Source of the DNA: a virus
Strand: one strand, 5' to 3'
Length of the DNA: 56,328 nucleotides
IMG/VR virus record: IMGVR_UViG_3300008448_000099
Location: 1 to 56,328 of that record
Under the pieces are notes generated by a model. It worked only from the letters and a program-made list of their open reading frames with translations, was not told the DNA's origin and did not search any database. A program made the position numbers and the translations under genes. Shown here piece by piece: positions 1-56,328 of the stretch. Numbering within the stretch: the stretch's first letter is position 1; each line of letters opens with the position of its first letter.

Positions 1-114
1 CCTACATCTACATCGCCATTCGCCGTGGCCCGATGAAGACTCCTACGACTGGGACGAGCGTGTTTGAGCCACTTGCAAGAAGCGGTACTGGTGCAGCAGC
101 AACGGTCACAACCA
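1..114. repeat. Terminal direct repeat, left copy
   Basis: These 114 bases are identical to 56215-56328. The reading frame of the fibre gene starting at 54939 passes through the join without interruption, so the two ends are the same locus. The non-redundant genome is therefore 56,214 bp. The repeat could be an assembly overlap of a circularly permuted genome or a true short terminal repeat; the sequence alone does not separate these. Confidence 0.95.
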
Positions 115-986
115 CCGTTCGCCCAGATGGTGTATTGCAAAACTGGCGGTCAGGTGGTCTTGGTAGTGCTAGTCATTTTTTCTATGACCGACTTCGTGGC
201 GTTGCAAAGGCATTGTTTACAGATACAACAGACGCTGAATCCACTCAAACTGCAACAGGTATTAACGCATTTAATAATTTATCGTATGGAATTGCTGGTG
301 CAGGGTCAATGAATAACGGTAGTGCTACGTATGTTGACTATATTTTTACCCGTGCGCCTGGGTTCTTTGATGAAGTCTGCTATACGGGGAATGGAACGGC
401 AGGAACGGCAATTAGTCATAATCTTGGTGTTGTTCCTGAACTTGTAATTGTGAAAAAACGCTCATCAACAGGGCCGTGGAACACTTTGTATCAACCATCA
501 ATGAGAGTTTTGATGCTAAATGCGTCAAACGAATTCAAGTCTGCATCATTGACAAAGTTTTACTTTGGAAACGATAGTGCTGATGTATCTCCAACTTCTT
601 CTACTTTTACAGTTGCGTCCGACGCAGAAATAAACGAAAGCGGCGCAACATTTGTTTCTTATCTGTTCGCCTCCTGTTCCGGAGTCAGCAAGGTAGGTTC
701 ATACACAGGGACTGGCACAACACTACAGATCAACTGTGGGTTTACTGGTGGAGCAAGGTTTGTGCTTATTAAACGCACAGACGCTTCTGCTAGTTGGTAT
801 GTATGGGATTCGGCTCGTGGAATTGTGGCAGGTAACGACCCATACCTGCTCTTGAATAGCACCGACGCAGAAGTCACCAACACCGACTACGTTGACACTT
901 ACAGCGCCGGATTTGAGATTAGTAGTACCGCGCCAGCCGCGATTAACGCAAACGGCGGAACCTACATATTTTTGGCAATAGCCTAG
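1..986 (+). CDS. Tail fibre protein, C-terminal part (continues from 54939-56328)
   Basis: This is the 3' portion of a fibre gene whose start is at 54939; the frame enters at base 3 and ends with TAG at 984-986. Joined across the circular end, the product is about 753 aa. The visible part repeats a beta-rich module with phrases such as SHNLGVVPELVIVKK and a terminal NGGTYIFLAIA, matching the repeated pattern in the upstream part (SHNLGSVPGCIIVK, STYIYIAIRRGP). This pattern is known from DUF7483-type phage tail proteins. The role inferred is a distal fibre or receptor-binding protein. The tail assembly chaperone gene follows 9 bases later, as is usual after fibre genes. The internal ATG at 33 is not the true start. 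Confidence 0.85.
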   Translation, partial: YIYIAIRRGPMKTPTTGTSVFEPLARSGTGAAATVTTTVRPDGVLQNWRSGGLGSASHFFYDRLRGVAKALFTDTTDAESTQTATGINAFNNLSYGIAGAGSMNNGSATYVDYIFTRAPGFFDEVCYTGNGTAGTAISHNLGVVPELVIVKKRSSTGPWNTLYQPSMRVLMLNASNEFKSASLTKFYFGNDSADVSPTSSTFTVASDAEINESGATFVSYLFASCSGVSKVGSYTGTGTTLQINCGFTGGARFVLIKRTDASASWYVWDSARGIVAGNDPYLLLNSTDAEVTNTDYVDTYSAGFEISSTAPAAINANGGTYIFLAIA

Positions 987-995
987 GAGTAACAA

Positions 996-1496
996 ATGGA
1001 AATTCGTATTCGTGAAACCGGTCAAGTAATGTTCGATAGCGAATGGCGCCGGTATATGAAAGAGAAGACCGACCTGAACTTTGGCGACCTAGATGCAGCT
1101 ACGCTAGACCGGTTCGGCGCTGATGTGGTCTTTGAAGGCCCACAAGCTACCGGCGGTACGGTCTATCAGTACTCCATGCGCCAGGGCGTTGAGCAGCAGT
1201 CAGACGGCAAGTGGTACACCAAGTATGTGCTTGGCCCGATCTTCGTGAACACCGCAGAGGCTACCGCCGCCGAACAAGAAGCTGCTTATAAGGCTATGAA
1301 GGATGCGGAGCAGGCTAAGTCGGTTCGCCAGACTCGGGATGAGAAGCTGAAAAGCACAGACTGGATCGTGATCAAGCATTTAGAGCGTAATGAGAACATT
1401 CCGGGAGTTTGGGAGGTATACCGTCAGGCGCTGCGGGATGTGCCAGCTCAGGCAGGCTTTCCTTGGAATGTGCAGTGGCCGGTTCAGCCTGAGTAA
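996..1496 (+). CDS. Phage tail assembly chaperone (Phage_tail_APC-like)
   Basis: 166 aa. The C-terminal third has the signature of the Phage_tail_APC family (PF16778): RDEKLKSTDW, then a spacer, then W..YRQALRDVPAQAGFP and a closing VQWPVQPE. Known members lie directly downstream of tail fibre genes and are thought to help fibre folding or attachment. Here it follows the 753-aa fibre and precedes the kelch-like fibres. The start ATG has GGAG (986-989) 6 bases upstream. The N-terminal roughly 100 residues are mixed alpha/beta and not recognised. Confidence 0.85.
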   Translation: MEIRIRETGQVMFDSEWRRYMKEKTDLNFGDLDAATLDRFGADVVFEGPQATGGTVYQYSMRQGVEQQSDGKWYTKYVLGPIFVNTAEATAAEQEAAYKAMKDAEQAKSVRQTRDEKLKSTDWIVIKHLERNENIPGVWEVYRQALRDVPAQAGFPWNVQWPVQPE

Positions 1497-1507
1497 GGGG
1501 GCAGATC

Positions 1508-2749
1508 ATGCCTAATTATTCTGGGGTTTGGTCGTTACCAGCGCAATATCAAGCCTACGCAACTCAAAACTGGCCGCAGGGTCCAGGCGCACCAACTAGC
1601 GTATCCGCCACCGCCGGGGATACTCAGGCGACGGTTACATTTACGGCTCCAACATTTACCGGAGTTCCTCCTGGGATTACGGGCTATCGAGTTACATCAA
1701 GCCCCGGCAACATTGTAGTAACAGGGGCATCCTCGCCAATTACGGTTACTGGACTTAGCAACGGAACCGCTTATACCTTTGCGGTGGACGCAACCAACGG
1801 GGTTCAGTACGGTCCTGCGGGGGTAAGCGGAAGCGTAACTCCAGACATTACGCCTTATGGATTATTTGCTGGCGGAAGAAATGACGCTGGCGATACATTA
1901 AACGTCATTGATTACATAATTATCTCAACGACTGGAAACGCAACAGACTTTGGCGATCTAACTGTTGGTATGTATGAAGTATCAGGATGTGCATCAACCA
2001 CTAGAGGAGTATTTGGGGGTGGTTATGATGGCGCTGCAAGAACTAATGTAATTCAATATGTCACCATTGCATCCGCAGGCAACTCCACTGATTTTGGCGA
2101 TCTAACAGACAAAAGGGGTGGTGCTGGTTCATGTAATTCAACAACTAGGGGATTGTTTGGAGGCGGGTTTAGCCAAACAAGTAGCGCAGCAGTTAATATT
2201 ATTGATTACATAACCATTGCCTCTGTTGGTGACGCCACAGACTTTGGAGACTTAATAGTCTCTAAATACAATATTGCCGGATGTTCATCTTCGGTTACTG
2301 GCGTGTTTGCTGGCGGAACCTTTCCAGCAGTAAATGTCATTCAATATGTAACAATAGCATCTACTGGAGATGCTACCGATTTTGGGGATTTATTATCATC
2401 TCTAGGTGGTCTAGCAGGATGTTCGTCATCAACTCGAGGCGTTTTTGCTGGAGGTCAAGGACCATCTCCTTCGTTTACCATTACAAACGTCATTCAATAC
2501 ATCACGATTGCATCGACCGGAAATTCAACAGATTTTGGTGATTTGACGATTGCAGGCTATTTAGGAGCAGGTTGCTCTTCAACTGTTCGCGGAGCGTTTG
2601 CTATTGGCGCAGATAGTGGCGGATCAATGTCAAACGTCATTAATTACATCACGATTGCGTCCACAGGAAACGCTACGGATTTTGGTGATTTAACCACTAG
2701 AAGATTCTATCTTGCGGCCTGCTCAAACACTAACGGGGGAGTTCAATAA
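1508..2749 (+). CDS. Tail fibre with fibronectin III domain and six kelch-like repeats
   Basis: 413 aa. Residues about 5-22 hold a GVWSLPAQ...NWP motif that recurs at the N-terminus of the next gene, suggesting a shared docking peptide. Residues about 28-115 are a fibronectin type III domain (PTSVSATAGD..., ITGYRV, ITVTGLSNGTAYTFAV). Six repeats of about 45-50 residues follow, with consensus RGVFAGG - NVIQYITIAS - GNATDFGDL - LAGCSSST. The pattern resembles kelch blades; six blades could close one beta-propeller. The inferred role is receptor recognition at the virion surface. The stop overlaps the next start (TAATG at 2747-2751), so the two fibres are translationally coupled. The number of near-identical repeats makes length change by recombination likely. 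Confidence 0.75.
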   Translation: MPNYSGVWSLPAQYQAYATQNWPQGPGAPTSVSATAGDTQATVTFTAPTFTGVPPGITGYRVTSSPGNIVVTGASSPITVTGLSNGTAYTFAVDATNGVQYGPAGVSGSVTPDITPYGLFAGGRNDAGDTLNVIDYIIISTTGNATDFGDLTVGMYEVSGCASTTRGVFGGGYDGAARTNVIQYVTIASAGNSTDFGDLTDKRGGAGSCNSTTRGLFGGGFSQTSSAAVNIIDYITIASVGDATDFGDLIVSKYNIAGCSSSVTGVFAGGTFPAVNVIQYVTIASTGDATDFGDLLSSLGGLAGCSSSTRGVFAGGQGPSPSFTITNVIQYITIASTGNSTDFGDLTIAGYLGAGCSSTVRGAFAIGADSGGSMSNVINYITIASTGNATDFGDLTTRRFYLAACSNTNGGVQ

Positions 2750-4653
2750 TGGCTCAAAAAGATTGGCCTGGTGGCTACATACGACCCGTTCCCGTAGACC
2801 CCGCTGGCCCCTATCAAGACGGAGCAGCTCCCGGTGTATGGACACTAGACCAAGTAGCGTATTGGCTGAAGCAGGGGCTGTGGCCGATTGCAGGAAATGC
2901 TACGCCGATTGGGTTGTTTGGTGGCGGATCAACAGGAACAGCAACAAATACAATAGATAAGATAGTTATTACTTCAGTTGGAAACGCCACAGATTATGGA
3001 GATTTGAATGGAGCTAGAGACAGATTAGCAAGTTGCTCCTCGTCCACTCGTGCGGTTTGGGGGGCAGGAATTAGTGGTGCCGGAACTAGACAAAACAATA
3101 TGTCTTATTCTGCATTTGCAACGCTTGGAAACACTTCACTTTTTGGAAATTTAAGTCAATCAAAATACAGTTTAACTGCCGCATCGAATGCAATTAGGGG
3201 GGTGTTTGCTGGTGGTTTTACAACAGTTGTTTTAAACGTTATTGACTATATCACCATCCCATCCACAGGCAATGCAATTGATTTTGGGGATTTATTAGCT
3301 GCTAATTATGTTTTGGCGGGTGCGTCATCATCAACTAGGGCATTGTTTGCCGGCGGATACACCACGGTATTCACTAACGTTATTCAATACATTACGATTG
3401 CCTCGACCGGAAACGCAATTGATTTTGGTGATTTAGCGGTAAGTCCAAATAGTGCTACTGGCCAAGGTGTGGCGTCAGAAACCAGAGCCGTTTTTGCAAG
3501 TAGTGCTGCTGGTGGCGATAACACAATGCAGTATGTCACCATAGCTACCACAGGAAATTCAACTGATTTTGGTGACTTAATTGAGCCTGTAGAGGCTATG
3601 GCTGCCTGTGCGTCATCCACTCGTGGCGTATTCGCAGGGGGATATTCAGCAAACACTTCTGCTGTCACCAATGTAATTCAGTACATCACCATTGCATCTT
3701 TAGGTAACGCTACGGATTTTGGTGATTTGACGGTAGCTCGATCTGGACTTGCTGGATGTTCATCTGGGGCTGACGCAGTTCAATCCACGCCAACGAGTTC
3801 TGGAATGATGTTGCTATTTGGTGGAAACACAAGTGCAGGAGGCGCTCAGGCATCAATCCAATATATTAACATTGCGACAACTGGTAATTCCCCAATGTTT
3901 GGCCAGTGCTTGTTTGCAAGGGATCGGTCTGGAGGATTGGCATCAAGCACTCGCGGAGTGGTTGCAGGAGGAAACTCTCCCAACACCAATGTTATTGAGT
4001 ACATAGAGTTTTCAACCTTTGGTTTGACCACAGACTTTGGCGACCTAACGACCATTACAAGCCAGAATGCAGGTTGTGGCTCATCTACCCGCGGTGTTTT
4101 TGCTGGCGGTCTTGCGGTAAGCAATGTAATCCAATATGTCACAATTGCAAGCGCCGGAAACGCTACGGACTTTGGTGATCTTACGGTTGCACGAACCGAG
4201 CTTGCATCGTGTTCATCACCTACAGTTGGGGTTTGGGGGGGTGGATTTACCACAGTTAGGGTCAACACAATTGACTATGTGACAATTGCTTCGACCGGCA
4301 ATGCAACCGATTTTGGCGATCTTACGGCAAACACAAATGAACTTGCGGCCTGTTCATCTGCAACAAGAGGTCTGTTTGCTGGCGGATCAACAGGAACAGC
4401 ACAAAACGTAATTAGTTACATAACCATTGCTTCTGCTAGCGACTCCACAGATTTTGGAGACTTAACGTTAGCAAGAAGGCAGGTAACCGGTTCCTCCTCA
4501 TCAACAAGGGGGGTCTTTGCCGCAGGTCTTGGTCGCTCTAATGTCATTGACTATGTGACCATCGCATCGACCGGAGACGCTGTTGACTTTGGTGATATGG
4601 CAACGGAAACCACAGGCGTTGCAAGCTGTTCAAACGCTAATGGTGGTCTATAA
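2749..4653 (+). CDS. Tail fibre with twelve kelch-like repeats
   Basis: 634 aa, start overlapping the previous stop by one base. The N-terminal roughly 50 residues contain GGYIRPVP and GVWTLDQ...GLWP, the latter matching the N-terminus of the preceding fibre. Twelve copies of the same repeat follow (RGVFAGG - NVIDYITIAS - GNATDFGDL - CSSST). Repeat 6 ends with an extended linker (GADAVQSTPTSSG) that resembles the terminal end of the preceding protein (NTNGGVQ). This suggests two six-bladed propellers in tandem. Repeats 2, 7 and 8 are the most diverged. There is no fibronectin domain. The inferred function is host receptor or glycan binding. Confidence 0.75.
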   Translation: MAQKDWPGGYIRPVPVDPAGPYQDGAAPGVWTLDQVAYWLKQGLWPIAGNATPIGLFGGGSTGTATNTIDKIVITSVGNATDYGDLNGARDRLASCSSSTRAVWGAGISGAGTRQNNMSYSAFATLGNTSLFGNLSQSKYSLTAASNAIRGVFAGGFTTVVLNVIDYITIPSTGNAIDFGDLLAANYVLAGASSSTRALFAGGYTTVFTNVIQYITIASTGNAIDFGDLAVSPNSATGQGVASETRAVFASSAAGGDNTMQYVTIATTGNSTDFGDLIEPVEAMAACASSTRGVFAGGYSANTSAVTNVIQYITIASLGNATDFGDLTVARSGLAGCSSGADAVQSTPTSSGMMLLFGGNTSAGGAQASIQYINIATTGNSPMFGQCLFARDRSGGLASSTRGVVAGGNSPNTNVIEYIEFSTFGLTTDFGDLTTITSQNAGCGSSTRGVFAGGLAVSNVIQYVTIASAGNATDFGDLTVARTELASCSSPTVGVWGGGFTTVRVNTIDYVTIASTGNATDFGDLTANTNELAACSSATRGLFAGGSTGTAQNVISYITIASASDSTDFGDLTLARRQVTGSSSSTRGVFAAGLGRSNVIDYVTIASTGDAVDFGDMATETTGVASCSNANGGL

Positions 4654-4681
4654 AAATTCAAACTATAAAAGGAGATTTACA

Positions 4682-5536
4682 TTGTCTAACGATCTAATCC
4701 TCAGCAATATGCAGTCTGCTCTAGTCGTCAAAAAACCAGAGTACAACCTGATGCTTAAAAACATTCAGGATCGGTTGCCTGCCGTTCAGCAGGACACTAG
4801 CAACTTCCATAAGTCCCATAGCCAGTTCATGCAGGTGACTTTGGATGTGACCGCTATCACCCCGATCCGTTCGATCAAGCACACCTTGGCTGAGATTGAC
4901 CGTACCCGCTCCGCGCTTCAGGAAGCCTATATCAATATGCGTAAGAAGCAGGTTGAGCTGAAGAAGAAAAAGGACGCCTTGGAGAACCCCAAGGAACCCT
5001 TGGATGCGTTTGACAAAGAACTTCTTGAGATTGAGATTCTTGAGCTTGAGGGCCATCTAGAAGGCACCCAGAACCATGTCAACGGTGCGCTCCGTAAGAT
5101 GAATTTCATGGTCAACCAGCACAAGCAACTGCTTGAAAAGGTCGGCAAGAATGAGATTACGGAAGAGGACTATGAGAAGGAAGAAGCCCGCTACCACATT
5201 ATGACCTGTATGAAGCAGGCTTTAAATGCGGCTCGATCCCGTAACGGCATGATTGATGAGGGCAACCTGATCTATCTGTTCGATCTTGGCATCAATGCGG
5301 CCCAGGCACAGGCAGAGGTATTTGCCTACCTGAACATGGAGAATCAACTGATCTCCCAAGGGCAGGCGCCCACCCATGAGATGACCATGCGCTGGCTTGA
5401 GGCTTGCGCTGACAAGTGGGAAAAAGACCCTGAGCAGTTTGCTAAGCGTCGCGGATTCTCCATCTTTGATCGGTCAAGCCTGACCAACACGCCTCTCTTG
5501 GAGGAAGCTCCTCCGCCTGAGGAAAAGGCTGCCTGA
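4682..5536 (+). CDS. Coiled-coil phage protein of unknown function
   Basis: 284 aa from a TTG start at 4682, chosen because AAAGGAG lies 8 bases upstream and because upstream in-frame starts (4583) would overlap the fibre gene. Residues about 80-190 are strongly helical and charged (KKKQVELKKKKD, LLEIEILELEGHLEG), predicting a coiled coil. The C-terminus is acidic and proline-rich (EEAPPPEEKAA). No enzymatic motif is visible. Position between fibres and a glycosyltransferase suggests a virion- or tail-associated role, which is inference only. The stop overlaps the next start (TGATG). Confidence 0.7.
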   Translation: MSNDLILSNMQSALVVKKPEYNLMLKNIQDRLPAVQQDTSNFHKSHSQFMQVTLDVTAITPIRSIKHTLAEIDRTRSALQEAYINMRKKQVELKKKKDALENPKEPLDAFDKELLEIEILELEGHLEGTQNHVNGALRKMNFMVNQHKQLLEKVGKNEITEEDYEKEEARYHIMTCMKQALNAARSRNGMIDEGNLIYLFDLGINAAQAQAEVFAYLNMENQLISQGQAPTHEMTMRWLEACADKWEKDPEQFAKRRGFSIFDRSSLTNTPLLEEAPPPEEKAA

Positions 5537-6270
5537 TGCACCTAGTCATCGGAACACCTGCTTATGGGGGTCAAATGTGTACTGAATACGTTCAGTCGCT
5601 ACTAGCTCTCAAGGAGGCTTGCCTGCAATACGGCATCAGGATGACCTGTATTTTCCTTGGTAATGAGTCCCTGATTCAGCGCGGGCGCAACACTATCGCC
5701 CATCACTTCCTACAGATGGAAGACGCTACCCACCTGATGTTTATTGACGCCGATCAGAAGTTTGTGGCTAACGACATAGCCAAAATGATCAAGGCAGACA
5801 AGGGCATTATCGGCGGGGCGGTTCCTATGAAGGGAATCAATTGGAACAAGGTTCGTCAGGGAGCAGTACTGAACCATCCTGACCTAAGCCGCCTGACGGG
5901 GGTTTTTAACATCAACAAACTTGATGGCCATGAGATGACCAATCCCAATGAGCCGTTTCAGGTCAAGCACGTTGGTACCGGGTTTATGCTGATCCGCAGG
6001 GATGTCTTTGAAGACTTAAAGCCTCATGTCGGCTGGTATCAGAACGGCGGGGTCACAATCAATCCTGAAGACAAGGTTTATGACTTCTTCAAAGTTCAGA
6101 ATGTTGACCACCATCTACTGTCTGAAGACTACAATTTTTGTCATATCTACCGTGAGCATGGTGGCACGGTATGGGTTGCTCCGTGGTGTGAGTTAGGTCA
6201 CTTTGGGGCTTATCTATTTAACGGGCAGTACGCCCAGCAAGGAGCTTTAGATGGCACATCATTGCATTAA
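5536..6270 (+). CDS. GT-A type glycosyltransferase
   Basis: 244 aa. The N-terminus reads as a GT-A nucleotide-sugar fold: a first strand and loop (LVIGTPAYGG), a conserved ESLIQRGRN segment, and a metal-binding DAD at residues 71-73 in MFIDADQKF. A later SEDYNFCHIYREHGG segment resembles the acceptor-side loop of family 2 enzymes. The known reaction is transfer of a sugar from a nucleotide donor. The target is not shown; its location next to fibre and lysis genes suggests virion or host surface glycans, though DNA-base modification is also possible. Translationally coupled to the preceding gene. Confidence 0.75.
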   Translation: MHLVIGTPAYGGQMCTEYVQSLLALKEACLQYGIRMTCIFLGNESLIQRGRNTIAHHFLQMEDATHLMFIDADQKFVANDIAKMIKADKGIIGGAVPMKGINWNKVRQGAVLNHPDLSRLTGVFNINKLDGHEMTNPNEPFQVKHVGTGFMLIRRDVFEDLKPHVGWYQNGGVTINPEDKVYDFFKVQNVDHHLLSEDYNFCHIYREHGGTVWVAPWCELGHFGAYLFNGQYAQQGALDGTSLH

Positions 6271-6595
6271 ATATCGTTTAAACGCTGACGGCACAATCCC
6301 GTCATTCCTTTGTCTCCACCCTGAGGGTGTGGGTGGCGTGTTTGTGGTCGGTGACCCTGCTACCCCTACCCCCCGTGACATGGTCATGATTGGCCTGTCT
6401 GAGGACGACAACACGGGTGACGCTGATGTCATTGCAACCCAAGCAGACCTTCAAACATATCTGGCCAATGTTGGCGCTAACTGGACACAGCCTGATCCGG
6501 CCAAGCCTAACGACCTTACGGCAACCATTCCATTTAATCCTGCCGAAGCCGCAGCCTGGGTATGGGCTCGCAAGGACGCATTGAACGGGGTCTAA
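6251..6595 (+). CDS. Small phage protein, unknown
   Basis: 114 aa. The start lies 20 bases inside the glycosyltransferase gene and is supported by AAGGAGC (6239-6245) just upstream. No recognised domain. Aspartate- and alanine-rich; the C-terminus has AAAWVWARKDAL. Found between the glycosyltransferase and the lysis cassette. Confidence 0.65.
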   Translation: MAHHCIKYRLNADGTIPSFLCLHPEGVGGVFVVGDPATPTPRDMVMIGLSEDDNTGDADVIATQADLQTYLANVGANWTQPDPAKPNDLTATIPFNPAEAAAWVWARKDALNGV

Positions 6596-6599
6596 GTGA

Positions 6600-6866
6600 A
6601 TGGAATGGCAGACGGTCATCAATATTGGCGGTGGTTCGCTATTGGCTGCCCTTGGGTGGTTTGCTAGAGAGATCTGGGACGCCGTGAAAGAACTTCGTCG
6701 AGATATTCACCGTCTTGAGAGAGACTTGCCTGAGGTTTATGCCCGTAAAGATGAGATGCGCGAGTCTTTCAAGGATGTCAAAACCGATATGAATCATGGG
6801 TTTCACAAGATAGAAACCATGATTGGTCAGTTGTTTGACAGGCTAAACGGGAAAGTAGACAAATAA
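6600..6866 (+). CDS. N-terminal membrane anchor plus coiled coil, lysis-region protein
   Basis: 88 aa. Residues about 6-26 are hydrophobic (INIGGGSLLAALGWF), followed by a charged helix (VKELRRDIHRLERDLP) and a second helical segment (HKIETMIGQLFDRL). This N-in membrane anchor with a soluble coiled coil is topologically like an inner-membrane spanin subunit, but no Rz family motif is recognised and it precedes the holins. The last bases of its stop overlap the next micro-gene (TAATG, 6864-6868). Confidence 0.6.
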   Translation: MEWQTVINIGGGSLLAALGWFAREIWDAVKELRRDIHRLERDLPEVYARKDEMRESFKDVKTDMNHGFHKIETMIGQLFDRLNGKVDK

Positions 6867-6943
6867 TGGGCTTTTGGACGTTTGTTTTCTTGGGCGTCCT
6901 GATACTGATGATTGCATTAGCCGCATTCATATGGGGGTTGTGA
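6866..6943 (+). CDS. 25-residue single-pass membrane micropeptide
   Basis: ATG at 6866 overlaps the previous stop (TAATG), and TGA at 6941-6943 overlaps the next ATG (TGATG). The product is 25 aa, almost entirely hydrophobic from residue 3 to the end. Both junctions are perfect coupling overlaps, which is hard to explain for a spurious ORF. It would be a single membrane helix next to two holin-like genes, so a holin modulator (antiholin or pinholin-like) role is inferred. Confidence 0.6.
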   Translation: MGFWTFVFLGVLILMIALAAFIWGL

Positions 6944-7281
6944 TGGAAAAAAGCGCAAAAGAACTAGCAAGTAAGGTCATTGGGGTTATTGGTATCCCGG
7001 CAATCGTTCTCATGGTCGGCATGGTGATCTATTCAGCGATGAAGCTCACTTCCGAAGCCCTAACCCCGATCGTTGGTATGGCTTCAGGTGTCATCATGGC
7101 TCTAATTTCGATGATTGCAGGCATTACCGGCACCAAAGACAAGGAAGAGAAGCCTGAATTCCAAGTAATTAAAGACCTCATTCAGCGCCTAGACCAAAAA
7201 GAGGCCCCAATGCGGGTCGATGTTGAGAATGGCCGCGTAACCGTCCATAAGGGCGATGACACCGTAATCACAAGGGGCTGA
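6943..7281 (+). CDS. Two-TM holin-like protein
   Basis: 112 aa from the ATG at 6943, chosen for its TGATG overlap with the micropeptide. Two hydrophobic segments are visible, about residues 12-34 (IGVIGIPAIVLMVGMVIY) and 40-62 (ALTPIVGMASGVIMALISMI), followed by a charged cytoplasmic-type tail (TKDKEEKPEF, MRVDVENGRVTVHKGDD). Size, topology and position before a 3-TM holin and an endolysin fit a class II holin or antiholin. No exact family recognised. Confidence 0.6.
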   Translation: MEKSAKELASKVIGVIGIPAIVLMVGMVIYSAMKLTSEALTPIVGMASGVIMALISMIAGITGTKDKEEKPEFQVIKDLIQRLDQKEAPMRVDVENGRVTVHKGDDTVITRG

Positions 7282-7282
7282 C

Positions 7283-7768
7283 ATGATCACCTTACTTTCC
7301 ACCCTAGTGTCGTTTTTGGCTGGCGGTCTTCCCAAAATCCTCAATTTCATGCAGGATCGGTCAGATAAGGCGCATGAGATGTCCTTGGCTCAACTCCAAC
7401 TAGAGCGGGAACTAAAGCTCTTGGAGGCCGGATACGCCGCTCAGATGCGGATGGAAGAGATTCGTACCGATCAGATAGCCATGCAGACCGCGGTTCAGGA
7501 GCGGGAAGCCCTGTACGCCCACGATGTGGCCATTGGTCAAGGAGCCTCTCAACTAATCATCAACCTTCGAGCATCGGTGCGTCCGGTCATCACCTACGGA
7601 ATGTTCCTGATGTTGGTGGCGGTCAATGTTTTTGGTGCCTACTATGCCTGGTACATGGGAGTGCCCTTTGATCAGGCTTTGGACATCCTGTGGGATGAGG
7701 ATTCAGCCATAGTCTTTTCATCAATCATTGCTTTCTGGTTTGGGACGCAGGCTTTTGGGAAGCGATGA
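7283..7768 (+). CDS. Holin of the 3-TM (GTA-like) family
   Basis: 161 aa. An N-terminal hydrophobic stretch (LLSTLVSFLAGGLPKIL), a long amphipathic helix, then HDVAIGQGASQLIINLRASVRPVITY with a membrane segment (MFLMLVAVNVFGAYYAWYM) and a last one ending in SIIAFWFGTQAFGKR. The NLRASVRP and FWFG phrases are characteristic of GTA_holin_3TM (PF11351). It should form the inner-membrane lesion that releases the endolysin. Coupled to the lysozyme by ATGA overlap. Confidence 0.85.
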   Translation: MITLLSTLVSFLAGGLPKILNFMQDRSDKAHEMSLAQLQLERELKLLEAGYAAQMRMEEIRTDQIAMQTAVQEREALYAHDVAIGQGASQLIINLRASVRPVITYGMFLMLVAVNVFGAYYAWYMGVPFDQALDILWDEDSAIVFSSIIAFWFGTQAFGKR

Positions 7769-8253
7769 AAACCTCAGCCAAGGCGATCGAAATGATCAAG
7801 CACCATGAGGGGGTCAGATTTCGCCCCTACAGGTGCCCTGCCTTGCTTTGGACAACGGCTGTCGGCCATGTAATTGACCCCTCGCATATTGGAGTCAAAC
7901 TTGAAGACCGTAAAAACCTACCCATCCCGCCGGGTTGGGATCGAACCCTCACTATGGATGAGGTTGACCAGATTCTTGCTCAGGATTTGGCGAGGTTTGA
8001 GGCAGGGGTACTCCGACTATGTCCTTCTGGGCTTAATCAGTCTAGGTTTGATGCACTCGTTAGCGCGAGTTTCAACTTTGGTCTAGGTAACCTTCAAAGA
8101 AGTTCGATTCGGATGCGTCACAACAGGGGTCAGTTTCAGGATGCCGCAGACGCATTTATGATGTGGACTAAGGCCGGCGGGAAAGAATTGCCGGGTTTGG
8201 TGCGCCGCCGAAAGGATGAGCGGGCACTCTATTTAAGCGGAGGTGCGACATGA
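7765..8253 (+). CDS. Endolysin, T4-like lysozyme (GH24 muramidase)
   Basis: 162 aa. Catalytic Glu is E15 in KHHEGVRFRPY; nine residues later is C24 and then T30 (LLWTTAVGH), matching the E-8aa-D/C-5aa-T triad of GH24 phage lysozymes, with the Cys variant replacing Asp. ASFNFGLGNLQRSS and the final LVRRRKDERALYL are also typical. It cleaves the glycan strand of peptidoglycan. There is no signal peptide or N-terminal SAR anchor, so export depends on the holin. The stop overlaps the next start by ATGA. Confidence 0.92.
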   Translation: MKTSAKAIEMIKHHEGVRFRPYRCPALLWTTAVGHVIDPSHIGVKLEDRKNLPIPPGWDRTLTMDEVDQILAQDLARFEAGVLRLCPSGLNQSRFDALVSASFNFGLGNLQRSSIRMRHNRGQFQDAADAFMMWTKAGGKELPGLVRRRKDERALYLSGGAT

Positions 8254-8330
8254 AAAAGATCGTAGCCAAGATTAAAGAGTTTTTTGCCTCTTTGAAGGCC
8301 AAAATTCAATCGTTGTTTAAAAAAAAATAG
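8250..8330 (+). CDS. 26-residue cationic amphipathic peptide, candidate outer-membrane lysis factor
   Basis: ATG at 8250 overlaps the lysozyme stop (ATGA), and TAG is at 8328-8330. The 26-aa product contains nine lysines and one glutamate and ends in KKK. Large hydrophobics at residues 4, 5, 8, 11, 12, 15, 19, 22 and 23 would lie on one helix face with lysines on the other. Known: phage phiKT encodes a cationic lysis peptide (disruptin) that replaces spanins. No Rz/Rz1 pair is recognisable in this genome. The inference is a disruptin-like peptide. It is too short for homology calls. Confidence 0.6.
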   Translation: MKKIVAKIKEFFASLKAKIQSLFKKK

Positions 8331-8339
8331 GAGGCTCAG

Positions 8340-8507
8340 ATGGCAGAAGTATGGGAAAAAGACCGGCCAAAAAGCCTAGGAAAGCCCAAGTCGCTAAGCC
8401 CAAACCAAAAACGGGCAGCAAAAGCGTTTGCAAAAAAGACAGGGACTAAGTACCCATCCTTGGTGGCTAATATGGCTGGAGCCAAGGCTAAGAAAGGGAA
8501 GTGGTAA
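8340..8507 (+). CDS. Small basic phage protein
   Basis: 55 aa, start at 8340 with GGAGG (8330-8334) upstream; its TAA overlaps the next start (TAATG). Lysine-rich (SLGKPKSLSPNQKRAAKAF, AGAKAKKGKW) with the pattern of small basic proteins seen beside structural genes in many phages. Possibly nucleic-acid binding; function unknown. Confidence 0.65.
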   Translation: MAEVWEKDRPKSLGKPKSLSPNQKRAAKAFAKKTGTKYPSLVANMAGAKAKKGKW

Positions 8508-9145
8508 TGCCAACCGCCGCCGTCATGACTTATAACTCTTTGGTGGACGATATTTCGTCTTACCTAGAGCGAACCGACCAAGCCACCCTAGACAAGATCC
8601 CAACCTTCATCATGTTGGCTGAGCAGGTTATTGCCTCAGAAATCAAGTTTTTGGGCAATCTGACGGTTCAGCAGAGCACGATGGTGGCGACCCAACCGGT
8701 CATCGACAAGCCCGCCCGGTGGCATAAGACGGTCTCCATGAATGTGGTCGTGGCCGGTGAGCGTCAGCCTGTCCTGCTTCGCAAGTATGAGTACCTTCGG
8801 GAGTATTGGCCTGATGCTACTCAAACGGATGTCCCCAAATTTTATTGTGACTATGACTATACCCATTGGTTGGTAGCTCCGACCCCGGCGTCTGCCTATA
8901 CCTTTGAGGTGCTCTACTATGAGCGGATTCAGCCCCTAGATTCCTCAAATCAGACCAATTGGTTCACGATTTACGCACCCCAGGCGCTCCTGTACGGGAC
9001 TCTGTTGCAGGCCATGCCTTTCCTTAAAAACGATGACCGCACCCCGATGTGGCAGGCTCAGTACGACAAGATCATCAATACCTTGAAGGCTGAAGACGTT
9101 ACCCGGATCGCAGATCGTCAAGCTACTGTATTGGATTCACAATGA
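8507..9145 (+). CDS. Head-to-tail adaptor / tail tube-like protein
   Basis: 212 aa from the ATG at 8507 (TAATG overlap). Mostly helical N-terminus (TYNSLVDDISSYLERTD, FIMLAEQVIASEI), a beta-rich middle ending in YYERIQPLD, and a helical C-terminus (APQALLYGTLLQAMPFLKNDDR). This is the layout of phage adaptor proteins of the P22 gp4/T7 gp11 type that dock below the portal. A second, longer adaptor-like gene lies at 49706-50779. Function inferred from pattern and from the neighbouring nozzle gene. Confidence 0.65.
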   Translation: MPTAAVMTYNSLVDDISSYLERTDQATLDKIPTFIMLAEQVIASEIKFLGNLTVQQSTMVATQPVIDKPARWHKTVSMNVVVAGERQPVLLRKYEYLREYWPDATQTDVPKFYCDYDYTHWLVAPTPASAYTFEVLYYERIQPLDSSNQTNWFTIYAPQALLYGTLLQAMPFLKNDDRTPMWQAQYDKIINTLKAEDVTRIADRQATVLDSQ

Positions 9146-10383
9146 GCTACAACTCACCTTTTACCGGTAATGTAATCCAACCGACCGATGTTTCTTACAG
9201 GGCGATCGCCCTGTCGGCCAATACTCAGCTTGAGTGGCCAATTAACGGAAACGCCACGGACGACTATGCCGCTCGGATCATGGAGGTCGTAGCGCTCGCA
9301 GGAGGTCTTCTCCTTGAGATGCCGCCTGCTAATCAGGCTTCTGTAGGTCAAGATGCTCTGATCCGAAATGTTGGTGCGACTACCTTCACGGTAACCGACT
9401 ATGATGGCAATACAATTGTTTCTGTAGCCGCAGGTGAGGCTAAGTACATTTATATTGAGACCAACCCTGATGAGGCGGGTACTTGGGGTGTCATCGCTTT
9501 TGGTGTAGGAACCTCAAATGTGGACGCCGCAACTCTTGCCGGGTACGGACTCTTGGCGGTTGGCAACACCTTAAATCAATCTCACCCGGTCAATACAATT
9601 TCGGCTAACACAACTGTCGGTGTAGCCAATCGAGCACAGACGGTCGTTTGGACGGGGGGTGCCGGAACCCTAACCCTGACTTCAGGAACCACTCTTGGCG
9701 ACAATTGGTTTGTTTTGGTGCGAAACAACGGCACCGGAACCCTTTCTATTACACCGTCAGGCGGTCAACTAATTGACTCTGCTGCGGCCATAGACCTTCA
9801 GCCAGATGACTCATGCTTCGTAATTTGCTCAGGTTCGGCATTTTTTACCGTTGGTATTGGTCGATCTACTGAATTTAACTTCACTCAGTTAACCAAGGCG
9901 GTGACTTCAGGAACGGTCACTTTGACCCCTGCTGAGGCTTCCAACGTCATCCAAAAGTACACCGGAACCCTGTCAGGCAATGTGACGGTAGAGCTTCCGC
10001 AGACCATTCAGGTTTACTACATTACCAACCAAACGGATGGTACGGGCTCAAACTTTGACATCACCTTTACCACCGGCATCTCAGGGTCTGGGGTTGCTAC
10101 GGTTCCTTCTAATCAACAGGCAATCCTGCTCTGTGACTCTGTAAACCTGTTTAATGCCGCTACTGTTGCGGCTGGTATTGTGAACCCTCAACTATCTGAT
10201 GGTTCGGTTGGCGCACCAAGCCTTTCTTTTGCAAGCGAACAAAACACGGGTGTTTACAGGCCAGGTGCAGGCCAGTTTGCGGTCACCGTATTAGGGGCTC
10301 AACGCCTAAATGTCACGGCAAGCGGAATATCCGTTACAGGCACGGGAACCTTTAGCGGTGGCGTTCTTGGCGGGACGTTCTAA
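9142..10383 (+). CDS. Tail fibre/appendage protein
   Basis: 413 aa, start overlapping the previous stop (ATGA). Beta-rich, Thr/Gly-rich throughout. The C-terminal region LSFASEQNTGVYRPGAGQFAVTV is a common distal phage-fibre element. It ends in GGTF, as does the 983-aa fibre at 51120-54071. No enzymatic motif. Its TAATG overlap with the nozzle gene suggests co-assembly on the tail. Confidence 0.65.
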   Translation: MSYNSPFTGNVIQPTDVSYRAIALSANTQLEWPINGNATDDYAARIMEVVALAGGLLLEMPPANQASVGQDALIRNVGATTFTVTDYDGNTIVSVAAGEAKYIYIETNPDEAGTWGVIAFGVGTSNVDAATLAGYGLLAVGNTLNQSHPVNTISANTTVGVANRAQTVVWTGGAGTLTLTSGTTLGDNWFVLVRNNGTGTLSITPSGGQLIDSAAAIDLQPDDSCFVICSGSAFFTVGIGRSTEFNFTQLTKAVTSGTVTLTPAEASNVIQKYTGTLSGNVTVELPQTIQVYYITNQTDGTGSNFDITFTTGISGSGVATVPSNQQAILLCDSVNLFNAATVAAGIVNPQLSDGSVGAPSLSFASEQNTGVYRPGAGQFAVTVLGAQRLNVTASGISVTGTGTFSGGVLGGTF

Positions 10384-12617
10384 TGACGCAAAAGGTCTTT
10401 GCCCTTGATACCCTAGCGGGGATTCAACGCGACGGCACTGTCTTCGATAAGCAGTATTACAACGATGGCCGTTGGGTCAGGTTTCAGCGTGGTCGCCCGC
10501 GTAAGGTAGGTGGGTACCGGGTCATTTCAAACGACCTAAGCGGGCCTTCAAGAGGGATTTGGCTAAATCCTCAAAACGCTTTTAATTACATCTTTTCAGG
10601 CTACTCAGACGGCCTACAAGAGCTCATCATTGATGACAATGGTGTTGGTGCCGGATACACAACTCTCACCCTGTCCAACTTTACTGCCTCCCCATTAAAT
10701 CTTTGGCAGTTTGATGGCTTTTATGATGTTGCGGGTGCGGGGGTAAATTCCTTACTAGCCCATCCCGGCCAAAACCTTGCCGCAATTGATAACACGACCA
10801 ACACCCCGGTTTTGATTGGAGACATTAACGGCACGACCATGTCCCAAATTGGGGTGTTTACGGACTCCGTAACGACTACAAACGGACTTCCGACAGTCAC
10901 TTTAGCGGCAAGCAATATCCTTATCGGAGCGGGTCAGACAATCACCGGAACGGGAATACCTGCAAACACTACCGTAGTCTCTGTCTCAAGCACTACGGTT
11001 ACGATGTCCAATAATGCCACGGCATCAGCAACCGTTACGGCAACCTTTAACAATAATGTTGAGGTGTCCGGAGGCGTGGTTTCCCTGCATCCGTATGTGT
11101 TCGTCTACGGAAACAATGGCCTGATTAGAAACTGTTCAGCAGGAAATGCTCAGGATTGGGTGTCGGCCGATGCCAATGAAACCAATGTGGCCACCGGAAA
11201 GATCGTTCAGGGTCTGCCGGTTCGCGGCGGTTCTAACTCTCCTTCAGGGCTCTTTTGGTCGCTCGACTCCCTCATCCGGGTATCTTATGCTCCTCAGTCC
11301 TTAGGTGTTGCCGGAACAGGAAACTTTGCCCCGCCGACCTTCTGGCGGTACGACATCATTTCCTCCCAGACCTCAATACTTTCATCGCAGTCCGTCATTG
11401 AGTATGATGGCGTCTATTATTGGTGCGGTGTCGATAGATTCCTTCTGTATAACGGGGTGGTGAAAGAAATCCCCAATCAGATGAATCAGAACTACTTTTT
11501 TGACAATCTGAACTACAACCAGCGTCAAAAGGTATGGGCAACCAAGGTTCCTCGATTCGGTGAGATTTGGTGGTTCTACCCCCGCGGAAGCTCAACTGAG
11601 TGTAATGACGCCATCATCTATAACATCCGTGAGAACACCTGGTATGACGCCGGCATCGCTTTAGGAGCTCGCCGATCCGCAGGCTACTTCTCTCAGGTGT
11701 TTGCTTACCCAATTGCTGCCGATTGGGAAACGCTTCCCCAAGAGGTGCTTTTAGAGCAGTCGATGACCTATACAAGCGGGTTCAATAAGATCCTATTGAA
11801 TACCTACTACGGCGAGATTGTCCTTAATTGCGTGGTTACCGGAACCGACATCCCTGCTAACACGACCGTGGACGCCATCCAATCTAGCGGTATAAAGGGG
11901 CTAGATACGATCACAGGCGGCTCTCTGTACGGCGATGGCACTTACCCCGATGTTCCCCTCACCGGAGGCTTAGGAGCGGGTGCTACGGCCGATATAACGG
12001 TCTCAGGTGGTGCGGTTACGGATGTCTTGATCGTTGATCCGGGTGCGGCCTATCAGGTCGGGGATGTTCTATCTGCAAGCAATACCAACCTAGGGGGTAC
12101 CGGGTCAGGCTTTTCGGTGCCGGTAGATGACCTATATGTCATGGTTTTGACCCTGTCTAACGCTCCCACGGCTTCTGATACTGCTGAATTGACCTTTAGC
12201 ACCCCTGCTGACCGGATTGAGATCTATCAGCACGAGGTTGGGGTAGATGCCATCAATGGCCAAAATGTCACGGCAATTGAGTCCTACTTTGAAACCTCAG
12301 ATCTTGGGTGGGTAGCCGGTGGTCCTGCTCAGCCGACGATGGAGGGCGCAAACCGTTGGTTAAGACTTGAGCGGGTGGAGCCTGACTTTATTCAGCACGG
12401 GCAGATGAGCCTGATCGTTACAGGTCGCCCCTATGCTCAGATCGATGACAAGGCATCTGATCCTTACTATTTTGACCCCAACACGGGAAAGATTGATATG
12501 AAGGAACAACGCCGGGAGTTGAGGCTGAAATTCATCTCCAACACGGTCGGTGGCGACTATCAGCTTGGTCGTGTGATCCTTAACGCAGATATTGGTGATG
12601 TCAGAGGATATTCATGA
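10383..12617 (+). CDS. Tail nozzle / packaged-DNA stabilisation protein
   Basis: 744 aa. The N-terminus (FDKQYYNDGRWVRFQRGRPRKVGGYR) and the body with repeated beta strands (SLDSLIRVSYAP, VIEYDGVYYWCGVDRFLLYNG, NIRENTWYDAGIALGARRSAGYF) match the propeller-like nozzle proteins of podoviruses (P22 gp10/T7 gp12 role), which close the tail tube and retain packaged DNA. Two Ig-like insertions share the phrase IPANTTV (about residues 195 and 498). Coupled on both sides by TAATG and ATGA overlaps. Confidence 0.75.
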   Translation: MTQKVFALDTLAGIQRDGTVFDKQYYNDGRWVRFQRGRPRKVGGYRVISNDLSGPSRGIWLNPQNAFNYIFSGYSDGLQELIIDDNGVGAGYTTLTLSNFTASPLNLWQFDGFYDVAGAGVNSLLAHPGQNLAAIDNTTNTPVLIGDINGTTMSQIGVFTDSVTTTNGLPTVTLAASNILIGAGQTITGTGIPANTTVVSVSSTTVTMSNNATASATVTATFNNNVEVSGGVVSLHPYVFVYGNNGLIRNCSAGNAQDWVSADANETNVATGKIVQGLPVRGGSNSPSGLFWSLDSLIRVSYAPQSLGVAGTGNFAPPTFWRYDIISSQTSILSSQSVIEYDGVYYWCGVDRFLLYNGVVKEIPNQMNQNYFFDNLNYNQRQKVWATKVPRFGEIWWFYPRGSSTECNDAIIYNIRENTWYDAGIALGARRSAGYFSQVFAYPIAADWETLPQEVLLEQSMTYTSGFNKILLNTYYGEIVLNCVVTGTDIPANTTVDAIQSSGIKGLDTITGGSLYGDGTYPDVPLTGGLGAGATADITVSGGAVTDVLIVDPGAAYQVGDVLSASNTNLGGTGSGFSVPVDDLYVMVLTLSNAPTASDTAELTFSTPADRIEIYQHEVGVDAINGQNVTAIESYFETSDLGWVAGGPAQPTMEGANRWLRLERVEPDFIQHGQMSLIVTGRPYAQIDDKASDPYYFDPNTGKIDMKEQRRELRLKFISNTVGGDYQLGRVILNADIGDVRGYS

Positions 12618-12886
12618 CGACTCCACTTACCCCTGCTAGCGGTCAACCGTTTATTTATGACCCAAGATTCCATACTTTTGAGTCTTGGGCAGCGCTTATG
12701 TGCGAGCAGTATGCAGGGCAACAGATTGAAATTCCGGGGCCACTTACGGATTGGAAGTTGTGGGGCAACGGATTGAAAGCTATTGATGTCTTTACGAATG
12801 AGGCTATCCCGGCAACCGATGAATTCAATAATTGGTTTGATTGGGCTCAGGAACTGTTATCAATGATCAACCCGCGGGTAGCGTAA
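12614..12886 (+). CDS. Small phage protein, unknown
   Basis: 90 aa, ATGA overlap with the nozzle gene. Aromatic-rich, acidic sequence (FESWAALMCEQYAGQQIEIPG, NNWFDWAQELLSMI). No recognised family. Position between nozzle and internal proteins suggests a tail component. Confidence 0.65.
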   Translation: MTTPLTPASGQPFIYDPRFHTFESWAALMCEQYAGQQIEIPGPLTDWKLWGNGLKAIDVFTNEAIPATDEFNNWFDWAQELLSMINPRVA

Positions 12887-12888
12887 TC

Positions 12889-15800
12889 ATGGCGTTTGAA
12901 GACGATATTTATCAAAACTCTTTCTTAGGCTTCAGACCTAACAGAATGAGAGAGTTTCGTGATTACGAAGATGCCGGTATTGATGTTTTTGCGCCGACTA
13001 GCCAAGACATGAATGCCGCCAATATTGCTAATACGGCAAACACAACGCCTGCTTCTAACATTGATCAGTTTCAAGAAGGTATTGATTCTCAAATATCTGC
13101 ATTAAATCAAGTCTCTGACTCTTCGTTAACAACTGAGCAAACTACCAAGCAAACCACCGGCGCATTACCCGGAGGCAAAACGGATACTGTAACGGTAGCA
13201 GATACCGCAATTACCGGAGCATTGCCGGGAGGTAGCGCAGATACCGTAACGGCAACCGCCCAAGATGTGGTTACAGGGGCTACAACCGGAGCAGAAACCA
13301 AGGCTGCTGATACATCAGGAGCATTAACCACAGCAACGACCGATATGTCACAACAGGGTGCGTTGCCAGGAGGAACCCAAACTGCTACCACAACGACTGC
13401 AAAGACGACCGATCCAAAAGACCTTGTTTATGACTATCAGGGCAAGTCTTACGACAAAAACCAACTTCTAAGCCTAGCAGCTCAAATTGGGCCAAACATT
13501 ACAAGCCTTGCTGGTGGTGTGTTTTCAACATCCGGGCAAAGCGTTGGCTTTGACTTTGATGAAGCTACCAAGATTCTTGGTGCAGAACCTACGGTCGGGC
13601 AGCAGGTCGTTTTGGATATGGCTCGTAACCTGCTCAATATGGGCGTTACTGACCTAAGTCAGCTCAATATCAAAGAGCAAAAAGAAGATCTAGAGGTCTT
13701 TGAGATTCTTGACGATCAAGGAAGGCCAACGGGAACTTACGGGACTTCGGTGCAAGACCCGAATAATCCTGAAGGAACCATGACTCGAATTCTGACGCCA
13801 GAAGAAGCGGCAAGAATTCGCACGGAAAGCACTCAAGGATCGGAAGGCGATAATGTCCGAAAGATTGCAGAAGACATCCTTACAGGTCGAACTCTTTATT
13901 CTGGCGATCAACTGATCAATGCTTCCAATCAGGTAACCGAAGGGCTATCTTTTGATATCGGTGTGACCTATACCGGCCCTGATTCGACTCGGTATCGGTT
14001 GATCATGAACCCGACAACGGGTAAGCCTGAGTTTGCGGCCTATTACTCAAGCACAAGCGATATGGACAAGGTCGGGGCGATTTTGACCATGGCATCGTTT
14101 GTCCCGCAACTTGCTGTTTTTGCTAAAGCAATCCAAGCGGGTATCGCCATTAAGAACGGTGATGTCTTAAATGGGTTGGCTAATCTTGCGGGAGTGGGCG
14201 GGTTTAACAATGTAGCGACGGCTCTTCAGGTAGCAAACGCTGCTAAAAACGGTGACGCCGTTCAATTAGTAAGCGCTCTTGTATCCAACGCAGATGTTGC
14301 CAAAGCAGCCGGCGATATAAAAATTGCCGGAGACATTAGTCTTAAAGATGTTGGAAACGGCATAAAGCTAGCCGATGCCATCAACAACCAAAATTGGAGT
14401 GGTGCGCTAACGATTGCCGGGACGATGTCAAATAGTCCTGACCTAGTTACGGCAGGCGCAGCGACCAAAGTAATTACGGCAATTCAGTCAGGCAACCCTA
14501 TTTTGATTGCTGATGCGGCTATGAACCTTAATAAGGTTACAAATGCGGCAAACAATATTACCGATCAGAATGTTGCAACCAAGATTGCTGATAGCGTCAA
14601 AAACACTCAGGTTGCGTCTCTAAACACTTCTGTCACCGGAACGGCTACGGACGCGGTTGGTGATATGTTGGACACCACCGTAGGCGGTGGTGGCAACGAT
14701 CTGACCGTCAAGGCTGACGATGTAAGCGCAGAAGACACATTTACCGGTCTTGATCAGTTAGCGGTAGATACCTTTGTGGACGCCAAGAACAAGGGCGCAA
14801 CCGACGAAGAGGCGCTGAATGCCGCCAATAGTGTCCTGACAGCCTCAAAGACTACGGTAGATGAGTTTGGTGGCTTTGGCGACGCAACTAAAGCTACAAC
14901 TGAGCGAAATGTCTTAAATATTAGCAATACTGAAGCGAACACACCGGAAGAAGCCGCTAATCTTGCCGCATCTAAAGGTTATTCTAGTTTTACCTTCGGA
15001 GGCACAACCTACGCTTTAAGCGCATCCGCTCAAGATGTAGATCGACAAGTTGCTAATCAAGAGATTGCCTCTCAGTCTAGTTTTAATGATGCTTATAAAG
15101 TTGCCCGTGAAAGGCTTGGCCCAGGGCAGACCTTTGAATGGAATGGTAAGTCATACTCAACAGACACCCGTGAGGAAAATCCTGTTCTTGCTGCGGCTTC
15201 TGATGCGGCAATTGCGGCTAAGACGGCAACCAAGACATATACAAATTACGACACCAAATCAATGGCTGATGCTCAGTCTCAAATTGATTTGTCGGGATTG
15301 GATCAGGCTCAAACTTACGGCACCTTTGATCCATTCTTGAAGTCAGCCGGTCTTGGTGGCGAATATATCATTGTTGATGACAAGATTAGTAAGCAGATTA
15401 TTGACCCCGTGGTCAAGACGGTTGGTTTGGCCACTCGAGGCGTTGGCGGAATTGTTGACTTTACCGCAGGTACGCTCCAGGCGATTAATGTAATCGACAA
15501 AAACTCACCGTTAATTCAAATTGCTTCGGATCTAAAAGAACTTGGAAATCAGCAAGTTGGCGAATACCTTGTAAACCAAGAAAAAGAGTTTGTTAGCAGG
15601 ATTAGTGAGGCTGAAGGATTAACTGGAAAGTTAAAAGCGTTAGCAGACGGAATTATTAAAAACCCATCTGCTTTGTTAACCCTTGGTGCAAGCGAGTTAG
15701 TGGAAGAAGCTCCAAGTGTTGTTGGAGCGGTTGTTTCAATAATTGCAAGAGCCCCAAAAATCATAGCCTACGGCGTTAACGCGGTTACTAACCTTGTTGA

Positions 15801-17991
15801 GGCGGCAGGAGCAAACTACAACGACACCAAGAAACAGGCTCTTGATGCCGGAATGAGCGAGGCAGATGCACACGCTGCCGCTCAAAAGTCAGCGGGAGCC
15901 GCCGGAGCACTTGCGTTTGTTCTTGGGCCTGTAGCAGAGATGCCCTTAATTAAACGAGCCGGAGATCTTGTTGAGGGTGTCGCACAGACAGGCGTTAAAC
16001 AAAGCGCCAAAGAGGTCGGCAAAACAGTAGGCAAAGAAGTTGTAACTGAGAGCGCTGAAGGCGGCGGTGCTGCTGCCGTTGGAAGTTACTTTGCTACCGG
16101 TCAGGTTGACATGAATCAGGTGCTGACTTCAGCGGTGCTTGACCCTGCGGTTGCAGGAAATGTATCCGGAACGGTTGCCACGGTTGTGGAGGTTGCAGGC
16201 AATAAGCCCGCTACAGGCGAAATGATCTCTGCATCGGTTTCCAATCCTGAGCAAGCTCAGACCCTCATTAACACGGTCAACACGGCCATGCAGCCAGGGG
16301 CAGATCTGAAGCAGGCAAGCATAGAAATTGTTTCAACCTTGACGGCTTCTGGAATGAACACTCAGCAGGCTGAGAGCGTAGCAAACACGGCAGTTGCTGA
16401 GCAGATTATTACGAACATCAACAATTACGGTGATCTAAATATTCCGAATGTGAATATTACAGTCGGTGCTGATAAGTTTGGAAACGCGGTTACCTTAGGC
16501 GACTACTTGGGTAGCTCTGTAACCGGCTTAGGAAATATTGAGTATATTGCACCTGATGTCTCTATCGGAACCAATGCGCAGGGTCAGCCAATTACCGTAG
16601 GTGATCTGTCAAGTTTGGGTAAGTTTGGAGCGGCTACTGATACAACTCAAGCTGCTGACACAACGCAGGTTGCTGATACGACTACGGACACAAAGACCGG
16701 AGCCACTACATCGACGGACGCTACTACCGGGGCTACAACTCAGACAACTACTGACGCGGCCACAAACACGACTACTGAAACAACGACAAATAACAATACA
16801 GGTGTCAACACGCAGGTTGTTACAGACACAAAGAATGACACAAAGACAACCACAACGACTGATACCAATACAAATACAACCACTCAGACAACAACAAATG
16901 CTGAGACAAATGTAACTACTGAAACGACGGTCAATACTGACACAAATACCGTCACTCAGACTAATACAGACCCGAATACCAACACCCAGACAACAACTCA
17001 GATTGATAACAGCACAAATGTTGTCACAGAGACCAAGACTGATAACAACTCAAGTACTGAAACAAAGGTAGTTACTGACCCAAATAATAATATTCAGACA
17101 ACCACAGTTATTGACACGAGCACAGGCGAGGTTATTGACACCAAGACGACGGTTGTTCCACCGGATTGGAAAGAGCCGGATATTGATACGCCTGATCCGG
17201 TAGAACCTACAGAACCTGATACCAAGACCAAGACAACGCCGACCAAGAAAACGCCAACAAAAACCCAGCCGTCACCGGCGCTTGGTTTAAGTTTATTGGC
17301 TGCACCTACAATTTTCCCTGACGATGGGCCAAAGTTTAAAGACCCGTTCATTACAAGCGCGGCTGAACAACGCAAGTTTGTCGGCTCTCTTGATCCATTC
17401 TTCCAAGAGGTGGAATCAGGAGATATGCTTCACCCTGACTTTATGGCTCAAGCGCCGTCCATGCAATTACAAGACCAAGAAGATACGAAGGAAGAAACGA
17501 TGCCCAATTACTTTACCTATGGGATGCAGACAGACCTTGATAGTCTGTTTGGCCCATTCGGTGCCACCGGAACCGGCTTGTCTCAGTTTGAAGATGAGAT
17601 GGCTGCTAAGCGCGGCGGTTTAGCCGCTCCTCTAATGGCAGGTGGCGGTCTTACCCGATACGGTCGGTATGCCGGCGGAGGCGTACCCTTGGTAGCGCAT
17701 TCAGGCAAGACAAGGGTAGACTTCCGTCAGGGTGACGCGGTGACGGGGCCGGGAGATGGTCAATCTGACAGCATCCCTGCAATGCTCGCAGACGGGGAGT
17801 TTGTGATCCCTGCCGATGTCGTGGCCGCCCTTGGGAACGGTTCTACAAAGGCTGGATCAGACAAACTATACGACATGATGCACTCCATACGGGCTTATCA
17901 CCGATCGGCTAAACCGAAAGACCTGCCTCCTGAGGCAAAGGCAAACCCGTTGGACTATCTGAAAAAACCCTCCCGAAAGGCTAGGAGATAA
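12889..17991 (+). CDS. Large internal virion / ejection protein with Thr-rich linker
   Basis: 1700 aa, start ATG 12889 two bases after the previous stop; an upstream in-frame TTG at 12841 is unlikely. The N-terminal part is Thr/Ala-rich and contains repeated GALPGG motifs. A long Ala/Asn-rich helical region follows. Residues about 925-1070 hold hydrophobic stretches (PSVVGAVVSIIARAPKIIAYG, AAGALAFVLGPVAEM), compatible with a membrane-crossing ejection channel. Residues about 1250-1425 are a Thr/Asn low-complexity linker. The C-terminus (GPGDGQSDSIPAMLADGEFVIP, then DKLYDMMHSI) is a motif recurrent at the ends of phage internal proteins. It is preceded by the GG-type repeats seen in other virion genes here. 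Inferred role: genome ejection. Confidence 0.75.
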   Translation: MAFEDDIYQNSFLGFRPNRMREFRDYEDAGIDVFAPTSQDMNAANIANTANTTPASNIDQFQEGIDSQISALNQVSDSSLTTEQTTKQTTGALPGGKTDTVTVADTAITGALPGGSADTVTATAQDVVTGATTGAETKAADTSGALTTATTDMSQQGALPGGTQTATTTTAKTTDPKDLVYDYQGKSYDKNQLLSLAAQIGPNITSLAGGVFSTSGQSVGFDFDEATKILGAEPTVGQQVVLDMARNLLNMGVTDLSQLNIKEQKEDLEVFEILDDQGRPTGTYGTSVQDPNNPEGTMTRILTPEEAARIRTESTQGSEGDNVRKIAEDILTGRTLYSGDQLINASNQVTEGLSFDIGVTYTGPDSTRYRLIMNPTTGKPEFAAYYSSTSDMDKVGAILTMASFVPQLAVFAKAIQAGIAIKNGDVLNGLANLAGVGGFNNVATALQVANAAKNGDAVQLVSALVSNADVAKAAGDIKIAGDISLKDVGNGIKLADAINNQNWSGALTIAGTMSNSPDLVTAGAATKVITAIQSGNPILIADAAMNLNKVTNAANNITDQNVATKIADSVKNTQVASLNTSVTGTATDAVGDMLDTTVGGGGNDLTVKADDVSAEDTFTGLDQLAVDTFVDAKNKGATDEEALNAANSVLTASKTTVDEFGGFGDATKATTERNVLNISNTEANTPEEAANLAASKGYSSFTFGGTTYALSASAQDVDRQVANQEIASQSSFNDAYKVARERLGPGQTFEWNGKSYSTDTREENPVLAAASDAAIAAKTATKTYTNYDTKSMADAQSQIDLSGLDQAQTYGTFDPFLKSAGLGGEYIIVDDKISKQIIDPVVKTVGLATRGVGGIVDFTAGTLQAINVIDKNSPLIQIASDLKELGNQQVGEYLVNQEKEFVSRISEAEGLTGKLKALADGIIKNPSALLTLGASELVEEAPSVVGAVVSIIARAPKIIAYGVNAVTNLVEAAGANYNDTKKQALDAGMSEADAHAAAQKSAGAAGALAFVLGPVAEMPLIKRAGDLVEGVAQTGVKQSAKEVGKTVGKEVVTESAEGGGAAAVGSYFATGQVDMNQVLTSAVLDPAVAGNVSGTVATVVEVAGNKPATGEMISASVSNPEQAQTLINTVNTAMQPGADLKQASIEIVSTLTASGMNTQQAESVANTAVAEQIITNINNYGDLNIPNVNITVGADKFGNAVTLGDYLGSSVTGLGNIEYIAPDVSIGTNAQGQPITVGDLSSLGKFGAATDTTQAADTTQVADTTTDTKTGATTSTDATTGATTQTTTDAATNTTTETTTNNNTGVNTQVVTDTKNDTKTTTTTDTNTNTTTQTTTNAETNVTTETTVNTDTNTVTQTNTDPNTNTQTTTQIDNSTNVVTETKTDNNSSTETKVVTDPNNNIQTTTVIDTSTGEVIDTKTTVVPPDWKEPDIDTPDPVEPTEPDTKTKTTPTKKTPTKTQPSPALGLSLLAAPTIFPDDGPKFKDPFITSAAEQRKFVGSLDPFFQEVESGDMLHPDFMAQAPSMQLQDQEDTKEETMPNYFTYGMQTDLDSLFGPFGATGTGLSQFEDEMAAKRGGLAAPLMAGGGLTRYGRYAGGGVPLVAHSGKTRVDFRQGDAVTGPGDGQSDSIPAMLADGEFVIPADVVAALGNGSTKAGSDKLYDMMHSIRAYHRSAKPKDLPPEAKANPLDYLKKPSRKARR

Positions 17992-17993
17992 GC

Positions 17994-19016
17994 ATGGCAA
18001 TTACCCAAGGTGCTCCGTTACCCGATATCACGCAGACGACAACTAGAACCGATACTGCGCCTGATTACTACACTAGTTACCTCCAAAGCCTATCGGACGC
18101 CGCCAAAACAGGCATGGGGCGTACCGCAGAACAAGGAATTGCAGGGTATGACCCACTCCAAACCCTTGGTTATGGCCAAGTAGAAGGTGCTGCCGGGGCA
18201 TATAAACCCGGTCTTTCGGCAGCTACGGCAACAGCAGGAAAGGCTGCGGCCGGCCTTGATCCATCCCGTATTGCCGCTCTCATGGACCCGTATCAAAAGC
18301 AGGTCGTTGATGAGATGGCTCGGCTCCAAGAGCAAAATATCCAACGATCGGTTCTGCCGTCCCTAAAGGGTGCCTTTGTTGGTCGCGGTGACCTAGGAAG
18401 CTCACGGTACGCCGGGGCTACAGGGCAGACCTTAGCCGATATGCAGCGCAACCTGATGGGTCAGCAATACGGTGCCTTATCTCAGGGCTACGGAAACGCT
18501 CTGAAGGCGGCCATGGATGAATTAAACCTTCAGAACCAGGCGGCTCAGGTGCAGGGAAAACTAGCTGAAATGGAGCAGTCTTTAGGGCTGACCGGGGCAG
18601 GAGCCCTATCCAAAGCCGGTGCTGAGAAGCAGGCTTATGAGCAGGCTAAGTTGGACTTTCCAATGAAGACCGCTACCGATGCCGCCGCCTTGATGCGCGG
18701 CTTCCAAGTTCCGACAACCCAAACCGAAAAGTTTGTGGGGCCAAAGGCAGGGATGTATCAGACCTCCCCGCTTTCTAACATCCTTGGCGTTCTTTCTACG
18801 ATTGGCGGAATCAAGGGCGGATCAGCCGGAGACAAGCTAATTGGTAGCGTACTTTCTGGATTTAAAGACCTTTTCTCAGGTGGAGAAGGTGGAGGATTTA
18901 ACTGGGAAGAATGGGCAAAGACTGCATCCGGCACCCCTGGGGAAGGCTACAACTTTGAAGAAGAAGATTATGGCGGTCTTGCTAGAGGTGGTCTCGCTCA
19001 CATTCGCCGCCGTTAG
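17994..19016 (+). CDS. Internal virion protein, alanine/glutamine-rich
   Basis: 340 aa. Rich in Ala, Gln and Gly with long predicted helices (LQEQNIQRSVLPSLKGAF, MDELNLQNQAAQVQGKLAEM). The C-terminus is GGLARGGLAHIRRR, nearly the same tag as the end of the polyvalent protein (KKGGLAHVRK). Its place between two large internal proteins suggests it is part of the ejected core. No recognised domain. Confidence 0.6.
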   Translation: MAITQGAPLPDITQTTTRTDTAPDYYTSYLQSLSDAAKTGMGRTAEQGIAGYDPLQTLGYGQVEGAAGAYKPGLSAATATAGKAAAGLDPSRIAALMDPYQKQVVDEMARLQEQNIQRSVLPSLKGAFVGRGDLGSSRYAGATGQTLADMQRNLMGQQYGALSQGYGNALKAAMDELNLQNQAAQVQGKLAEMEQSLGLTGAGALSKAGAEKQAYEQAKLDFPMKTATDAAALMRGFQVPTTQTEKFVGPKAGMYQTSPLSNILGVLSTIGGIKGGSAGDKLIGSVLSGFKDLFSGGEGGGFNWEEWAKTASGTPGEGYNFEEEDYGGLARGGLAHIRRR

Positions 19017-19025
19017 GAATTAGAC

Positions 19026-20576
19026 ATGGCAAAAGAAACTTCCTTTGGCTTTCTACCGGGTAGCGACCCGGATGCGATGAAGGCAAATCTTGACTATCAA
19101 GAGGCGCTTGCACGGATGCAGGAAGCCCTTGATGCCCGCAAAAACCGAATGTTCGACCCTGAGATGCTTGCCTTGGCATCAGGCTTTTTGGCTCCTACGC
19201 AGACCGGAGGCTTTGGTGAGTCTCTTGGATATGCCGCTAAAAATATGCGGGAAGCCCAGATGCAGCAAGAAAAGGAAGAGCGTGAGATTGCTCAGGCTCA
19301 ACTAGGACTTGCCGGTAAGGGTCTTGAACTTGAGCGGATGCGTCAGCGTGACCGTCAATTTGAGAGCATGATGGGGCCACAGGGCGCTCCTAAAGGTGCT
19401 CTGCCTACCGGCGCTCCTGAGGCAAAGGGTGCTCTACCGGCTCCTCCAAAGGGATTTGAAGGCACAGAAGGTATTCCGGTCGCTCCTCCCAATCCGTCCT
19501 TTATGACCGGCCGTCAGTACCTTGGCATGGCTCGCATGGACCCATCGATCTCCCCAACCGCGGCAATGAAAGAGGCCCAGAAGATGGAGATGGATCGGTA
19601 TCAGGTGCGTGAGGGCGGCGTTCAGGACTTGGCTTCAGGTATGTACTATCCGTTCCCGAAGGGCGAAACGGTCAAACGTCAGATCTTTGGTTATTCGGGT
19701 GAGTTCAATGTGGACGCCCGGACTGCTGCGCTTCTCGATATGTACGCCGCAAACGGTGACCCGCGCTATTACGACCTGGCTAAGAGGGTTGTGGAAGGTC
19801 CTAAGGCTCCTCCAAAACCGGGTGAAAAGGTTGCAGGAGCTGAGGGCGAGCGGATGAAGTCTGCGACTGAGGTTGAGGCTGAAAGAGCAGCGGCAACAGA
19901 ATCCGCTAAAGAGCGGGCTAAGGCTCAGGAAGATGAGCGTAAGAGAACCATTGAAGCAGGCTCTGATGCCGCCTCCCGTATTGGTACCTATCGTCAGCTT
20001 GAGCGGATCGCTAGCGGCCCGAATGCTAAGGCGATTTTCGGTATCTTTGAGCGCCCAGGCGTGTTTGAGCAGATTGGAAAACTTGTGGAAAGCGGTATCG
20101 GTAACCCTAAGTTTACGGTCGGTGTCCCCGCTATCCGCGAGATTATGACCAACGCAGGGCTACCGCAGAACCTGATCGATCAGTCTCAGTTGGCTCTCTC
20201 CCTGATGGCTAACGTCCAACTACAGATGAGCCGGCTTCAGCAGGGTCAGGGTGCGGTATCTGACTATGAGCGCCAATTGTTTGGTCAGGCCGCAATCACC
20301 AAGACAGACAACCCGCAGACGATTCTTGCCAAACTTGACCTGCTACGGGCTCGCGCTGAGTTCGATCGTGAAGTTTCTAAGGCTGCCCGTGGATATAAGG
20401 GCAATATCGATGACTTCAAGCTCAGCCCTGAGTATGAGCGCATGGTTTCAAGTTATGAAGACAAACTTGGGGCGATTATTGATGCCCGCCTAAGCGGATC
20501 AATCACGCCTCCGGCGCGTAGCCGTCCTTCAGGCGGTCGTGACAATCAAGGCGCAGCCTCCCGTTTACCGGTCTAG
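19026..20576 (+). CDS. Internal virion protein, helical
   Basis: 516 aa. A coiled-coil N-terminus (QMQQEKEEREIAQAQLGLAG), a proline-rich segment (residues about 118-160), then a charged helix (EVEAERAAATESAKERAKAQ) and a compact C-terminal helical domain (LERIASGPNAKAIFGIFERPG, QLQMSRLQQGQGAVSDYERQ). Similar architecture occurs in podovirus internal core proteins. Function inferred from position only. Confidence 0.6.
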   Translation: MAKETSFGFLPGSDPDAMKANLDYQEALARMQEALDARKNRMFDPEMLALASGFLAPTQTGGFGESLGYAAKNMREAQMQQEKEEREIAQAQLGLAGKGLELERMRQRDRQFESMMGPQGAPKGALPTGAPEAKGALPAPPKGFEGTEGIPVAPPNPSFMTGRQYLGMARMDPSISPTAAMKEAQKMEMDRYQVREGGVQDLASGMYYPFPKGETVKRQIFGYSGEFNVDARTAALLDMYAANGDPRYYDLAKRVVEGPKAPPKPGEKVAGAEGERMKSATEVEAERAAATESAKERAKAQEDERKRTIEAGSDAASRIGTYRQLERIASGPNAKAIFGIFERPGVFEQIGKLVESGIGNPKFTVGVPAIREIMTNAGLPQNLIDQSQLALSLMANVQLQMSRLQQGQGAVSDYERQLFGQAAITKTDNPQTILAKLDLLRARAEFDREVSKAARGYKGNIDDFKLSPEYERMVSSYEDKLGAIIDARLSGSITPPARSRPSGGRDNQGAASRLPV

Positions 20577-20585
20577 GGGTGAGGA

Positions 20586-21926
20586 ATGGAACTATCTTTC
20601 TATAAAAACCTAAACCCAACGCAAAAGGCTTTTGCTGACCGTATTGCGGCCAAAGCAAAAGAGATGGGGATACCCCCTGAGCTTGCCGTATCGGTTGCCT
20701 TCCAAGAAAGCGGCCTGAATCCTCAGGTCGGTAAGGGTGCCGCCGGTGAGATCGGCATCATGCAGATCAAGCCTGCAACGGCCAAAGAGATGGGCTTTAG
20801 CCTTGATGATCTAGCCGACCCAATGAAGAACATTGAGGCCGGTCTTTCCTACCTAAAGAAGTCCTATGAACTAAGCGAAGGCAACCCGAAGTTAGCCGCC
20901 GCAGGGTACAACGCAGGCGTCAATCACCCGTTCTTCAGCTCTAAAGATCAGACCCTGCCTGACACCACGGTCAACTACCTGAAGAGCCTAAACACCTTCG
21001 GTGCGTTTACTGGAGCCCCCGAGAAGAAGACGGTTGAGTTTCAAGAGCCTCCTCCAAGCCAGGAAGCGATCAACCTTCAACAAGAGATTGATAAGGTTGA
21101 TGAAGGCGTTGCCCGTGGGCGTGGTCAGTTAATCGGGGGCGCTTTGGGTGCCGCTGAGACTGCTCGTCGAGCCGCGGTTCCAGCCGCTAGAGGTGCCGCT
21201 AAGTTCCTTGGAAGCGCTATGGAAGAGGGAAGGCTTGCCGCTGAAGCAAAAGCCGCAGCACAGAAACCCCCTATAGGCGGCACGATGGCTCCCGGATTGG
21301 CTTCTGAGTCAACATCCATGAACCGCATCCTACAAGGCACCACGGACGATGCAGGCACTACAGGACGGGCTCGGATGCAGGGATTCAATGTAGAGACCGC
21401 TCAGCAGGCGGCAAGGGCTAAAGAAGCCGCCCGTAATATCGGGGCTCTTCAGCGTCAAGGATTGGTTGCTCAGGGTGTTCCTGACCCATTTGCAAAGGGT
21501 CCAGGCATGACATCTTCTCCGTCAGGGGTTATCTACCCACGGACACCGCCTGTGACTAAGATGCCTCCTGCGGTTCCTAAAAGCGGTCTAGATGAGGTCA
21601 CAGAACTCTTCCGTAAGATGATTGAGCCGGGATCGAAACTCCGCACGGCGGGCGGTGTAGCGATGCGCTATGGGGCTCCTCCGCTTGCTCTGATGCAGGC
21701 AGGTAGCGAGACAGGGGCGATGATCAGCGAAGGCCGTAAAGAGCAGCCTGACTATCTAAAAGCGGGTCTGTCGGGTCTTGGAGCGATCGGCGCAGGAATG
21801 TCGATGTTCCCGGCTACCGCTCCCGTAGGTATCCCGCTTGCAGTTACGGCACCACTTATTCAGTACCTTAGAGAAACAAAATCGGAGCGGCCTGAGGGTC
21901 AGATCTCAGATATTGCCGCTCCATAA
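20586..21926 (+). CDS. Virion lytic transglycosylase (SLT domain) internal protein
   Basis: 446 aa. Residues about 13-125 form an SLT/goose-lysozyme-like domain: catalytic E41 in VAFQESGLNPQ, GIMQIKPATAKEMG at 57-70 and AAGYNAGVN near 106-113. Known enzymes of this type cut peptidoglycan during genome entry. The rest is Ala/Gly-rich with a hydrophobic C-terminal part (GLSGLGAIGAGMSMFPATAPVG), suitable for membrane insertion. It is the last gene before a strong terminator and the fourth of the internal-protein block. Confidence 0.85.
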   Translation: MELSFYKNLNPTQKAFADRIAAKAKEMGIPPELAVSVAFQESGLNPQVGKGAAGEIGIMQIKPATAKEMGFSLDDLADPMKNIEAGLSYLKKSYELSEGNPKLAAAGYNAGVNHPFFSSKDQTLPDTTVNYLKSLNTFGAFTGAPEKKTVEFQEPPPSQEAINLQQEIDKVDEGVARGRGQLIGGALGAAETARRAAVPAARGAAKFLGSAMEEGRLAAEAKAAAQKPPIGGTMAPGLASESTSMNRILQGTTDDAGTTGRARMQGFNVETAQQAARAKEAARNIGALQRQGLVAQGVPDPFAKGPGMTSSPSGVIYPRTPPVTKMPPAVPKSGLDEVTELFRKMIEPGSKLRTAGGVAMRYGAPPLALMQAGSETGAMISEGRKEQPDYLKAGLSGLGAIGAGMSMFPATAPVGIPLAVTAPLIQYLRETKSERPEGQISDIAAP

Positions 21927-21965
21927 AGGGATGATCTCCTCTACTTCAGCCATGGAGTAGCTCCC

Positions 21966-22004
21966 ACCCCCTCCCTCTATCTCCTCAGGGGGAGGGGTTT
22001 TTTT
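21966..22004 (+). terminator. Rho-independent terminator of the late operon
   Basis: CCCCTCCC (21968-21975) pairs with GGGAGGGG (21990-21997), followed by seven Ts (21998-22004). It lies 40 bases after the transglycosylase gene and separates it from the convergent leftward block, whose last stop codon overlaps the T-tract. Confidence 0.85.
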
Positions 22005-22263
22005 ATTTAATACCGTGAAACCGCTCTACCGCTCGGATTAAAGTCTTGACCCGATTGAAGAGCTCATCGCCGTTTTCGGTCAGGCAGGTGTTGATCATAA
22101 AGTCCACCACCTCATTGTCGTCCATCGGCTTTTTTTGAGCCAAGGCAAATGCGGCTATCTTCTGCCCGAACTCAAGGACGTCCACCCCATCAGCGTAAAA
22201 GCCGTCAGGGTCTCGATTGTCGCAATGAAAAAATACTTGTTTGATGTCTTCGGTTTTAAGCAT
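22003..22263 (-). CDS. Small phage protein, unknown
   Basis: 86 aa from the ATG at 22263 (a GTG at 22269 would add two residues and overlap the upstream gene). Helical and acidic (LEFGQKIAAFALAQKK, ELFNRVKTLIRAVERFHG). Last gene of the leftward block. No family recognised. Confidence 0.6.
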   Translation of the reverse strand: MLKTEDIKQVFFHCDNRDPDGFYADGVDVLEFGQKIAAFALAQKKPMDDNEVVDFMINTCLTENGDELFNRVKTLIRAVERFHGIK

Positions 22264-22265
22264 GA

Positions 22266-23039
22266 TCACTTGTAGTTGTTTTTAAGTTGCCAAAAGTCCA
22301 AGAGAGCCCTAAACATCTTCCACCCACGGACTAGGTCATCGGGGCTCCACTCCTTGATGACGGTCAATCCGGGAACGGATCGGGATACGAACACATTTGC
22401 ACACCGGGCGGCCGGCATATTGAAGCCCATCCGATAGGCGGCAAGTTGCATCAGGTGCTCGTCGTAGCCCTCAACCTTGGACGGATCGTCAAACTCCTTG
22501 GTCTTGATATCGATGATGATTCCGACCTTAGAGTCTGTCTCGCTTCGGGCGTACATATCGCACTTACCCCCAAAGCCGAGCTCATGGGAAAAGGACGCCT
22601 CACAGACCCAATTCTGATCACCAAAGGTACGAACGATCTCTGTGTCGCACCCGGCAACGTACTCAGCGTATGGCCATCCCTTCTTGTCCTCATAGTGCTG
22701 TTGGATGGCGGCGTGGATCTTGGTGCCCTCATCAGCGGCGGCTCGACCCTGCTCCTTTGAGTCTTCCATGATCCGGTCAAGGTAAGACTCCTCAGACTCG
22801 TTATCACGGCGTGGGAGGGTTAGGGAGGCAAAAAGCACCTGCTGCATCTTCCACTTTTCAAGCCCAGGCTTAGCCGCAACATTCAGGATGGTCGTGACCG
22901 ATGGAACCAAGTCCAATGATCGCGCATCCCGAAGGGTGGTGTTTCGCTCCTTACCGTTCTTGCCGACAATTGTGTACATCGGATTGCCGTTGCGGGTGTA
23001 CCAATGCCCCGCCTCAGAGGTGTAGGTCGATACCTTCAT
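22266..23039 (-). CDS. PD-(D/E)XK exonuclease (RecB/Cas4-like nuclease fold)
   Basis: 257 aa. The motif order fits the PD-(D/E)XK superfamily: GTKIHAAI (about 105-112), E147, GKCD with D161, IIDIKTK with D177-x-K179, and QLAAYR with Q198. Such phage nucleases resect double-stranded DNA ends for recombination or degrade host DNA. It sits in one leftward operon with an ssDNA-binding-like protein, suggesting a phage recombination module, although no annealase is recognised. It overlaps the gene on its upstream side by four bases (ATGA). Confidence 0.85.
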   Translation of the reverse strand: MKVSTYTSEAGHWYTRNGNPMYTIVGKNGKERNTTLRDARSLDLVPSVTTILNVAAKPGLEKWKMQQVLFASLTLPRRDNESEESYLDRIMEDSKEQGRAAADEGTKIHAAIQQHYEDKKGWPYAEYVAGCDTEIVRTFGDQNWVCEASFSHELGFGGKCDMYARSETDSKVGIIIDIKTKEFDDPSKVEGYDEHLMQLAAYRMGFNMPAARCANVFVSRSVPGLTVIKEWSPDDLVRGWKMFRALLDFWQLKNNYK

Positions 23040-23197
23040 GCTAACCCCGCAAGGCGAGCCGCTTTCTTAGCCGCCTGATAAGCCCTACGCATACCCTTGG
23101 ACTTCACGGTGCCGCGGGAGTCTTGTTCGTAGGTACGCTCCTCACCGGGGTGAAAGCCTACCGCCTTACGAATTTTCTTGGCTTTCCTGAGGTTCAT
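23036..23197 (-). CDS. Small basic protein
   Basis: 53 aa. ATG at 23197 chosen because GGAG lies 8 bases upstream; a longer frame from 23251 lacks such a site. Very basic at both ends (LRKAKKIRKAVGF, RRAYQAAKKAARLAGLA). Possibly nucleic-acid binding. It overlaps the 3' end of the gene above by 32 bases. Confidence 0.6.
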   Translation of the reverse strand: MNLRKAKKIRKAVGFHPGEERTYEQDSRGTVKSKGMRRAYQAAKKAARLAGLA

Positions 23198-23414
23198 CTT
23201 TGATCTCCGCAAAGTGTTTCTGAAGGTTATTGGCAACGATAAACCCACCAAAGTCTAAAAGGTCGTTGCTTCGGTGCATGATGCCGTTGATAAACATCTG
23301 AAAGATCAGGGCGACTTCTTTTGCCGTGATGTCATCAGTAGGCACAAATGCGATCGAATGGTCTCCGTTTTGGATGCGAATGCCACCTACGGGAATTGTT
23401 TTGTTATCTTCCAT
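23166..23414 (-). CDS. Small phage protein, unknown
   Basis: 82 aa from the ATG at 23414, preceded by AGAGGAG. Contains GGIRIQNGDHSIAFVPTDDITAKE and a helical region (VALIFQMFINGIM); acidic Gln/Glu-rich tail. No family recognised. Part of the leftward recombination block. Confidence 0.65.
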   Translation of the reverse strand: MEDNKTIPVGGIRIQNGDHSIAFVPTDDITAKEVALIFQMFINGIMHRSNDLLDFGGFIVANNLQKHFAEIKDEPQESQENS

Positions 23415-23422
23415 AATCTCCT

Positions 23423-23590
23423 CTACCAAATTCCAAACCAGATACCGGTGCCATGAACCCAAGCAATCGGGAAAAACAAAGCTCCAGCAATTAAGAACCC
23501 CCACCGTTCATCGGCAAGGCACGCAATGATATGGGTCAGCCACGACCCAATAACCCAAAACAAAAAGGCAAAGCCCCAAAACTCTCTCAT
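23423..23590 (-). CDS. Two-TM small membrane protein
   Basis: 55 aa, start overlapping the upstream stop by ATGA (23587-23590), with GGAG just before it. Two hydrophobic helices are visible (FWGFAFLFWVIGSWLTHIIA and WGFLIAGALFFPIAWV) separated by a short charged turn (DER). Tryptophan-rich. Could affect host membrane physiology or superinfection; function unknown. Confidence 0.6.
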   Translation of the reverse strand: MREFWGFAFLFWVIGSWLTHIIACLADERWGFLIAGALFFPIAWVHGTGIWFGIW

Positions 23591-23787
23591 CTCCGCTCCT
23601 TCACAAGGACATATTTTGCAAACTTCTTGCCATTCCTATGCACAATATGCGTGGTAATTATGTGTCCGTAATCTTTGAGGTCTTTAATCCGGGCGGCTAG
23701 TCGAAAGCACCCAAAAAGGCGAAGAGCATCCATCGCCGTGATTGGGTGTTTCTTCATATAAGCCAAGATGTCGTTTGCTTGACTCAT
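23587..23787 (-). CDS. Winged-helix DNA-binding protein (HTH_39-like)
   Basis: 66 aa. The sequence ILAYMKKHPITAMDALRLFG, then FRLAARIKDLKDYGH and a beta wing (HRNGKKFAKYVL), fits the small phage winged-helix family HTH_39 (PF14090). Members are predicted regulators or DNA-binding accessory proteins. It may regulate the leftward operon or assist the neighbouring ssDNA-binding-like protein. Confidence 0.75.
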   Translation of the reverse strand: MSQANDILAYMKKHPITAMDALRLFGCFRLAARIKDLKDYGHIITTHIVHRNGKKFAKYVLVKERR

Positions 23788-23795
23788 GACGCACC

Positions 23796-24440
23796 TCAGA
23801 ATGGGATATCGTCATCAAGCTCTTCAAAGCCGCCGCCCGACTTCTTGGGCTCAGCCTGAACCGGTTCTCCACCGTGTAATGCTTGCCACTCAGGTGAAGA
23901 CTTAATCTTGTTCTTCAGGTTCTCTGAGAAGGTATCGAACAACTCCATGTCGGGGTTCTCAATGTCGAACAACTTCAGTTCGTTGACGCCCTCAGGTAGA
24001 CCCGCCTTCTTCATGTTTGCGGGAACCGGATTGATCGCCGCAATGTTGGTGTAGGTTTTACCGTTTGACTCTGTGTGGGTCACATTGAGCATCGCCCATG
24101 CACCCAAGACATTCTTCAACTCAAAGCCACGAAGTTCTTGGGGGGTGAACTCACGGCCACGCCACATCTGAAGGTCTTTCCGTAGGGTCGACTTCTCCGC
24201 AAGGGTTACCGTAAAGCTCTTAGCAATCGATAGGGGGCGTCCGTCTTGGGTCACCAAAGGGTTGCCTTGGTCATCCTCTCCGTGAATCTCAAACTGAATC
24301 ATGACCTTGGGAAGATGCTTCTCCTTGCCCATGTACTCTGACCGTTGAGTACCTTGGTCGATGATTCGGTAGCACCGCGCAAGGTGCATCCCCGTTGGTA
24401 CCGCTACAAAATCTCCTGAATCTTTAGCCACTAATGCCAT
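23796..24440 (-). CDS. Phage ssDNA-binding-like protein
   Basis: 214 aa. An OB-like beta-rich N-terminal domain (VPTGMHLARCYRIIDQG, VMIQFEIHGEDDQGNP, LNVTHTESNGKTYTNI) and an acidic tail ending EELDDDIPF, the hallmark of SSB C-termini that recruit replication partners. Its operon also encodes an exonuclease. An Erf- or RecT-type annealase is an alternative, but I see no such motifs. The start lies inside the small gene upstream and is preceded by AAGGAG. Confidence 0.7.
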   Translation of the reverse strand: MALVAKDSGDFVAVPTGMHLARCYRIIDQGTQRSEYMGKEKHLPKVMIQFEIHGEDDQGNPLVTQDGRPLSIAKSFTVTLAEKSTLRKDLQMWRGREFTPQELRGFELKNVLGAWAMLNVTHTESNGKTYTNIAAINPVPANMKKAGLPEGVNELKLFDIENPDMELFDTFSENLKNKIKSSPEWQALHGGEPVQAEPKKSGGGFEELDDDIPF

Positions 24441-24588
24441 GTTTCCGCTCCTTTTTTCCTAATCCACATTCATACCTGATGAGTTCCCAATCTTGAGGCG
24501 AGGCTTTCCCTGCCTGGGCTCGCGCTAACGCCTCCTCTAATTCCTGCATTCGTTCCAACATGAGTTGGTGCATTTCTGACTGATCCAT
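24424..24588 (-). CDS. Small helical protein, first gene of leftward operon
   Basis: 54 aa. AGGTAGG precedes the ATG at 24588. Predicted as a single charged helix (MHQLMLERMQELEEALARAQ) followed by a short tail. It overlaps the start of the ssDNA-binding-like gene by 17 bases. Function unknown; it could be a leader or adaptor peptide. Confidence 0.6.
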   Translation of the reverse strand: MDQSEMHQLMLERMQELEEALARAQAGKASPQDWELIRYECGLGKKERKHGISG

Positions 24589-24622
24589 ATAAACCTACCT
24601 TTCCTAGTTGTACTACACCCTC

Positions 24623-24651
24623 ACCATATCAAATTTAACTTCAACATACAA
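24623..24651 (-). promoter_or_regulatory. Candidate sigma70 promoter for the leftward operon
   Basis: Read on the minus strand: -35 TTGTAT (24651-24646), 17-base spacer, -10 TATGGT (24628-24623), four of six consensus bases in each. It lies 35 bases upstream of the first leftward start codon. Confidence 0.5.
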
Positions 24652-24656
24652 TACCC

Positions 24657-24685
24657 TTTACAACTCTTTTTTCTTAATGTAGGAT
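24657..24685 (+). promoter_or_regulatory. Candidate sigma70 promoter for the rightward early operon
   Basis: -35 TTTACA (five of six), 17-base spacer, -10 TAGGAT. Its -35 box is only five bases from the -35 box of the leftward promoter, so one bound repressor could control both directions. The YdaS/Cro-like regulator is the first gene downstream. Confidence 0.55.
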
Positions 24686-24700
24686 CGCATTAAATTATCT

Positions 24701-24712
24701 TAGGAGGTGATC
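24701..24712 (+). promoter_or_regulatory. Unusually complete Shine-Dalgarno site
   Basis: AGGAGGTGATC at 24702-24712 matches the full anti-Shine-Dalgarno 3' end of 16S rRNA (GATCACCTCCT) over 11 bases and abuts the ATG at 24713. The near-zero spacing from the end of the match still leaves AGGAGG at a usable distance. It decides the start against an in-frame GTG at 24707. Confidence 0.7.
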
Positions 24713-24922
24713 ATGACCCTGCAAGAGTACTTTGCAGACAAGAAGAGGGGAGCCAAGGACGCTTTGGCTAAGGATTTGGGGATCTCAAGGACATGGATGA
24801 GCTTGATCATCAGCGGCCGGGAAGTCTGTTCGCCTGAACTAGCCGTGGAGATTGAGCGGCTTACCGAAGGAGCCGTCACCCGCAAGGATTTGCGCCCTGA
24901 TCTGTTCGGGGAGGTCGCATGA
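24713..24922 (+). CDS. YdaS/Cro-like helix-turn-helix regulator
   Basis: 69 aa. Contains KDALAKDLGISRTWMSLIISG (helix-turn-helix) followed by SPELAVEIERLTEGAVTRKDLRPDLF, typical of YdaS/Cro-type small regulators. Located immediately downstream of the divergent promoters, so it probably controls the choice between leftward and rightward transcription. No CI-like partner is recognised. Coupled to the next gene by ATGA overlap. Confidence 0.85.
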   Translation: MTLQEYFADKKRGAKDALAKDLGISRTWMSLIISGREVCSPELAVEIERLTEGAVTRKDLRPDLFGEVA

Positions 24923-25569
24923 TTTGGTACAAGTTTTACCTTGCGGATTACATCATGCACACGCATCATTTGAGCGATGCAGAGGATCTTGCCTACCGAA
25001 GACTCATCGATATGTACTACCACGAAGAGAAGCCCATCCCCTTGGAAACCGATTCGGTTTCTCGCAAGATCAGGCTTGACCTCGATATAGTCGAATCAGT
25101 ACTCAATGAGTTCTTTGAAAAGACTCCTGAGGGGTATCGACATAGTCGTTGCGATAAGGAAATAGGTAAGTATCAGCACCAAGTCAGTATCAATCGTCAG
25201 TTAGCGAGCCGTGGTGGGAGGCCGAAGAAAACCGAATCGGATACCGAATCGGAACCCAACCATATCCCTAATCAGATATCAGATATCAGAAGTAAGAATA
25301 AAACCACTATGTCGGCAAAGCCGACCCGGTTCGCTGATTTTTGGTCGGTATGGCCATCAAGCAAGCGCAAGGTAGGGAAGGCGGCTTGTGAAGCGAAGTG
25401 GGTACGGCATGGGTTGGATACCGTTGCTGACCAAATCATCGCCCATGTCCAAGTCTTAAAAGGGTCAGATCAATGGCGTGAGGGCTTTGAACCTGCACCC
25501 CTGACCTACATCAACCAACGCCGTTGGGAGGATGAGACCCCCCAAACCTTCATCCGGAGGGCAAAGTGA
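24919..25569 (+). CDS. DUF1376 replication-initiation-like protein
   Basis: 216 aa. The N-terminus (WYKFYLADYIMHTHHLSDAE, then AYRRLIDMYYHEEKPIP) is the DUF1376 signature, often found in phage replication operons next to helicases. The linker (about 100-125) is Ser/Glu/Asn-rich and holds two copies of the repeated DNA motif described under findings. The C-terminus (FADFWSVWPSSKRKVGKAACEAKW) resembles the DNA-binding end of phage O-type proteins. It probably recruits the helicase encoded two genes downstream to the origin. Confidence 0.8.
   Translation: MIWYKFYLADYIMHTHHLSDAEDLAYRRLIDMYYHEEKPIPLETDSVSRKIRLDLDIVESVLNEFFEKTPEGYRHSRCDKEIGKYQHQVSINRQLASRGGRPKKTESDTESEPNHIPNQISDIRSKNKTTMSAKPTRFADFWSVWPSSKRKVGKAACEAKWVRHGLDTVADQIIAHVQVLKGSDQWREGFEPAPLTYINQRRWEDETPQTFIRRAK
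25046..25060. repeat. Dispersed palindrome AAACCGATTCGGTTT
   Basis: Perfect 7-bp inverted repeat around a central T, inside the DUF1376 gene. The identical 15-mer occurs at 32510-32524. The core (AACCGAATCGGTT) recurs at 33074-33086. Confidence 0.75.
25229..25252. repeat. Two tandem copies of the CCGAATCGG palindrome
   Basis: Cores at 25232-25240 and 25244-25252, 12 bases apart, coding TESDTES in the DUF1376 linker. A 16-base stretch (25228-25243) is identical to 42273-42288. Confidence 0.75.
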
Positions 25570-25907
25570 TCGGGCATACCGCTCTAATCCGCATGAGATT
25601 GGCGCACAAGCGTCCCAAAGCGGTATGGGTATGGGTAGGTATTACCGACCTCCCGTGGGCGGCTTCTTGGCACCGCTATACCGATCTATGGGCGCATCCT
25701 GAAATCGTGATTGAGCCGAAAGATAACCTTAAATCGCTTGATTTGAGGTTCTTGACAGGGCTCCAAGTCCATGTTGACGGAAATGACACGACTGAGCGGA
25801 TGTATGCCGCCCATGTTGCCTGCATGAAGGCGGGGGCAAAGCAGGTTTTCACCCTTCATCAGGGTGAGTTGATCTATGACGAAGGAGAAGAAGTTGGAGT
25901 TTCTTGA
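25566..25907 (+). CDS. Phage protein, unknown
   Basis: 113 aa from a GTG overlapping the previous stop (GTGA). Tryptophan-rich N-terminal half (AVWVWVGITDLPWAASWHRY) and a segment LTGLQVHVDGND. Located between the DUF1376 protein and helicase, so a replication accessory role is possible. Not recognised. Confidence 0.65.
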   Translation: MIGHTALIRMRLAHKRPKAVWVWVGITDLPWAASWHRYTDLWAHPEIVIEPKDNLKSLDLRFLTGLQVHVDGNDTTERMYAAHVACMKAGAKQVFTLHQGELIYDEGEEVGVS

Positions 25908-26844
25908 GCCAGACGACATCGACTTTGCCGCCTACTTACAGGCGACAGACAACCATCAAAAGGTCAAGCCGGCATCGGACTACCTTGATGAGCTTGTGGA
26001 AGATGTCGCCCACCCGAAGGAGGAGAACAACCTTCAAATGCCTTGGACGAAGACCCATGGAGAGGTCGCCTTCCGTCCGGGTGAGGTGACCCTGTACGCA
26101 GGATCGAACGGCGGCGGTAAGTCATTGGTCACGGGTCAGATCGCTCTTCACCTGATCAAACAGGGTCAGAAAGTGTGCATTGCATCATTTGAGATGAAGC
26201 CCAAGAGAAGCCTTGAGCGAATGCTTCGTCAGTTTTCAGGGGAGAACATCCATAAGCCGCGGTACATGGATAAGGAAAAGTATGTCCGTGACCTGGCTAA
26301 TCGCCTTGAGAACTTCTCCCGCGGGAAGTTGTGGTTCTACGATCAACAGGGAACTACTTCAGCGCAGCAGGTTGTTGCCGTTGCTCGTTACTCAGCTGTG
26401 AAGTTGGGCGTGACCCACATCTTTATTGACTCCCTAATGAAGTGCGTTCAGGGAGAGGACGATTACAACGGTCAGAAGTGGTTCATCGACGAGCTCTGCT
26501 CTTTAGCGCGAGACCACAATGTCCATGTCCACTTGGTTCACCACATCCGGAAGTTAGCGAATGAAGAGTCAACCCCGAATAAGCACGACATCAAGGGCTC
26601 AGGTGCTATCGCTGACCAAGTCGACAATGTCTTCATGGTGTGGAGAAACAAGAAGAAAGAGCATCAGGCATCGATGGGGGTGGCGACCGATCCGCTTATG
26701 AATGACGCCATGCTGATGTGTGAGAAGCAAAGGAATGGTGAGGTTGAGGATTGGTATTCGCTTTGGTTTCACCGTGAGTCTCAGCAATTCGTTGACCGTC
26801 ATGACGGGTTGCCCATGACATTCGATGAGCATGGAAAGTTTTAA
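25876..26844 (+). CDS. DnaB/Twinkle-type replicative helicase (RecA-like core)
   Basis: 322 aa. RecA-like motor with Walker A GSNGGGKS at residues about 76-83, a GQIALHLIKQGQKVCIASFEMK segment after it, Walker B THIFIDSLMKC near 180-190, and HLVHHIRK as the sensor-like motif. No primase domain is present, so it matches helicase-only phage DnaB/gp4 C-terminal relatives. It should unwind DNA at the fork. The start lies 32 bases inside the previous gene and is preceded by GGTGAG-type purines only. The stop is TAATG-coupled to the next gene. Confidence 0.85.
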   Translation: MTKEKKLEFLEPDDIDFAAYLQATDNHQKVKPASDYLDELVEDVAHPKEENNLQMPWTKTHGEVAFRPGEVTLYAGSNGGGKSLVTGQIALHLIKQGQKVCIASFEMKPKRSLERMLRQFSGENIHKPRYMDKEKYVRDLANRLENFSRGKLWFYDQQGTTSAQQVVAVARYSAVKLGVTHIFIDSLMKCVQGEDDYNGQKWFIDELCSLARDHNVHVHLVHHIRKLANEESTPNKHDIKGSGAIADQVDNVFMVWRNKKKEHQASMGVATDPLMNDAMLMCEKQRNGEVEDWYSLWFHRESQQFVDRHDGLPMTFDEHGKF

Positions 26845-27065
26845 TGAATGTCTACGAAAAGCTCAAAAATTGGAAAGAAGGACAAGGCGATGATCAAGAC
26901 CGGCACCGCGGCCTTGTCAGGTGGGTCATCCGTATGCGGGTTGCAGACAGAGACAAAGCCCATGTCTGGCTTCAAGGTTGGAACCAAAAGCATCCCGGCT
27001 CTATTTTGGAGTCCGATGTCGTCGATCAATGGAAAAAAGGTAACCGCGGGGAAGGATGGAAATGA
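26844..27065 (+). CDS. Small phage protein, unknown
   Basis: 73 aa, TAATG overlap with the helicase. VYEKLKNWKEGQGDDQDRHR and VRWVIRMRVADRDKAHVWLQ look like a structured helical protein. The overlapping +1 frame from 26848 was judged less likely because it lacks this coupling. Lies between helicase and resolvase; probably replication-associated. Confidence 0.65.
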   Translation: MNVYEKLKNWKEGQGDDQDRHRGLVRWVIRMRVADRDKAHVWLQGWNQKHPGSILESDVVDQWKKGNRGEGWK

Positions 27066-27409
27066 TTGAAATAACTTTACCTTGGCCACCATCGGTTAAT
27101 CATTATTGGCGTATGTGGCAAGGACGCATGGTGATTGGGACAAAAGGCCGTGAGTATCGAAAGGCCGTATCCGATCTAGTCATGATCCATAAAGGAACCC
27201 GGTCAATAGAGGGCAAGGTCAAGATGACGATTGAGGCATTCAGGCCGGACAACCGCAGGCGTGACCTTGACAACCTCTTGAAGGCGGTCTTGGATGCTTT
27301 AGGTAGTGCCGGCGTGTATCACGATGACTCATTGGTAGTGGATCTAAGGATTTATTGGGCACCGGAAATCGGTGGGATGTTGAAGGTGAAGATAGAGGAG
27401 AACAAGTGA
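27062..27409 (+). CDS. rusA: Holliday junction resolvase RusA
   Basis: 115 aa from the ATGA-overlapping ATG at 27062 (an ATG at 27056 is also in frame). Motifs match RusA: LPWPPSVNHYWR at the N-terminus, then RRRDLDNLLKAVLDAL with D68, D70 and K74, and HDDSLV with D88/D89, corresponding to the catalytic D70/D72/K76/D91 set of E. coli RusA. It cuts four-way junctions formed during phage recombination or packaging. Confidence 0.92.
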   Translation: MIEITLPWPPSVNHYWRMWQGRMVIGTKGREYRKAVSDLVMIHKGTRSIEGKVKMTIEAFRPDNRRRDLDNLLKAVLDALGSAGVYHDDSLVVDLRIYWAPEIGGMLKVKIEENK

Positions 27410-27609
27410 AGCGAACGCATTGTTGGGCAATCAAGATTAACCGTGGCGGCTTTGTGAATTTTCAGCCGACCCATTATTGGGAAGCCGATCGAACCATGCT
27501 CTTCCGCACTCAGAAGCAGGCAAAGGCGTGGTTGGCAAGCAATCGGTTCTGGGCGTTAAAGGGAACCGTGGTCAAGGTAACCGTTATGGTCAAGGAGTAC
27601 GCCGAATGA
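27406..27609 (+). CDS. Small phage protein, unknown
   Basis: 67 aa from a GTG overlapping the rusA stop (GTGA), with GAGGAG upstream. Aromatic and basic (HCWAIKINRGGFVNF, AWLASNRFWALKG). No family recognised. Coupled to the next gene by ATGA. Confidence 0.65.
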   Translation: MKRTHCWAIKINRGGFVNFQPTHYWEADRTMLFRTQKQAKAWLASNRFWALKGTVVKVTVMVKEYAE

Positions 27610-27944
27610 GCGACAGAAAAGAGCGCGACCCACATAAGGCGGTTGACTACATCATTGCTAACGCTAAGAAGTTTGCTAAGGCTAAAGCTGAGCGTGTTTA
27701 CCTTGAGGAGTTTCGTAAGTCATTAAAGGCGATTCTGATGAAGCGAAGCCTTGAGGAGACGATCGGGGCTCAGGAGCGTGAAGCATATGCGAACGAGGAA
27801 TACAAAAGCCTGCTAGAGGGTCTAAGAGATGCAATTGAGATAGAAGAAAGTTTGCGGTGGGATCTGATTGCAGCTCAGGCTCGAGTGGAGATCTGGCGTA
27901 GCGAACAGGCAAACCTGAGGGTGGAGGGCAAAGTCACGCTATGA
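27606..27944 (+). CDS. Helical phage protein, unknown
   Basis: 112 aa. Mostly charged helix (KKFAKAKAERVYLEEFRKSL, LLEGLRDAIEIEESLRWDL). Likely coiled coil. ATGA overlaps on both sides. This layout is common in phage ninX-region or recombination accessory genes; function unknown. Confidence 0.65.
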   Translation: MSDRKERDPHKAVDYIIANAKKFAKAKAERVYLEEFRKSLKAILMKRSLEETIGAQEREAYANEEYKSLLEGLRDAIEIEESLRWDLIAAQARVEIWRSEQANLRVEGKVTL

Positions 27945-28165
27945 CGCAGCCGGTCATCAAGGAGGGGGATTGGGTCTTGGTATGCGAGACCGGAGAGAAG
28001 GGGCAAGTCATCGAAGTATTTGATGAAGGAGAACGCTTCCTCTTAAACATCCCCCAGACCAAAGGATGGCCGTACCCCAAAAGGGTTCATGTGATGATTG
28101 AAAAGCTCAGAAAAATAAAAGCACCAAAGTTAGAGCCGTTATGGAAACAGGAAAGTTTATTTTGA
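27941..28165 (+). CDS. Small beta-rich protein, KOW/SH3-like
   Basis: 74 aa. KEGDWVLVCETGEKGQVIEV resembles a KOW/SH3-like barrel strand-turn. The C-terminus is basic. Function unknown; nucleic-acid or ribosome contact is possible but unproved. Confidence 0.6.
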   Translation: MTQPVIKEGDWVLVCETGEKGQVIEVFDEGERFLLNIPQTKGWPYPKRVHVMIEKLRKIKAPKLEPLWKQESLF

Positions 28166-28175
28166 GGAGGCCAAT

Positions 28176-28379
28176 ATGAAAGACTTAATTGATTTCAAGA
28201 AGATTTGGGAGCGGATAGTAAACCAATGGAAGGAATCGTTTGGATGGTTTTTGGTAGTGGGGCTTGCGTTTGTTTTTGGGATGGCATGGCAGACAAAACA
28301 GATCACGGATGATTGCAAGATTATTGGATCGTTTAGGGATGCAACGCAGGCGTATTCATGTCAAGTACGAGTTCGATAG
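28176..28379 (+). CDS. Small single-pass membrane protein
   Basis: 67 aa with GAGGAGG upstream. A hydrophobic helix at about residues 23-39 (FGWFLVVGLAFVFGMAW) follows a basic N-terminal half. Not recognised; could alter the host envelope in early infection. Confidence 0.6.
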   Translation: MKDLIDFKKIWERIVNQWKESFGWFLVVGLAFVFGMAWQTKQITDDCKIIGSFRDATQAYSCQVRVR

Positions 28380-28387
28380 GAGAAGCC

Positions 28388-28579
28388 ATGAGCTCAATTG
28401 TTCAAGATGTGCCTGATTTAAGCAGTCATGTTGTGTCGCTAAACAGACTAATTATGGAGTTAAACAGGGAAACCCGGCAGACCTATATGCCGAACTACGC
28501 CCGAATCATCGATATAGCCTCGCAGATGAAGATGCACGCATCGCTTGTTGAAAACATGATGAAGAGGGAACAGAAATGA
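28388..28579 (+). CDS. Small phage protein, unknown
   Basis: 63 aa; ATG at 28388 chosen because TAGGAGAAG lies directly upstream. Helical, with hydroxyl-rich start and basic end (MHASLVENMMKREQK). ATGA overlap with the Rap1a/Tai-like gene. Confidence 0.6.
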   Translation: MSSIVQDVPDLSSHVVSLNRLIMELNRETRQTYMPNYARIIDIASQMKMHASLVENMMKREQK

Positions 28580-28905
28580 AAAAGATTCTAGTTGCGTTAC
28601 TGATGGTTCCCGCTATGGCTCATGCGGAGTTCGTAAGCGGAAACGACCTTCTCTCACGGCTAAAGAGCAATGAGTACATGGACAAGATGTACGGGCTTGG
28701 CTATGTCTTGGGCGTATTCGATGCCGGTCAGCACATTAGACATTGCGCTCCAAATGGCAGCGGTATCAATGCCGGTCAAATTCAAGACATGGTTCAACAG
28801 TACCTTGAGCAAAACCCATCGCTACGGAACATGGCCGCCGATCTTTTGGTGACTGACGCAATCCGTCGAGTGTGGCCATGTAAGAGCAAAGGCAAGGGAG
28901 CGTAA
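28576..28905 (+). CDS. Secreted Rap1a/Tai-family-like protein
   Basis: 109 aa. A signal peptide is clear: MKKILVALLMVPAMAHA with a cut after AHA (residue 17). The mature part (FVSGNDLLSRLKS, GLGYVLGVFDAGQHIRHCAPNG, GQIQDMVQQYLEQNP, DAIRRVWPCK) has the order of motifs of the Rap1a/Tai immunity family (PF18602), including two cysteines (C57, C102) likely to form a disulfide. Known bacterial members neutralise periplasmic T6SS amidases. In a phage it may protect infected cells or block another phage. The assignment rests on motif memory, not a search. Confidence 0.7.
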   Translation: MKKILVALLMVPAMAHAEFVSGNDLLSRLKSNEYMDKMYGLGYVLGVFDAGQHIRHCAPNGSGINAGQIQDMVQQYLEQNPSLRNMAADLLVTDAIRRVWPCKSKGKGA

Positions 28906-29117
28906 TGGCAAGAGGTAAGAGTCAAGTCTATGACATGGTTAAAGAAGCAGGGCTCAAGGTTCTTGGCACCAAGTTCTGCTTTAGTTGTCAGCGCCATCGA
29001 CCTGTGGAGACCGGCAAGCAGATGCAACGCAAGGGCAGTAGTGTATGGAGATGCGGTGAGTGTGCGAAGCGGATGAATGCTATGGGGTTCAAAAAGAATA
29101 AGGAGATCGCAGAATGA
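28905..29117 (+). CDS. Small zinc-ribbon protein
   Basis: 70 aa, TAATG overlap. Two CxxC pairs, FCFSCQRHRP and WRCGECAKRM, predict a zinc ribbon. Basic overall. Possibly a transcription or recombination factor in the early operon. Confidence 0.7.
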   Translation: MARGKSQVYDMVKEAGLKVLGTKFCFSCQRHRPVETGKQMQRKGSSVWRCGECAKRMNAMGFKKNKEIAE

Positions 29118-29326
29118 AATATGTATTAGCGTTTTGCACGATCGCAACAATTATTTTGCTAGTTATGCACCGCATGGATCAGCGGTATGCGGAGGGGTTT
29201 GCTGCCGGTCAGAAAGTGGTTCTGAGCACTCAGCCGCCATCAGAAGCTCTTGAGGTTGCCTGCGTGTCATTGTGGGCAGGCAGTCAGAATAAGAAGTATG
29301 TGGACAAGGAATTCAACGCTAAATGA
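29114..29326 (+). CDS. Small N-terminally anchored protein
   Basis: 70 aa. Hydrophobic residues 4-19 (VLAFCTIATIILLVMH) suggest a signal anchor. The remainder is soluble and polar. ATGA overlaps at both ends. No family recognised. Confidence 0.6.
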   Translation: MKYVLAFCTIATIILLVMHRMDQRYAEGFAAGQKVVLSTQPPSEALEVACVSLWAGSQNKKYVDKEFNAK

Positions 29327-30606
29327 AATATCTCTCTGTCTGCAGCGGGATTGAGGCGGCCACATCTGCTTGGCACCACATGGGTTGGGAGCCTGTGGCC
29401 TTCTCAGAGATTGAGCCCTTCCCATCCGCGGTGCTGAAGCACCACTACCCCAATGTCCCGAATGTCGGGGATATGACCAAATTTAAGGAGTGGAATCTTG
29501 GAACAATTGACCTTCTTGTCGGAGGAACCCCCTGTCAATCCTTCTCTGTCGCCGGACTCAGAAAAGGATTGGACGACCCGCGTGGTAACCTCATGCTTAC
29601 CTTTGGTGCCATTGCTCGCCACTTCTCTCCCCGTTGGTTGGTTTGGGAAAATGTCCCTGGGGTCTTGTCGTCTAACGGAGGACGGGACTTTGGTACCTTC
29701 CTCGGAATGTTGGGAGAACTCGGGTATGGGTTCGCCTACAGAGTTCTTGACGCTCAGTACTTCGGAGTGGCACAAAGACGCCGCCGTGTGTTCGTTGTCG
29801 GATGTCTTGGAAACTGGCGAGATGCCGCAGCGGTTCTTTTTGAGCTCGCAAGCCTGTCAGGGAATCCTCCGCCGAGCCGAGAAGCGCGGAAAGTCACTCC
29901 CACCCTCTCTGCATCAGGCACTGGCGTCAGTCGTGTCGGGTTCAACTGCGAAGACGAATGGTTCATCCCCCAACGACCCCAATGGTGGGACGGAGGAGAT
30001 AGCGCAGCAAGCCTGACCACTCGATGCCACGATCAGTCCATGCCGGATAAGGGCAACTTTGCGGCGGTAGTTCAGCCGATCCCGTTCAGGAAGTCCAAGC
30101 GGGCTCAGAGCGTGGATGACGACGAGTCTTGGGTAGATGGGGAGGTGGCCAACACCATCAACCTATTCGACCAGGGAGATACCCGCACGACCCATGCCGT
30201 GGTCCAGCCGGTAGCCTTCTCATCAAACATGAGCGTACCGGACTGCTCTGAAGACCTATCCCCGACCCTGAAGCTAGGCGGCCATGGCGGGGCAAACCCG
30301 CCGGCAATCGCCGCTCCAACATTGACTGCAAGTAATGATCCAAGCCGGAGCCCACAATCATCTGAAGTAACTCAACAAGTTGGCGCGGTTTACCAAGCAT
30401 CAATGGCCGTCCGAAGACTTACCCCCGTGGAGTGCGAGCGTCTACAGGGCTTTCCTGACAACCATACCTTGATCCCCTGGCGGGGCAAGGACGCCTCCGA
30501 ATGCCCGGATGGGCCACGGTACAAGGCTTTAGGTAACTCAATGGCTGTCCCGGTCATGCGTTGGATCGGGGAGCGGATAAGGATGATTGATGAACTACCG
30601 AAATAA
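29323..30606 (+). CDS. dcm: DNA (cytosine-5-)-methyltransferase
   Basis: 427 aa. All main motifs are visible: SAM-binding LSVCSGIEAATSAW, catalytic GGTPCQSFSVAG with C71, WENVPGVLSSNGGRDF, QRRRRVFVVGCLG, a target-recognition region of about 200 residues, then RRLTPVECERLQGFPD and ALGNSMAVPVM. It should methylate C5 of cytosine in a short site, probably shielding the phage from host restriction. A second long ORF is embedded in another frame (29498-30016). The gene ends 17 bases inside the next one. Confidence 0.92.
   Translation: MKYLSVCSGIEAATSAWHHMGWEPVAFSEIEPFPSAVLKHHYPNVPNVGDMTKFKEWNLGTIDLLVGGTPCQSFSVAGLRKGLDDPRGNLMLTFGAIARHFSPRWLVWENVPGVLSSNGGRDFGTFLGMLGELGYGFAYRVLDAQYFGVAQRRRRVFVVGCLGNWRDAAAVLFELASLSGNPPPSREARKVTPTLSASGTGVSRVGFNCEDEWFIPQRPQWWDGGDSAASLTTRCHDQSMPDKGNFAAVVQPIPFRKSKRAQSVDDDESWVDGEVANTINLFDQGDTRTTHAVVQPVAFSSNMSVPDCSEDLSPTLKLGGHGGANPPAIAAPTLTASNDPSRSPQSSEVTQQVGAVYQASMAVRRLTPVECERLQGFPDNHTLIPWRGKDASECPDGPRYKALGNSMAVPVMRWIGERIRMIDELPK
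29498..30016 (+). CDS. Possible overlapping gene in alternate frame of the methyltransferase
   Basis: 172-aa open frame starting with ATG at 29498, fully inside the methyltransferase gene. The encoded product has distinctive phrases (MEQLTFLSEEPPVNPSLSPDS, SGMGSPTEFLTLSTSEW, CSLSDVLETGEMPQRFFLS, GILRRAEKRGKSLPP). I recall proteins with these phrases annotated in other phages beside or within such methyltransferases. AAGGAG lies about 12 bases upstream. Whether it is translated or only mirrors conserved DNA of the host gene cannot be settled here. Confidence 0.4.
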   Translation: MEQLTFLSEEPPVNPSLSPDSEKDWTTRVVTSCLPLVPLLATSLPVGWFGKMSLGSCRLTEDGTLVPSSECWENSGMGSPTEFLTLSTSEWHKDAAVCSLSDVLETGEMPQRFFLSSQACQGILRRAEKRGKSLPPSLHQALASVVSGSTAKTNGSSPNDPNGGTEEIAQQA

Positions 30607-30886
30607 AGCCCTCCTTGAGGTTGTCCGGGAGGCTCCCTGTCAGCTATGCGGGGCTGAGGATGGGACGGTTGTGGCCGCCCATAGCAACCAGCAGAGGGAC
30701 GGGAAGGGCACGGGGATCAAGGCGCACGACTACCGGATAGCCGCCCTCTGTTATTCCTGCCATATGCAGTTGGATCAGGGGTCGAAGATGTCCAAGGAGG
30801 ATCGGGTCGACATATGGGAGATAGCGCACCGCAAGACGGTGGGGTGGCTCTTTGAGACGGGACGGCTAAAAGTAATACCTGAGTAA
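30590..30886 (+). CDS. HNH-like treble-clef protein (phage recombination nuclease-like)
   Basis: 98 aa from ATG 30590 (a TTG at 30587 is one codon earlier). CQLCG, VVAAHSNQ, GKGTGIKAHDYRIAALCYSCHMQLDQG gives the Cys/His layout of treble-clef nucleases similar to DUF1364/Ref-like phage proteins. It likely binds zinc and DNA. It sits directly after the methyltransferase. Confidence 0.65.
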   Translation: MNYRNKALLEVVREAPCQLCGAEDGTVVAAHSNQQRDGKGTGIKAHDYRIAALCYSCHMQLDQGSKMSKEDRVDIWEIAHRKTVGWLFETGRLKVIPE

Positions 30887-30923
30887 AACTTAGGGGGTAT
30901 TGTGAAAAAGATGAAAAAACCCC

Positions 30924-30952
30924 TTGCGAGAGATTTAAGTAGGACTTACATT
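30924..30952 (+). promoter_or_regulatory. Candidate sigma70 promoter
   Basis: TTGCGA (30924-30929), 17-base spacer, TACATT (30947-30952). It lies in the only gap in this early region, 45 bases upstream of the next start codon. Confidence 0.5.
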
Positions 30953-30959
30953 ATCACTA

Positions 30960-30974
30960 CGGTCAGCGTGACCG
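30960..30974. promoter_or_regulatory. Operator-like inverted repeat
   Basis: CGGTCA-gcg-TGACCG is a perfect six-base inverted repeat with a 3-base centre. It sits about where transcription from the promoter at 30924 would begin, so it could be a repressor operator or a leader hairpin. Confidence 0.45.
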
Positions 30975-30997
30975 GTTAGGAAAGAAAAGGAAAGCAA

Positions 30998-31291
30998 ATG
31001 AAAAACGACATCATCACTACCGACATCGATCGCTTAGGCATTCTGCTTGCTGAGATCGATCGCCTGACCAAAGAGGCAGACACCATCAAGGATGCTCTCA
31101 AGGATTCCGCAACCCTTCCCAACGCATCCAAAGAGTTTGTTGGCAATCTGTTCAAAGCCACGGTCATCGAAACAAATCGCAAGACTACCGACTACAAGGC
31201 ATTGATTGACGATCTCAAGATCGCATCTGATGTGGTTGCCAAGTACACCAAAACAAGTGCCGTGTTTTCTGTTAAGACTACTTCACGCTAA
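30998..31291 (+). CDS. Phage protein, unknown
   Basis: 97 aa with AAAGGAAAG upstream. DRLGILLAEIDRLTKEADTIKDAL then FVGNLFKATVIETNRKTTDYKAL is a pattern of small helical phage proteins encoded in middle operons. Function not established. First gene after the promoter at 30924. Confidence 0.65.
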   Translation: MKNDIITTDIDRLGILLAEIDRLTKEADTIKDALKDSATLPNASKEFVGNLFKATVIETNRKTTDYKALIDDLKIASDVVAKYTKTSAVFSVKTTSR

Positions 31292-31301
31292 GGAGATGAT
31301 G

Positions 31302-31715
31302 ATGAACCTCACGATTAAATCACTCAAGACTTGGTACACCCCCGATGGCGGCGGTTATCACTTCAACCTTTACAAGGACGGCAAGAAGATTGCCTTTGTC
31401 TTCAATGAGGGCAACGGCGGTATGGTGAGCATCACTTGGGACTCATGCAAGGAAGAGGTTATGGAGTATGTGAAGAGTCTTCCTGAGATTACCTTGGGTG
31501 AGTACAAGATTGGTATGACGGTAGATATTCTGATGGATGAACTTGTGTCTAATTATGAGTTGGAAAAGAAGATGGCAAGGTATCGCAAGAAAGGGATTCT
31601 CTTCCGTTTGTTGTCAGATCCGGAGAATTCTTTCCGTACCATCAAGACATTGGATCTGAATGTAGCAAAGGATTTCTTGGATAAGAAGCACCCCAACTCT
31701 TACATTTTAATTTGA
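31302..31715 (+). CDS. Phage protein, unknown
   Basis: 137 aa. Three ATGs in a row (31296, 31299, 31302); the last has the best spacing to AAGGAG. Beta-rich start (SLKTWYTPDGGGYHFNLYKDGKKIAFV) then helices. No family recognised. More Lys/Asn and fewer Arg codons than its neighbours. Confidence 0.6.
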   Translation: MNLTIKSLKTWYTPDGGGYHFNLYKDGKKIAFVFNEGNGGMVSITWDSCKEEVMEYVKSLPEITLGEYKIGMTVDILMDELVSNYELEKKMARYRKKGILFRLLSDPENSFRTIKTLDLNVAKDFLDKKHPNSYILI

Positions 31716-31722
31716 GGTCAAT

Positions 31723-31878
31723 ATGAGCAAAGGATGGATTGTTGTGAAGTTCGATGGGTCAACTAAGGCAACGGTTGTGGAAACCTTTGAGGAGAAGTGT
31801 GAGGCGCAGGACAAGGCGGTAGAACTGAACCTGACCGCTCCTGAGGGAGTTACCTACGGATGGGAGATGAACAAATGA
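31723..31878 (+). CDS. Small phage protein, unknown
   Basis: 51 aa, with GAGGTCA upstream. WIVVKFDGSTKATVVETF then EKCEAQDKAVELN and TYGWEMN look like a small alpha/beta fold. It overlaps the next gene by ATGA, which supports that it is real. Confidence 0.6.
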   Translation: MSKGWIVVKFDGSTKATVVETFEEKCEAQDKAVELNLTAPEGVTYGWEMNK

Positions 31879-32090
31879 GCAATATCATCAAGATGCGTAC
31901 ATCGATGCGCCGCCCCGCTGACTTCCATCAGGCGGCAAATGTCATGGCTAACGGTCACCTTGGCGGGTTTGCGGAGTCCTTGGCATTGACTTGGTTTCGG
32001 GCAGACTCAGAGAATAAGGACAAGATCCAAGCCAATTGGCCTGACCTCTTCATTCGGGCTTTTGAGATATTTGAAGGACAAAAGAAATGA
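31875..32090 (+). CDS. Small phage protein, unknown
   Basis: 71 aa, ATGA overlap at both ends. MRRPADFHQAANVMANGHLGG and LTWFRADSENKDKIQANWPD. No family recognised. Confidence 0.6.
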   Translation: MSNIIKMRTSMRRPADFHQAANVMANGHLGGFAESLALTWFRADSENKDKIQANWPDLFIRAFEIFEGQKK

Positions 32091-32305
32091 TCCTTGCGTA
32101 CTGTGATTACATCGCCCACATCATCCAAAAGAACCTCAAGCGTAACGATCTTGAGGGGATGATCGATAGCGTGGGAAAGGTTAACTTCGACTTAAACGAT
32201 GACGGCTCATACCGTTCGACCAAAAAGGTTATTAGCGTGGTTGATAAGCACGGTACGGGGTACACAATTACAATTGAGGAGAACAGAAATGAGCATCCAA
32301 TTTAG
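32087..32305 (+). CDS. Small phage protein, unknown
   Basis: 72 aa, ATGA overlap. Helical N-terminus (DYIAHIIQKNLKRNDLEGMID) and beta-rich C-terminus. Overlaps the next gene by 17 bases. Confidence 0.6.
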   Translation: MILAYCDYIAHIIQKNLKRNDLEGMIDSVGKVNFDLNDDGSYRSTKKVISVVDKHGTGYTITIEENRNEHPI

Positions 32306-32510
32306 TCCGGGCAAGCCTTCGGAGCAGGAGCTTTTAGATCAGGCGGCGGGCGTAGGCTTAGACTTTGAGAAGGACTCAATGGAGGCGTTTTGGTTCGTTA
32401 CCTTCTGCAATCAGTTGTGGGTTCACGGGTATGTGGATGGCATGGACGGAATGCGTAAGGCAACCGCAGAGACATTAGAAAGATACAGAACCGAATCATT
32501 ACCGAACTGA
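32289..32510 (+). CDS. Small phage protein, unknown
   Basis: 73 aa from ATG 32289 with GAGGAG upstream. Acidic N-terminal half, then MEAFWFVTFCNQLWVHGYVD. The C-terminal TES codons carry a degenerate copy of the dispersed palindrome, and its TGA overlaps a perfect copy. The frame after the stop stays open for 56 codons. Confidence 0.6.
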   Translation: MSIQFSPGKPSEQELLDQAAGVGLDFEKDSMEAFWFVTFCNQLWVHGYVDGMDGMRKATAETLERYRTESLPN

Positions 32511-32524
32511 AACCGATTCGGTTT
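32510..32524. repeat. Dispersed palindrome AAACCGATTCGGTTT (noncoding copy)
   Basis: Identical to 25046-25060, here starting in the last base of a stop codon. It stands directly before the structured noncoding region. Confidence 0.75.
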
Positions 32525-32762
32525 TAAGGGTGAACCGGAGCACCCCAAGACTCCGGTACCAATACGCATAGGGGCAAGGTCTCTAACCGTATGGGGCGGT
32601 AACAGGATGAAGCACGGCAACGTGGGGTTCGCTTGTTGTACACACCCGCCCCACCAAGTCACCCTAATTCACCAAAATTAGGGAGAAAGTTAAGGGAGGC
32701 GTTAAGCAGGCAGCAGAGGATACGGGACGCCGGGGTTTTTCCTGCTTTCCACCCGGCCACGC
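32525..32762 (+). ncRNA. Candidate structured noncoding RNA or packaging-region element
   Basis: No convincing gene lies between 32511 and 32801. Complementary segments seen by eye: GGGTG 32528-32532 with CACCC 32541-32545, interleaved with ACCGGAG 32534-32540 and CTCCGGT 32551-32557 (H-type pseudoknot geometry); ATACG 32562-32566 with CGTAT 32588-32592; GGGGCGG 32593-32599 with CCGCCCC 32646-32652, directly abutting the previous helix; CACG-GCAA-CGTG 32613-32624 (GNRA loop); CCCTAATT 32662-32669 with AATTAGGG 32676-32683; AAGCAGG 32704-32710 with CCTGCTT 32741-32747. Position upstream of the terminase genes also fits a pac or regulatory site. No known RNA family recognised. Confidence 0.5.
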
Positions 32763-32801
32763 TGAACCGTCAAATCTGGTCTCCCGCCTGAGAGAGGATG
32801 A

Positions 32802-33002
32802 ATGCAATACTTGCTAAACCCAAGAAAGAGGATCTCAGCCGCCCACCTATGGTTAGGGGAAGACACCGCCTGTAGGATGTACTCGACGGGAGGGCTCAGA
32901 CCTGAAAGGCAGAAGATCTTCGATAGTCCGATGGGAAAGAAGATATGCCTGATGTGCTCTAACAGTATTGGGAGAGTGGCACAAAAGCCTGATAGCGATT
33001 AG
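32802..33002 (+). CDS. Small CxxC zinc-binding-like protein upstream of terminase
   Basis: 66 aa. HLWLGEDTACRMYSTGGL and GKKICLMCSNS give spaced cysteines as in small treble-clef proteins found next to terminase genes in many phages. AGAGGA upstream. It may be an HNH-like packaging partner; no HNH triad is complete. Confidence 0.65.
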   Translation: MQYLLNPRKRISAAHLWLGEDTACRMYSTGGLRPERQKIFDSPMGKKICLMCSNSIGRVAQKPDSD

Positions 33003-33038
33003 ACTTGACCTATCATCCATTCGACTGGACTAAGGGTC

Positions 33039-33602
33039 ATGCCTGAAACTCGAACCAAACGAAAGCCAACCGAAACCGAATCGGTTCTTCCCCAAGAAGA
33101 GCAAGCCGCCCAAAAGCCAAAACACCCCGGCGGCCGCCCATCAGACTTCACAGAAGACCTAGCCGCAGAGATATGTGCAAGGATCTCCACAGGAGAGCCA
33201 TTAGTACGGATATGCCGTGACGACCATATGCCTCATGTAGTGACAGTCTATCGTTGGCTGTCCCGAATTACAGAGTTTCGCAATATGTACACACAAGCCA
33301 AGGAAGAGCAGGCAGATACCTTGGCGGAAGAGATACAGGACATTGCTGATCAGATGCCCATGGAGGTGACTGATAAGGATGGGAATACCAAGTTCGATCC
33401 CGCCTACATCAATTGGATGCGCTTGAGGGTGGATGCCCGGAAGTGGACGGCGTCGAAGTTAAAGCCGCGCAAGTACGGCGATCGAGTTGAGTTGGCCGGA
33501 GACAAGGACAACCCCCTGAAGATTGAGGCGGCCATTGAAGCGAAGGGGCTCTTTGACTCCCTCTTGCAGAACATGGAACTGAAGAAGCAGGTAGCCAAGT
33601 AA
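33039..33602 (+). CDS. terS: Terminase small subunit
   Basis: 187 aa. GGRPSDFTEDLAAEICARIS, CRDDHMPHVVTVYRWLS (helix-turn-helix) and RVDARKWTASKLKPRKYGD follow the Sf6-type TerS pattern. It recognises packaging sites and recruits TerL. The disordered N-terminal tail (residues 10-20) encodes TETES and carries a copy of the dispersed palindrome (33074-33086). The large subunit begins right after its stop. Confidence 0.88.
   Translation: MPETRTKRKPTETESVLPQEEQAAQKPKHPGGRPSDFTEDLAAEICARISTGEPLVRICRDDHMPHVVTVYRWLSRITEFRNMYTQAKEEQADTLAEEIQDIADQMPMEVTDKDGNTKFDPAYINWMRLRVDARKWTASKLKPRKYGDRVELAGDKDNPLKIEAAIEAKGLFDSLLQNMELKKQVAK
33074..33086. repeat. Dispersed palindrome AACCGAATCGGTT
   Basis: Six-base arms around a central A, within the terS N-terminal tail. 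ACC GAA TCG are whole codons, as in the other coding copies. Confidence 0.7.
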
Positions 33603-35024
33603 TTGGATGACCTAGTTGAGATCCTTAAAGATCCGGAAACTCAGGCCAAGTTTGCAACCCTCAAGCCTGAGGATCAGGTCGCCTGGGCTTGGAGGGCTAA
33701 CTGGATCACTAAGGCGCATCGCCACCAGGTTGTCCCGGCTGGGGATTGGTGGACGATATGGCTCATGCTCGCCGGTCGCGGTGCCGGCAAAACCCGGACT
33801 GCTGCGGAGCAGGTGGGGTGGTGGGCGTGGCAGGAACCGGGCACTCGCTGGCTGGTGGGAGCACCAACAAGCTCAGATGTCCGTGCCACTTGTTTTGAGG
33901 GAGACTCAGGGCTCCTATCAGTTATACCCGGTTCACTTGTGGCAGATTACAACCGAGCCTTCCACGAGCTTAAATTGACCAACGGCTCCCTGATCAAGGG
34001 CATCCCAGCCTCAGAACCGGAGCGCTTCCGGGGGCCACAGTTCCACGGGGCATGGCTTGATGAGTTGGCGGCATGGGACTACCTCGACGAGGCGTGGGAT
34101 CAGATCATGTTCGGTGTCCGTCTTGGCCAGAAGACCCGGATCATCTGCACGACTACGCCTAAGCCGCGAGACCTAATCATCGACTTGGTTGGCCGGGAGG
34201 GTGACGATGTCGTCCTGACCACGGCCTCAACCTATGACAACCTCGCCAACCTAGCGCCGTCCTTTCAGAAGCAGATCTTGCAGTATGAGGGCACCAAGCT
34301 TGGCCGGCAGGAGATCTACGCTGAGATCATCGACCCTGAGGAGTCAGGGATCGTCAAGCGGGATATGTTCAGGCTTTGGCCGCACGACAAGGCTTTCCCG
34401 AAGTTTGAGTACATCATTCAGTCCTATGACTGCGCCTACACAGAGAAGACCATCAACGACCCCACGGCCTGTATCACCTGGGGCGTCTTTAAGCCGGTAG
34501 ACGGTCCAATGTCGGTCATGGTCATCGACTGCTGGCAAGACCGCCTTCAGTACCCTGACCTGCGGCCTAAGGTCATTGAGGAGTACGACACCGTCTTCGG
34601 TGAGGGCAAGGAAAGAAAGCGCGTTGACCTGATCCTCGTTGAAGATAAGTCAGCCGGCATCAGCCTGATCCAAGACCTACAGAGGGCGCACCTGCCTGTC
34701 CGGGCTTACAACCCCGGCAATGCCGATAAGGTCCAGCGCCTGAACATCGTCTCTAACATCATCGCCCGTGGCCGGGTGTGGATTCCTGAGAGCTCAGTTC
34801 GGAAGGGTTATGTCCGGGATTGGGCTGAACCCTTTGTCTCGCAGATCTGCTCCTTCCCTGAGTCGACCCATGACGACTTCGTCGATGCTTGTACCCAAGC
34901 GCTGCGGTTCCTGAGAGACGCCGGATGGTTAGAGATCGATCCCCCACCGCGGGATGATTACGACGAGGAAGATGTGATTGATTCAGGGCTTCGGTCTCGC
35001 CGGGAGAATCCTTATGCGGTCTGA
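33603..35024 (+). CDS. terL: Terminase large subunit
   Basis: 473 aa from a TTG start immediately after the terS stop. Walker A LAGRGAGKT (about 56-64), Walker B HGAWLDELAAW (about 147-157), TTTPKPRDL coupling motif, and the RNase H-like nuclease with YDCAYTEK (D near 275), VEDKSAG (second acid) and HDDFVDAC (third). It powers DNA packaging and cuts at headful. The TTG start and weak ribosome site suggest coupling to terS translation. Confidence 0.95.
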   Translation: MDDLVEILKDPETQAKFATLKPEDQVAWAWRANWITKAHRHQVVPAGDWWTIWLMLAGRGAGKTRTAAEQVGWWAWQEPGTRWLVGAPTSSDVRATCFEGDSGLLSVIPGSLVADYNRAFHELKLTNGSLIKGIPASEPERFRGPQFHGAWLDELAAWDYLDEAWDQIMFGVRLGQKTRIICTTTPKPRDLIIDLVGREGDDVVLTTASTYDNLANLAPSFQKQILQYEGTKLGRQEIYAEIIDPEESGIVKRDMFRLWPHDKAFPKFEYIIQSYDCAYTEKTINDPTACITWGVFKPVDGPMSVMVIDCWQDRLQYPDLRPKVIEEYDTVFGEGKERKRVDLILVEDKSAGISLIQDLQRAHLPVRAYNPGNADKVQRLNIVSNIIARGRVWIPESSVRKGYVRDWAEPFVSQICSFPESTHDDFVDACTQALRFLRDAGWLEIDPPPRDDYDEEDVIDSGLRSRRENPYAV

Positions 35025-35083
35025 GTGGCAAGGCTTATTCATAGCAACGACAATGACGAAACCACGGTCAAAGGGCTATTGAT

Positions 35084-38000
35084 ATGGGCAAGATCAACAA
35101 ATTAGTCAAAGCCGCCGAAAAGGCTTCCGAAAAAGCCAATGATGCGGCAGTTAAAGTTGCCCGTCAGATGGCCAAAGAAAGTCAGTATCGGCGCATCCTT
35201 CCGCAGATTAAAGAGCGGGGCGGTGAGTTTGGCGTCCAGCGTCTTGAAAAAGCGTTTGATGAGATCCCAAACATTGACCGGCAATTCAAGGACGAAGCCC
35301 TGATCTATAGTTTGACCCCAGGCGATAACGCCACCTCCCTAATGATCATGCGACCGGGAGACTTTGAGAAGTATGCAGAGCCGCTGGACTTCTTGGGCGA
35401 CCTGAACATCACAGAGCTGGATAAATACCTGAATGAACTGGGCACGATTGCGCGTTCTGGCGGTTTTAGTGATGTGCCATTTCTTGAGATTAACGAAATG
35501 AAAGGTTCTCCGCGGTTGCAGATCAGCGGCCATGAAGGCCGGCACCGGATGCGAGCTCTTGACCGGTTGGGCGATGAGGCATCTTTAGTCCGTGTCTTGC
35601 CAAGAGGGTCAGTCCGTGAGCCACTCCCGCGTCGATCCGCTGATCAATACCTGAAGGCGTTAGCAGAAAAGTATGGCGATCCCCTTGATGTTGAACCTGA
35701 GGTAGCAACCGGTGAGCGCCTATTATTGCCAAAACAATTTGCCGCTGGCGGTGCCATTGATGGAAGTCTGAAGAAGTGGTTTGCGGCTGGAGGCGCAGTT
35801 AAGAAAATGGCAAAGGCTGCAAGCAAAGCCGCAGAGAAGGCTAGCCGTGCAGAGCTTCAAGCCCAAGCCAAGGCGCTAGGCTTGCCTGCCGCACGACCGA
35901 ACTCTGAGCTTCAACGGATGCTGGACTTGGTCAACACCGATCCCAAGACTTGGACGCGGGAAGACTATGAGTTCATGCGGCCACAGTTGGCCATCCATCA
36001 AGACCTGCGCCCCAGAAGCGAGGAGCGGGTTGAATCGATAATGTCCAAGGGTCTCAGCCGTGGAATGGTTGACTACCCGCAGACCATGGAAGGACAGGGA
36101 TACAGTTTCCTGAAGGAGTTGGAGAGTCCAAACAGTTATGTCTTCCTAAGGGGTGGCCTAAAGTTCAAGCCTGATAGCCCGTCATTAGAGGAAGGCAATA
36201 TGCCTCTATTCAAGATCAGCCCGGAGAAGGGTCAGAGCCTTTATGAGGCCATCGTAAACACGGCAGTCAAGGCCGAACCCAAAAAGGCAAACGGAGGCAA
36301 AGTGAGCTCCCCGAACAATAGAGCAATCATGAACTCGCTAGTGAATATGGTGAACCAAGCCTTAGCCGGCAAGCCGATGAAGGCGGGTGGCGTGGTCAAG
36401 ATGCAGAGTGGCGGTAGCCCAACCCAAGCCATCCAAGAGCAGCTGGCCGCTGGCGTCCCCGTGTTTATGTCCCAAGGTCCTGAAGGTGCGGTTGCCCGTC
36501 AGATCATAGCCGATGAGGAAGCAGAGCGACGCCGCAAGGAAGAGGAGCGCAAGGCTCGAGTAGCCGCTCTCCCCCTGAAAGAGAAAGCCCGTGGCGTCAT
36601 GGAGACCGGGCAGACCTTGCAGAACATCGTCGGCCAGGAGCTGCTCAAGCCCTTCCGGATGTTGGCCGGTGGGGAAGAGTCGATCAAGGCTGCGGAAGAG
36701 CGCACACCTCTGCCGACCTCAGAAGCCGGAGTCCATTACCTTGGCGAAACCGGCGAGGCTCTTGGTAAGGTAGGCAAGTTCCTTGAGCCACTCAAGATCC
36801 CTGACACGCCCCTGACAGAGCTGACCCCAACGACCTATCTGCCAGGTCTTAGCCAACAGATCGGGTCGATCGCAAGCAAGGCCGCCAAGACAATAGGGAC
36901 GGCAGTTCCTGAGCACTTTGCTACCGCTCCCGTTGGTGCCGTTGGCGGAGAGAAGATCAAGGTTCCGGCTGATCGGTCAGGCTTTTACTCCCCCACGGAG
37001 AAGGCGGCGGTCAACCTTCAGCGCAAGCAGGGAACCGGCCAAGTATTCCTGAATGACCTGATGAAGCAACCCGATGTCAAAAAGAATGAGCTAGAAGCGA
37101 CCGGGCTGGCTGAGTGGTTGAAGGGCAAGGAAAGCGTCACCAAAGACGAAATCGTTGACTACATCGACAACAACCGGATCGTTATTGAAGAGCGGATGCG
37201 TGGCGAGCCCCTGAGCAAGGATGAGCTGGTCAAACTTCAACAGATTGAACGGGCGGTGTCGAAGGGCTGGTACGATGTCCCGCAAGAGGATCTTGATTGG
37301 TTTGAGCAGACCAAGATGAAGCGTCTCTATTCTGAGATGCAGCCCCCCAACTTTGACCGGGATGACCTGAAGATTGAAGGCGGGAGCAACTACCGTGAGC
37401 TCCTTCTGAAGTTCCCCGTTGAGGAAGGCAAGCCGACTTACACCTCCTCCCATTGGGAATCCGATCCCAATACCTTTGCCCATATCCGGATGCAGGACAC
37501 GACCCTCAATGGCAAAAAGACCTTGGTCATTGAAGAGATCCAATCCGATTGGCACCAAGAGGGCCGGGACAAGGGGTATAGATCCGATGAGGAAAAGATC
37601 AAATGGGAAGACCCGCGCTACGTTGAGGCAAGAAAAAGAAGCATGGAGCTGGGGAATGAATACAACAGAAACAATGACAATCCAGCTCGGCAAGACGAAA
37701 TTCGCCCGTTGCTAGATGAGGTGCGTAACGAAGTTTTCAAAATTGAGCAGTTCAATAACGCAATAGACAAAAGGGTTCCTGAAGCCCCCTTCAAGGACGA
37801 TTGGTATCAGATCGCCTTGAAGCGAGCCATGAAGTACGCCGCAGACAATGACTACGATGCCGTGGCTATTGTTGGCGGGGCGGAGCAAGCTGATCGCTAT
37901 GCCTTGAGCCGCAAGATCGATTCGATCGATGTCAGCAAGGTTGAGGGTGGCCGAACCGTATCGGTTGAGACTAAGGGCAACAAGTTCGTCCAGTTCTTGG

Positions 38001-39610
38001 TTGACGAGAACGGCATCGTTAAAGACTCCTCCTCCCGTGAGTTTGACCGGGCTGAGGGCAAGTCTATCGCCGATGTGGTTGGCAAAGCCGTTGGCCGCGA
38101 GATCATGAAGATGGACGATGGCCGTATTGCCGGCATTGATTTGGATATCGGCGGCGAGGGCATGAAGAAGTATTACGATGAGATCTATCCCCGATTCCTT
38201 GAGAAGCAGTACAGGAAGTACGGGGTCAAGCCTGAACCGACTCAGCGCCCAAAACGTCAATACACAGAGCGGGACATTGAAATTGAGGAGACTGGAGAGG
38301 TGGATCGCTTTGGTCGCCCAACCTATGGGTACTCTGTGATTGACCCTGAAACCGGGGATACGGTTGCCTACGAATCAAACATTGAAAAGGCTATCGCACA
38401 AGCAAACAAGAAGGCTCCCAATGTTCCTCTATGGGTCATGGATGTGCCGGTAAAGATGAAGGCTGATGTGAAGAAGGGTCAGCCGTTCAAAGCCGGTGGC
38501 GCAGTCAAGATGGCCAAGGGCGGTATTGCTAAGATCGCCAAAGCGGCTGAAAAGGCGGCAGGCGCGGCCACCAAGCGTATGAGCCGTGAAGAGGCTGAGA
38601 AGGCTGGCTTATGGCATGGGATCTCTGAGACAAAACTGCCTAAACCCATCGGTGAATACAAGTTCAAGGTAGCTGAGGAAAAGGGAGTGCAAATGCTACC
38701 CCGCAGAGTTATTAGCCCGGAAGAAATGCAGGGCGGAGTTGCCATACCTCTTGCCGGTGATCGAGCCGCTGCAGGCAAAATCATTGAAGAGATCGAAGGC
38801 ATTCCAATGAACGTCCTTCTTGAGGGCGGTGGAGACTTCATGCGCCGCAATCCGGGTAAAGGCTGGGCATCAGAAAAAAACGCTTTAGGCACCATCGGGA
38901 AACAAATCAGAAGAGCCGCTGAGTCTGGAGACCCGGTTTATGGCATTCATACATCGATGAGCCCGGTATCTGTTGACTTCAACACGATGGTTACGGAGTC
39001 TATCCTTAATCGCTTAGATGTTGGCAATTTGCGTAAAAAAGACATTGAAGAATTTGATCGTGCGGTTCGGTCAGTTAAGGGGCAGCAGGGCAAGTTCAAG
39101 GCTCCTAACTTCCCTGGCCTTGCAGATCCTGAATTGCGTGAGAAGCTTATGACGGGGCCAGGCGGCCAGCGAGACGCCTTCGTGAAGACAATGTCAAAAG
39201 CTGGCTTTGCCAAGCGAGGATTTCCTGATGTTGTGCCATCCCGATTGGCGGTAACAGAGGCTGAATTGCTTGATGTCCCCCGTGGCGCTTCAGGCTATGC
39301 AATCGCACAGATGGACCCTGAGGCGAGGATTGTTCAAGAGGTTGGGCATAAGAGCTATCCGTACGAACTGTTGGGCGACTATGTCGGAGGCTTTGAGACA
39401 TTATTGCCTGTAGAGGTCATGTACCCGTCTCACTTTGAAGCCAAGAGGTTGCTTGGTAGCACTCCGGCAGGGGCTCATAAATCATTGGAACTAACCGCCC
39501 CTATTCAATACCTTGACCAACAGTGGCTAGATAACGCAATGAAGTACCTTGAGATGCAGAAAAAGTTAACAGGGCGTAAAAAGGGCGGTCTCGCCCATGT
39601 CCGAAAGTAA
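35084..39610 (+). CDS. Giant polyvalent (multi-domain) virion-associated protein
   Basis: 1508 aa between terminase and portal. Visible parts: an N-terminal ParB-like segment with SGHEGRHRMRAL near residues 148-159; Gly-Gly motifs (FAAGGAIDG, FAAGGAVKK) near 219-245; a second domain at about 255-400; an amphipathic middle (MKAGGVVK, LAGGEE); a large-polyvalent-protein domain from about 630 (FYSPTEKAAVNLQRKQGTGQ, TGLAEWLKGK, IEEIQSDWHQEGRDKGY near 815, DAVAIVGGAEQADRY near 925); and a C-terminal domain from about 1165 ending KKGGLAHVRK. Such proteins are known in phages as multi-effector proteins injected with DNA. Individual activities are not proven here. Confidence 0.75.
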   Translation: MGKINKLVKAAEKASEKANDAAVKVARQMAKESQYRRILPQIKERGGEFGVQRLEKAFDEIPNIDRQFKDEALIYSLTPGDNATSLMIMRPGDFEKYAEPLDFLGDLNITELDKYLNELGTIARSGGFSDVPFLEINEMKGSPRLQISGHEGRHRMRALDRLGDEASLVRVLPRGSVREPLPRRSADQYLKALAEKYGDPLDVEPEVATGERLLLPKQFAAGGAIDGSLKKWFAAGGAVKKMAKAASKAAEKASRAELQAQAKALGLPAARPNSELQRMLDLVNTDPKTWTREDYEFMRPQLAIHQDLRPRSEERVESIMSKGLSRGMVDYPQTMEGQGYSFLKELESPNSYVFLRGGLKFKPDSPSLEEGNMPLFKISPEKGQSLYEAIVNTAVKAEPKKANGGKVSSPNNRAIMNSLVNMVNQALAGKPMKAGGVVKMQSGGSPTQAIQEQLAAGVPVFMSQGPEGAVARQIIADEEAERRRKEEERKARVAALPLKEKARGVMETGQTLQNIVGQELLKPFRMLAGGEESIKAAEERTPLPTSEAGVHYLGETGEALGKVGKFLEPLKIPDTPLTELTPTTYLPGLSQQIGSIASKAAKTIGTAVPEHFATAPVGAVGGEKIKVPADRSGFYSPTEKAAVNLQRKQGTGQVFLNDLMKQPDVKKNELEATGLAEWLKGKESVTKDEIVDYIDNNRIVIEERMRGEPLSKDELVKLQQIERAVSKGWYDVPQEDLDWFEQTKMKRLYSEMQPPNFDRDDLKIEGGSNYRELLLKFPVEEGKPTYTSSHWESDPNTFAHIRMQDTTLNGKKTLVIEEIQSDWHQEGRDKGYRSDEEKIKWEDPRYVEARKRSMELGNEYNRNNDNPARQDEIRPLLDEVRNEVFKIEQFNNAIDKRVPEAPFKDDWYQIALKRAMKYAADNDYDAVAIVGGAEQADRYALSRKIDSIDVSKVEGGRTVSVETKGNKFVQFLVDENGIVKDSSSREFDRAEGKSIADVVGKAVGREIMKMDDGRIAGIDLDIGGEGMKKYYDEIYPRFLEKQYRKYGVKPEPTQRPKRQYTERDIEIEETGEVDRFGRPTYGYSVIDPETGDTVAYESNIEKAIAQANKKAPNVPLWVMDVPVKMKADVKKGQPFKAGGAVKMAKGGIAKIAKAAEKAAGAATKRMSREEAEKAGLWHGISETKLPKPIGEYKFKVAEEKGVQMLPRRVISPEEMQGGVAIPLAGDRAAAGKIIEEIEGIPMNVLLEGGGDFMRRNPGKGWASEKNALGTIGKQIRRAAESGDPVYGIHTSMSPVSVDFNTMVTESILNRLDVGNLRKKDIEEFDRAVRSVKGQQGKFKAPNFPGLADPELREKLMTGPGGQRDAFVKTMSKAGFAKRGFPDVVPSRLAVTEAELLDVPRGASGYAIAQMDPEARIVQEVGHKSYPYELLGDYVGGFETLLPVEVMYPSHFEAKRLLGSTPAGAHKSLELTAPIQYLDQQWLDNAMKYLEMQKKLTGRKKGGLAHVRK

Positions 39611-39622
39611 GGAAAAGAGAAA

Positions 39623-42166
39623 ATGGCTGAAGAATTCCCCATCGATCCTGAGTTCAACCGATTTATTGAGGGCATTCCTGACCCTACCGCAGAGGCTGAA
39701 GACGGCTCTGTAGAGGTCGAACTGCCTGAGTTGACTGAGGCAGACATTGAAGAACTCCCTGACGGCTCAGCAATCGTCAAAATGCCCACGCAAGGGCCTA
39801 TGGAGAACGAAGACTTCTATCAAAACCTAGCCGATGACGACAGTTTTGACAGTTTTGAACTCCAAAAGATGGCTCTGAAGTACCAAGACCTGATCAAAAA
39901 GGACAAGGAAAGCCGCAAAAAGCGTGATGAGCAGTACGAAGAGGGCATTCGCCGCACCGGTTTAGGCAATGATGCCCCCGGTGGAGCGTCCTTCACGGGC
40001 GCTTCCAAGGTCGTTCACCCAGTTATGGCTGAGGCTTGCGTGGATTTTGCCGCCCGCGCCATTAAAGAACTGTTCCCGCCCGATGGTCCGACCAAGACCA
40101 AGATCGTTGGTGATGTGGATGAAGAGAAAGTCAACATCGCTGAGCGCAAGCGCGACTGGATGAATTGGCAGCTGACGGAGCAGATCGAAGAATTCCGGGA
40201 TGAAGAGGAGCAGATGCTTACCCAACTGCCGTTGGGAGGCTCTCAGTACCTCAAACTCTGGTACGACGAGCGTAAAAAACGCCCCTGTGCAGAGTTTCTG
40301 CCCATTGATAATGTACTTTTACCATTCGCTGCGGGAAATTTCTACACCGCTCAGCGGGTGACTGAGATTCAGGACATCACCTCCTACGAATTCAAACGCC
40401 GTATCGCTGCCGGCCTATACCGAGACATCAGCCTGATCCGTGCGACTGCCTATCCTGAGGAAACCGCCCCTGAGAAGGCCAACTACAAGGTCGAAGGCAA
40501 GACTCCGGATGAGAACGAAGACGGGGTTCGCCGCGTTTATCACATCTATACCTTTCTTGAACTTGAGGAAGACAAGTATTCCAAGGGTGAGATCGCCCCA
40601 TACATCCTGATGATCGACGAGTTGGAGAACGAAGTGGTCGGTCTCTACCGAAATTGGGAAGAAGGCGATGAATCCATGACCAAACTCGATTGGATCGTGG
40701 AGTTCAAGTTCATCCCCTGGCGCGGTGCCTACGCCGTTGGCCTGCCACACCTCATTGGAGGCTTAGCCGCCGCCCTGACAGGCGCATTGCGAGCCCTACT
40801 AGACTCTGCCCACATCAACAACGCCGCCACACTCTTGAAGTTGAAGGGCGCAAAGGTGTCCGGGCAGAGCCAACAAGTGGAAATCACGCAGGTTTCTGAG
40901 ATTGAGGCCGCTCCCGGTGTGGATGACGTCCGGAAATTAGCCATGCCCATGCCGTTTAACCCGCCAAGCCCGGTTCTCTTTGAGCTCATGGGCTGGCTGA
41001 CCAATGCCGCCAAGGGCGTTGTCACCACGGCAGAGGAAAAAATTGCCGATGTGGGTCAAAACACCCCGGTTGGCACGACTCAAGCGCTAATTGAGCAGGG
41101 AGCGTCCGTATTTTCGTCAATCCATGCCCGTTTGCATGAGTCTCAGGCGCGAGTCCTGAAGATTCTTGGCCGGATTAACCGCTGGTACTTGGAAGACATG
41201 AAAAAAGGCGATGTCGTCGCTGATTTAGAGATCAGCCGGGACGACTTTGCCAAGAATACGGACATCATGCCGGTCTCTGACCCGCATATCTTCTCCGAAA
41301 CTCAGCGGATGGCGCAGACCCAGGCGGTTATGGCCATCATGCAACAGAATCCTGACCTCTTTAACCGTAAGGCGGTCATCTCCCGGTTCCTAAAGCAGAT
41401 CAAGGTGCCGCAGGTCAATGAGTTGATGATCGATATGCCGTCCCCTGAGAAGTTAGACCCGGCCAATGAGAATGTGGCCATGTCGATCGGGCAGATGGCG
41501 TTTGCCTACCCTGAGCAGGATCACCTGGCTCATATTCAGAGCCACCTAGACTTCGCTAAAGACCCCGTCTTTGGTAGCAACCCTCTGATCGCCCCCGCCT
41601 TTATTCCTAAGGCGATGGAGCATATCAAACAGCACATCGTGCTTTGGTACCTTGGTCGGGCTAAGGGCTATGTCACTAAGTCCTTGGATGGTCAGCCGCA
41701 TGAGAACTACGCCATGGTTCAAGATCCCAAGGATATTGACCGCCTGTACTCCATGGCCTCTCAGCACATCAGCCTCGATACAGAGCAGACCCTACAGGGC
41801 ATCCTGCCTGTCCTTCAGCAGATGATGCAGACGGCTCAGCAGTTCAAGCCGCAACCGCCTATGACCGCGGATGCCAAGGTTCTCTTGGATACCTCCATGG
41901 CTGAGACTCAGCGCCGTGCTCAGCGCGATCAGGCTGAGATGGCTCTAAAAGACAAGGAGATGGCCGCCGACATTGAGCGGGATATGGCCAAGATGGAGGC
42001 CGACTATCAGTTGGCTATGGAAGAACAGAAGTACAAGCTCGCCATTGCTTTGGGCGACCTAGAGATGAAGGAACGCATCGAAACGGCACGGTTAACCCGT
42101 GATGCGGCTCGGTTGAAGTTCGACCAAGACAAGACCGCTTTTGAAACCATCCGTAAAGGAGAATGA
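39623..42166 (+). CDS. Portal protein (P22-type, long barrel)
   Basis: 847 aa. After an acidic start come SFTGASKVVHPVMAEACVDF, FLPIDNVLLPF, KFIPWRGAYAVGLPHLIGG, ALLDSAHINNAATLL and TPVGTTQALIEQGASVFSSIHARLH, all typical of podovirus portals. The long helical C-terminus (about 730-847, MAADIERDMAKMEADYQLAM) fits the barrel of P22-like portals. It forms the dodecameric DNA gate. Confidence 0.88.
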   Translation: MAEEFPIDPEFNRFIEGIPDPTAEAEDGSVEVELPELTEADIEELPDGSAIVKMPTQGPMENEDFYQNLADDDSFDSFELQKMALKYQDLIKKDKESRKKRDEQYEEGIRRTGLGNDAPGGASFTGASKVVHPVMAEACVDFAARAIKELFPPDGPTKTKIVGDVDEEKVNIAERKRDWMNWQLTEQIEEFRDEEEQMLTQLPLGGSQYLKLWYDERKKRPCAEFLPIDNVLLPFAAGNFYTAQRVTEIQDITSYEFKRRIAAGLYRDISLIRATAYPEETAPEKANYKVEGKTPDENEDGVRRVYHIYTFLELEEDKYSKGEIAPYILMIDELENEVVGLYRNWEEGDESMTKLDWIVEFKFIPWRGAYAVGLPHLIGGLAAALTGALRALLDSAHINNAATLLKLKGAKVSGQSQQVEITQVSEIEAAPGVDDVRKLAMPMPFNPPSPVLFELMGWLTNAAKGVVTTAEEKIADVGQNTPVGTTQALIEQGASVFSSIHARLHESQARVLKILGRINRWYLEDMKKGDVVADLEISRDDFAKNTDIMPVSDPHIFSETQRMAQTQAVMAIMQQNPDLFNRKAVISRFLKQIKVPQVNELMIDMPSPEKLDPANENVAMSIGQMAFAYPEQDHLAHIQSHLDFAKDPVFGSNPLIAPAFIPKAMEHIKQHIVLWYLGRAKGYVTKSLDGQPHENYAMVQDPKDIDRLYSMASQHISLDTEQTLQGILPVLQQMMQTAQQFKPQPPMTADAKVLLDTSMAETQRRAQRDQAEMALKDKEMAADIERDMAKMEADYQLAMEEQKYKLAIALGDLEMKERIETARLTRDAARLKFDQDKTAFETIRKGE

Positions 42167-42167
42167 A

Positions 42168-42338
42168 ATGTCGGATTACGACAAAGAGCAGAAAACTGAG
42201 TTCGTACCTCAGCACAAACGGATCGCCATGGGCGTTCCTCTTGACGGACAAGATATGCGTCCTTCAAGCAACAAAACCGAATCGGATAGCGATTCGCAAC
42301 CGAAAGGGGGGCTATCACAAGCGACTAAAACCAAATGA
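42168..42338 (+). CDS. Small head-region protein
   Basis: 56 aa. TEFVPQHKRIAMGVPLDGQ is a small conserved-looking core after the portal. The C-terminal tail (NKTESDSDSQPKGG) carries the dispersed palindrome. ATGA overlap with the next gene. Confidence 0.6.
   Translation: MSDYDKEQKTEFVPQHKRIAMGVPLDGQDMRPSSNKTESDSDSQPKGGLSQATKTK
42273..42288. repeat. Dispersed palindrome copy with 16-base identity to 25228-25243
   Basis: Contains core CCGAATCGG (42277-42285), again read as ACC GAA TCG. Confidence 0.7.
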
Positions 42339-42520
42339 GCACAGCAGCAGATCTGATCGGCGCAATTAAGACTAGGCAGGCTGAAATAGCCGCGTCCCTT
42401 GCCGGCGGTACGGCAACGAGTTGGGAGTCTTATCAGCGTTTGGTCGGGCAACACCAGGGCTTACAGGAAGCCTTGGACATACTCAACAACCTATTAAAGG
42501 ATGATGATGCAGATGAATGA
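42335..42520 (+). CDS. Small helical head-region protein
   Basis: 61 aa. IGAIKTRQAEIAASLAGG then SYQRLVGQHQGLQEALDILNNLL suggests a helical hairpin; acidic end. Similar small genes occur after the portal in related phages. Function unknown. Confidence 0.65.
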   Translation: MSTAADLIGAIKTRQAEIAASLAGGTATSWESYQRLVGQHQGLQEALDILNNLLKDDDADE

Positions 42521-42941
42521 ACCGGTAGCGTGTAATGACGCTGAGTTGGCTTGGGCTTTTCCGAGCGTAGACCCCGGTGCGAAACCCCTTGGTGCCCGTG
42601 TATTAGTTCAGTTGCGGCGCACAAAAAAGAAGGCGACTAGCGCAGGGATTATTTTGGTTGAAGAGACCAAAGAAACCGAGAAGTGGAACAACATGGTGGC
42701 TAGAGTCATTGAGATCGGCCCCTTGGCGTTCAAAAAGCGCGACACGATGGAGCCATGGCCTGAGGGCTCATGGTGTGAGGTTGGCGACTATATCCGCGTC
42801 CCGAAGTGGGGCGGCGATCGTTGGGAAGTAGAAGTCCCCGGCGAGAAGGATGAGGACCCTGCCCTCTTTATGGTGTTAAACGACCATGAAGTCATTGCCA
42901 AATTGACCGGCGATCCGCTAGCAGTCAAAGCCTTTATCTAA
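42507..42941 (+). CDS. GroES-like co-chaperonin
   Basis: 144 aa (start ambiguous between 42501, 42504, 42507 and 42513; 42507 has the best spacing to TAAAGG). KPLGARVLVQLRRTKKKATSAGIILVEE, then ARVIEIGPLAF and GDYIRVPKWGG, then VLNDHEVIAKL reproduce the Cpn10 order of strands and a mobile-loop-like segment. Known phage Cpn10 proteins (T4 gp31) work with host GroEL to fold the capsid protein. Position two genes before scaffold fits this. Confidence 0.75.
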   Translation: MQMNEPVACNDAELAWAFPSVDPGAKPLGARVLVQLRRTKKKATSAGIILVEETKETEKWNNMVARVIEIGPLAFKKRDTMEPWPEGSWCEVGDYIRVPKWGGDRWEVEVPGEKDEDPALFMVLNDHEVIAKLTGDPLAVKAFI

Positions 42942-42950
42942 GGGGAAACC

Positions 42951-43898
42951 ATGAGCGAAGAAATCAAAGACGAAGATATCAAGGTATCTGAAGAGAAGGA
43001 CGGCTCTGCCACCGTTGAGGTGCCGGAGAGCCTGATGCCCTCGGAGAAAGAACAAGACGATCAGCCTGAGGAACAAAAGGCTGAGGCTTCTGCTGACGAC
43101 TCTGATGAGGATCACCCCGATGACACGGATGCCGTCCGGGAAGCCCGCAGAGCCCGCCGCAAGGCAAAAAAGGAGTACATCAAGCGCACCAACCAAGAGA
43201 AGGATCAGCGTCTTGCCATGCTAGACCGGCAGAACAAGGAGTTGATGGCTCGGTTGGCCGCAGTAGAAAAGCGTACCCATATGCAAGACCTAGCCTCAAT
43301 CGACAAGGCGATCTCCGACGAGAATGCCCGGTTGAGTTACGCCAAGATGAAGATGAAGGAGGCGGCTGACAACTCTGACGGCCAAGCCCTGATTAAGGCA
43401 AAGGAGCTTTGGGACGAAGTAAAAGACCGGATTGAGAAGCTACAGGTCTATAAAAAGCAAAGCGAAGTAGTGCCTGAGCCTCCTGCCGACCCGATTGTTA
43501 AGGAATTGGCTGAAGAGTGGATGGATCGCAACCCTTGGTACGACCCCGATCTGTCCGACCGTGATAGCAAGATCGCCAAGCGGATCGATAACCAACTTGT
43601 AAAAGAAGGTTGGGACCCCGGTACCGAAGATTATTGGGAAGAACTCGACGCACGGTTGCAGAAACAAAGATCTCGCCAATATACTGAAACTAATGACGAG
43701 GTTCCACGAAAGAGAGGTCCTAAAAGCGTCGTAACCGGAAGCGAAAGAGAGACGGGTGGTGGCGGAAGCCGGAACACCTTGACCCTGTCGCCTGAGCAAG
43801 TACGAGCCATTAAGGAAGCGGGAATGTGGGATGACCCCAAGAAACGCAACCGAATGATTCAAAAATACGCCGAATACGCACGCACAAATAGGAGCTAA
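42951..43898 (+). CDS. Capsid scaffolding protein
   Basis: 315 aa. Acidic N-terminal third, a long coiled coil (LDRQNKELMARLAAVEKRTHMQ), DPIVKELAEEWMDRNPWYDPD and a basic C-terminus (EVPRKRGPKSVVTGS). This composition and its place between portal and capsid genes identify a scaffold. A basic C-terminal helix would bind the coat protein. Confidence 0.8.
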   Translation: MSEEIKDEDIKVSEEKDGSATVEVPESLMPSEKEQDDQPEEQKAEASADDSDEDHPDDTDAVREARRARRKAKKEYIKRTNQEKDQRLAMLDRQNKELMARLAAVEKRTHMQDLASIDKAISDENARLSYAKMKMKEAADNSDGQALIKAKELWDEVKDRIEKLQVYKKQSEVVPEPPADPIVKELAEEWMDRNPWYDPDLSDRDSKIAKRIDNQLVKEGWDPGTEDYWEELDARLQKQRSRQYTETNDEVPRKRGPKSVVTGSERETGGGGSRNTLTLSPEQVRAIKEAGMWDDPKKRNRMIQKYAEYARTNRS

Positions 43899-43901
43899 AC
43901 C

Positions 43902-44438
43902 ATGGATTCCCGTCTAAAAAAATCTTTATCTTCAGGTTCACGCGAAACTCGCTCACGCGAGGACGATAGCCGTAAGGCACCTGAGGATTCGTTCGTTTCA
44001 TCCGAAGAGCGTCGAAAGATGTGGAAAGATGAGTGGACACAAAGTGCGCTGCCTAATGCGCCTCAAATACCCGGCTGGCACGTTTGCTGGCTATCAACCA
44101 CTAACTCATACGACAGCATTGATAAGCGAATCCGCTTAGGCTACATACCGGTGAAAATCGAAGAAGTGCCTGGGTTTGAGAACTATCGCGTAAAGGCTGG
44201 CGAGCACGTTGGTTATATTGCGTGTAACGAAATGCTGCTCTTCAAGATCCCTGAGGAAGCCTATCAGGAGATCATGACCCACTTCCACCATGAACAACCG
44301 CTTGAGGAAGCAAACAAGATCAGGGTGCAAGCAGAGCAACAGGTTGGACGCGATAGCACAGGCCGTAGGCTTGGGCAGGTTGAGGGCGAGGGCTTAGACG
44401 ACATTGACAAACCCCTACCCGCACCGGTTTTCCAGTGA
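43902..44438 (+). CDS. Head-region protein, unknown
   Basis: 178 aa. Basic, Ser/Arg-rich N-terminus (SSGSRETRSREDDSRK), a compact beta core (HVCWLSTTNSYDSIDKRIRLGY, KAGEHVGYIACNEMLLFKIP) and helical end. Found between scaffold and decoration genes. Probably structural. Confidence 0.65.
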   Translation: MDSRLKKSLSSGSRETRSREDDSRKAPEDSFVSSEERRKMWKDEWTQSALPNAPQIPGWHVCWLSTTNSYDSIDKRIRLGYIPVKIEEVPGFENYRVKAGEHVGYIACNEMLLFKIPEEAYQEIMTHFHHEQPLEEANKIRVQAEQQVGRDSTGRRLGQVEGEGLDDIDKPLPAPVFQ

Positions 44439-44471
44439 CGGGAGGCTTTATCAACCATTAAGGAGTAAGAA

Positions 44472-45071
44472 ATGAGTGCAACCTCTGCTCCGTTTGGACT
44501 GCGCCCCGCGTTCCATCCTTCTGGTCTGGATCGCGCCGCAGCTCTTGCAAACGGAATTCAAGCTGTATCGACCTCCGGGAATGTATCCGCTGGCTACGCT
44601 AGCAACATCCTCAAAGGTCAACCCGTAAAAATGAACACCGCTGGTTACATTGAAGTCGCCGCTACTGGCGAGGCTTTCCTTGGCGCTTTTGCAGGCGTTG
44701 AGTGGACTGATGCAACCGGTCGGCGCCGTGTAAGCAACTACTGGCCCGCCAATGAGTCTTTCCAAGTTGGCTCCGTGATTGCTTATTTCTACCAAGACGC
44801 CAATATCGTCTATGAGATTCAGGCAGCAGGTTCCCTGACTCAGGCCGCTATCGGCGACGAGTTCGACATCACTAACGAAACTGCTGGCTCTACCACTACC
44901 GGTCTGTCGCAAGCTACCCTTGGTACTTCGGCTGCTGGTTCGGGTAACGCTAAGCAGATGCGTGTGATTGATATTGCTCCGTACCCCGACAATGCTTGGG
45001 GAGATGCGTACACGATTGTACGAGCCGTTATTAGCGAATCGCAGTACGCAGGTACTGTTAACGCAATCTAA
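44472..45071 (+). CDS. Head decoration/structural protein
   Basis: 199 aa with AAGGAG upstream. SAPFGLRPAFHPSGLDRAAAL then ASNILKGQPVKMNTAGYIEVA and FLGAFAGVEWTDATGRRRVSN. The sequence is beta-rich and typical of small head proteins encoded just before the major capsid gene. Confidence 0.7.
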   Translation: MSATSAPFGLRPAFHPSGLDRAAALANGIQAVSTSGNVSAGYASNILKGQPVKMNTAGYIEVAATGEAFLGAFAGVEWTDATGRRRVSNYWPANESFQVGSVIAYFYQDANIVYEIQAAGSLTQAAIGDEFDITNETAGSTTTGLSQATLGTSAAGSGNAKQMRVIDIAPYPDNAWGDAYTIVRAVISESQYAGTVNAI

Positions 45072-45085
45072 GGAGGGCATAGAAC

Positions 45086-46000
45086 ATGGCAGCCCCGATG
45101 CGTAGTACCGACTTTAGAAGTATTGTTGAGCCAATCCTTAACGAATGCTTCGATGGAGTCTATGATCAGCGTACCGATGAGTGGTCGCGTGTTTTCCGCG
45201 AGCAACAAGGTATTCCCCGCAACTATCACGAAGAGCCCGTCCTTTATGGATTTGGCGCTGCGCCCCAACTGCCTGACGGTACTCCGGTAACGTATCAGCA
45301 GGGTGGCGTACTCTTCCTGAAGCGCTATGTGTACTCGGTGTATGGCCTTGCCTTCGCCCTGACCAAAGTGCTCGTGGAAGACGGCGACCATATCCGTATT
45401 GGTCAGGTATATGCTCGTCACCTAGCTCAGTCCTTGATTGAAACCAAGGAAACGCTGGCTGCGAACATTCTTAACCGTGCGTTTAACTCCGCTTACCCTG
45501 GTGGCGATGGCGTTCAACTGAACTCCGCTTCGCATCCGATTGTAAACGGTACATTCAGCAACCTGCTGACAACCCCTGCAAACCTGTCGCAGACCTCGCT
45601 TGAGCAGATGCTCATTCAGATCCGTCAGGCAGTAGACAACAACGGCAAGAAGATCCGTTTGGTGCCCCGTCAGTTGGTCGTGGCTCCTGGCAATGTCTTC
45701 CAAGCTGAAGTTCTGCTGAAGTCCGTGCTCCGTGCAGGCAACGCAAACAACGACATCAACCCGATCAAGTCCATTGGACTGCTCGACGAGGGTGCTGCTG
45801 TTCTGTCGCGTCTGACCTCTGCAACGGCTTGGTGGGTTCAGACGGATGCTCCGGAAGGCATGAAGCTCATGATGCGTCGTGGTCTTGAGAAGACCATGGA
45901 AGGTGACTTTGAGACCGACACAATGCGGTACAAGGCAACTGAGCGTTATGACCTCGGCTTCACCGATCCCCGTGCTATGTACGGTACACCTGGCGTCTAA
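45086..46000 (+). CDS. Major capsid protein
   Basis: 304 aa. Helical N-arm (RSIVEPILNECFDGVYDQ), E-loop-like segment, a long spine helix (LAQSLIETKETLAANILNRAF) and terminal ERYDLGFTDPRAMYGTPGV. Pattern and placement after scaffold identify an HK97-fold coat protein; PRQLVVAPG and AWWVQTDAPEGMKLMMRRG are also characteristic. AGGAGGG upstream. Confidence 0.85.
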   Translation: MAAPMRSTDFRSIVEPILNECFDGVYDQRTDEWSRVFREQQGIPRNYHEEPVLYGFGAAPQLPDGTPVTYQQGGVLFLKRYVYSVYGLAFALTKVLVEDGDHIRIGQVYARHLAQSLIETKETLAANILNRAFNSAYPGGDGVQLNSASHPIVNGTFSNLLTTPANLSQTSLEQMLIQIRQAVDNNGKKIRLVPRQLVVAPGNVFQAEVLLKSVLRAGNANNDINPIKSIGLLDEGAAVLSRLTSATAWWVQTDAPEGMKLMMRRGLEKTMEGDFETDTMRYKATERYDLGFTDPRAMYGTPGV

Positions 46001-46005
46001 TGGAT

Positions 46006-46022
46006 GGGGGCCTTGTGCCCCC
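46006..46022 (+). terminator. GC hairpin after capsid gene (attenuator-like)
   Basis: GGGGGC-cttgt-GCCCCC, six GC pairs, followed by CTCTCTCT rather than a T-tract. It may slow transcription or stabilise the capsid mRNA end. Confidence 0.5.
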
Positions 46023-46041
46023 CTCTCTCTAGGAGAATGCA

Positions 46042-46731
46042 ATGGCAAATCTAGTAACTCGTTTCCCCAATGGCGTGACCAACGTGGGAGAGGATTCGCT
46101 ATTTGCTGATCTGGGAATGCCAGCCCCGACTCTGTTTCACAGTTACATGGAAGACTTCGACTATTACACGGCCGGAGATTGGACAGTAACTGAGACTGAT
46201 GCGGGTGCTACACAGGCACTTACAGACGGTGATGGCGGTCTGCTTTTAATCACCAATACCGCGGCAGACAATGATCTTGTTGCTATCCAGAAAAAAGGCG
46301 AGTCATTCCGCTTTGCTTCTGGCAAAAAGTTGTTCTTTGAAGCTCGCTTCAAGGTCAATGATGCAACTCAGTCTGACTTGGTAATGGGTCTTCAAATTAC
46401 TGACACAACCCCGCTTGATGTGTCGGATGGCGTGTTCTTTATCAAGGCTGACGGTGCCGCTACGGTTAACCTGTTGGTTGAGAAGAACAACACGGCAACC
46501 ACCGCATCTTCTGTAGCAACAATGGTTGATGACACGTTTATCCGTCTTGGTTTCTTCTATGACGGCGATTCGCAGGTTCAGTACTTCGTAAACGGCGTTC
46601 TTGGCGGTGCTTCGGTTACCACCAACCTGCCTGATGACGAAGACATGACCATTTCGTTTGCGCTTCAGAACGGCGAAGCCGTAGCGAAAACCATGACGGT
46701 TGACTACATCTTCGTTGCGAAGGAGCGTTAA
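46042..46731 (+). CDS. Jelly-roll/concanavalin-like virion protein
   Basis: 229 aa. SYMEDFDYYTAGDWTVTETD, LFFEARFKVNDATQSDLVMG, FIRLGFFYDGDSQVQYFVNG and TVDYIFVAKER outline a concanavalin/LamG-like jelly roll. Likely exposed on the capsid and able to bind surface glycans. GGAG upstream. Confidence 0.7.
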   Translation: MANLVTRFPNGVTNVGEDSLFADLGMPAPTLFHSYMEDFDYYTAGDWTVTETDAGATQALTDGDGGLLLITNTAADNDLVAIQKKGESFRFASGKKLFFEARFKVNDATQSDLVMGLQITDTTPLDVSDGVFFIKADGAATVNLLVEKNNTATTASSVATMVDDTFIRLGFFYDGDSQVQYFVNGVLGGASVTTNLPDDEDMTISFALQNGEAVAKTMTVDYIFVAKER

Positions 46732-46733
46732 TC

Positions 46734-47621
46734 ATGGGTCAGTTCAAGCCAATGGTCAAAATGATGACCACGGAGCCCACCGTTGAGTTAAAACTCAAAA
46801 AGGGCGGGAAGGTTGAGAAGAAGATGCAGTCGGGCGGGGCTTTGGCTTCCACGGCTTCTCCTGCCCCGGCAGCAATGTCGATGGCAGGGGATACCATGGG
46901 TGGTGCCGCTCCTATGCGTCCTTCTTTGGCCGCTCGTCGCCGCATGATGCGTAATCGTCCTTCAGGTGCGGCTCCCGCTGCTCCCGTTGGTTCGGCAGCA
47001 CAAGTCATGAAAAAAGGCGGTGAGACCAAGGCTGAACACGCAGCCGAGATGAAGAAAATGGCTAAGACCGCTGAGAAGCTGAAAGAGCACGCCGACAAGC
47101 CTGCTTCCAAGGCTCACAAGGGTCTGAAGACAGGCGGCGTTGTGAAGGGTCAAGGCGGTTACAAGACCGGTGGCGTAGTGATGGGTCAGGGCGGCTATAA
47201 GGCCGGCGGGATCATCACGGAGAAGGAAGGGTCGAAAGACGCTGGTGAATACAAAAACACCAAGATGGTCACGACCAAGCCCGATCATTCGCCTGCAAAA
47301 ACCGGTGGCGTGAAGCTCGGCAACGGCGGTGGCTACAAGAAAGGCGGTGCCGCAAAAAAGTATGCTGAGGGCGGGTCGGTGAACGATTCTGGTAAGGCTG
47401 AAAAGATGCCTCAGGGTCGTAAGAAGCCGTCTGCGTCCGTAAGCATTACTGAACTCTCCGGAACCTTCAAAAAGGGTGGGTCAGTAATGACCCCGGCAGA
47501 GAAGCGTTTGACTAAGGTATTTGATAAGGAAAACGCCCCTGCAATGAAGGCTGCTAAGACCAAGGATGTTGAGGTCTATAGCAAGTACGGAAAGAAAATG
47601 CGGTACGGTGGTTCGTGCTAA
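46734..47621 (+). CDS. Glycine/lysine-rich virion protein with GG motifs
   Basis: 295 aa. Very basic. Contains ten or more copies of a basic-GG-small/hydrophobic motif: LKKGGKV, KTGGVVKGQGGYKTGGVV, YKAGGII, YKKGGAAKK, FKKGGSV. A helical stretch (HAAEMKKMAKTAEKLKEHADK) precedes them. Low complexity. It may bind DNA inside the capsid or associate with membrane. Similar motifs occur in the polyvalent and internal proteins. No defined family. Confidence 0.6.
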   Translation: MGQFKPMVKMMTTEPTVELKLKKGGKVEKKMQSGGALASTASPAPAAMSMAGDTMGGAAPMRPSLAARRRMMRNRPSGAAPAAPVGSAAQVMKKGGETKAEHAAEMKKMAKTAEKLKEHADKPASKAHKGLKTGGVVKGQGGYKTGGVVMGQGGYKAGGIITEKEGSKDAGEYKNTKMVTTKPDHSPAKTGGVKLGNGGGYKKGGAAKKYAEGGSVNDSGKAEKMPQGRKKPSASVSITELSGTFKKGGSVMTPAEKRLTKVFDKENAPAMKAAKTKDVEVYSKYGKKMRYGGSC

Positions 47622-47626
47622 ACAAG

Positions 47627-47651
47627 GTAGGGGCTTCGGCCCCTGCTTTTT
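47627..47651 (+). terminator. Rho-independent terminator with UUCG tetraloop
   Basis: GTAGGGGC-TTCG-GCCCCTGC (one T-G wobble) followed by TTTTT. It separates the capsid block from the following head and tail genes. Confidence 0.85.
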
Positions 47652-47666
47652 AGTGAGGAATAAAAG

Positions 47667-47972
47667 ATGAAATTGCAGACTGTAAGCCAAACCGGAGTGG
47701 GCTCAAGCGATCCGATCGTGATGAACCTGAACGCCACCCCTTTCAATGTTGGCTTTGGCGTGGTGAAAAGCGGAACTGTCGATTACACCGTTCAGCATAC
47801 TTTTGACGATCCAGCGGTTGGGTTTACCACTTGGTTTCCGCATCCAACAGTAGCCGCTCAGATTGCAAACGCTGACGGAAACTATGCTTTCCCAGTAACG
47901 GCTATCCGGGTGACCATGAATTCGGGAACCGGCACCGCTACCTTGAAACTGATTCAAGCAGGCATTGCGTAA
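47667..47972 (+). CDS. Small beta-rich virion protein
   Basis: 101 aa, GTGAGG upstream. VMNLNATPFNVGFGVVKSG, YTVQHTFDDP and RVTMNSGTGTATLKLIQAG outline a beta sandwich. Common next to capsid genes. TAATG overlap with the next gene. Confidence 0.65.
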   Translation: MKLQTVSQTGVGSSDPIVMNLNATPFNVGFGVVKSGTVDYTVQHTFDDPAVGFTTWFPHPTVAAQIANADGNYAFPVTAIRVTMNSGTGTATLKLIQAGIA

Positions 47973-48193
47973 TGGCCGGCGGCGTTGGCTTTGAAGAAGT
48001 AGCGAATTTCGCTAATACCTTCCCTGGGCAAGCCTCAGGTACGGTTGCTGACGCTCATAACGGATACGGCAATGATGTTGGAGGCCAATCGGTGATTGTT
48101 CGAGGGCCGGTAGCCGCAGGACCCTATTACATCCTGATGGAAAGCACAGGCTATGTCCTTCAGGAAAACAGCGACAAGATTGAGTTGGAGTAA
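47972..48193 (+). CDS. Small virion protein, unknown
   Basis: 73 aa. Glycine-rich (GQSVIVRGPVAAGPYYILME). Probably structural because of its neighbours. Not recognised. Confidence 0.6.
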   Translation: MAGGVGFEEVANFANTFPGQASGTVADAHNGYGNDVGGQSVIVRGPVAAGPYYILMESTGYVLQENSDKIELE

Positions 48194-48196
48194 AAA

Positions 48197-48778
48197 ATGG
48201 CAGATACCAAGATCTCAGCAATGACCGCGGCTTCGCTACCATTAGATGGCACGGAGTTAGTGCCTATTGTTCAGAGCGGCAATAACAAAAAGACCACAGT
48301 AGCTGATATTGACGCTTACAACAGGTCTTACGGCCAATGGAGCGATTCAACTAGTCAGACCGGCAATATTTCTGCCGGAACGGTCATGACGTTTAATACG
48401 CAGGATGTTGTCGACACCATTACATTGGTTGGCGGCACCCAATTTACCGTTCCAAATACCGGTATTTATGACCTGCAATTTAGCGCTCAACTTAAAAATA
48501 CTGACAATACCCAACATGAGACGGTCATTTGGTTCAAGGTAAATGGTACGGATGTGCCTAGTTCAGCTACTGCTATTACTGTTCCTGCTCGAAAAACAGC
48601 AAACATTTATGGTTATGCCGTAGCCGCATGGAACATTTTCTTTGACTTAAATTCAAACGATTACGTTGAAATTTATTGGTTGCCATCATCAACTTTGGTA
48701 ACCCTTTCTGCACAGTCTTCGACGGCTACGCATCCTGCGATTCCATCGGTCATCGCAACCTTACAGCAGGTGGCATGA
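48197..48778 (+). CDS. Head/tail fibre with C1q-like beta domain
   Basis: 193 aa. N-terminal anchor GTELVPIVQSGNNKKTTVADI recurs in the fibre at 51120. The C-terminal part (FTVPNTGIYDLQFSAQLKN, ETVIWFKVNGT, DYVEIYWL) has the strand pattern of C1q/TNF-like jelly rolls. Could be a short fibre or capsid spike. Confidence 0.65.
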   Translation: MADTKISAMTAASLPLDGTELVPIVQSGNNKKTTVADIDAYNRSYGQWSDSTSQTGNISAGTVMTFNTQDVVDTITLVGGTQFTVPNTGIYDLQFSAQLKNTDNTQHETVIWFKVNGTDVPSSATAITVPARKTANIYGYAVAAWNIFFDLNSNDYVEIYWLPSSTLVTLSAQSSTATHPAIPSVIATLQQVA

Positions 48779-48978
48779 TGCCAGCCAAGTCAAAATCTCA
48801 GTTTCGGCTAATGAAAGCGGCTGAATACAACCCTAAGTTTGCTAAGAAGGTTGGTATTAAGCCTTCTGTGGCGGCTGAGTTTACTGAAATGAATGTCGGC
48901 AAGAAGTCTTATGCAAAATTGCCTGACTCAAAGCCTGCAAAAAAATCAGGCGGAAAAATTAAGAAAGGGGTGTTTTAA
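48775..48978 (+). CDS. Small basic protein
   Basis: 67 aa, ATGA overlap; two ATGs in a row, either may be used. KSQFRLMKAAEYNPKFAKKVG and KSYAKLPDSKP are typical of small basic phage proteins; C-terminus lysine-rich. Function unknown. Confidence 0.65.
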   Translation: MMPAKSKSQFRLMKAAEYNPKFAKKVGIKPSVAAEFTEMNVGKKSYAKLPDSKPAKKSGGKIKKGVF

Positions 48979-49446
48979 ATGGCTATGAATCCTATGGGTG
49001 ACGACTTTAAATTGATGACCCCAATTGCTCCAGATGTAAAAAGCCCGTTACGCGCTGGGCCAGACTTGACTCCTCGTCAAATTTTTAATCAACAACGAGA
49101 AGCCGCACAAGTTGCTAGACGAACTGCTATGCAGCCAGTTCGTCAAATGCAAGATATTGCTCAACGGCGTGCAGCAAAAGAGTCTGTTATGTCAAATTAT
49201 AAAAACGCAGTTGAAAAAGCAAGGGATGCTTTTAACCTTGCTAAAGCAGGTCCGCGCACTGGTGGGGATATGTTGCCACCCGGAAAGGCTCCAATTACCG
49301 ACATGGGTCCGGGTAGTGGTCTAGCGCCAAAAGCAGGGCAACCAATGGCATCCGCCCCAGTACCAAGTACTCCACCCGGAATGAAAAAGGGCGGCAAGAC
49401 TACCGTGGTAAAGACGGCCTCCAAAGGCAGAAAGTGCGATTGGTAA
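48979..49446 (+). CDS. Virion-region protein, basic
   Basis: 155 aa. LTPRQIFNQQREAAQVARRT and MSNYKNAVEKARDAFNLAKAG are helical; the proline-rich end contains GMKKGGKTTVV, another copy of the basic-GG motif. Not recognised. Confidence 0.6.
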   Translation: MAMNPMGDDFKLMTPIAPDVKSPLRAGPDLTPRQIFNQQREAAQVARRTAMQPVRQMQDIAQRRAAKESVMSNYKNAVEKARDAFNLAKAGPRTGGDMLPPGKAPITDMGPGSGLAPKAGQPMASAPVPSTPPGMKKGGKTTVVKTASKGRKCDW

Positions 49447-49447
49447 A

Positions 49448-49705
49448 ATGGCTACCTCCAAGAAGGATGTGAACTTAGCCGTTGGCCGCGGAGAAAAGCT
49501 CCCCGTATCGAAAGGTGCTGGGCTAACTGCTAAAGGTCGGGCTAAGTACAACCGGGAGACCGGTAGCGATCTAAAAGCGCCTCAGCCACAGGGCGGTAAA
49601 CGCCGGGATTCATTCTGTGCTCGTATGGGTGCGATTGCTACCAAAAGCGAGCGGGGAAGTCGTGCCCGCGCATCTATGAAGCGTTGGAACTGTCCGGGGT
49701 GGTAA
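49448..49705 (+). CDS. DUF6321-like small protein
   Basis: 85 aa. LPVSKGAGLTAKGRAKYNRETGSDLK and RRDSFCARMGAI...CPGW are the signature of a small phage family (DUF6321). Basic, with two cysteines. It occurs among structural genes; role unknown. Confidence 0.75.
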   Translation: MATSKKDVNLAVGRGEKLPVSKGAGLTAKGRAKYNRETGSDLKAPQPQGGKRRDSFCARMGAIATKSERGSRARASMKRWNCPGW

Positions 49706-50779
49706 ATGGCCTATTCAGGAACCGTAGGAACCACGGTCATCAATGTTCAAACGATGATCGATCATGCGGCAAGACGGAGCGGGAAACTTGCTGAAGAACT
49801 GACCTCTGAGCAGATCATCTCTGCTCGAGAGTCGTTATTTTTTGCTTTATCTGCCCTTGCCAACAAAGGCATCAATTATTGGGCGATCAATAAGAAGGTC
49901 ATTGGTCTAAAGGCTAATCAATACATTTATAAGCTACCGATTGGTGCTATAGATGCCCTGAATGTGCTCTATCGGACGATGAATCGACCGGTTGGGGACT
50001 ATGCTACTAGCGCAGGAGGTACAGTTGGCTTCGTCGCAGACTCCGACATTGACACTTATTGTCAGCAATCCTCAGCGAACGGAAACATCTCCGTTTATTA
50101 CGGTACCGATAACCCAATTTATGCTGGCTCCATTGGTTTTCTGCCTTACATTTCAGGCGGCGGTAGTGCTACTTGGTCTATCATTCTTGAGTATTCGACT
50201 GACGGCAGCACCTGGAACACGCTTGAGGACTTGGGGACGATAGCCGTCACCGACAATGAGTGGGTTTGGACTGATGTTGACCCCGGTCAGAATGTTGAGT
50301 ACTACCGAATCCGGGCTTATAACGGCACAACGCTAGCTTTGCGGGAGTTTTATGTCGGAAATAACGCCCGTCTGATCCAAATGTCCCGCTTAAACCGGGA
50401 TGACTACACAAATCTGCCCAATCAGAACTTCACGGCTAACCAGCCATATCAGTTTTGGTTCGATAGAACGATCCCTCAGCCGACTATGTACCTTTGGCCG
50501 GTGCCTTCTGACCCGTTTATTCAGATGACGGTGTGGTATTCCCGTCAGATCATGGATGTCGGGGCTTTGACCAATGAGCTAGAGGTGCCTCAAAGATGGT
50601 ATGAGGCCACAATCTTCATGCTTGCCCACCGGATGGCGCTTGAGATGCCTAATGTGGCTCCTGATCGCATTGCTTACCTAGAAAAGATGGCCGATCGGTA
50701 CATCTATGAGGCTGAGCAGGAAGAGCGCGACAAGTCGCCTATCTACTATGCGCCTAACATTGCGGTCTACACCCGATAA
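49706..50779 (+). CDS. Head-to-tail adaptor with an inserted beta-sandwich domain
   Basis: 357 aa. The N-terminal helices (INVQTMIDHAARRSGKLAEE) and C-terminal helices (PQRWYEATIFMLAHRMALEM, YLEKMADRYIYEAEQEERD) match phage adaptor proteins. Residues about 95-220 are an insertion with strands such as WSIILEYSTDGSTWNTLEDL and EYYRIRAYNGTTLALREFYVG, resembling discoidin/F5-8C-type domains. The adaptor joins portal and tail; the insertion may face outward and bind a ligand. TAATG coupling to the next gene. Confidence 0.75.
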   Translation: MAYSGTVGTTVINVQTMIDHAARRSGKLAEELTSEQIISARESLFFALSALANKGINYWAINKKVIGLKANQYIYKLPIGAIDALNVLYRTMNRPVGDYATSAGGTVGFVADSDIDTYCQQSSANGNISVYYGTDNPIYAGSIGFLPYISGGGSATWSIILEYSTDGSTWNTLEDLGTIAVTDNEWVWTDVDPGQNVEYYRIRAYNGTTLALREFYVGNNARLIQMSRLNRDDYTNLPNQNFTANQPYQFWFDRTIPQPTMYLWPVPSDPFIQMTVWYSRQIMDVGALTNELEVPQRWYEATIFMLAHRMALEMPNVAPDRIAYLEKMADRYIYEAEQEERDKSPIYYAPNIAVYTR

Positions 50780-51120
50780 TGCCGCGTTTTCTTGACACCA
50801 CAGGCTTAACTTCAGTAGCGATTGCGGTATGCGATCGATGCAAGATGAAGCGAGCCTATGTAAACCTTGGCCCTGATCCTAACTTTCCCGGTTTGCGGGT
50901 TTGCGATCAGGGTTGCAAGGATGAGTTCGACCCTTATAGATTACCCGCAAGGAAGACGGAGAGGATCAATCTTCGCTTTCCGAGGCCGGATGTGAGTGTT
51001 GCTAATGTGCAACCTGCACTCCAAACAGGGGGTTATGGTCAGTTCTTGATCTCCACACAAGGAAATCAGGACGATCCGGAAACCAATGGAAACCTTGACG
51101 TAATTAGTCCGAGCGAATAA
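50779..51120 (+). CDS. Small zinc-binding-like virion protein
   Basis: 113 aa. CDRCKMKRAYVNLGPDPNFPG then CDQGCKDEFDPYRLPARKTE gives four cysteines for zinc. Gln/Asn-rich end. Found between adaptor and fibre; may plug or cap the tail. Not recognised. Confidence 0.65.
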   Translation: MPRFLDTTGLTSVAIAVCDRCKMKRAYVNLGPDPNFPGLRVCDQGCKDEFDPYRLPARKTERINLRFPRPDVSVANVQPALQTGGYGQFLISTQGNQDDPETNGNLDVISPSE

Positions 51121-54071
51121 TGCCATCAGCCCAAGTCACCATTACCCAATTACCGCAAGCCGGCGCTATTACAGGCACCGAAGCGGTTCCTATCGTCCAA
51201 AACGGTCAGACGGTACAGACAACGACTGCGGCTATTGCGGCATCTCCTAGTCAGACTCAGACCTTTTTAACTCTAAATCAGGAGCCAACGCTCTCAAATA
51301 GCCGTTCTCTGTCCGTTAGTTCAGGGCTGACCCTGACCGATGGCGGTGCTCAAGGAGCTCTTCAGATCAGTTTTACGGGGTCGGTAGCAAGCCTTGTGAA
51401 CTCAACTCAGGGTCTACAGGCCAAAAACGGCTCAGGAGACCTTGTTGGACGCACTATTGTGGGCGGCACGGGCGTTTCTGTAACGAACGGCAACGGTGAC
51501 TCAGGAAACCCGACAATCGGCTTAGACGGCACCGTAGGGGCTTTGGCGGGGCTTGCCGGAACCGGCATTTTGGGCATCGTTGGTGGCAGTTCAGTCACCT
51601 CAGTAGAGATCCAAGGCACGGTTAATGAGATTGATGTAACCGATGGCACAGGTCCGGGCAACCCAACGATCAGTATTGCTACTGACCCTGTGATTCCGGG
51701 CACCGGGGCGATGAAATTGCCTTTAGGAACGACAGGAGAGCGTCCAGGCGGCTCTAATGGTCAGATCCGTTATAACACCACAACCAATCGTTACGAGGGC
51801 TATCAGAACGGCACTTGGTCAACTCTTGGCAATGGTGACGGCACGGTTACCTCTGTCTCAGGCACCGCCAATCAGATTAGTGTAGTAAACGGAACGACCA
51901 CTCCGGTTGTGTCGATTGCTAACAACCCGGTTTTTCCTGGAAATAGTTCGGTCACGGTGCCGATTGGAACTACGGGTGATCGGTCAGGAAGTCCGGTTAA
52001 CGGAATGTTCCGTTACAACAGTCAGACCGGAACCTTTGAGGGATACGCAAACAACGCTTGGGGTGCAATCACCACAGGTACCGGAGTAACATCGGTAGGC
52101 GTCTCAGGCGGTACTACGGGTTTAACGACAAGTGGTGGCCCGATTACTAGCTCTGGGACGATCACCTTTGCAGGCACCCTTATCACGGCTAACGGCGGTA
52201 CAGGGCTGTCGTCTTACACCGCGGGCGACATGGTGTATTACGCCGCAGGCGATGCCTTCACAAAGCTCGCTATCGGCACAAATGCCTACATCCTGACCTC
52301 TAACGGTACGGCGCCTGTTTGGACAGACCCGGCATCAGTTTCTGTGAGCACGGCCACAAACTTAGCCGGCGGCGCAGCAGGATCGATCCCCTATCAGACA
52401 TCTTCCGGGGTTACATCGTTCTTAGCCTCAGGAACGGGGGTGTTGGTTAATAGCGGCGGCAACCCGTCTTATAGTCTGACCCCGTCAGGGCTGACATCGG
52501 TCACGGTCACGCAGAATCCGACCGCGGCTCTGCAACTAGCCACGAAGCAGTATGTGGACGATGCGGTGTCCTCAGGGATTACGATTCACACCCCGGTTCG
52601 GGTTGAAACCCCAACAGCTCTAAACGCAACCTACACTCCGGGCGGGACTTCGGTCACCGTCACAGACATTACCGGCAACAAGACGCTGACCTTCTCGTCT
52701 TCTCCGGGGCTTTCAATTAACGATCAGATCGTCTTTTCGTCCACGGCTAACGGGATCACGGCAGGCACGGCCTACTATGTTTACTCAGCGCCGGCGGCCA
52801 ATCAGGTCACCCTTTCTCTGTCATATAGTGGGCCAGAACTCACGACCCTGACAAACGGTACTGGACTGACGATCGGCGGGTTAGTAAATGCCGGTGTAGG
52901 GGCAACCCTAACAAATGCCGGGGCAAACGCAGCCATCCAAATCGATGGTGTGAATCTGTCTTCTACGAACCGCGTGTTGGTCTATAACCAGGCTAATGCG
53001 GCGCACAACGGCGTCTATACGGTCACAACCGTGGGTGATGGGTCTACGCCGTGGGTACTGACTCGAGCAACCAATGAGAACACTTATAAGCCTGATAGCA
53101 CATCAGGGCTTGGAGCGGGCGACTACTTCTTCGTTCAAGAGGGTCTAACCGGTGCGGGCGAATCTTATGTTCTTACCACTAATAACCCGCTGATCATCGG
53201 CACCACAAACCTGACCTTTACTCAGTTCTCTGCCTCTCAGGTTTACTCAGCAGGCACCGGACTGACGCTGACCGGAACGACATTTAGCCTTACAAGCCCG
53301 GTAGTCACAAGCCTTGGCGGAACAGGGTTGACCTCATATACCGCCGGTGACTTGGTCTATTACGCCGCAGGAACGGCTTTATCGAAGCTAGGCATTGGCA
53401 CATCAACCTTCCTGCTCAGTTCAAACGGCACGGCGCCTCAATGGTCAGACCCATCAGGAGTTACGGTCGGATCGGCCACAACCGCAACCAATATCGCAGG
53501 CGGCACGGCTAATCAGATCCCATATCAGACGGGTGCGGGGGCGACATCGTTTGTCGCTGCGCCTTCGGTATCGAACACCTACCTTGAGTGGACAGGAAGC
53601 GCCTTCCAATGGTCTACGGTCACGGCAGGGGTCTCAAGCGTTACGGCATCGGCTCCTTTAGCCTCCTCAGGCGGCTCTACCCCTGACATTAGCCTGACCG
53701 GTACGGTGGCCACAGGAAACGGCGGAACGGGACTATCGACCTATACGGCAGGCGACCTTGTCTACTATTCGACCGGAACCGCTCTAAGTAAGTTAGGCAT
53801 CGGATCAAGCACATACCTGCTGACATCGAGCGGAACGGCTCCACAATGGTCTGATCCAACAAATGTGACAGTAGGGACGGCAACGAATGCCGCAAATGTC
53901 GCAGTTACGGCTACATCCGTAAACGCAACTTTCTATCCTGCTTTCGTAGATGCAACGACAGGAAACCAGGCGGTGGAAGTAGATACAGACCTTACCTACA
54001 ATCCATCAAGTAACACGCTCACCACCGGAACCTTGGTGGCAACTACAGGAATTTCAGGAGGTACCTTCTAA
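51120..54071 (+). CDS. Long tail fibre with internal repeats
   Basis: 983 aa. N-terminal anchor GTEAVPIVQNGQTVQTTTAAI matches that of the protein at 48197. Two copies of a GTTG-R-G-NG-RYN-G-YEGY-N-W module (about 205-310) are typical of fibre shafts. An 80-residue segment occurs three times (nt about 52190, 53310, 53715): GGTGLSSYTAGDMVYYAAG, then LTSNGTAPVWTDP. The middle carries AALQLATKQYVDDAVSSGI, a common fibre trimer helix. The C-terminus ends GISGGTF. Host recognition is inferred. Confidence 0.75.
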   Translation: MPSAQVTITQLPQAGAITGTEAVPIVQNGQTVQTTTAAIAASPSQTQTFLTLNQEPTLSNSRSLSVSSGLTLTDGGAQGALQISFTGSVASLVNSTQGLQAKNGSGDLVGRTIVGGTGVSVTNGNGDSGNPTIGLDGTVGALAGLAGTGILGIVGGSSVTSVEIQGTVNEIDVTDGTGPGNPTISIATDPVIPGTGAMKLPLGTTGERPGGSNGQIRYNTTTNRYEGYQNGTWSTLGNGDGTVTSVSGTANQISVVNGTTTPVVSIANNPVFPGNSSVTVPIGTTGDRSGSPVNGMFRYNSQTGTFEGYANNAWGAITTGTGVTSVGVSGGTTGLTTSGGPITSSGTITFAGTLITANGGTGLSSYTAGDMVYYAAGDAFTKLAIGTNAYILTSNGTAPVWTDPASVSVSTATNLAGGAAGSIPYQTSSGVTSFLASGTGVLVNSGGNPSYSLTPSGLTSVTVTQNPTAALQLATKQYVDDAVSSGITIHTPVRVETPTALNATYTPGGTSVTVTDITGNKTLTFSSSPGLSINDQIVFSSTANGITAGTAYYVYSAPAANQVTLSLSYSGPELTTLTNGTGLTIGGLVNAGVGATLTNAGANAAIQIDGVNLSSTNRVLVYNQANAAHNGVYTVTTVGDGSTPWVLTRATNENTYKPDSTSGLGAGDYFFVQEGLTGAGESYVLTTNNPLIIGTTNLTFTQFSASQVYSAGTGLTLTGTTFSLTSPVVTSLGGTGLTSYTAGDLVYYAAGTALSKLGIGTSTFLLSSNGTAPQWSDPSGVTVGSATTATNIAGGTANQIPYQTGAGATSFVAAPSVSNTYLEWTGSAFQWSTVTAGVSSVTASAPLASSGGSTPDISLTGTVATGNGGTGLSTYTAGDLVYYSTGTALSKLGIGSSTYLLTSSGTAPQWSDPTNVTVGTATNAANVAVTATSVNATFYPAFVDATTGNQAVEVDTDLTYNPSSNTLTTGTLVATTGISGGTF

Positions 54072-54541
54072 TGGCACAGGCCGGCTATACCCCAATTTCG
54101 CTATACCACAGCACTACTGCGACCACGGTACCTAGTGCATCGAACCTGACCGCAGGTGAGTTGGCATTGAATATCGCTGATAACGATATGTCGATGTACA
54201 CGGAAAACGCATCAGGAACGGTGAAGTTGTTCTTTAACAACCCCGCAGCTTTAAAGTATCCAACGGCTGATGGAACAAGCGGTCAGACGATCGTAACAAA
54301 CGGATCGGCAACCTTGAGTTTTGGAACATTAGGTGTCGGTGGCGGCGGAACGGGTCAGACATCCCTGACGCTAAACAATGTAATTCTTGGAAACGGAACC
54401 TCTGCGGTGCAGTTTGTGGCTCCGGGAGCAAGTGGAAATGTCTTAACTAGCGATGGAACAACTTGGACGTCTTCAACCCCCGCGGCAACCGGAGCGTCTA
54501 AAGGTCAGGCTATCGCATTCGCGCTAATTTTCGGGCTATAA
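54071..54541 (+). CDS. Tail fibre/appendage protein
   Basis: 156 aa. AGYTPISLYHSTTATTVPSA, LTAGELALNIADNDMSMYTE is the usual start of phage fibre segments; GGGGTGQTSLTLNNVILGNGT continues the shaft. Ends with a hydrophobic stretch. TAATG coupling with the preceding fibre. Confidence 0.7.
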   Translation: MAQAGYTPISLYHSTTATTVPSASNLTAGELALNIADNDMSMYTENASGTVKLFFNNPAALKYPTADGTSGQTIVTNGSATLSFGTLGVGGGGTGQTSLTLNNVILGNGTSAVQFVAPGASGNVLTSDGTTWTSSTPAATGASKGQAIAFALIFGL

Positions 54542-54551
54542 GGAGTAAACC

Positions 54552-54929
54552 GTGGCAAACCCAAATATTGTTAACGTCGCCGGTATTTACGGCAACAATT
54601 CAAGTACTTCATTAACGACTACTAACGCTACATCAATCGTTAGTAACGCGGCAGCGAGCGGCAAGGTATTCAAGATCAACATGATTACCGTGGCTAACGT
54701 CGATGGAACAAACGCCGCTGATATCACAATCAGCAAATATAGCGCCGCAGCTCTTGGCGGTACGGCATTTCCGATTGTGTCAACGGTATCGGTTCCTGCC
54801 GATGCTACGCTGATCGTTATGGACAAGACCACGGCTCTGTACCTAAAAGAGGACGAGTCGATTGGTGCGACCGCTGGTACGGCAAGCGACCTTGTGGTGA
54901 CAGCAAGCTGGGAAGAAATCAACGCCTAA
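54552..54929 (+). CDS. Beta-rich virion protein
   Basis: 125 aa from a GTG with AAGGAG upstream. NIVNVAGIYGNNSSTSLTTTN then VFKINMITVANVDGTNAADI looks like a single beta sandwich, as in small phage fibre accessory proteins. Not assigned to a family. Confidence 0.65.
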   Translation: MANPNIVNVAGIYGNNSSTSLTTTNATSIVSNAAASGKVFKINMITVANVDGTNAADITISKYSAAALGGTAFPIVSTVSVPADATLIVMDKTTALYLKEDESIGATAGTASDLVVTASWEEINA

Positions 54930-54938
54930 GGATTTCCC

Positions 54939-56328
54939 ATGAGTTTCCGTAACGCAAAGGGCGGGTACATCCGTCTAGGATATGACCCGTTAGAGGTAGC
55001 AAATCCTCCGACAGGAGCTGGCGCATCCGCTGGCAATCAGTCTGCATCGGTATCGTTTACTGCTCCTAGCAACACTGGTGGATCAGCAATCACTAATTAC
55101 TATGCAGTGTCTAATCCTGGCCAGATTACAGCATCAAGCGTTACATCGCCTATTTCGGTCTCAGGGCTGACTAACGGTACGGAATACACATTTAAGGTCT
55201 GGGGAGAGAACTCCTACGGGCCTAGCGCTTATAGTGCGCCGACAGGAGCGGTTACTCCAACACCACCTTATATTGAAGATGTGTTTAGCACCTACCTTTA
55301 TACGGGTAACAACTCTACACAGACCATAACTAACGGAATAGACCTTGCTGGTGAAGGTGGGCTGGTTTGGACAAAAGTTAGAAGTACAACAGACGATCAT
55401 GAATTAATAGACACGGTTAGGGGGAGAGCATTTTCGGTTGAATCTAATACAACAGACGCGCAATCCACTTCTTCTGTTGGAACATCTCTAACTCAATTTA
55501 ATTCCAACGGATATTCTCTTGGAACAAATGGAAGTGCAAACGTAAACGAAAATGCACAAACTTTTGTCTCTTGGACATTTCGCCAAGCAGAGAAGTTCTT
55601 TGATGTAGTTACTTGGACAGGAAACAATGCGTCAGAAAGAGCAATTTCACACAATCTTGGCAGTGTTCCCGGATGCATTATTGTAAAAGCCTATACAGGA
55701 TCTTTTGCTAATCTTACAAATTGGATTGTTTATCATAGAAGCGCAGGAACATCTAGTGGCTATCCACAATATTTAAAACTAAATTCAACAGACGCTGCAA
55801 CACCTAGCACTACTGTTTGGGGTTCTACTGCGTTTACATCTACCAATTTTTACATTGGCGCAGACGATGAAATAAACAATTCAAATAAAACCTACGTCGC
55901 CTACCTATTCGCTCACGACGCTGGTGGGTTTGGGAATTCTGGTAGCGACAATGTAATTTCTTGTGGGTCGTTTACGACTGACGGGTCTGGAAACGCAACA
56001 GTAAGCCTTGGATACGAGCCTCAGTGGGTGATGTACAAAAAAACAACTGCCGCTGGTAGTTGGACAATGATTGATGTAATGAGGGGTATGTCATTTACTA
56101 CATCAGAATATCTTTTTGCTAACCTGTCTGACGCCGCTTTTTCTGGAACAACACGAATCACCCCAGTGCCTAATGGATTTAACATAGTTAACGGGATAGA
56201 GGCGTCATCATCCACCTACATCTACATCGCCATTCGCCGTGGCCCGATGAAGACTCCTACGACTGGGACGAGCGTGTTTGAGCCACTTGCAAGAAGCGGT
56301 ACTGGTGCAGCAGCAACGGTCACAACCA
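54939..56328 (+). CDS. Tail fibre with fibronectin III and DUF7483-like repeats (5' part; continues at 1-986)
   Basis: The frame starts with ATG 54939 and runs off the window end; across the circular join it ends at 986 for about 753 aa. Residues about 20-108 form a fibronectin III domain (ASVSFTAPSNTGGSAITNYY, ISVSGLTNGTEYTFKV). Then come repeated DUF7483-like segments (IDLAGEGGLVWTKVRS, AEKFFDVVTWTGN, SHNLGSVPGCIIVK, YEPQWVMYKKT, YIYIAIRRGP). Such proteins are common distal tail proteins in aquatic phages. Its fibronectin domain resembles that of the kelch-like fibre at 1508. Confidence 0.85.
   Translation, partial: MSFRNAKGGYIRLGYDPLEVANPPTGAGASAGNQSASVSFTAPSNTGGSAITNYYAVSNPGQITASSVTSPISVSGLTNGTEYTFKVWGENSYGPSAYSAPTGAVTPTPPYIEDVFSTYLYTGNNSTQTITNGIDLAGEGGLVWTKVRSTTDDHELIDTVRGRAFSVESNTTDAQSTSSVGTSLTQFNSNGYSLGTNGSANVNENAQTFVSWTFRQAEKFFDVVTWTGNNASERAISHNLGSVPGCIIVKAYTGSFANLTNWIVYHRSAGTSSGYPQYLKLNSTDAATPSTTVWGSTAFTSTNFYIGADDEINNSNKTYVAYLFAHDAGGFGNSGSDNVISCGSFTTDGSGNATVSLGYEPQWVMYKKTTAAGSWTMIDVMRGMSFTTSEYLFANLSDAAFSGTTRITPVPNGFNIVNGIEASSSTYIYIAIRRGPMKTPTTGTSVFEPLARSGTGAAATVTT
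56215..56328. repeat. Terminal direct repeat, right copy
   Basis: Identical to 1-114; see the left copy. The fibre reading frame is preserved across the join. Confidence 0.95.

Follow-up and report, generated by a model that had tools for sequence, protein, structure and literature searches.

A conserved structured RNA upstream of the terminase small subunit gene of an uncultured phage, with a core hairpin that recurs before unrelated genes in other phages

The stretch of DNA analyzed here (the window) is a virus record of 56,328 bases. Judged by TerL and portal, its closest named relatives are an unclassified Caudoviricetes genome and phages of Caulobacter, Roseobacter and Pelagibacter. Between the end of a small ORF at position 32510 and the start of terS at position 33039 lies a spacer that encodes a conserved plus-strand RNA with two structured modules, A (32528-32656) and B (32694-32785). 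All of the helices that a preliminary description had named by eye were present where it had placed them. These include an H-type pseudoknot with loops of 1, 0 and 5 nt and a 5-bp stem that abuts a 7-bp GC helix at the 32592/32593 junction, where the 5′ domain of module A ends and its core begins. The features of the locus are as follows.

32528-32557, plus strand: module A 5′ domain, H-type pseudoknot, paired in 10/10 sequences
32528-32532 with 32541-32545, plus strand: pseudoknot helix S1, GGGTG/CACCC
32534-32540 with 32551-32557, plus strand: pseudoknot helix S2, ACCGGAG/CTCCGGT
32562-32592, plus strand: module A 5′ stem ATACG/CGTAT (ATACG 32562-32566, CGTAT 32588-32592) with a variable inner stem-loop, abutting the start of the core
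32593-32652, plus strand: module A core hairpin, 60 nt, covered by model R1, which was built without the window
32593-32599 with 32646-32652, plus strand: core helix P1, GGGGCGG/CCGCCCC
32601-32606 with 32632-32637, plus strand: core helix P2
32613-32624, plus strand: CACG-GCAA-CGTG, contained in core helix P3
32638-32645, plus strand: 3′ bulge of the core, GUACACAC
32653-32656, plus strand: RCCA tail (here ACCA) right after P1; RCCA in 12 of 15 long forms
32664-32686, plus strand: hairpin CCCTAATT/AATTAGGG between A and B; the A-B spacing is 33 nt longer in the window
32694-32785, plus strand: module B, an Atu_At1-like pseudoknotted RNA, 98.1% paired in eight sequences
32694-32700 with 32779-32785, plus strand: closing helix of module B
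32704-32710 with 32741-32747, plus strand: pseudoknot of module B, AAGCAGG/CCTGCTT
32989-33016, plus strand: promoter-like site just 5′ of terS and apart from A and B, 9/12 consensus matches (a consensus match only)
33039-33602, plus strand: terS, terminase small subunit (PHROG 1482, E = 1.9e-42)

The pairing had also been described as more ordered than chance would give. This was true of positions 32525-32700, whose fold was better than that of 200 out of 200 dinucleotide shuffles (z = −2.99), but over the wider 296 nt the fold energy alone was unremarkable (z = −1.46). Because the energy over 296 nt is unexceptional, the case for an RNA rests on comparison. We took 80 TerL relatives of the window from IMG/VR, and further phages were reached by pattern scans of viral contigs. 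Among the closest TerL relatives, the DNA that still aligned comprised the structured region and the start of terS; positions 32792-33012 were mostly unaligned, and the upstream small ORF hardly aligned. A 66-aa ORF with a CxxC motif at 32802-33002, which close relatives seem to lack, had no Pfam or PHROG match. The palindrome ACCGAWTCGGT, whose center is a GANTC site, occurs in three copies in the window (25048, 32512 and 33075), two of which flank the spacer.

For the core hairpin we built a covariance model (R1) from nine core sequences, with the window excluded. R1 recovered the core of the window (32593-32652) with a score of 55.4 bits (E = 7e-14) and likewise picked up copies elsewhere that had been held out. 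Among 31 distinct sequences, P1 was 99.5% paired and 7/7 of its pairs were changed on both sides; P2 contained several further pairs with changes on both sides. The controls, shuffles and slid partners, fell far below the real alignment. Since kinship among sequences can mimic covariation, columns were also re-simulated on a tree relating these sequences. In this home-made approximation of R-scape (it is not R-scape), applied to an alignment fitted to the structure of the model, three structure pairs reached E ≤ 0.05 and six reached E ≤ 1, and no off-structure pair passed. P2 and P3 were too conserved to yield significant covariation in the tree-based test. In P2 of the window, a C-G pair is replaced by G-C. 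These compensatory changes bear out the suggestion of a new structured RNA, for which the preliminary description had named covariation among homologues as a check. A protein-coding frame, which had been considered as another source of the conservation, was rejected because homologues differ in length by single bases and carry compensatory changes.

Many of the conserved P3 pairs are G-U, which fits an RNA read from the plus strand. The GNRA hairpin noted earlier in P3 is present in the window, but its GCAA tetraloop is not strictly kept, and other and longer loops occur in relatives. Unpaired sequence is conserved within this otherwise variable hairpin. Some scan patterns fixed the conserved 3′ strand, and conservation there is therefore partly selected; in a scan that left GUACACA free, it was still mostly kept, with GACACA and GAACACA as variants. 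Each record contained one strong copy of the core, and a few records had a weak second match. One such match (L120:1080-1138; G005 contig 2579-2637) scored 20.6 bits with R1 in a phage that has its strong copy elsewhere, and is perhaps a degenerate copy.

The pseudoknot and the stem 5′ of the core belong to the lineage of the window, and we refer to cores preceded by them as long forms. In an alignment of ten sequences, made by hand, S1 was paired in 40/40 cells and S2 in 70/70. Five of the seven S2 pairs were changed on both sides, as in ACCGGAG/CTCCGGT, CCCCGGA/TCTGGGG and GCCGCGG/CCGCGGC, and no shuffle equaled the pairing of S1 and S2. The ATACG/CGTAT stem was paired in 56 of 60 cells (12 sequences), with two pairs changed on both sides. 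For this stem and for S1, the count of double changes alone was not clearly greater than in shuffles. RCCA was absent after P1 in three of the 15 long forms and present in one of the short forms read, a contrast between long and short forms that is not independent, the long forms being close kin. The tail suggests that RNA processing may take place in the long forms.

At the gathering score, Rfam gave no match to module A in the window or in 15 related loci, and a permissive scan (E ≤ 10) returned only chance-level matches. ARAGORN found no tRNA or tmRNA in the window. A pattern scan of a bacterial genome collection gave three matches, none of them supported by R1, and the search of 349 genomes from the phylum of a Vibrio with R1 gave one partial match at chance level. 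Reading parts of Caulobacter phage RW, Roseobacter phage CRP-901, Pelagibacter phage HTVC023P and MW202545 revealed no copy of module A, and a literature search yielded no description of it. We regard it as virtually certain that the conserved structured RNA at the spacer, which we found neither in Rfam nor in the papers searched, is real. It represents a structured RNA family without an Rfam match, all copies of which came, in this analysis, from contigs of uncultured phages.

Two more hairpins had been described 3′ of the core. Both are present in the window, but we did not see the first (32664-32686) at the corresponding place in any relative read, and it is probably a lineage-specific insert; the last is part of module B, which runs to 32785 and so extends beyond the end first given for the region (32762). 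In eight sequences, module B had ten pairs changed on both sides. The Rfam search that had been proposed earlier left module A without a match and showed module B to be Atu_At1-like. RF02496 (Atu_At1, a small RNA of the Rhizobiales) aligned with module B of the window over the whole model (positions 1-108) at 25.4 bits and with module B of four other phages at 26.7-28.1 bits, in all five cases below the curated cut-off of 60 bits. The likeness extends to the order of the helices over the full model and to the loop-loop pairing, which is missing from the Rfam model but occurs in most rhizobial Atu_At1 copies as well (read from the sequences there, counted in the eight-sequence alignment for the phages). 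Hosts and context differ. Our own model of module B, R2, gave weak reciprocal matches at the right places in three rhizobial Atu_At1 copies; with stricter filters it gave none in the 349 genomes. Module B is likely a relative of Atu_At1 and not a member of the family, and it suggests a connection of phages with a small RNA family of rhizobia.

The rhizobial Atu_At1 copies (L193-L202) contain a pseudoknot that the Rfam model omits (AACCGG/CCGGTT or AAGCGG/CCGCTT) and are preceded by a promoter-like pattern, GGAAC...CGTT, which we take to resemble EcfG stress promoters. The pattern suggests that these copies may be under general-stress (EcfG) control; small RNAs driven by EcfG have been described in Alphaproteobacteria (PMC5869019). 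Two phage loci on reverse strands, L213 and L113, have a −10-like box 5′ of module B (TATAAT at a distance of 8 nt and TATTAT at 6 nt, respectively), and the box in L213 overwrites the end of A. L125 retains only the 3′ end of module B. The two modules may stand in for each other where transcripts start.

Short forms of module A consist of the core without the 5′ domain. In 13 of 14 independent cases, a −10-like box (TANNNT) was found 6-9 nt before P1; shuffles gave a mean of 1.05 and a maximum of 5, and other offsets gave 0-1. A box at this fixed distance implies that the predicted transcript of a short form begins with the hairpin. The −35 boxes of these promoters, which are predicted from sequence only, are weak or variable. 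The TANNNT box preceded the core in 0 of 11 long forms, and the window has no −10-like box just upstream. Since terS of the window has its own promoter-like site and module A has no box there, support for a leader, as the preliminary description had suggested, is confined to the short forms.

Behind the core lie diverse genes, among them one for an SNF2 helicase, an HTH gene followed by one that is primase-like, a gene for a Mom-like protein, and terS; in several loci start codons lie tens of bases 3′ of the hairpin. Because the same core precedes unrelated genes away from terS, a role confined to the terminase or to pac is disfavored; neither the terminase-operon leader nor the pac-associated element that had been envisaged generalizes, and a pac or cos site was rejected on these grounds. 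A riboswitch was rejected as well, the downstream genes being unrelated and no terminator-like site being predicted between the element and terS in the window. Antitermination is not an obvious need, as some of the downstream operons are short, with about three genes in the L084 and L085 types. In the genome of L125, the gene after A (L175:11427-11888) is Mom-like (Pfam PF25680), and in L011 and L014 it is Mom-like by eye. The mom gene of phage Mu is a DNA-modification gene that is controlled through its mRNA.

We tentatively favor, with slightly less than even confidence, a reading of module A as a cis-acting leader that works through host factors. Such an RNA probably tunes the reading or preservation of phage genes by the machinery of the host. 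In the short forms, transcription would begin with the first base of the core, which would place the hairpin at the 5′ end of the message. Conserved positions inside the hairpin (the GCAACGU loop region, UUCG and the GUACACA bulge) would form a surface that host machinery recognizes, most likely elongating RNA polymerase or the apparatus of mRNA turnover. The hairpin would then raise the expression of whichever gene follows, as put of HK022 does with no help from a phage protein. In the lineage of the window, the promoter would have been replaced by the pseudoknot and the stem abutting the core, and the core may function within a longer transcript or be released from it by processing. No protein family was present in all of the compared genomes that carry A yet missing from the one that lacks it, which favors host factors, although a core protein common to all would fit too.

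The put RNAs of HK022 are about 70 nt long, with putL just 3′ of its promoter and putR further on, and act on host RNA polymerase without a dedicated protein (PMC9378689). They are the nearest working analogue of module A, being phage RNAs of similar size that, in the case of putL, lie close behind a promoter, whereas A consists of a single hairpin with the GUACACA bulge, to which a pseudoknot and a stem are added on the 5′ side in some phages. R1 had no match in positions 26000-34000 of HK022; with no match in this early region, we conclude that A is not a put RNA. Like 5′ stabilizing hairpins of the ompA type, A is expected at the extreme 5′ end in short forms, but its internal sequence is conserved too, which simple end protection would not need. 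With A placed where phage messages are predicted to begin, antitermination of the put kind, 5′ protection and operator models can each be tested directly using an insert of 60 nt. A further reading seems unlikely when taken as a whole: A would form a second class of phage RNA, unrelated to put, that opens the transcript and reprograms host RNA polymerase in cis with no phage protein involved, the lineage of the window having a processed version, and B would be carried by the phage as a copy or mimic of a small RNA from the host stress response.

Alternatively, A together with B could be a noncoding RNA that acts in trans, read-through being incidental and the neighbors arbitrary. The wide differences among downstream genes and the single strong copy per record would suit such an RNA, as would the fact that A and B together make up about 260 nt of almost uninterrupted structure in the window, and the resemblance of B to a rhizobial small RNA family. 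However, we noticed no terminator immediately behind either module in the loci read, and the next start codon lies within tens of bases in several short forms; we consider action in trans doubtful.

We find it quite unlikely that the core is an mRNA operator, to which a common phage protein would bind to control the translation or stability of the next gene. The conserved unpaired sequence in a variable hairpin, the nearby start codons in some phages and the Mom-like gene behind A in L125, given the mRNA control of Mu mom, are what an operator would lead one to expect. The unrelated downstream genes are not, and no protein family tracks A in the genomes compared, core proteins common to all of them excepted.

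In the lineage of the window, the core might instead be a processing substrate, for instance one cut by RNase P at the 5′ base of P1, giving the same 5′ end as the short-form promoter would give. The RCCA of most long forms, seen in one short form read, and a 5′ domain that ends exactly at P1 are consistent with this reading. Yet three long forms have lost RCCA while their close relatives keep it, the contrast with the short forms comes from close kin, and the hairpin is not tRNA-shaped, in line with the ARAGORN result. We judge processing of this kind improbable.

Finally, it is highly improbable that the element works as DNA (pac or cos, a replication origin, or a recombination site with a cruciform): it is usually present in one strong copy per record and adjoins terS in the window and its relatives, but its conserved G-U pairs make sense only in an RNA of one strand, it lies beside replication or other genes in other phages, and a −10-like box stands at a fixed distance from it. 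The window's A adjoins packaging genes, as do phi29 pRNA and pac or cos sites, but in other phages it lies away from the terminase genes; the comparison with pRNA was made via the Rfam search only.

Small-RNA-like units were also seen near these loci. Directly before the promoter of A, such units with CTCC-type motifs and a strong T-run terminator occur in L086, L109, L125, L130 and L203. In L012 and L029-L037, the same region 5′ of terS contains other small-RNA-like units with promoter-like boxes (e.g. TTGACA..TATTAAT) and terminators.
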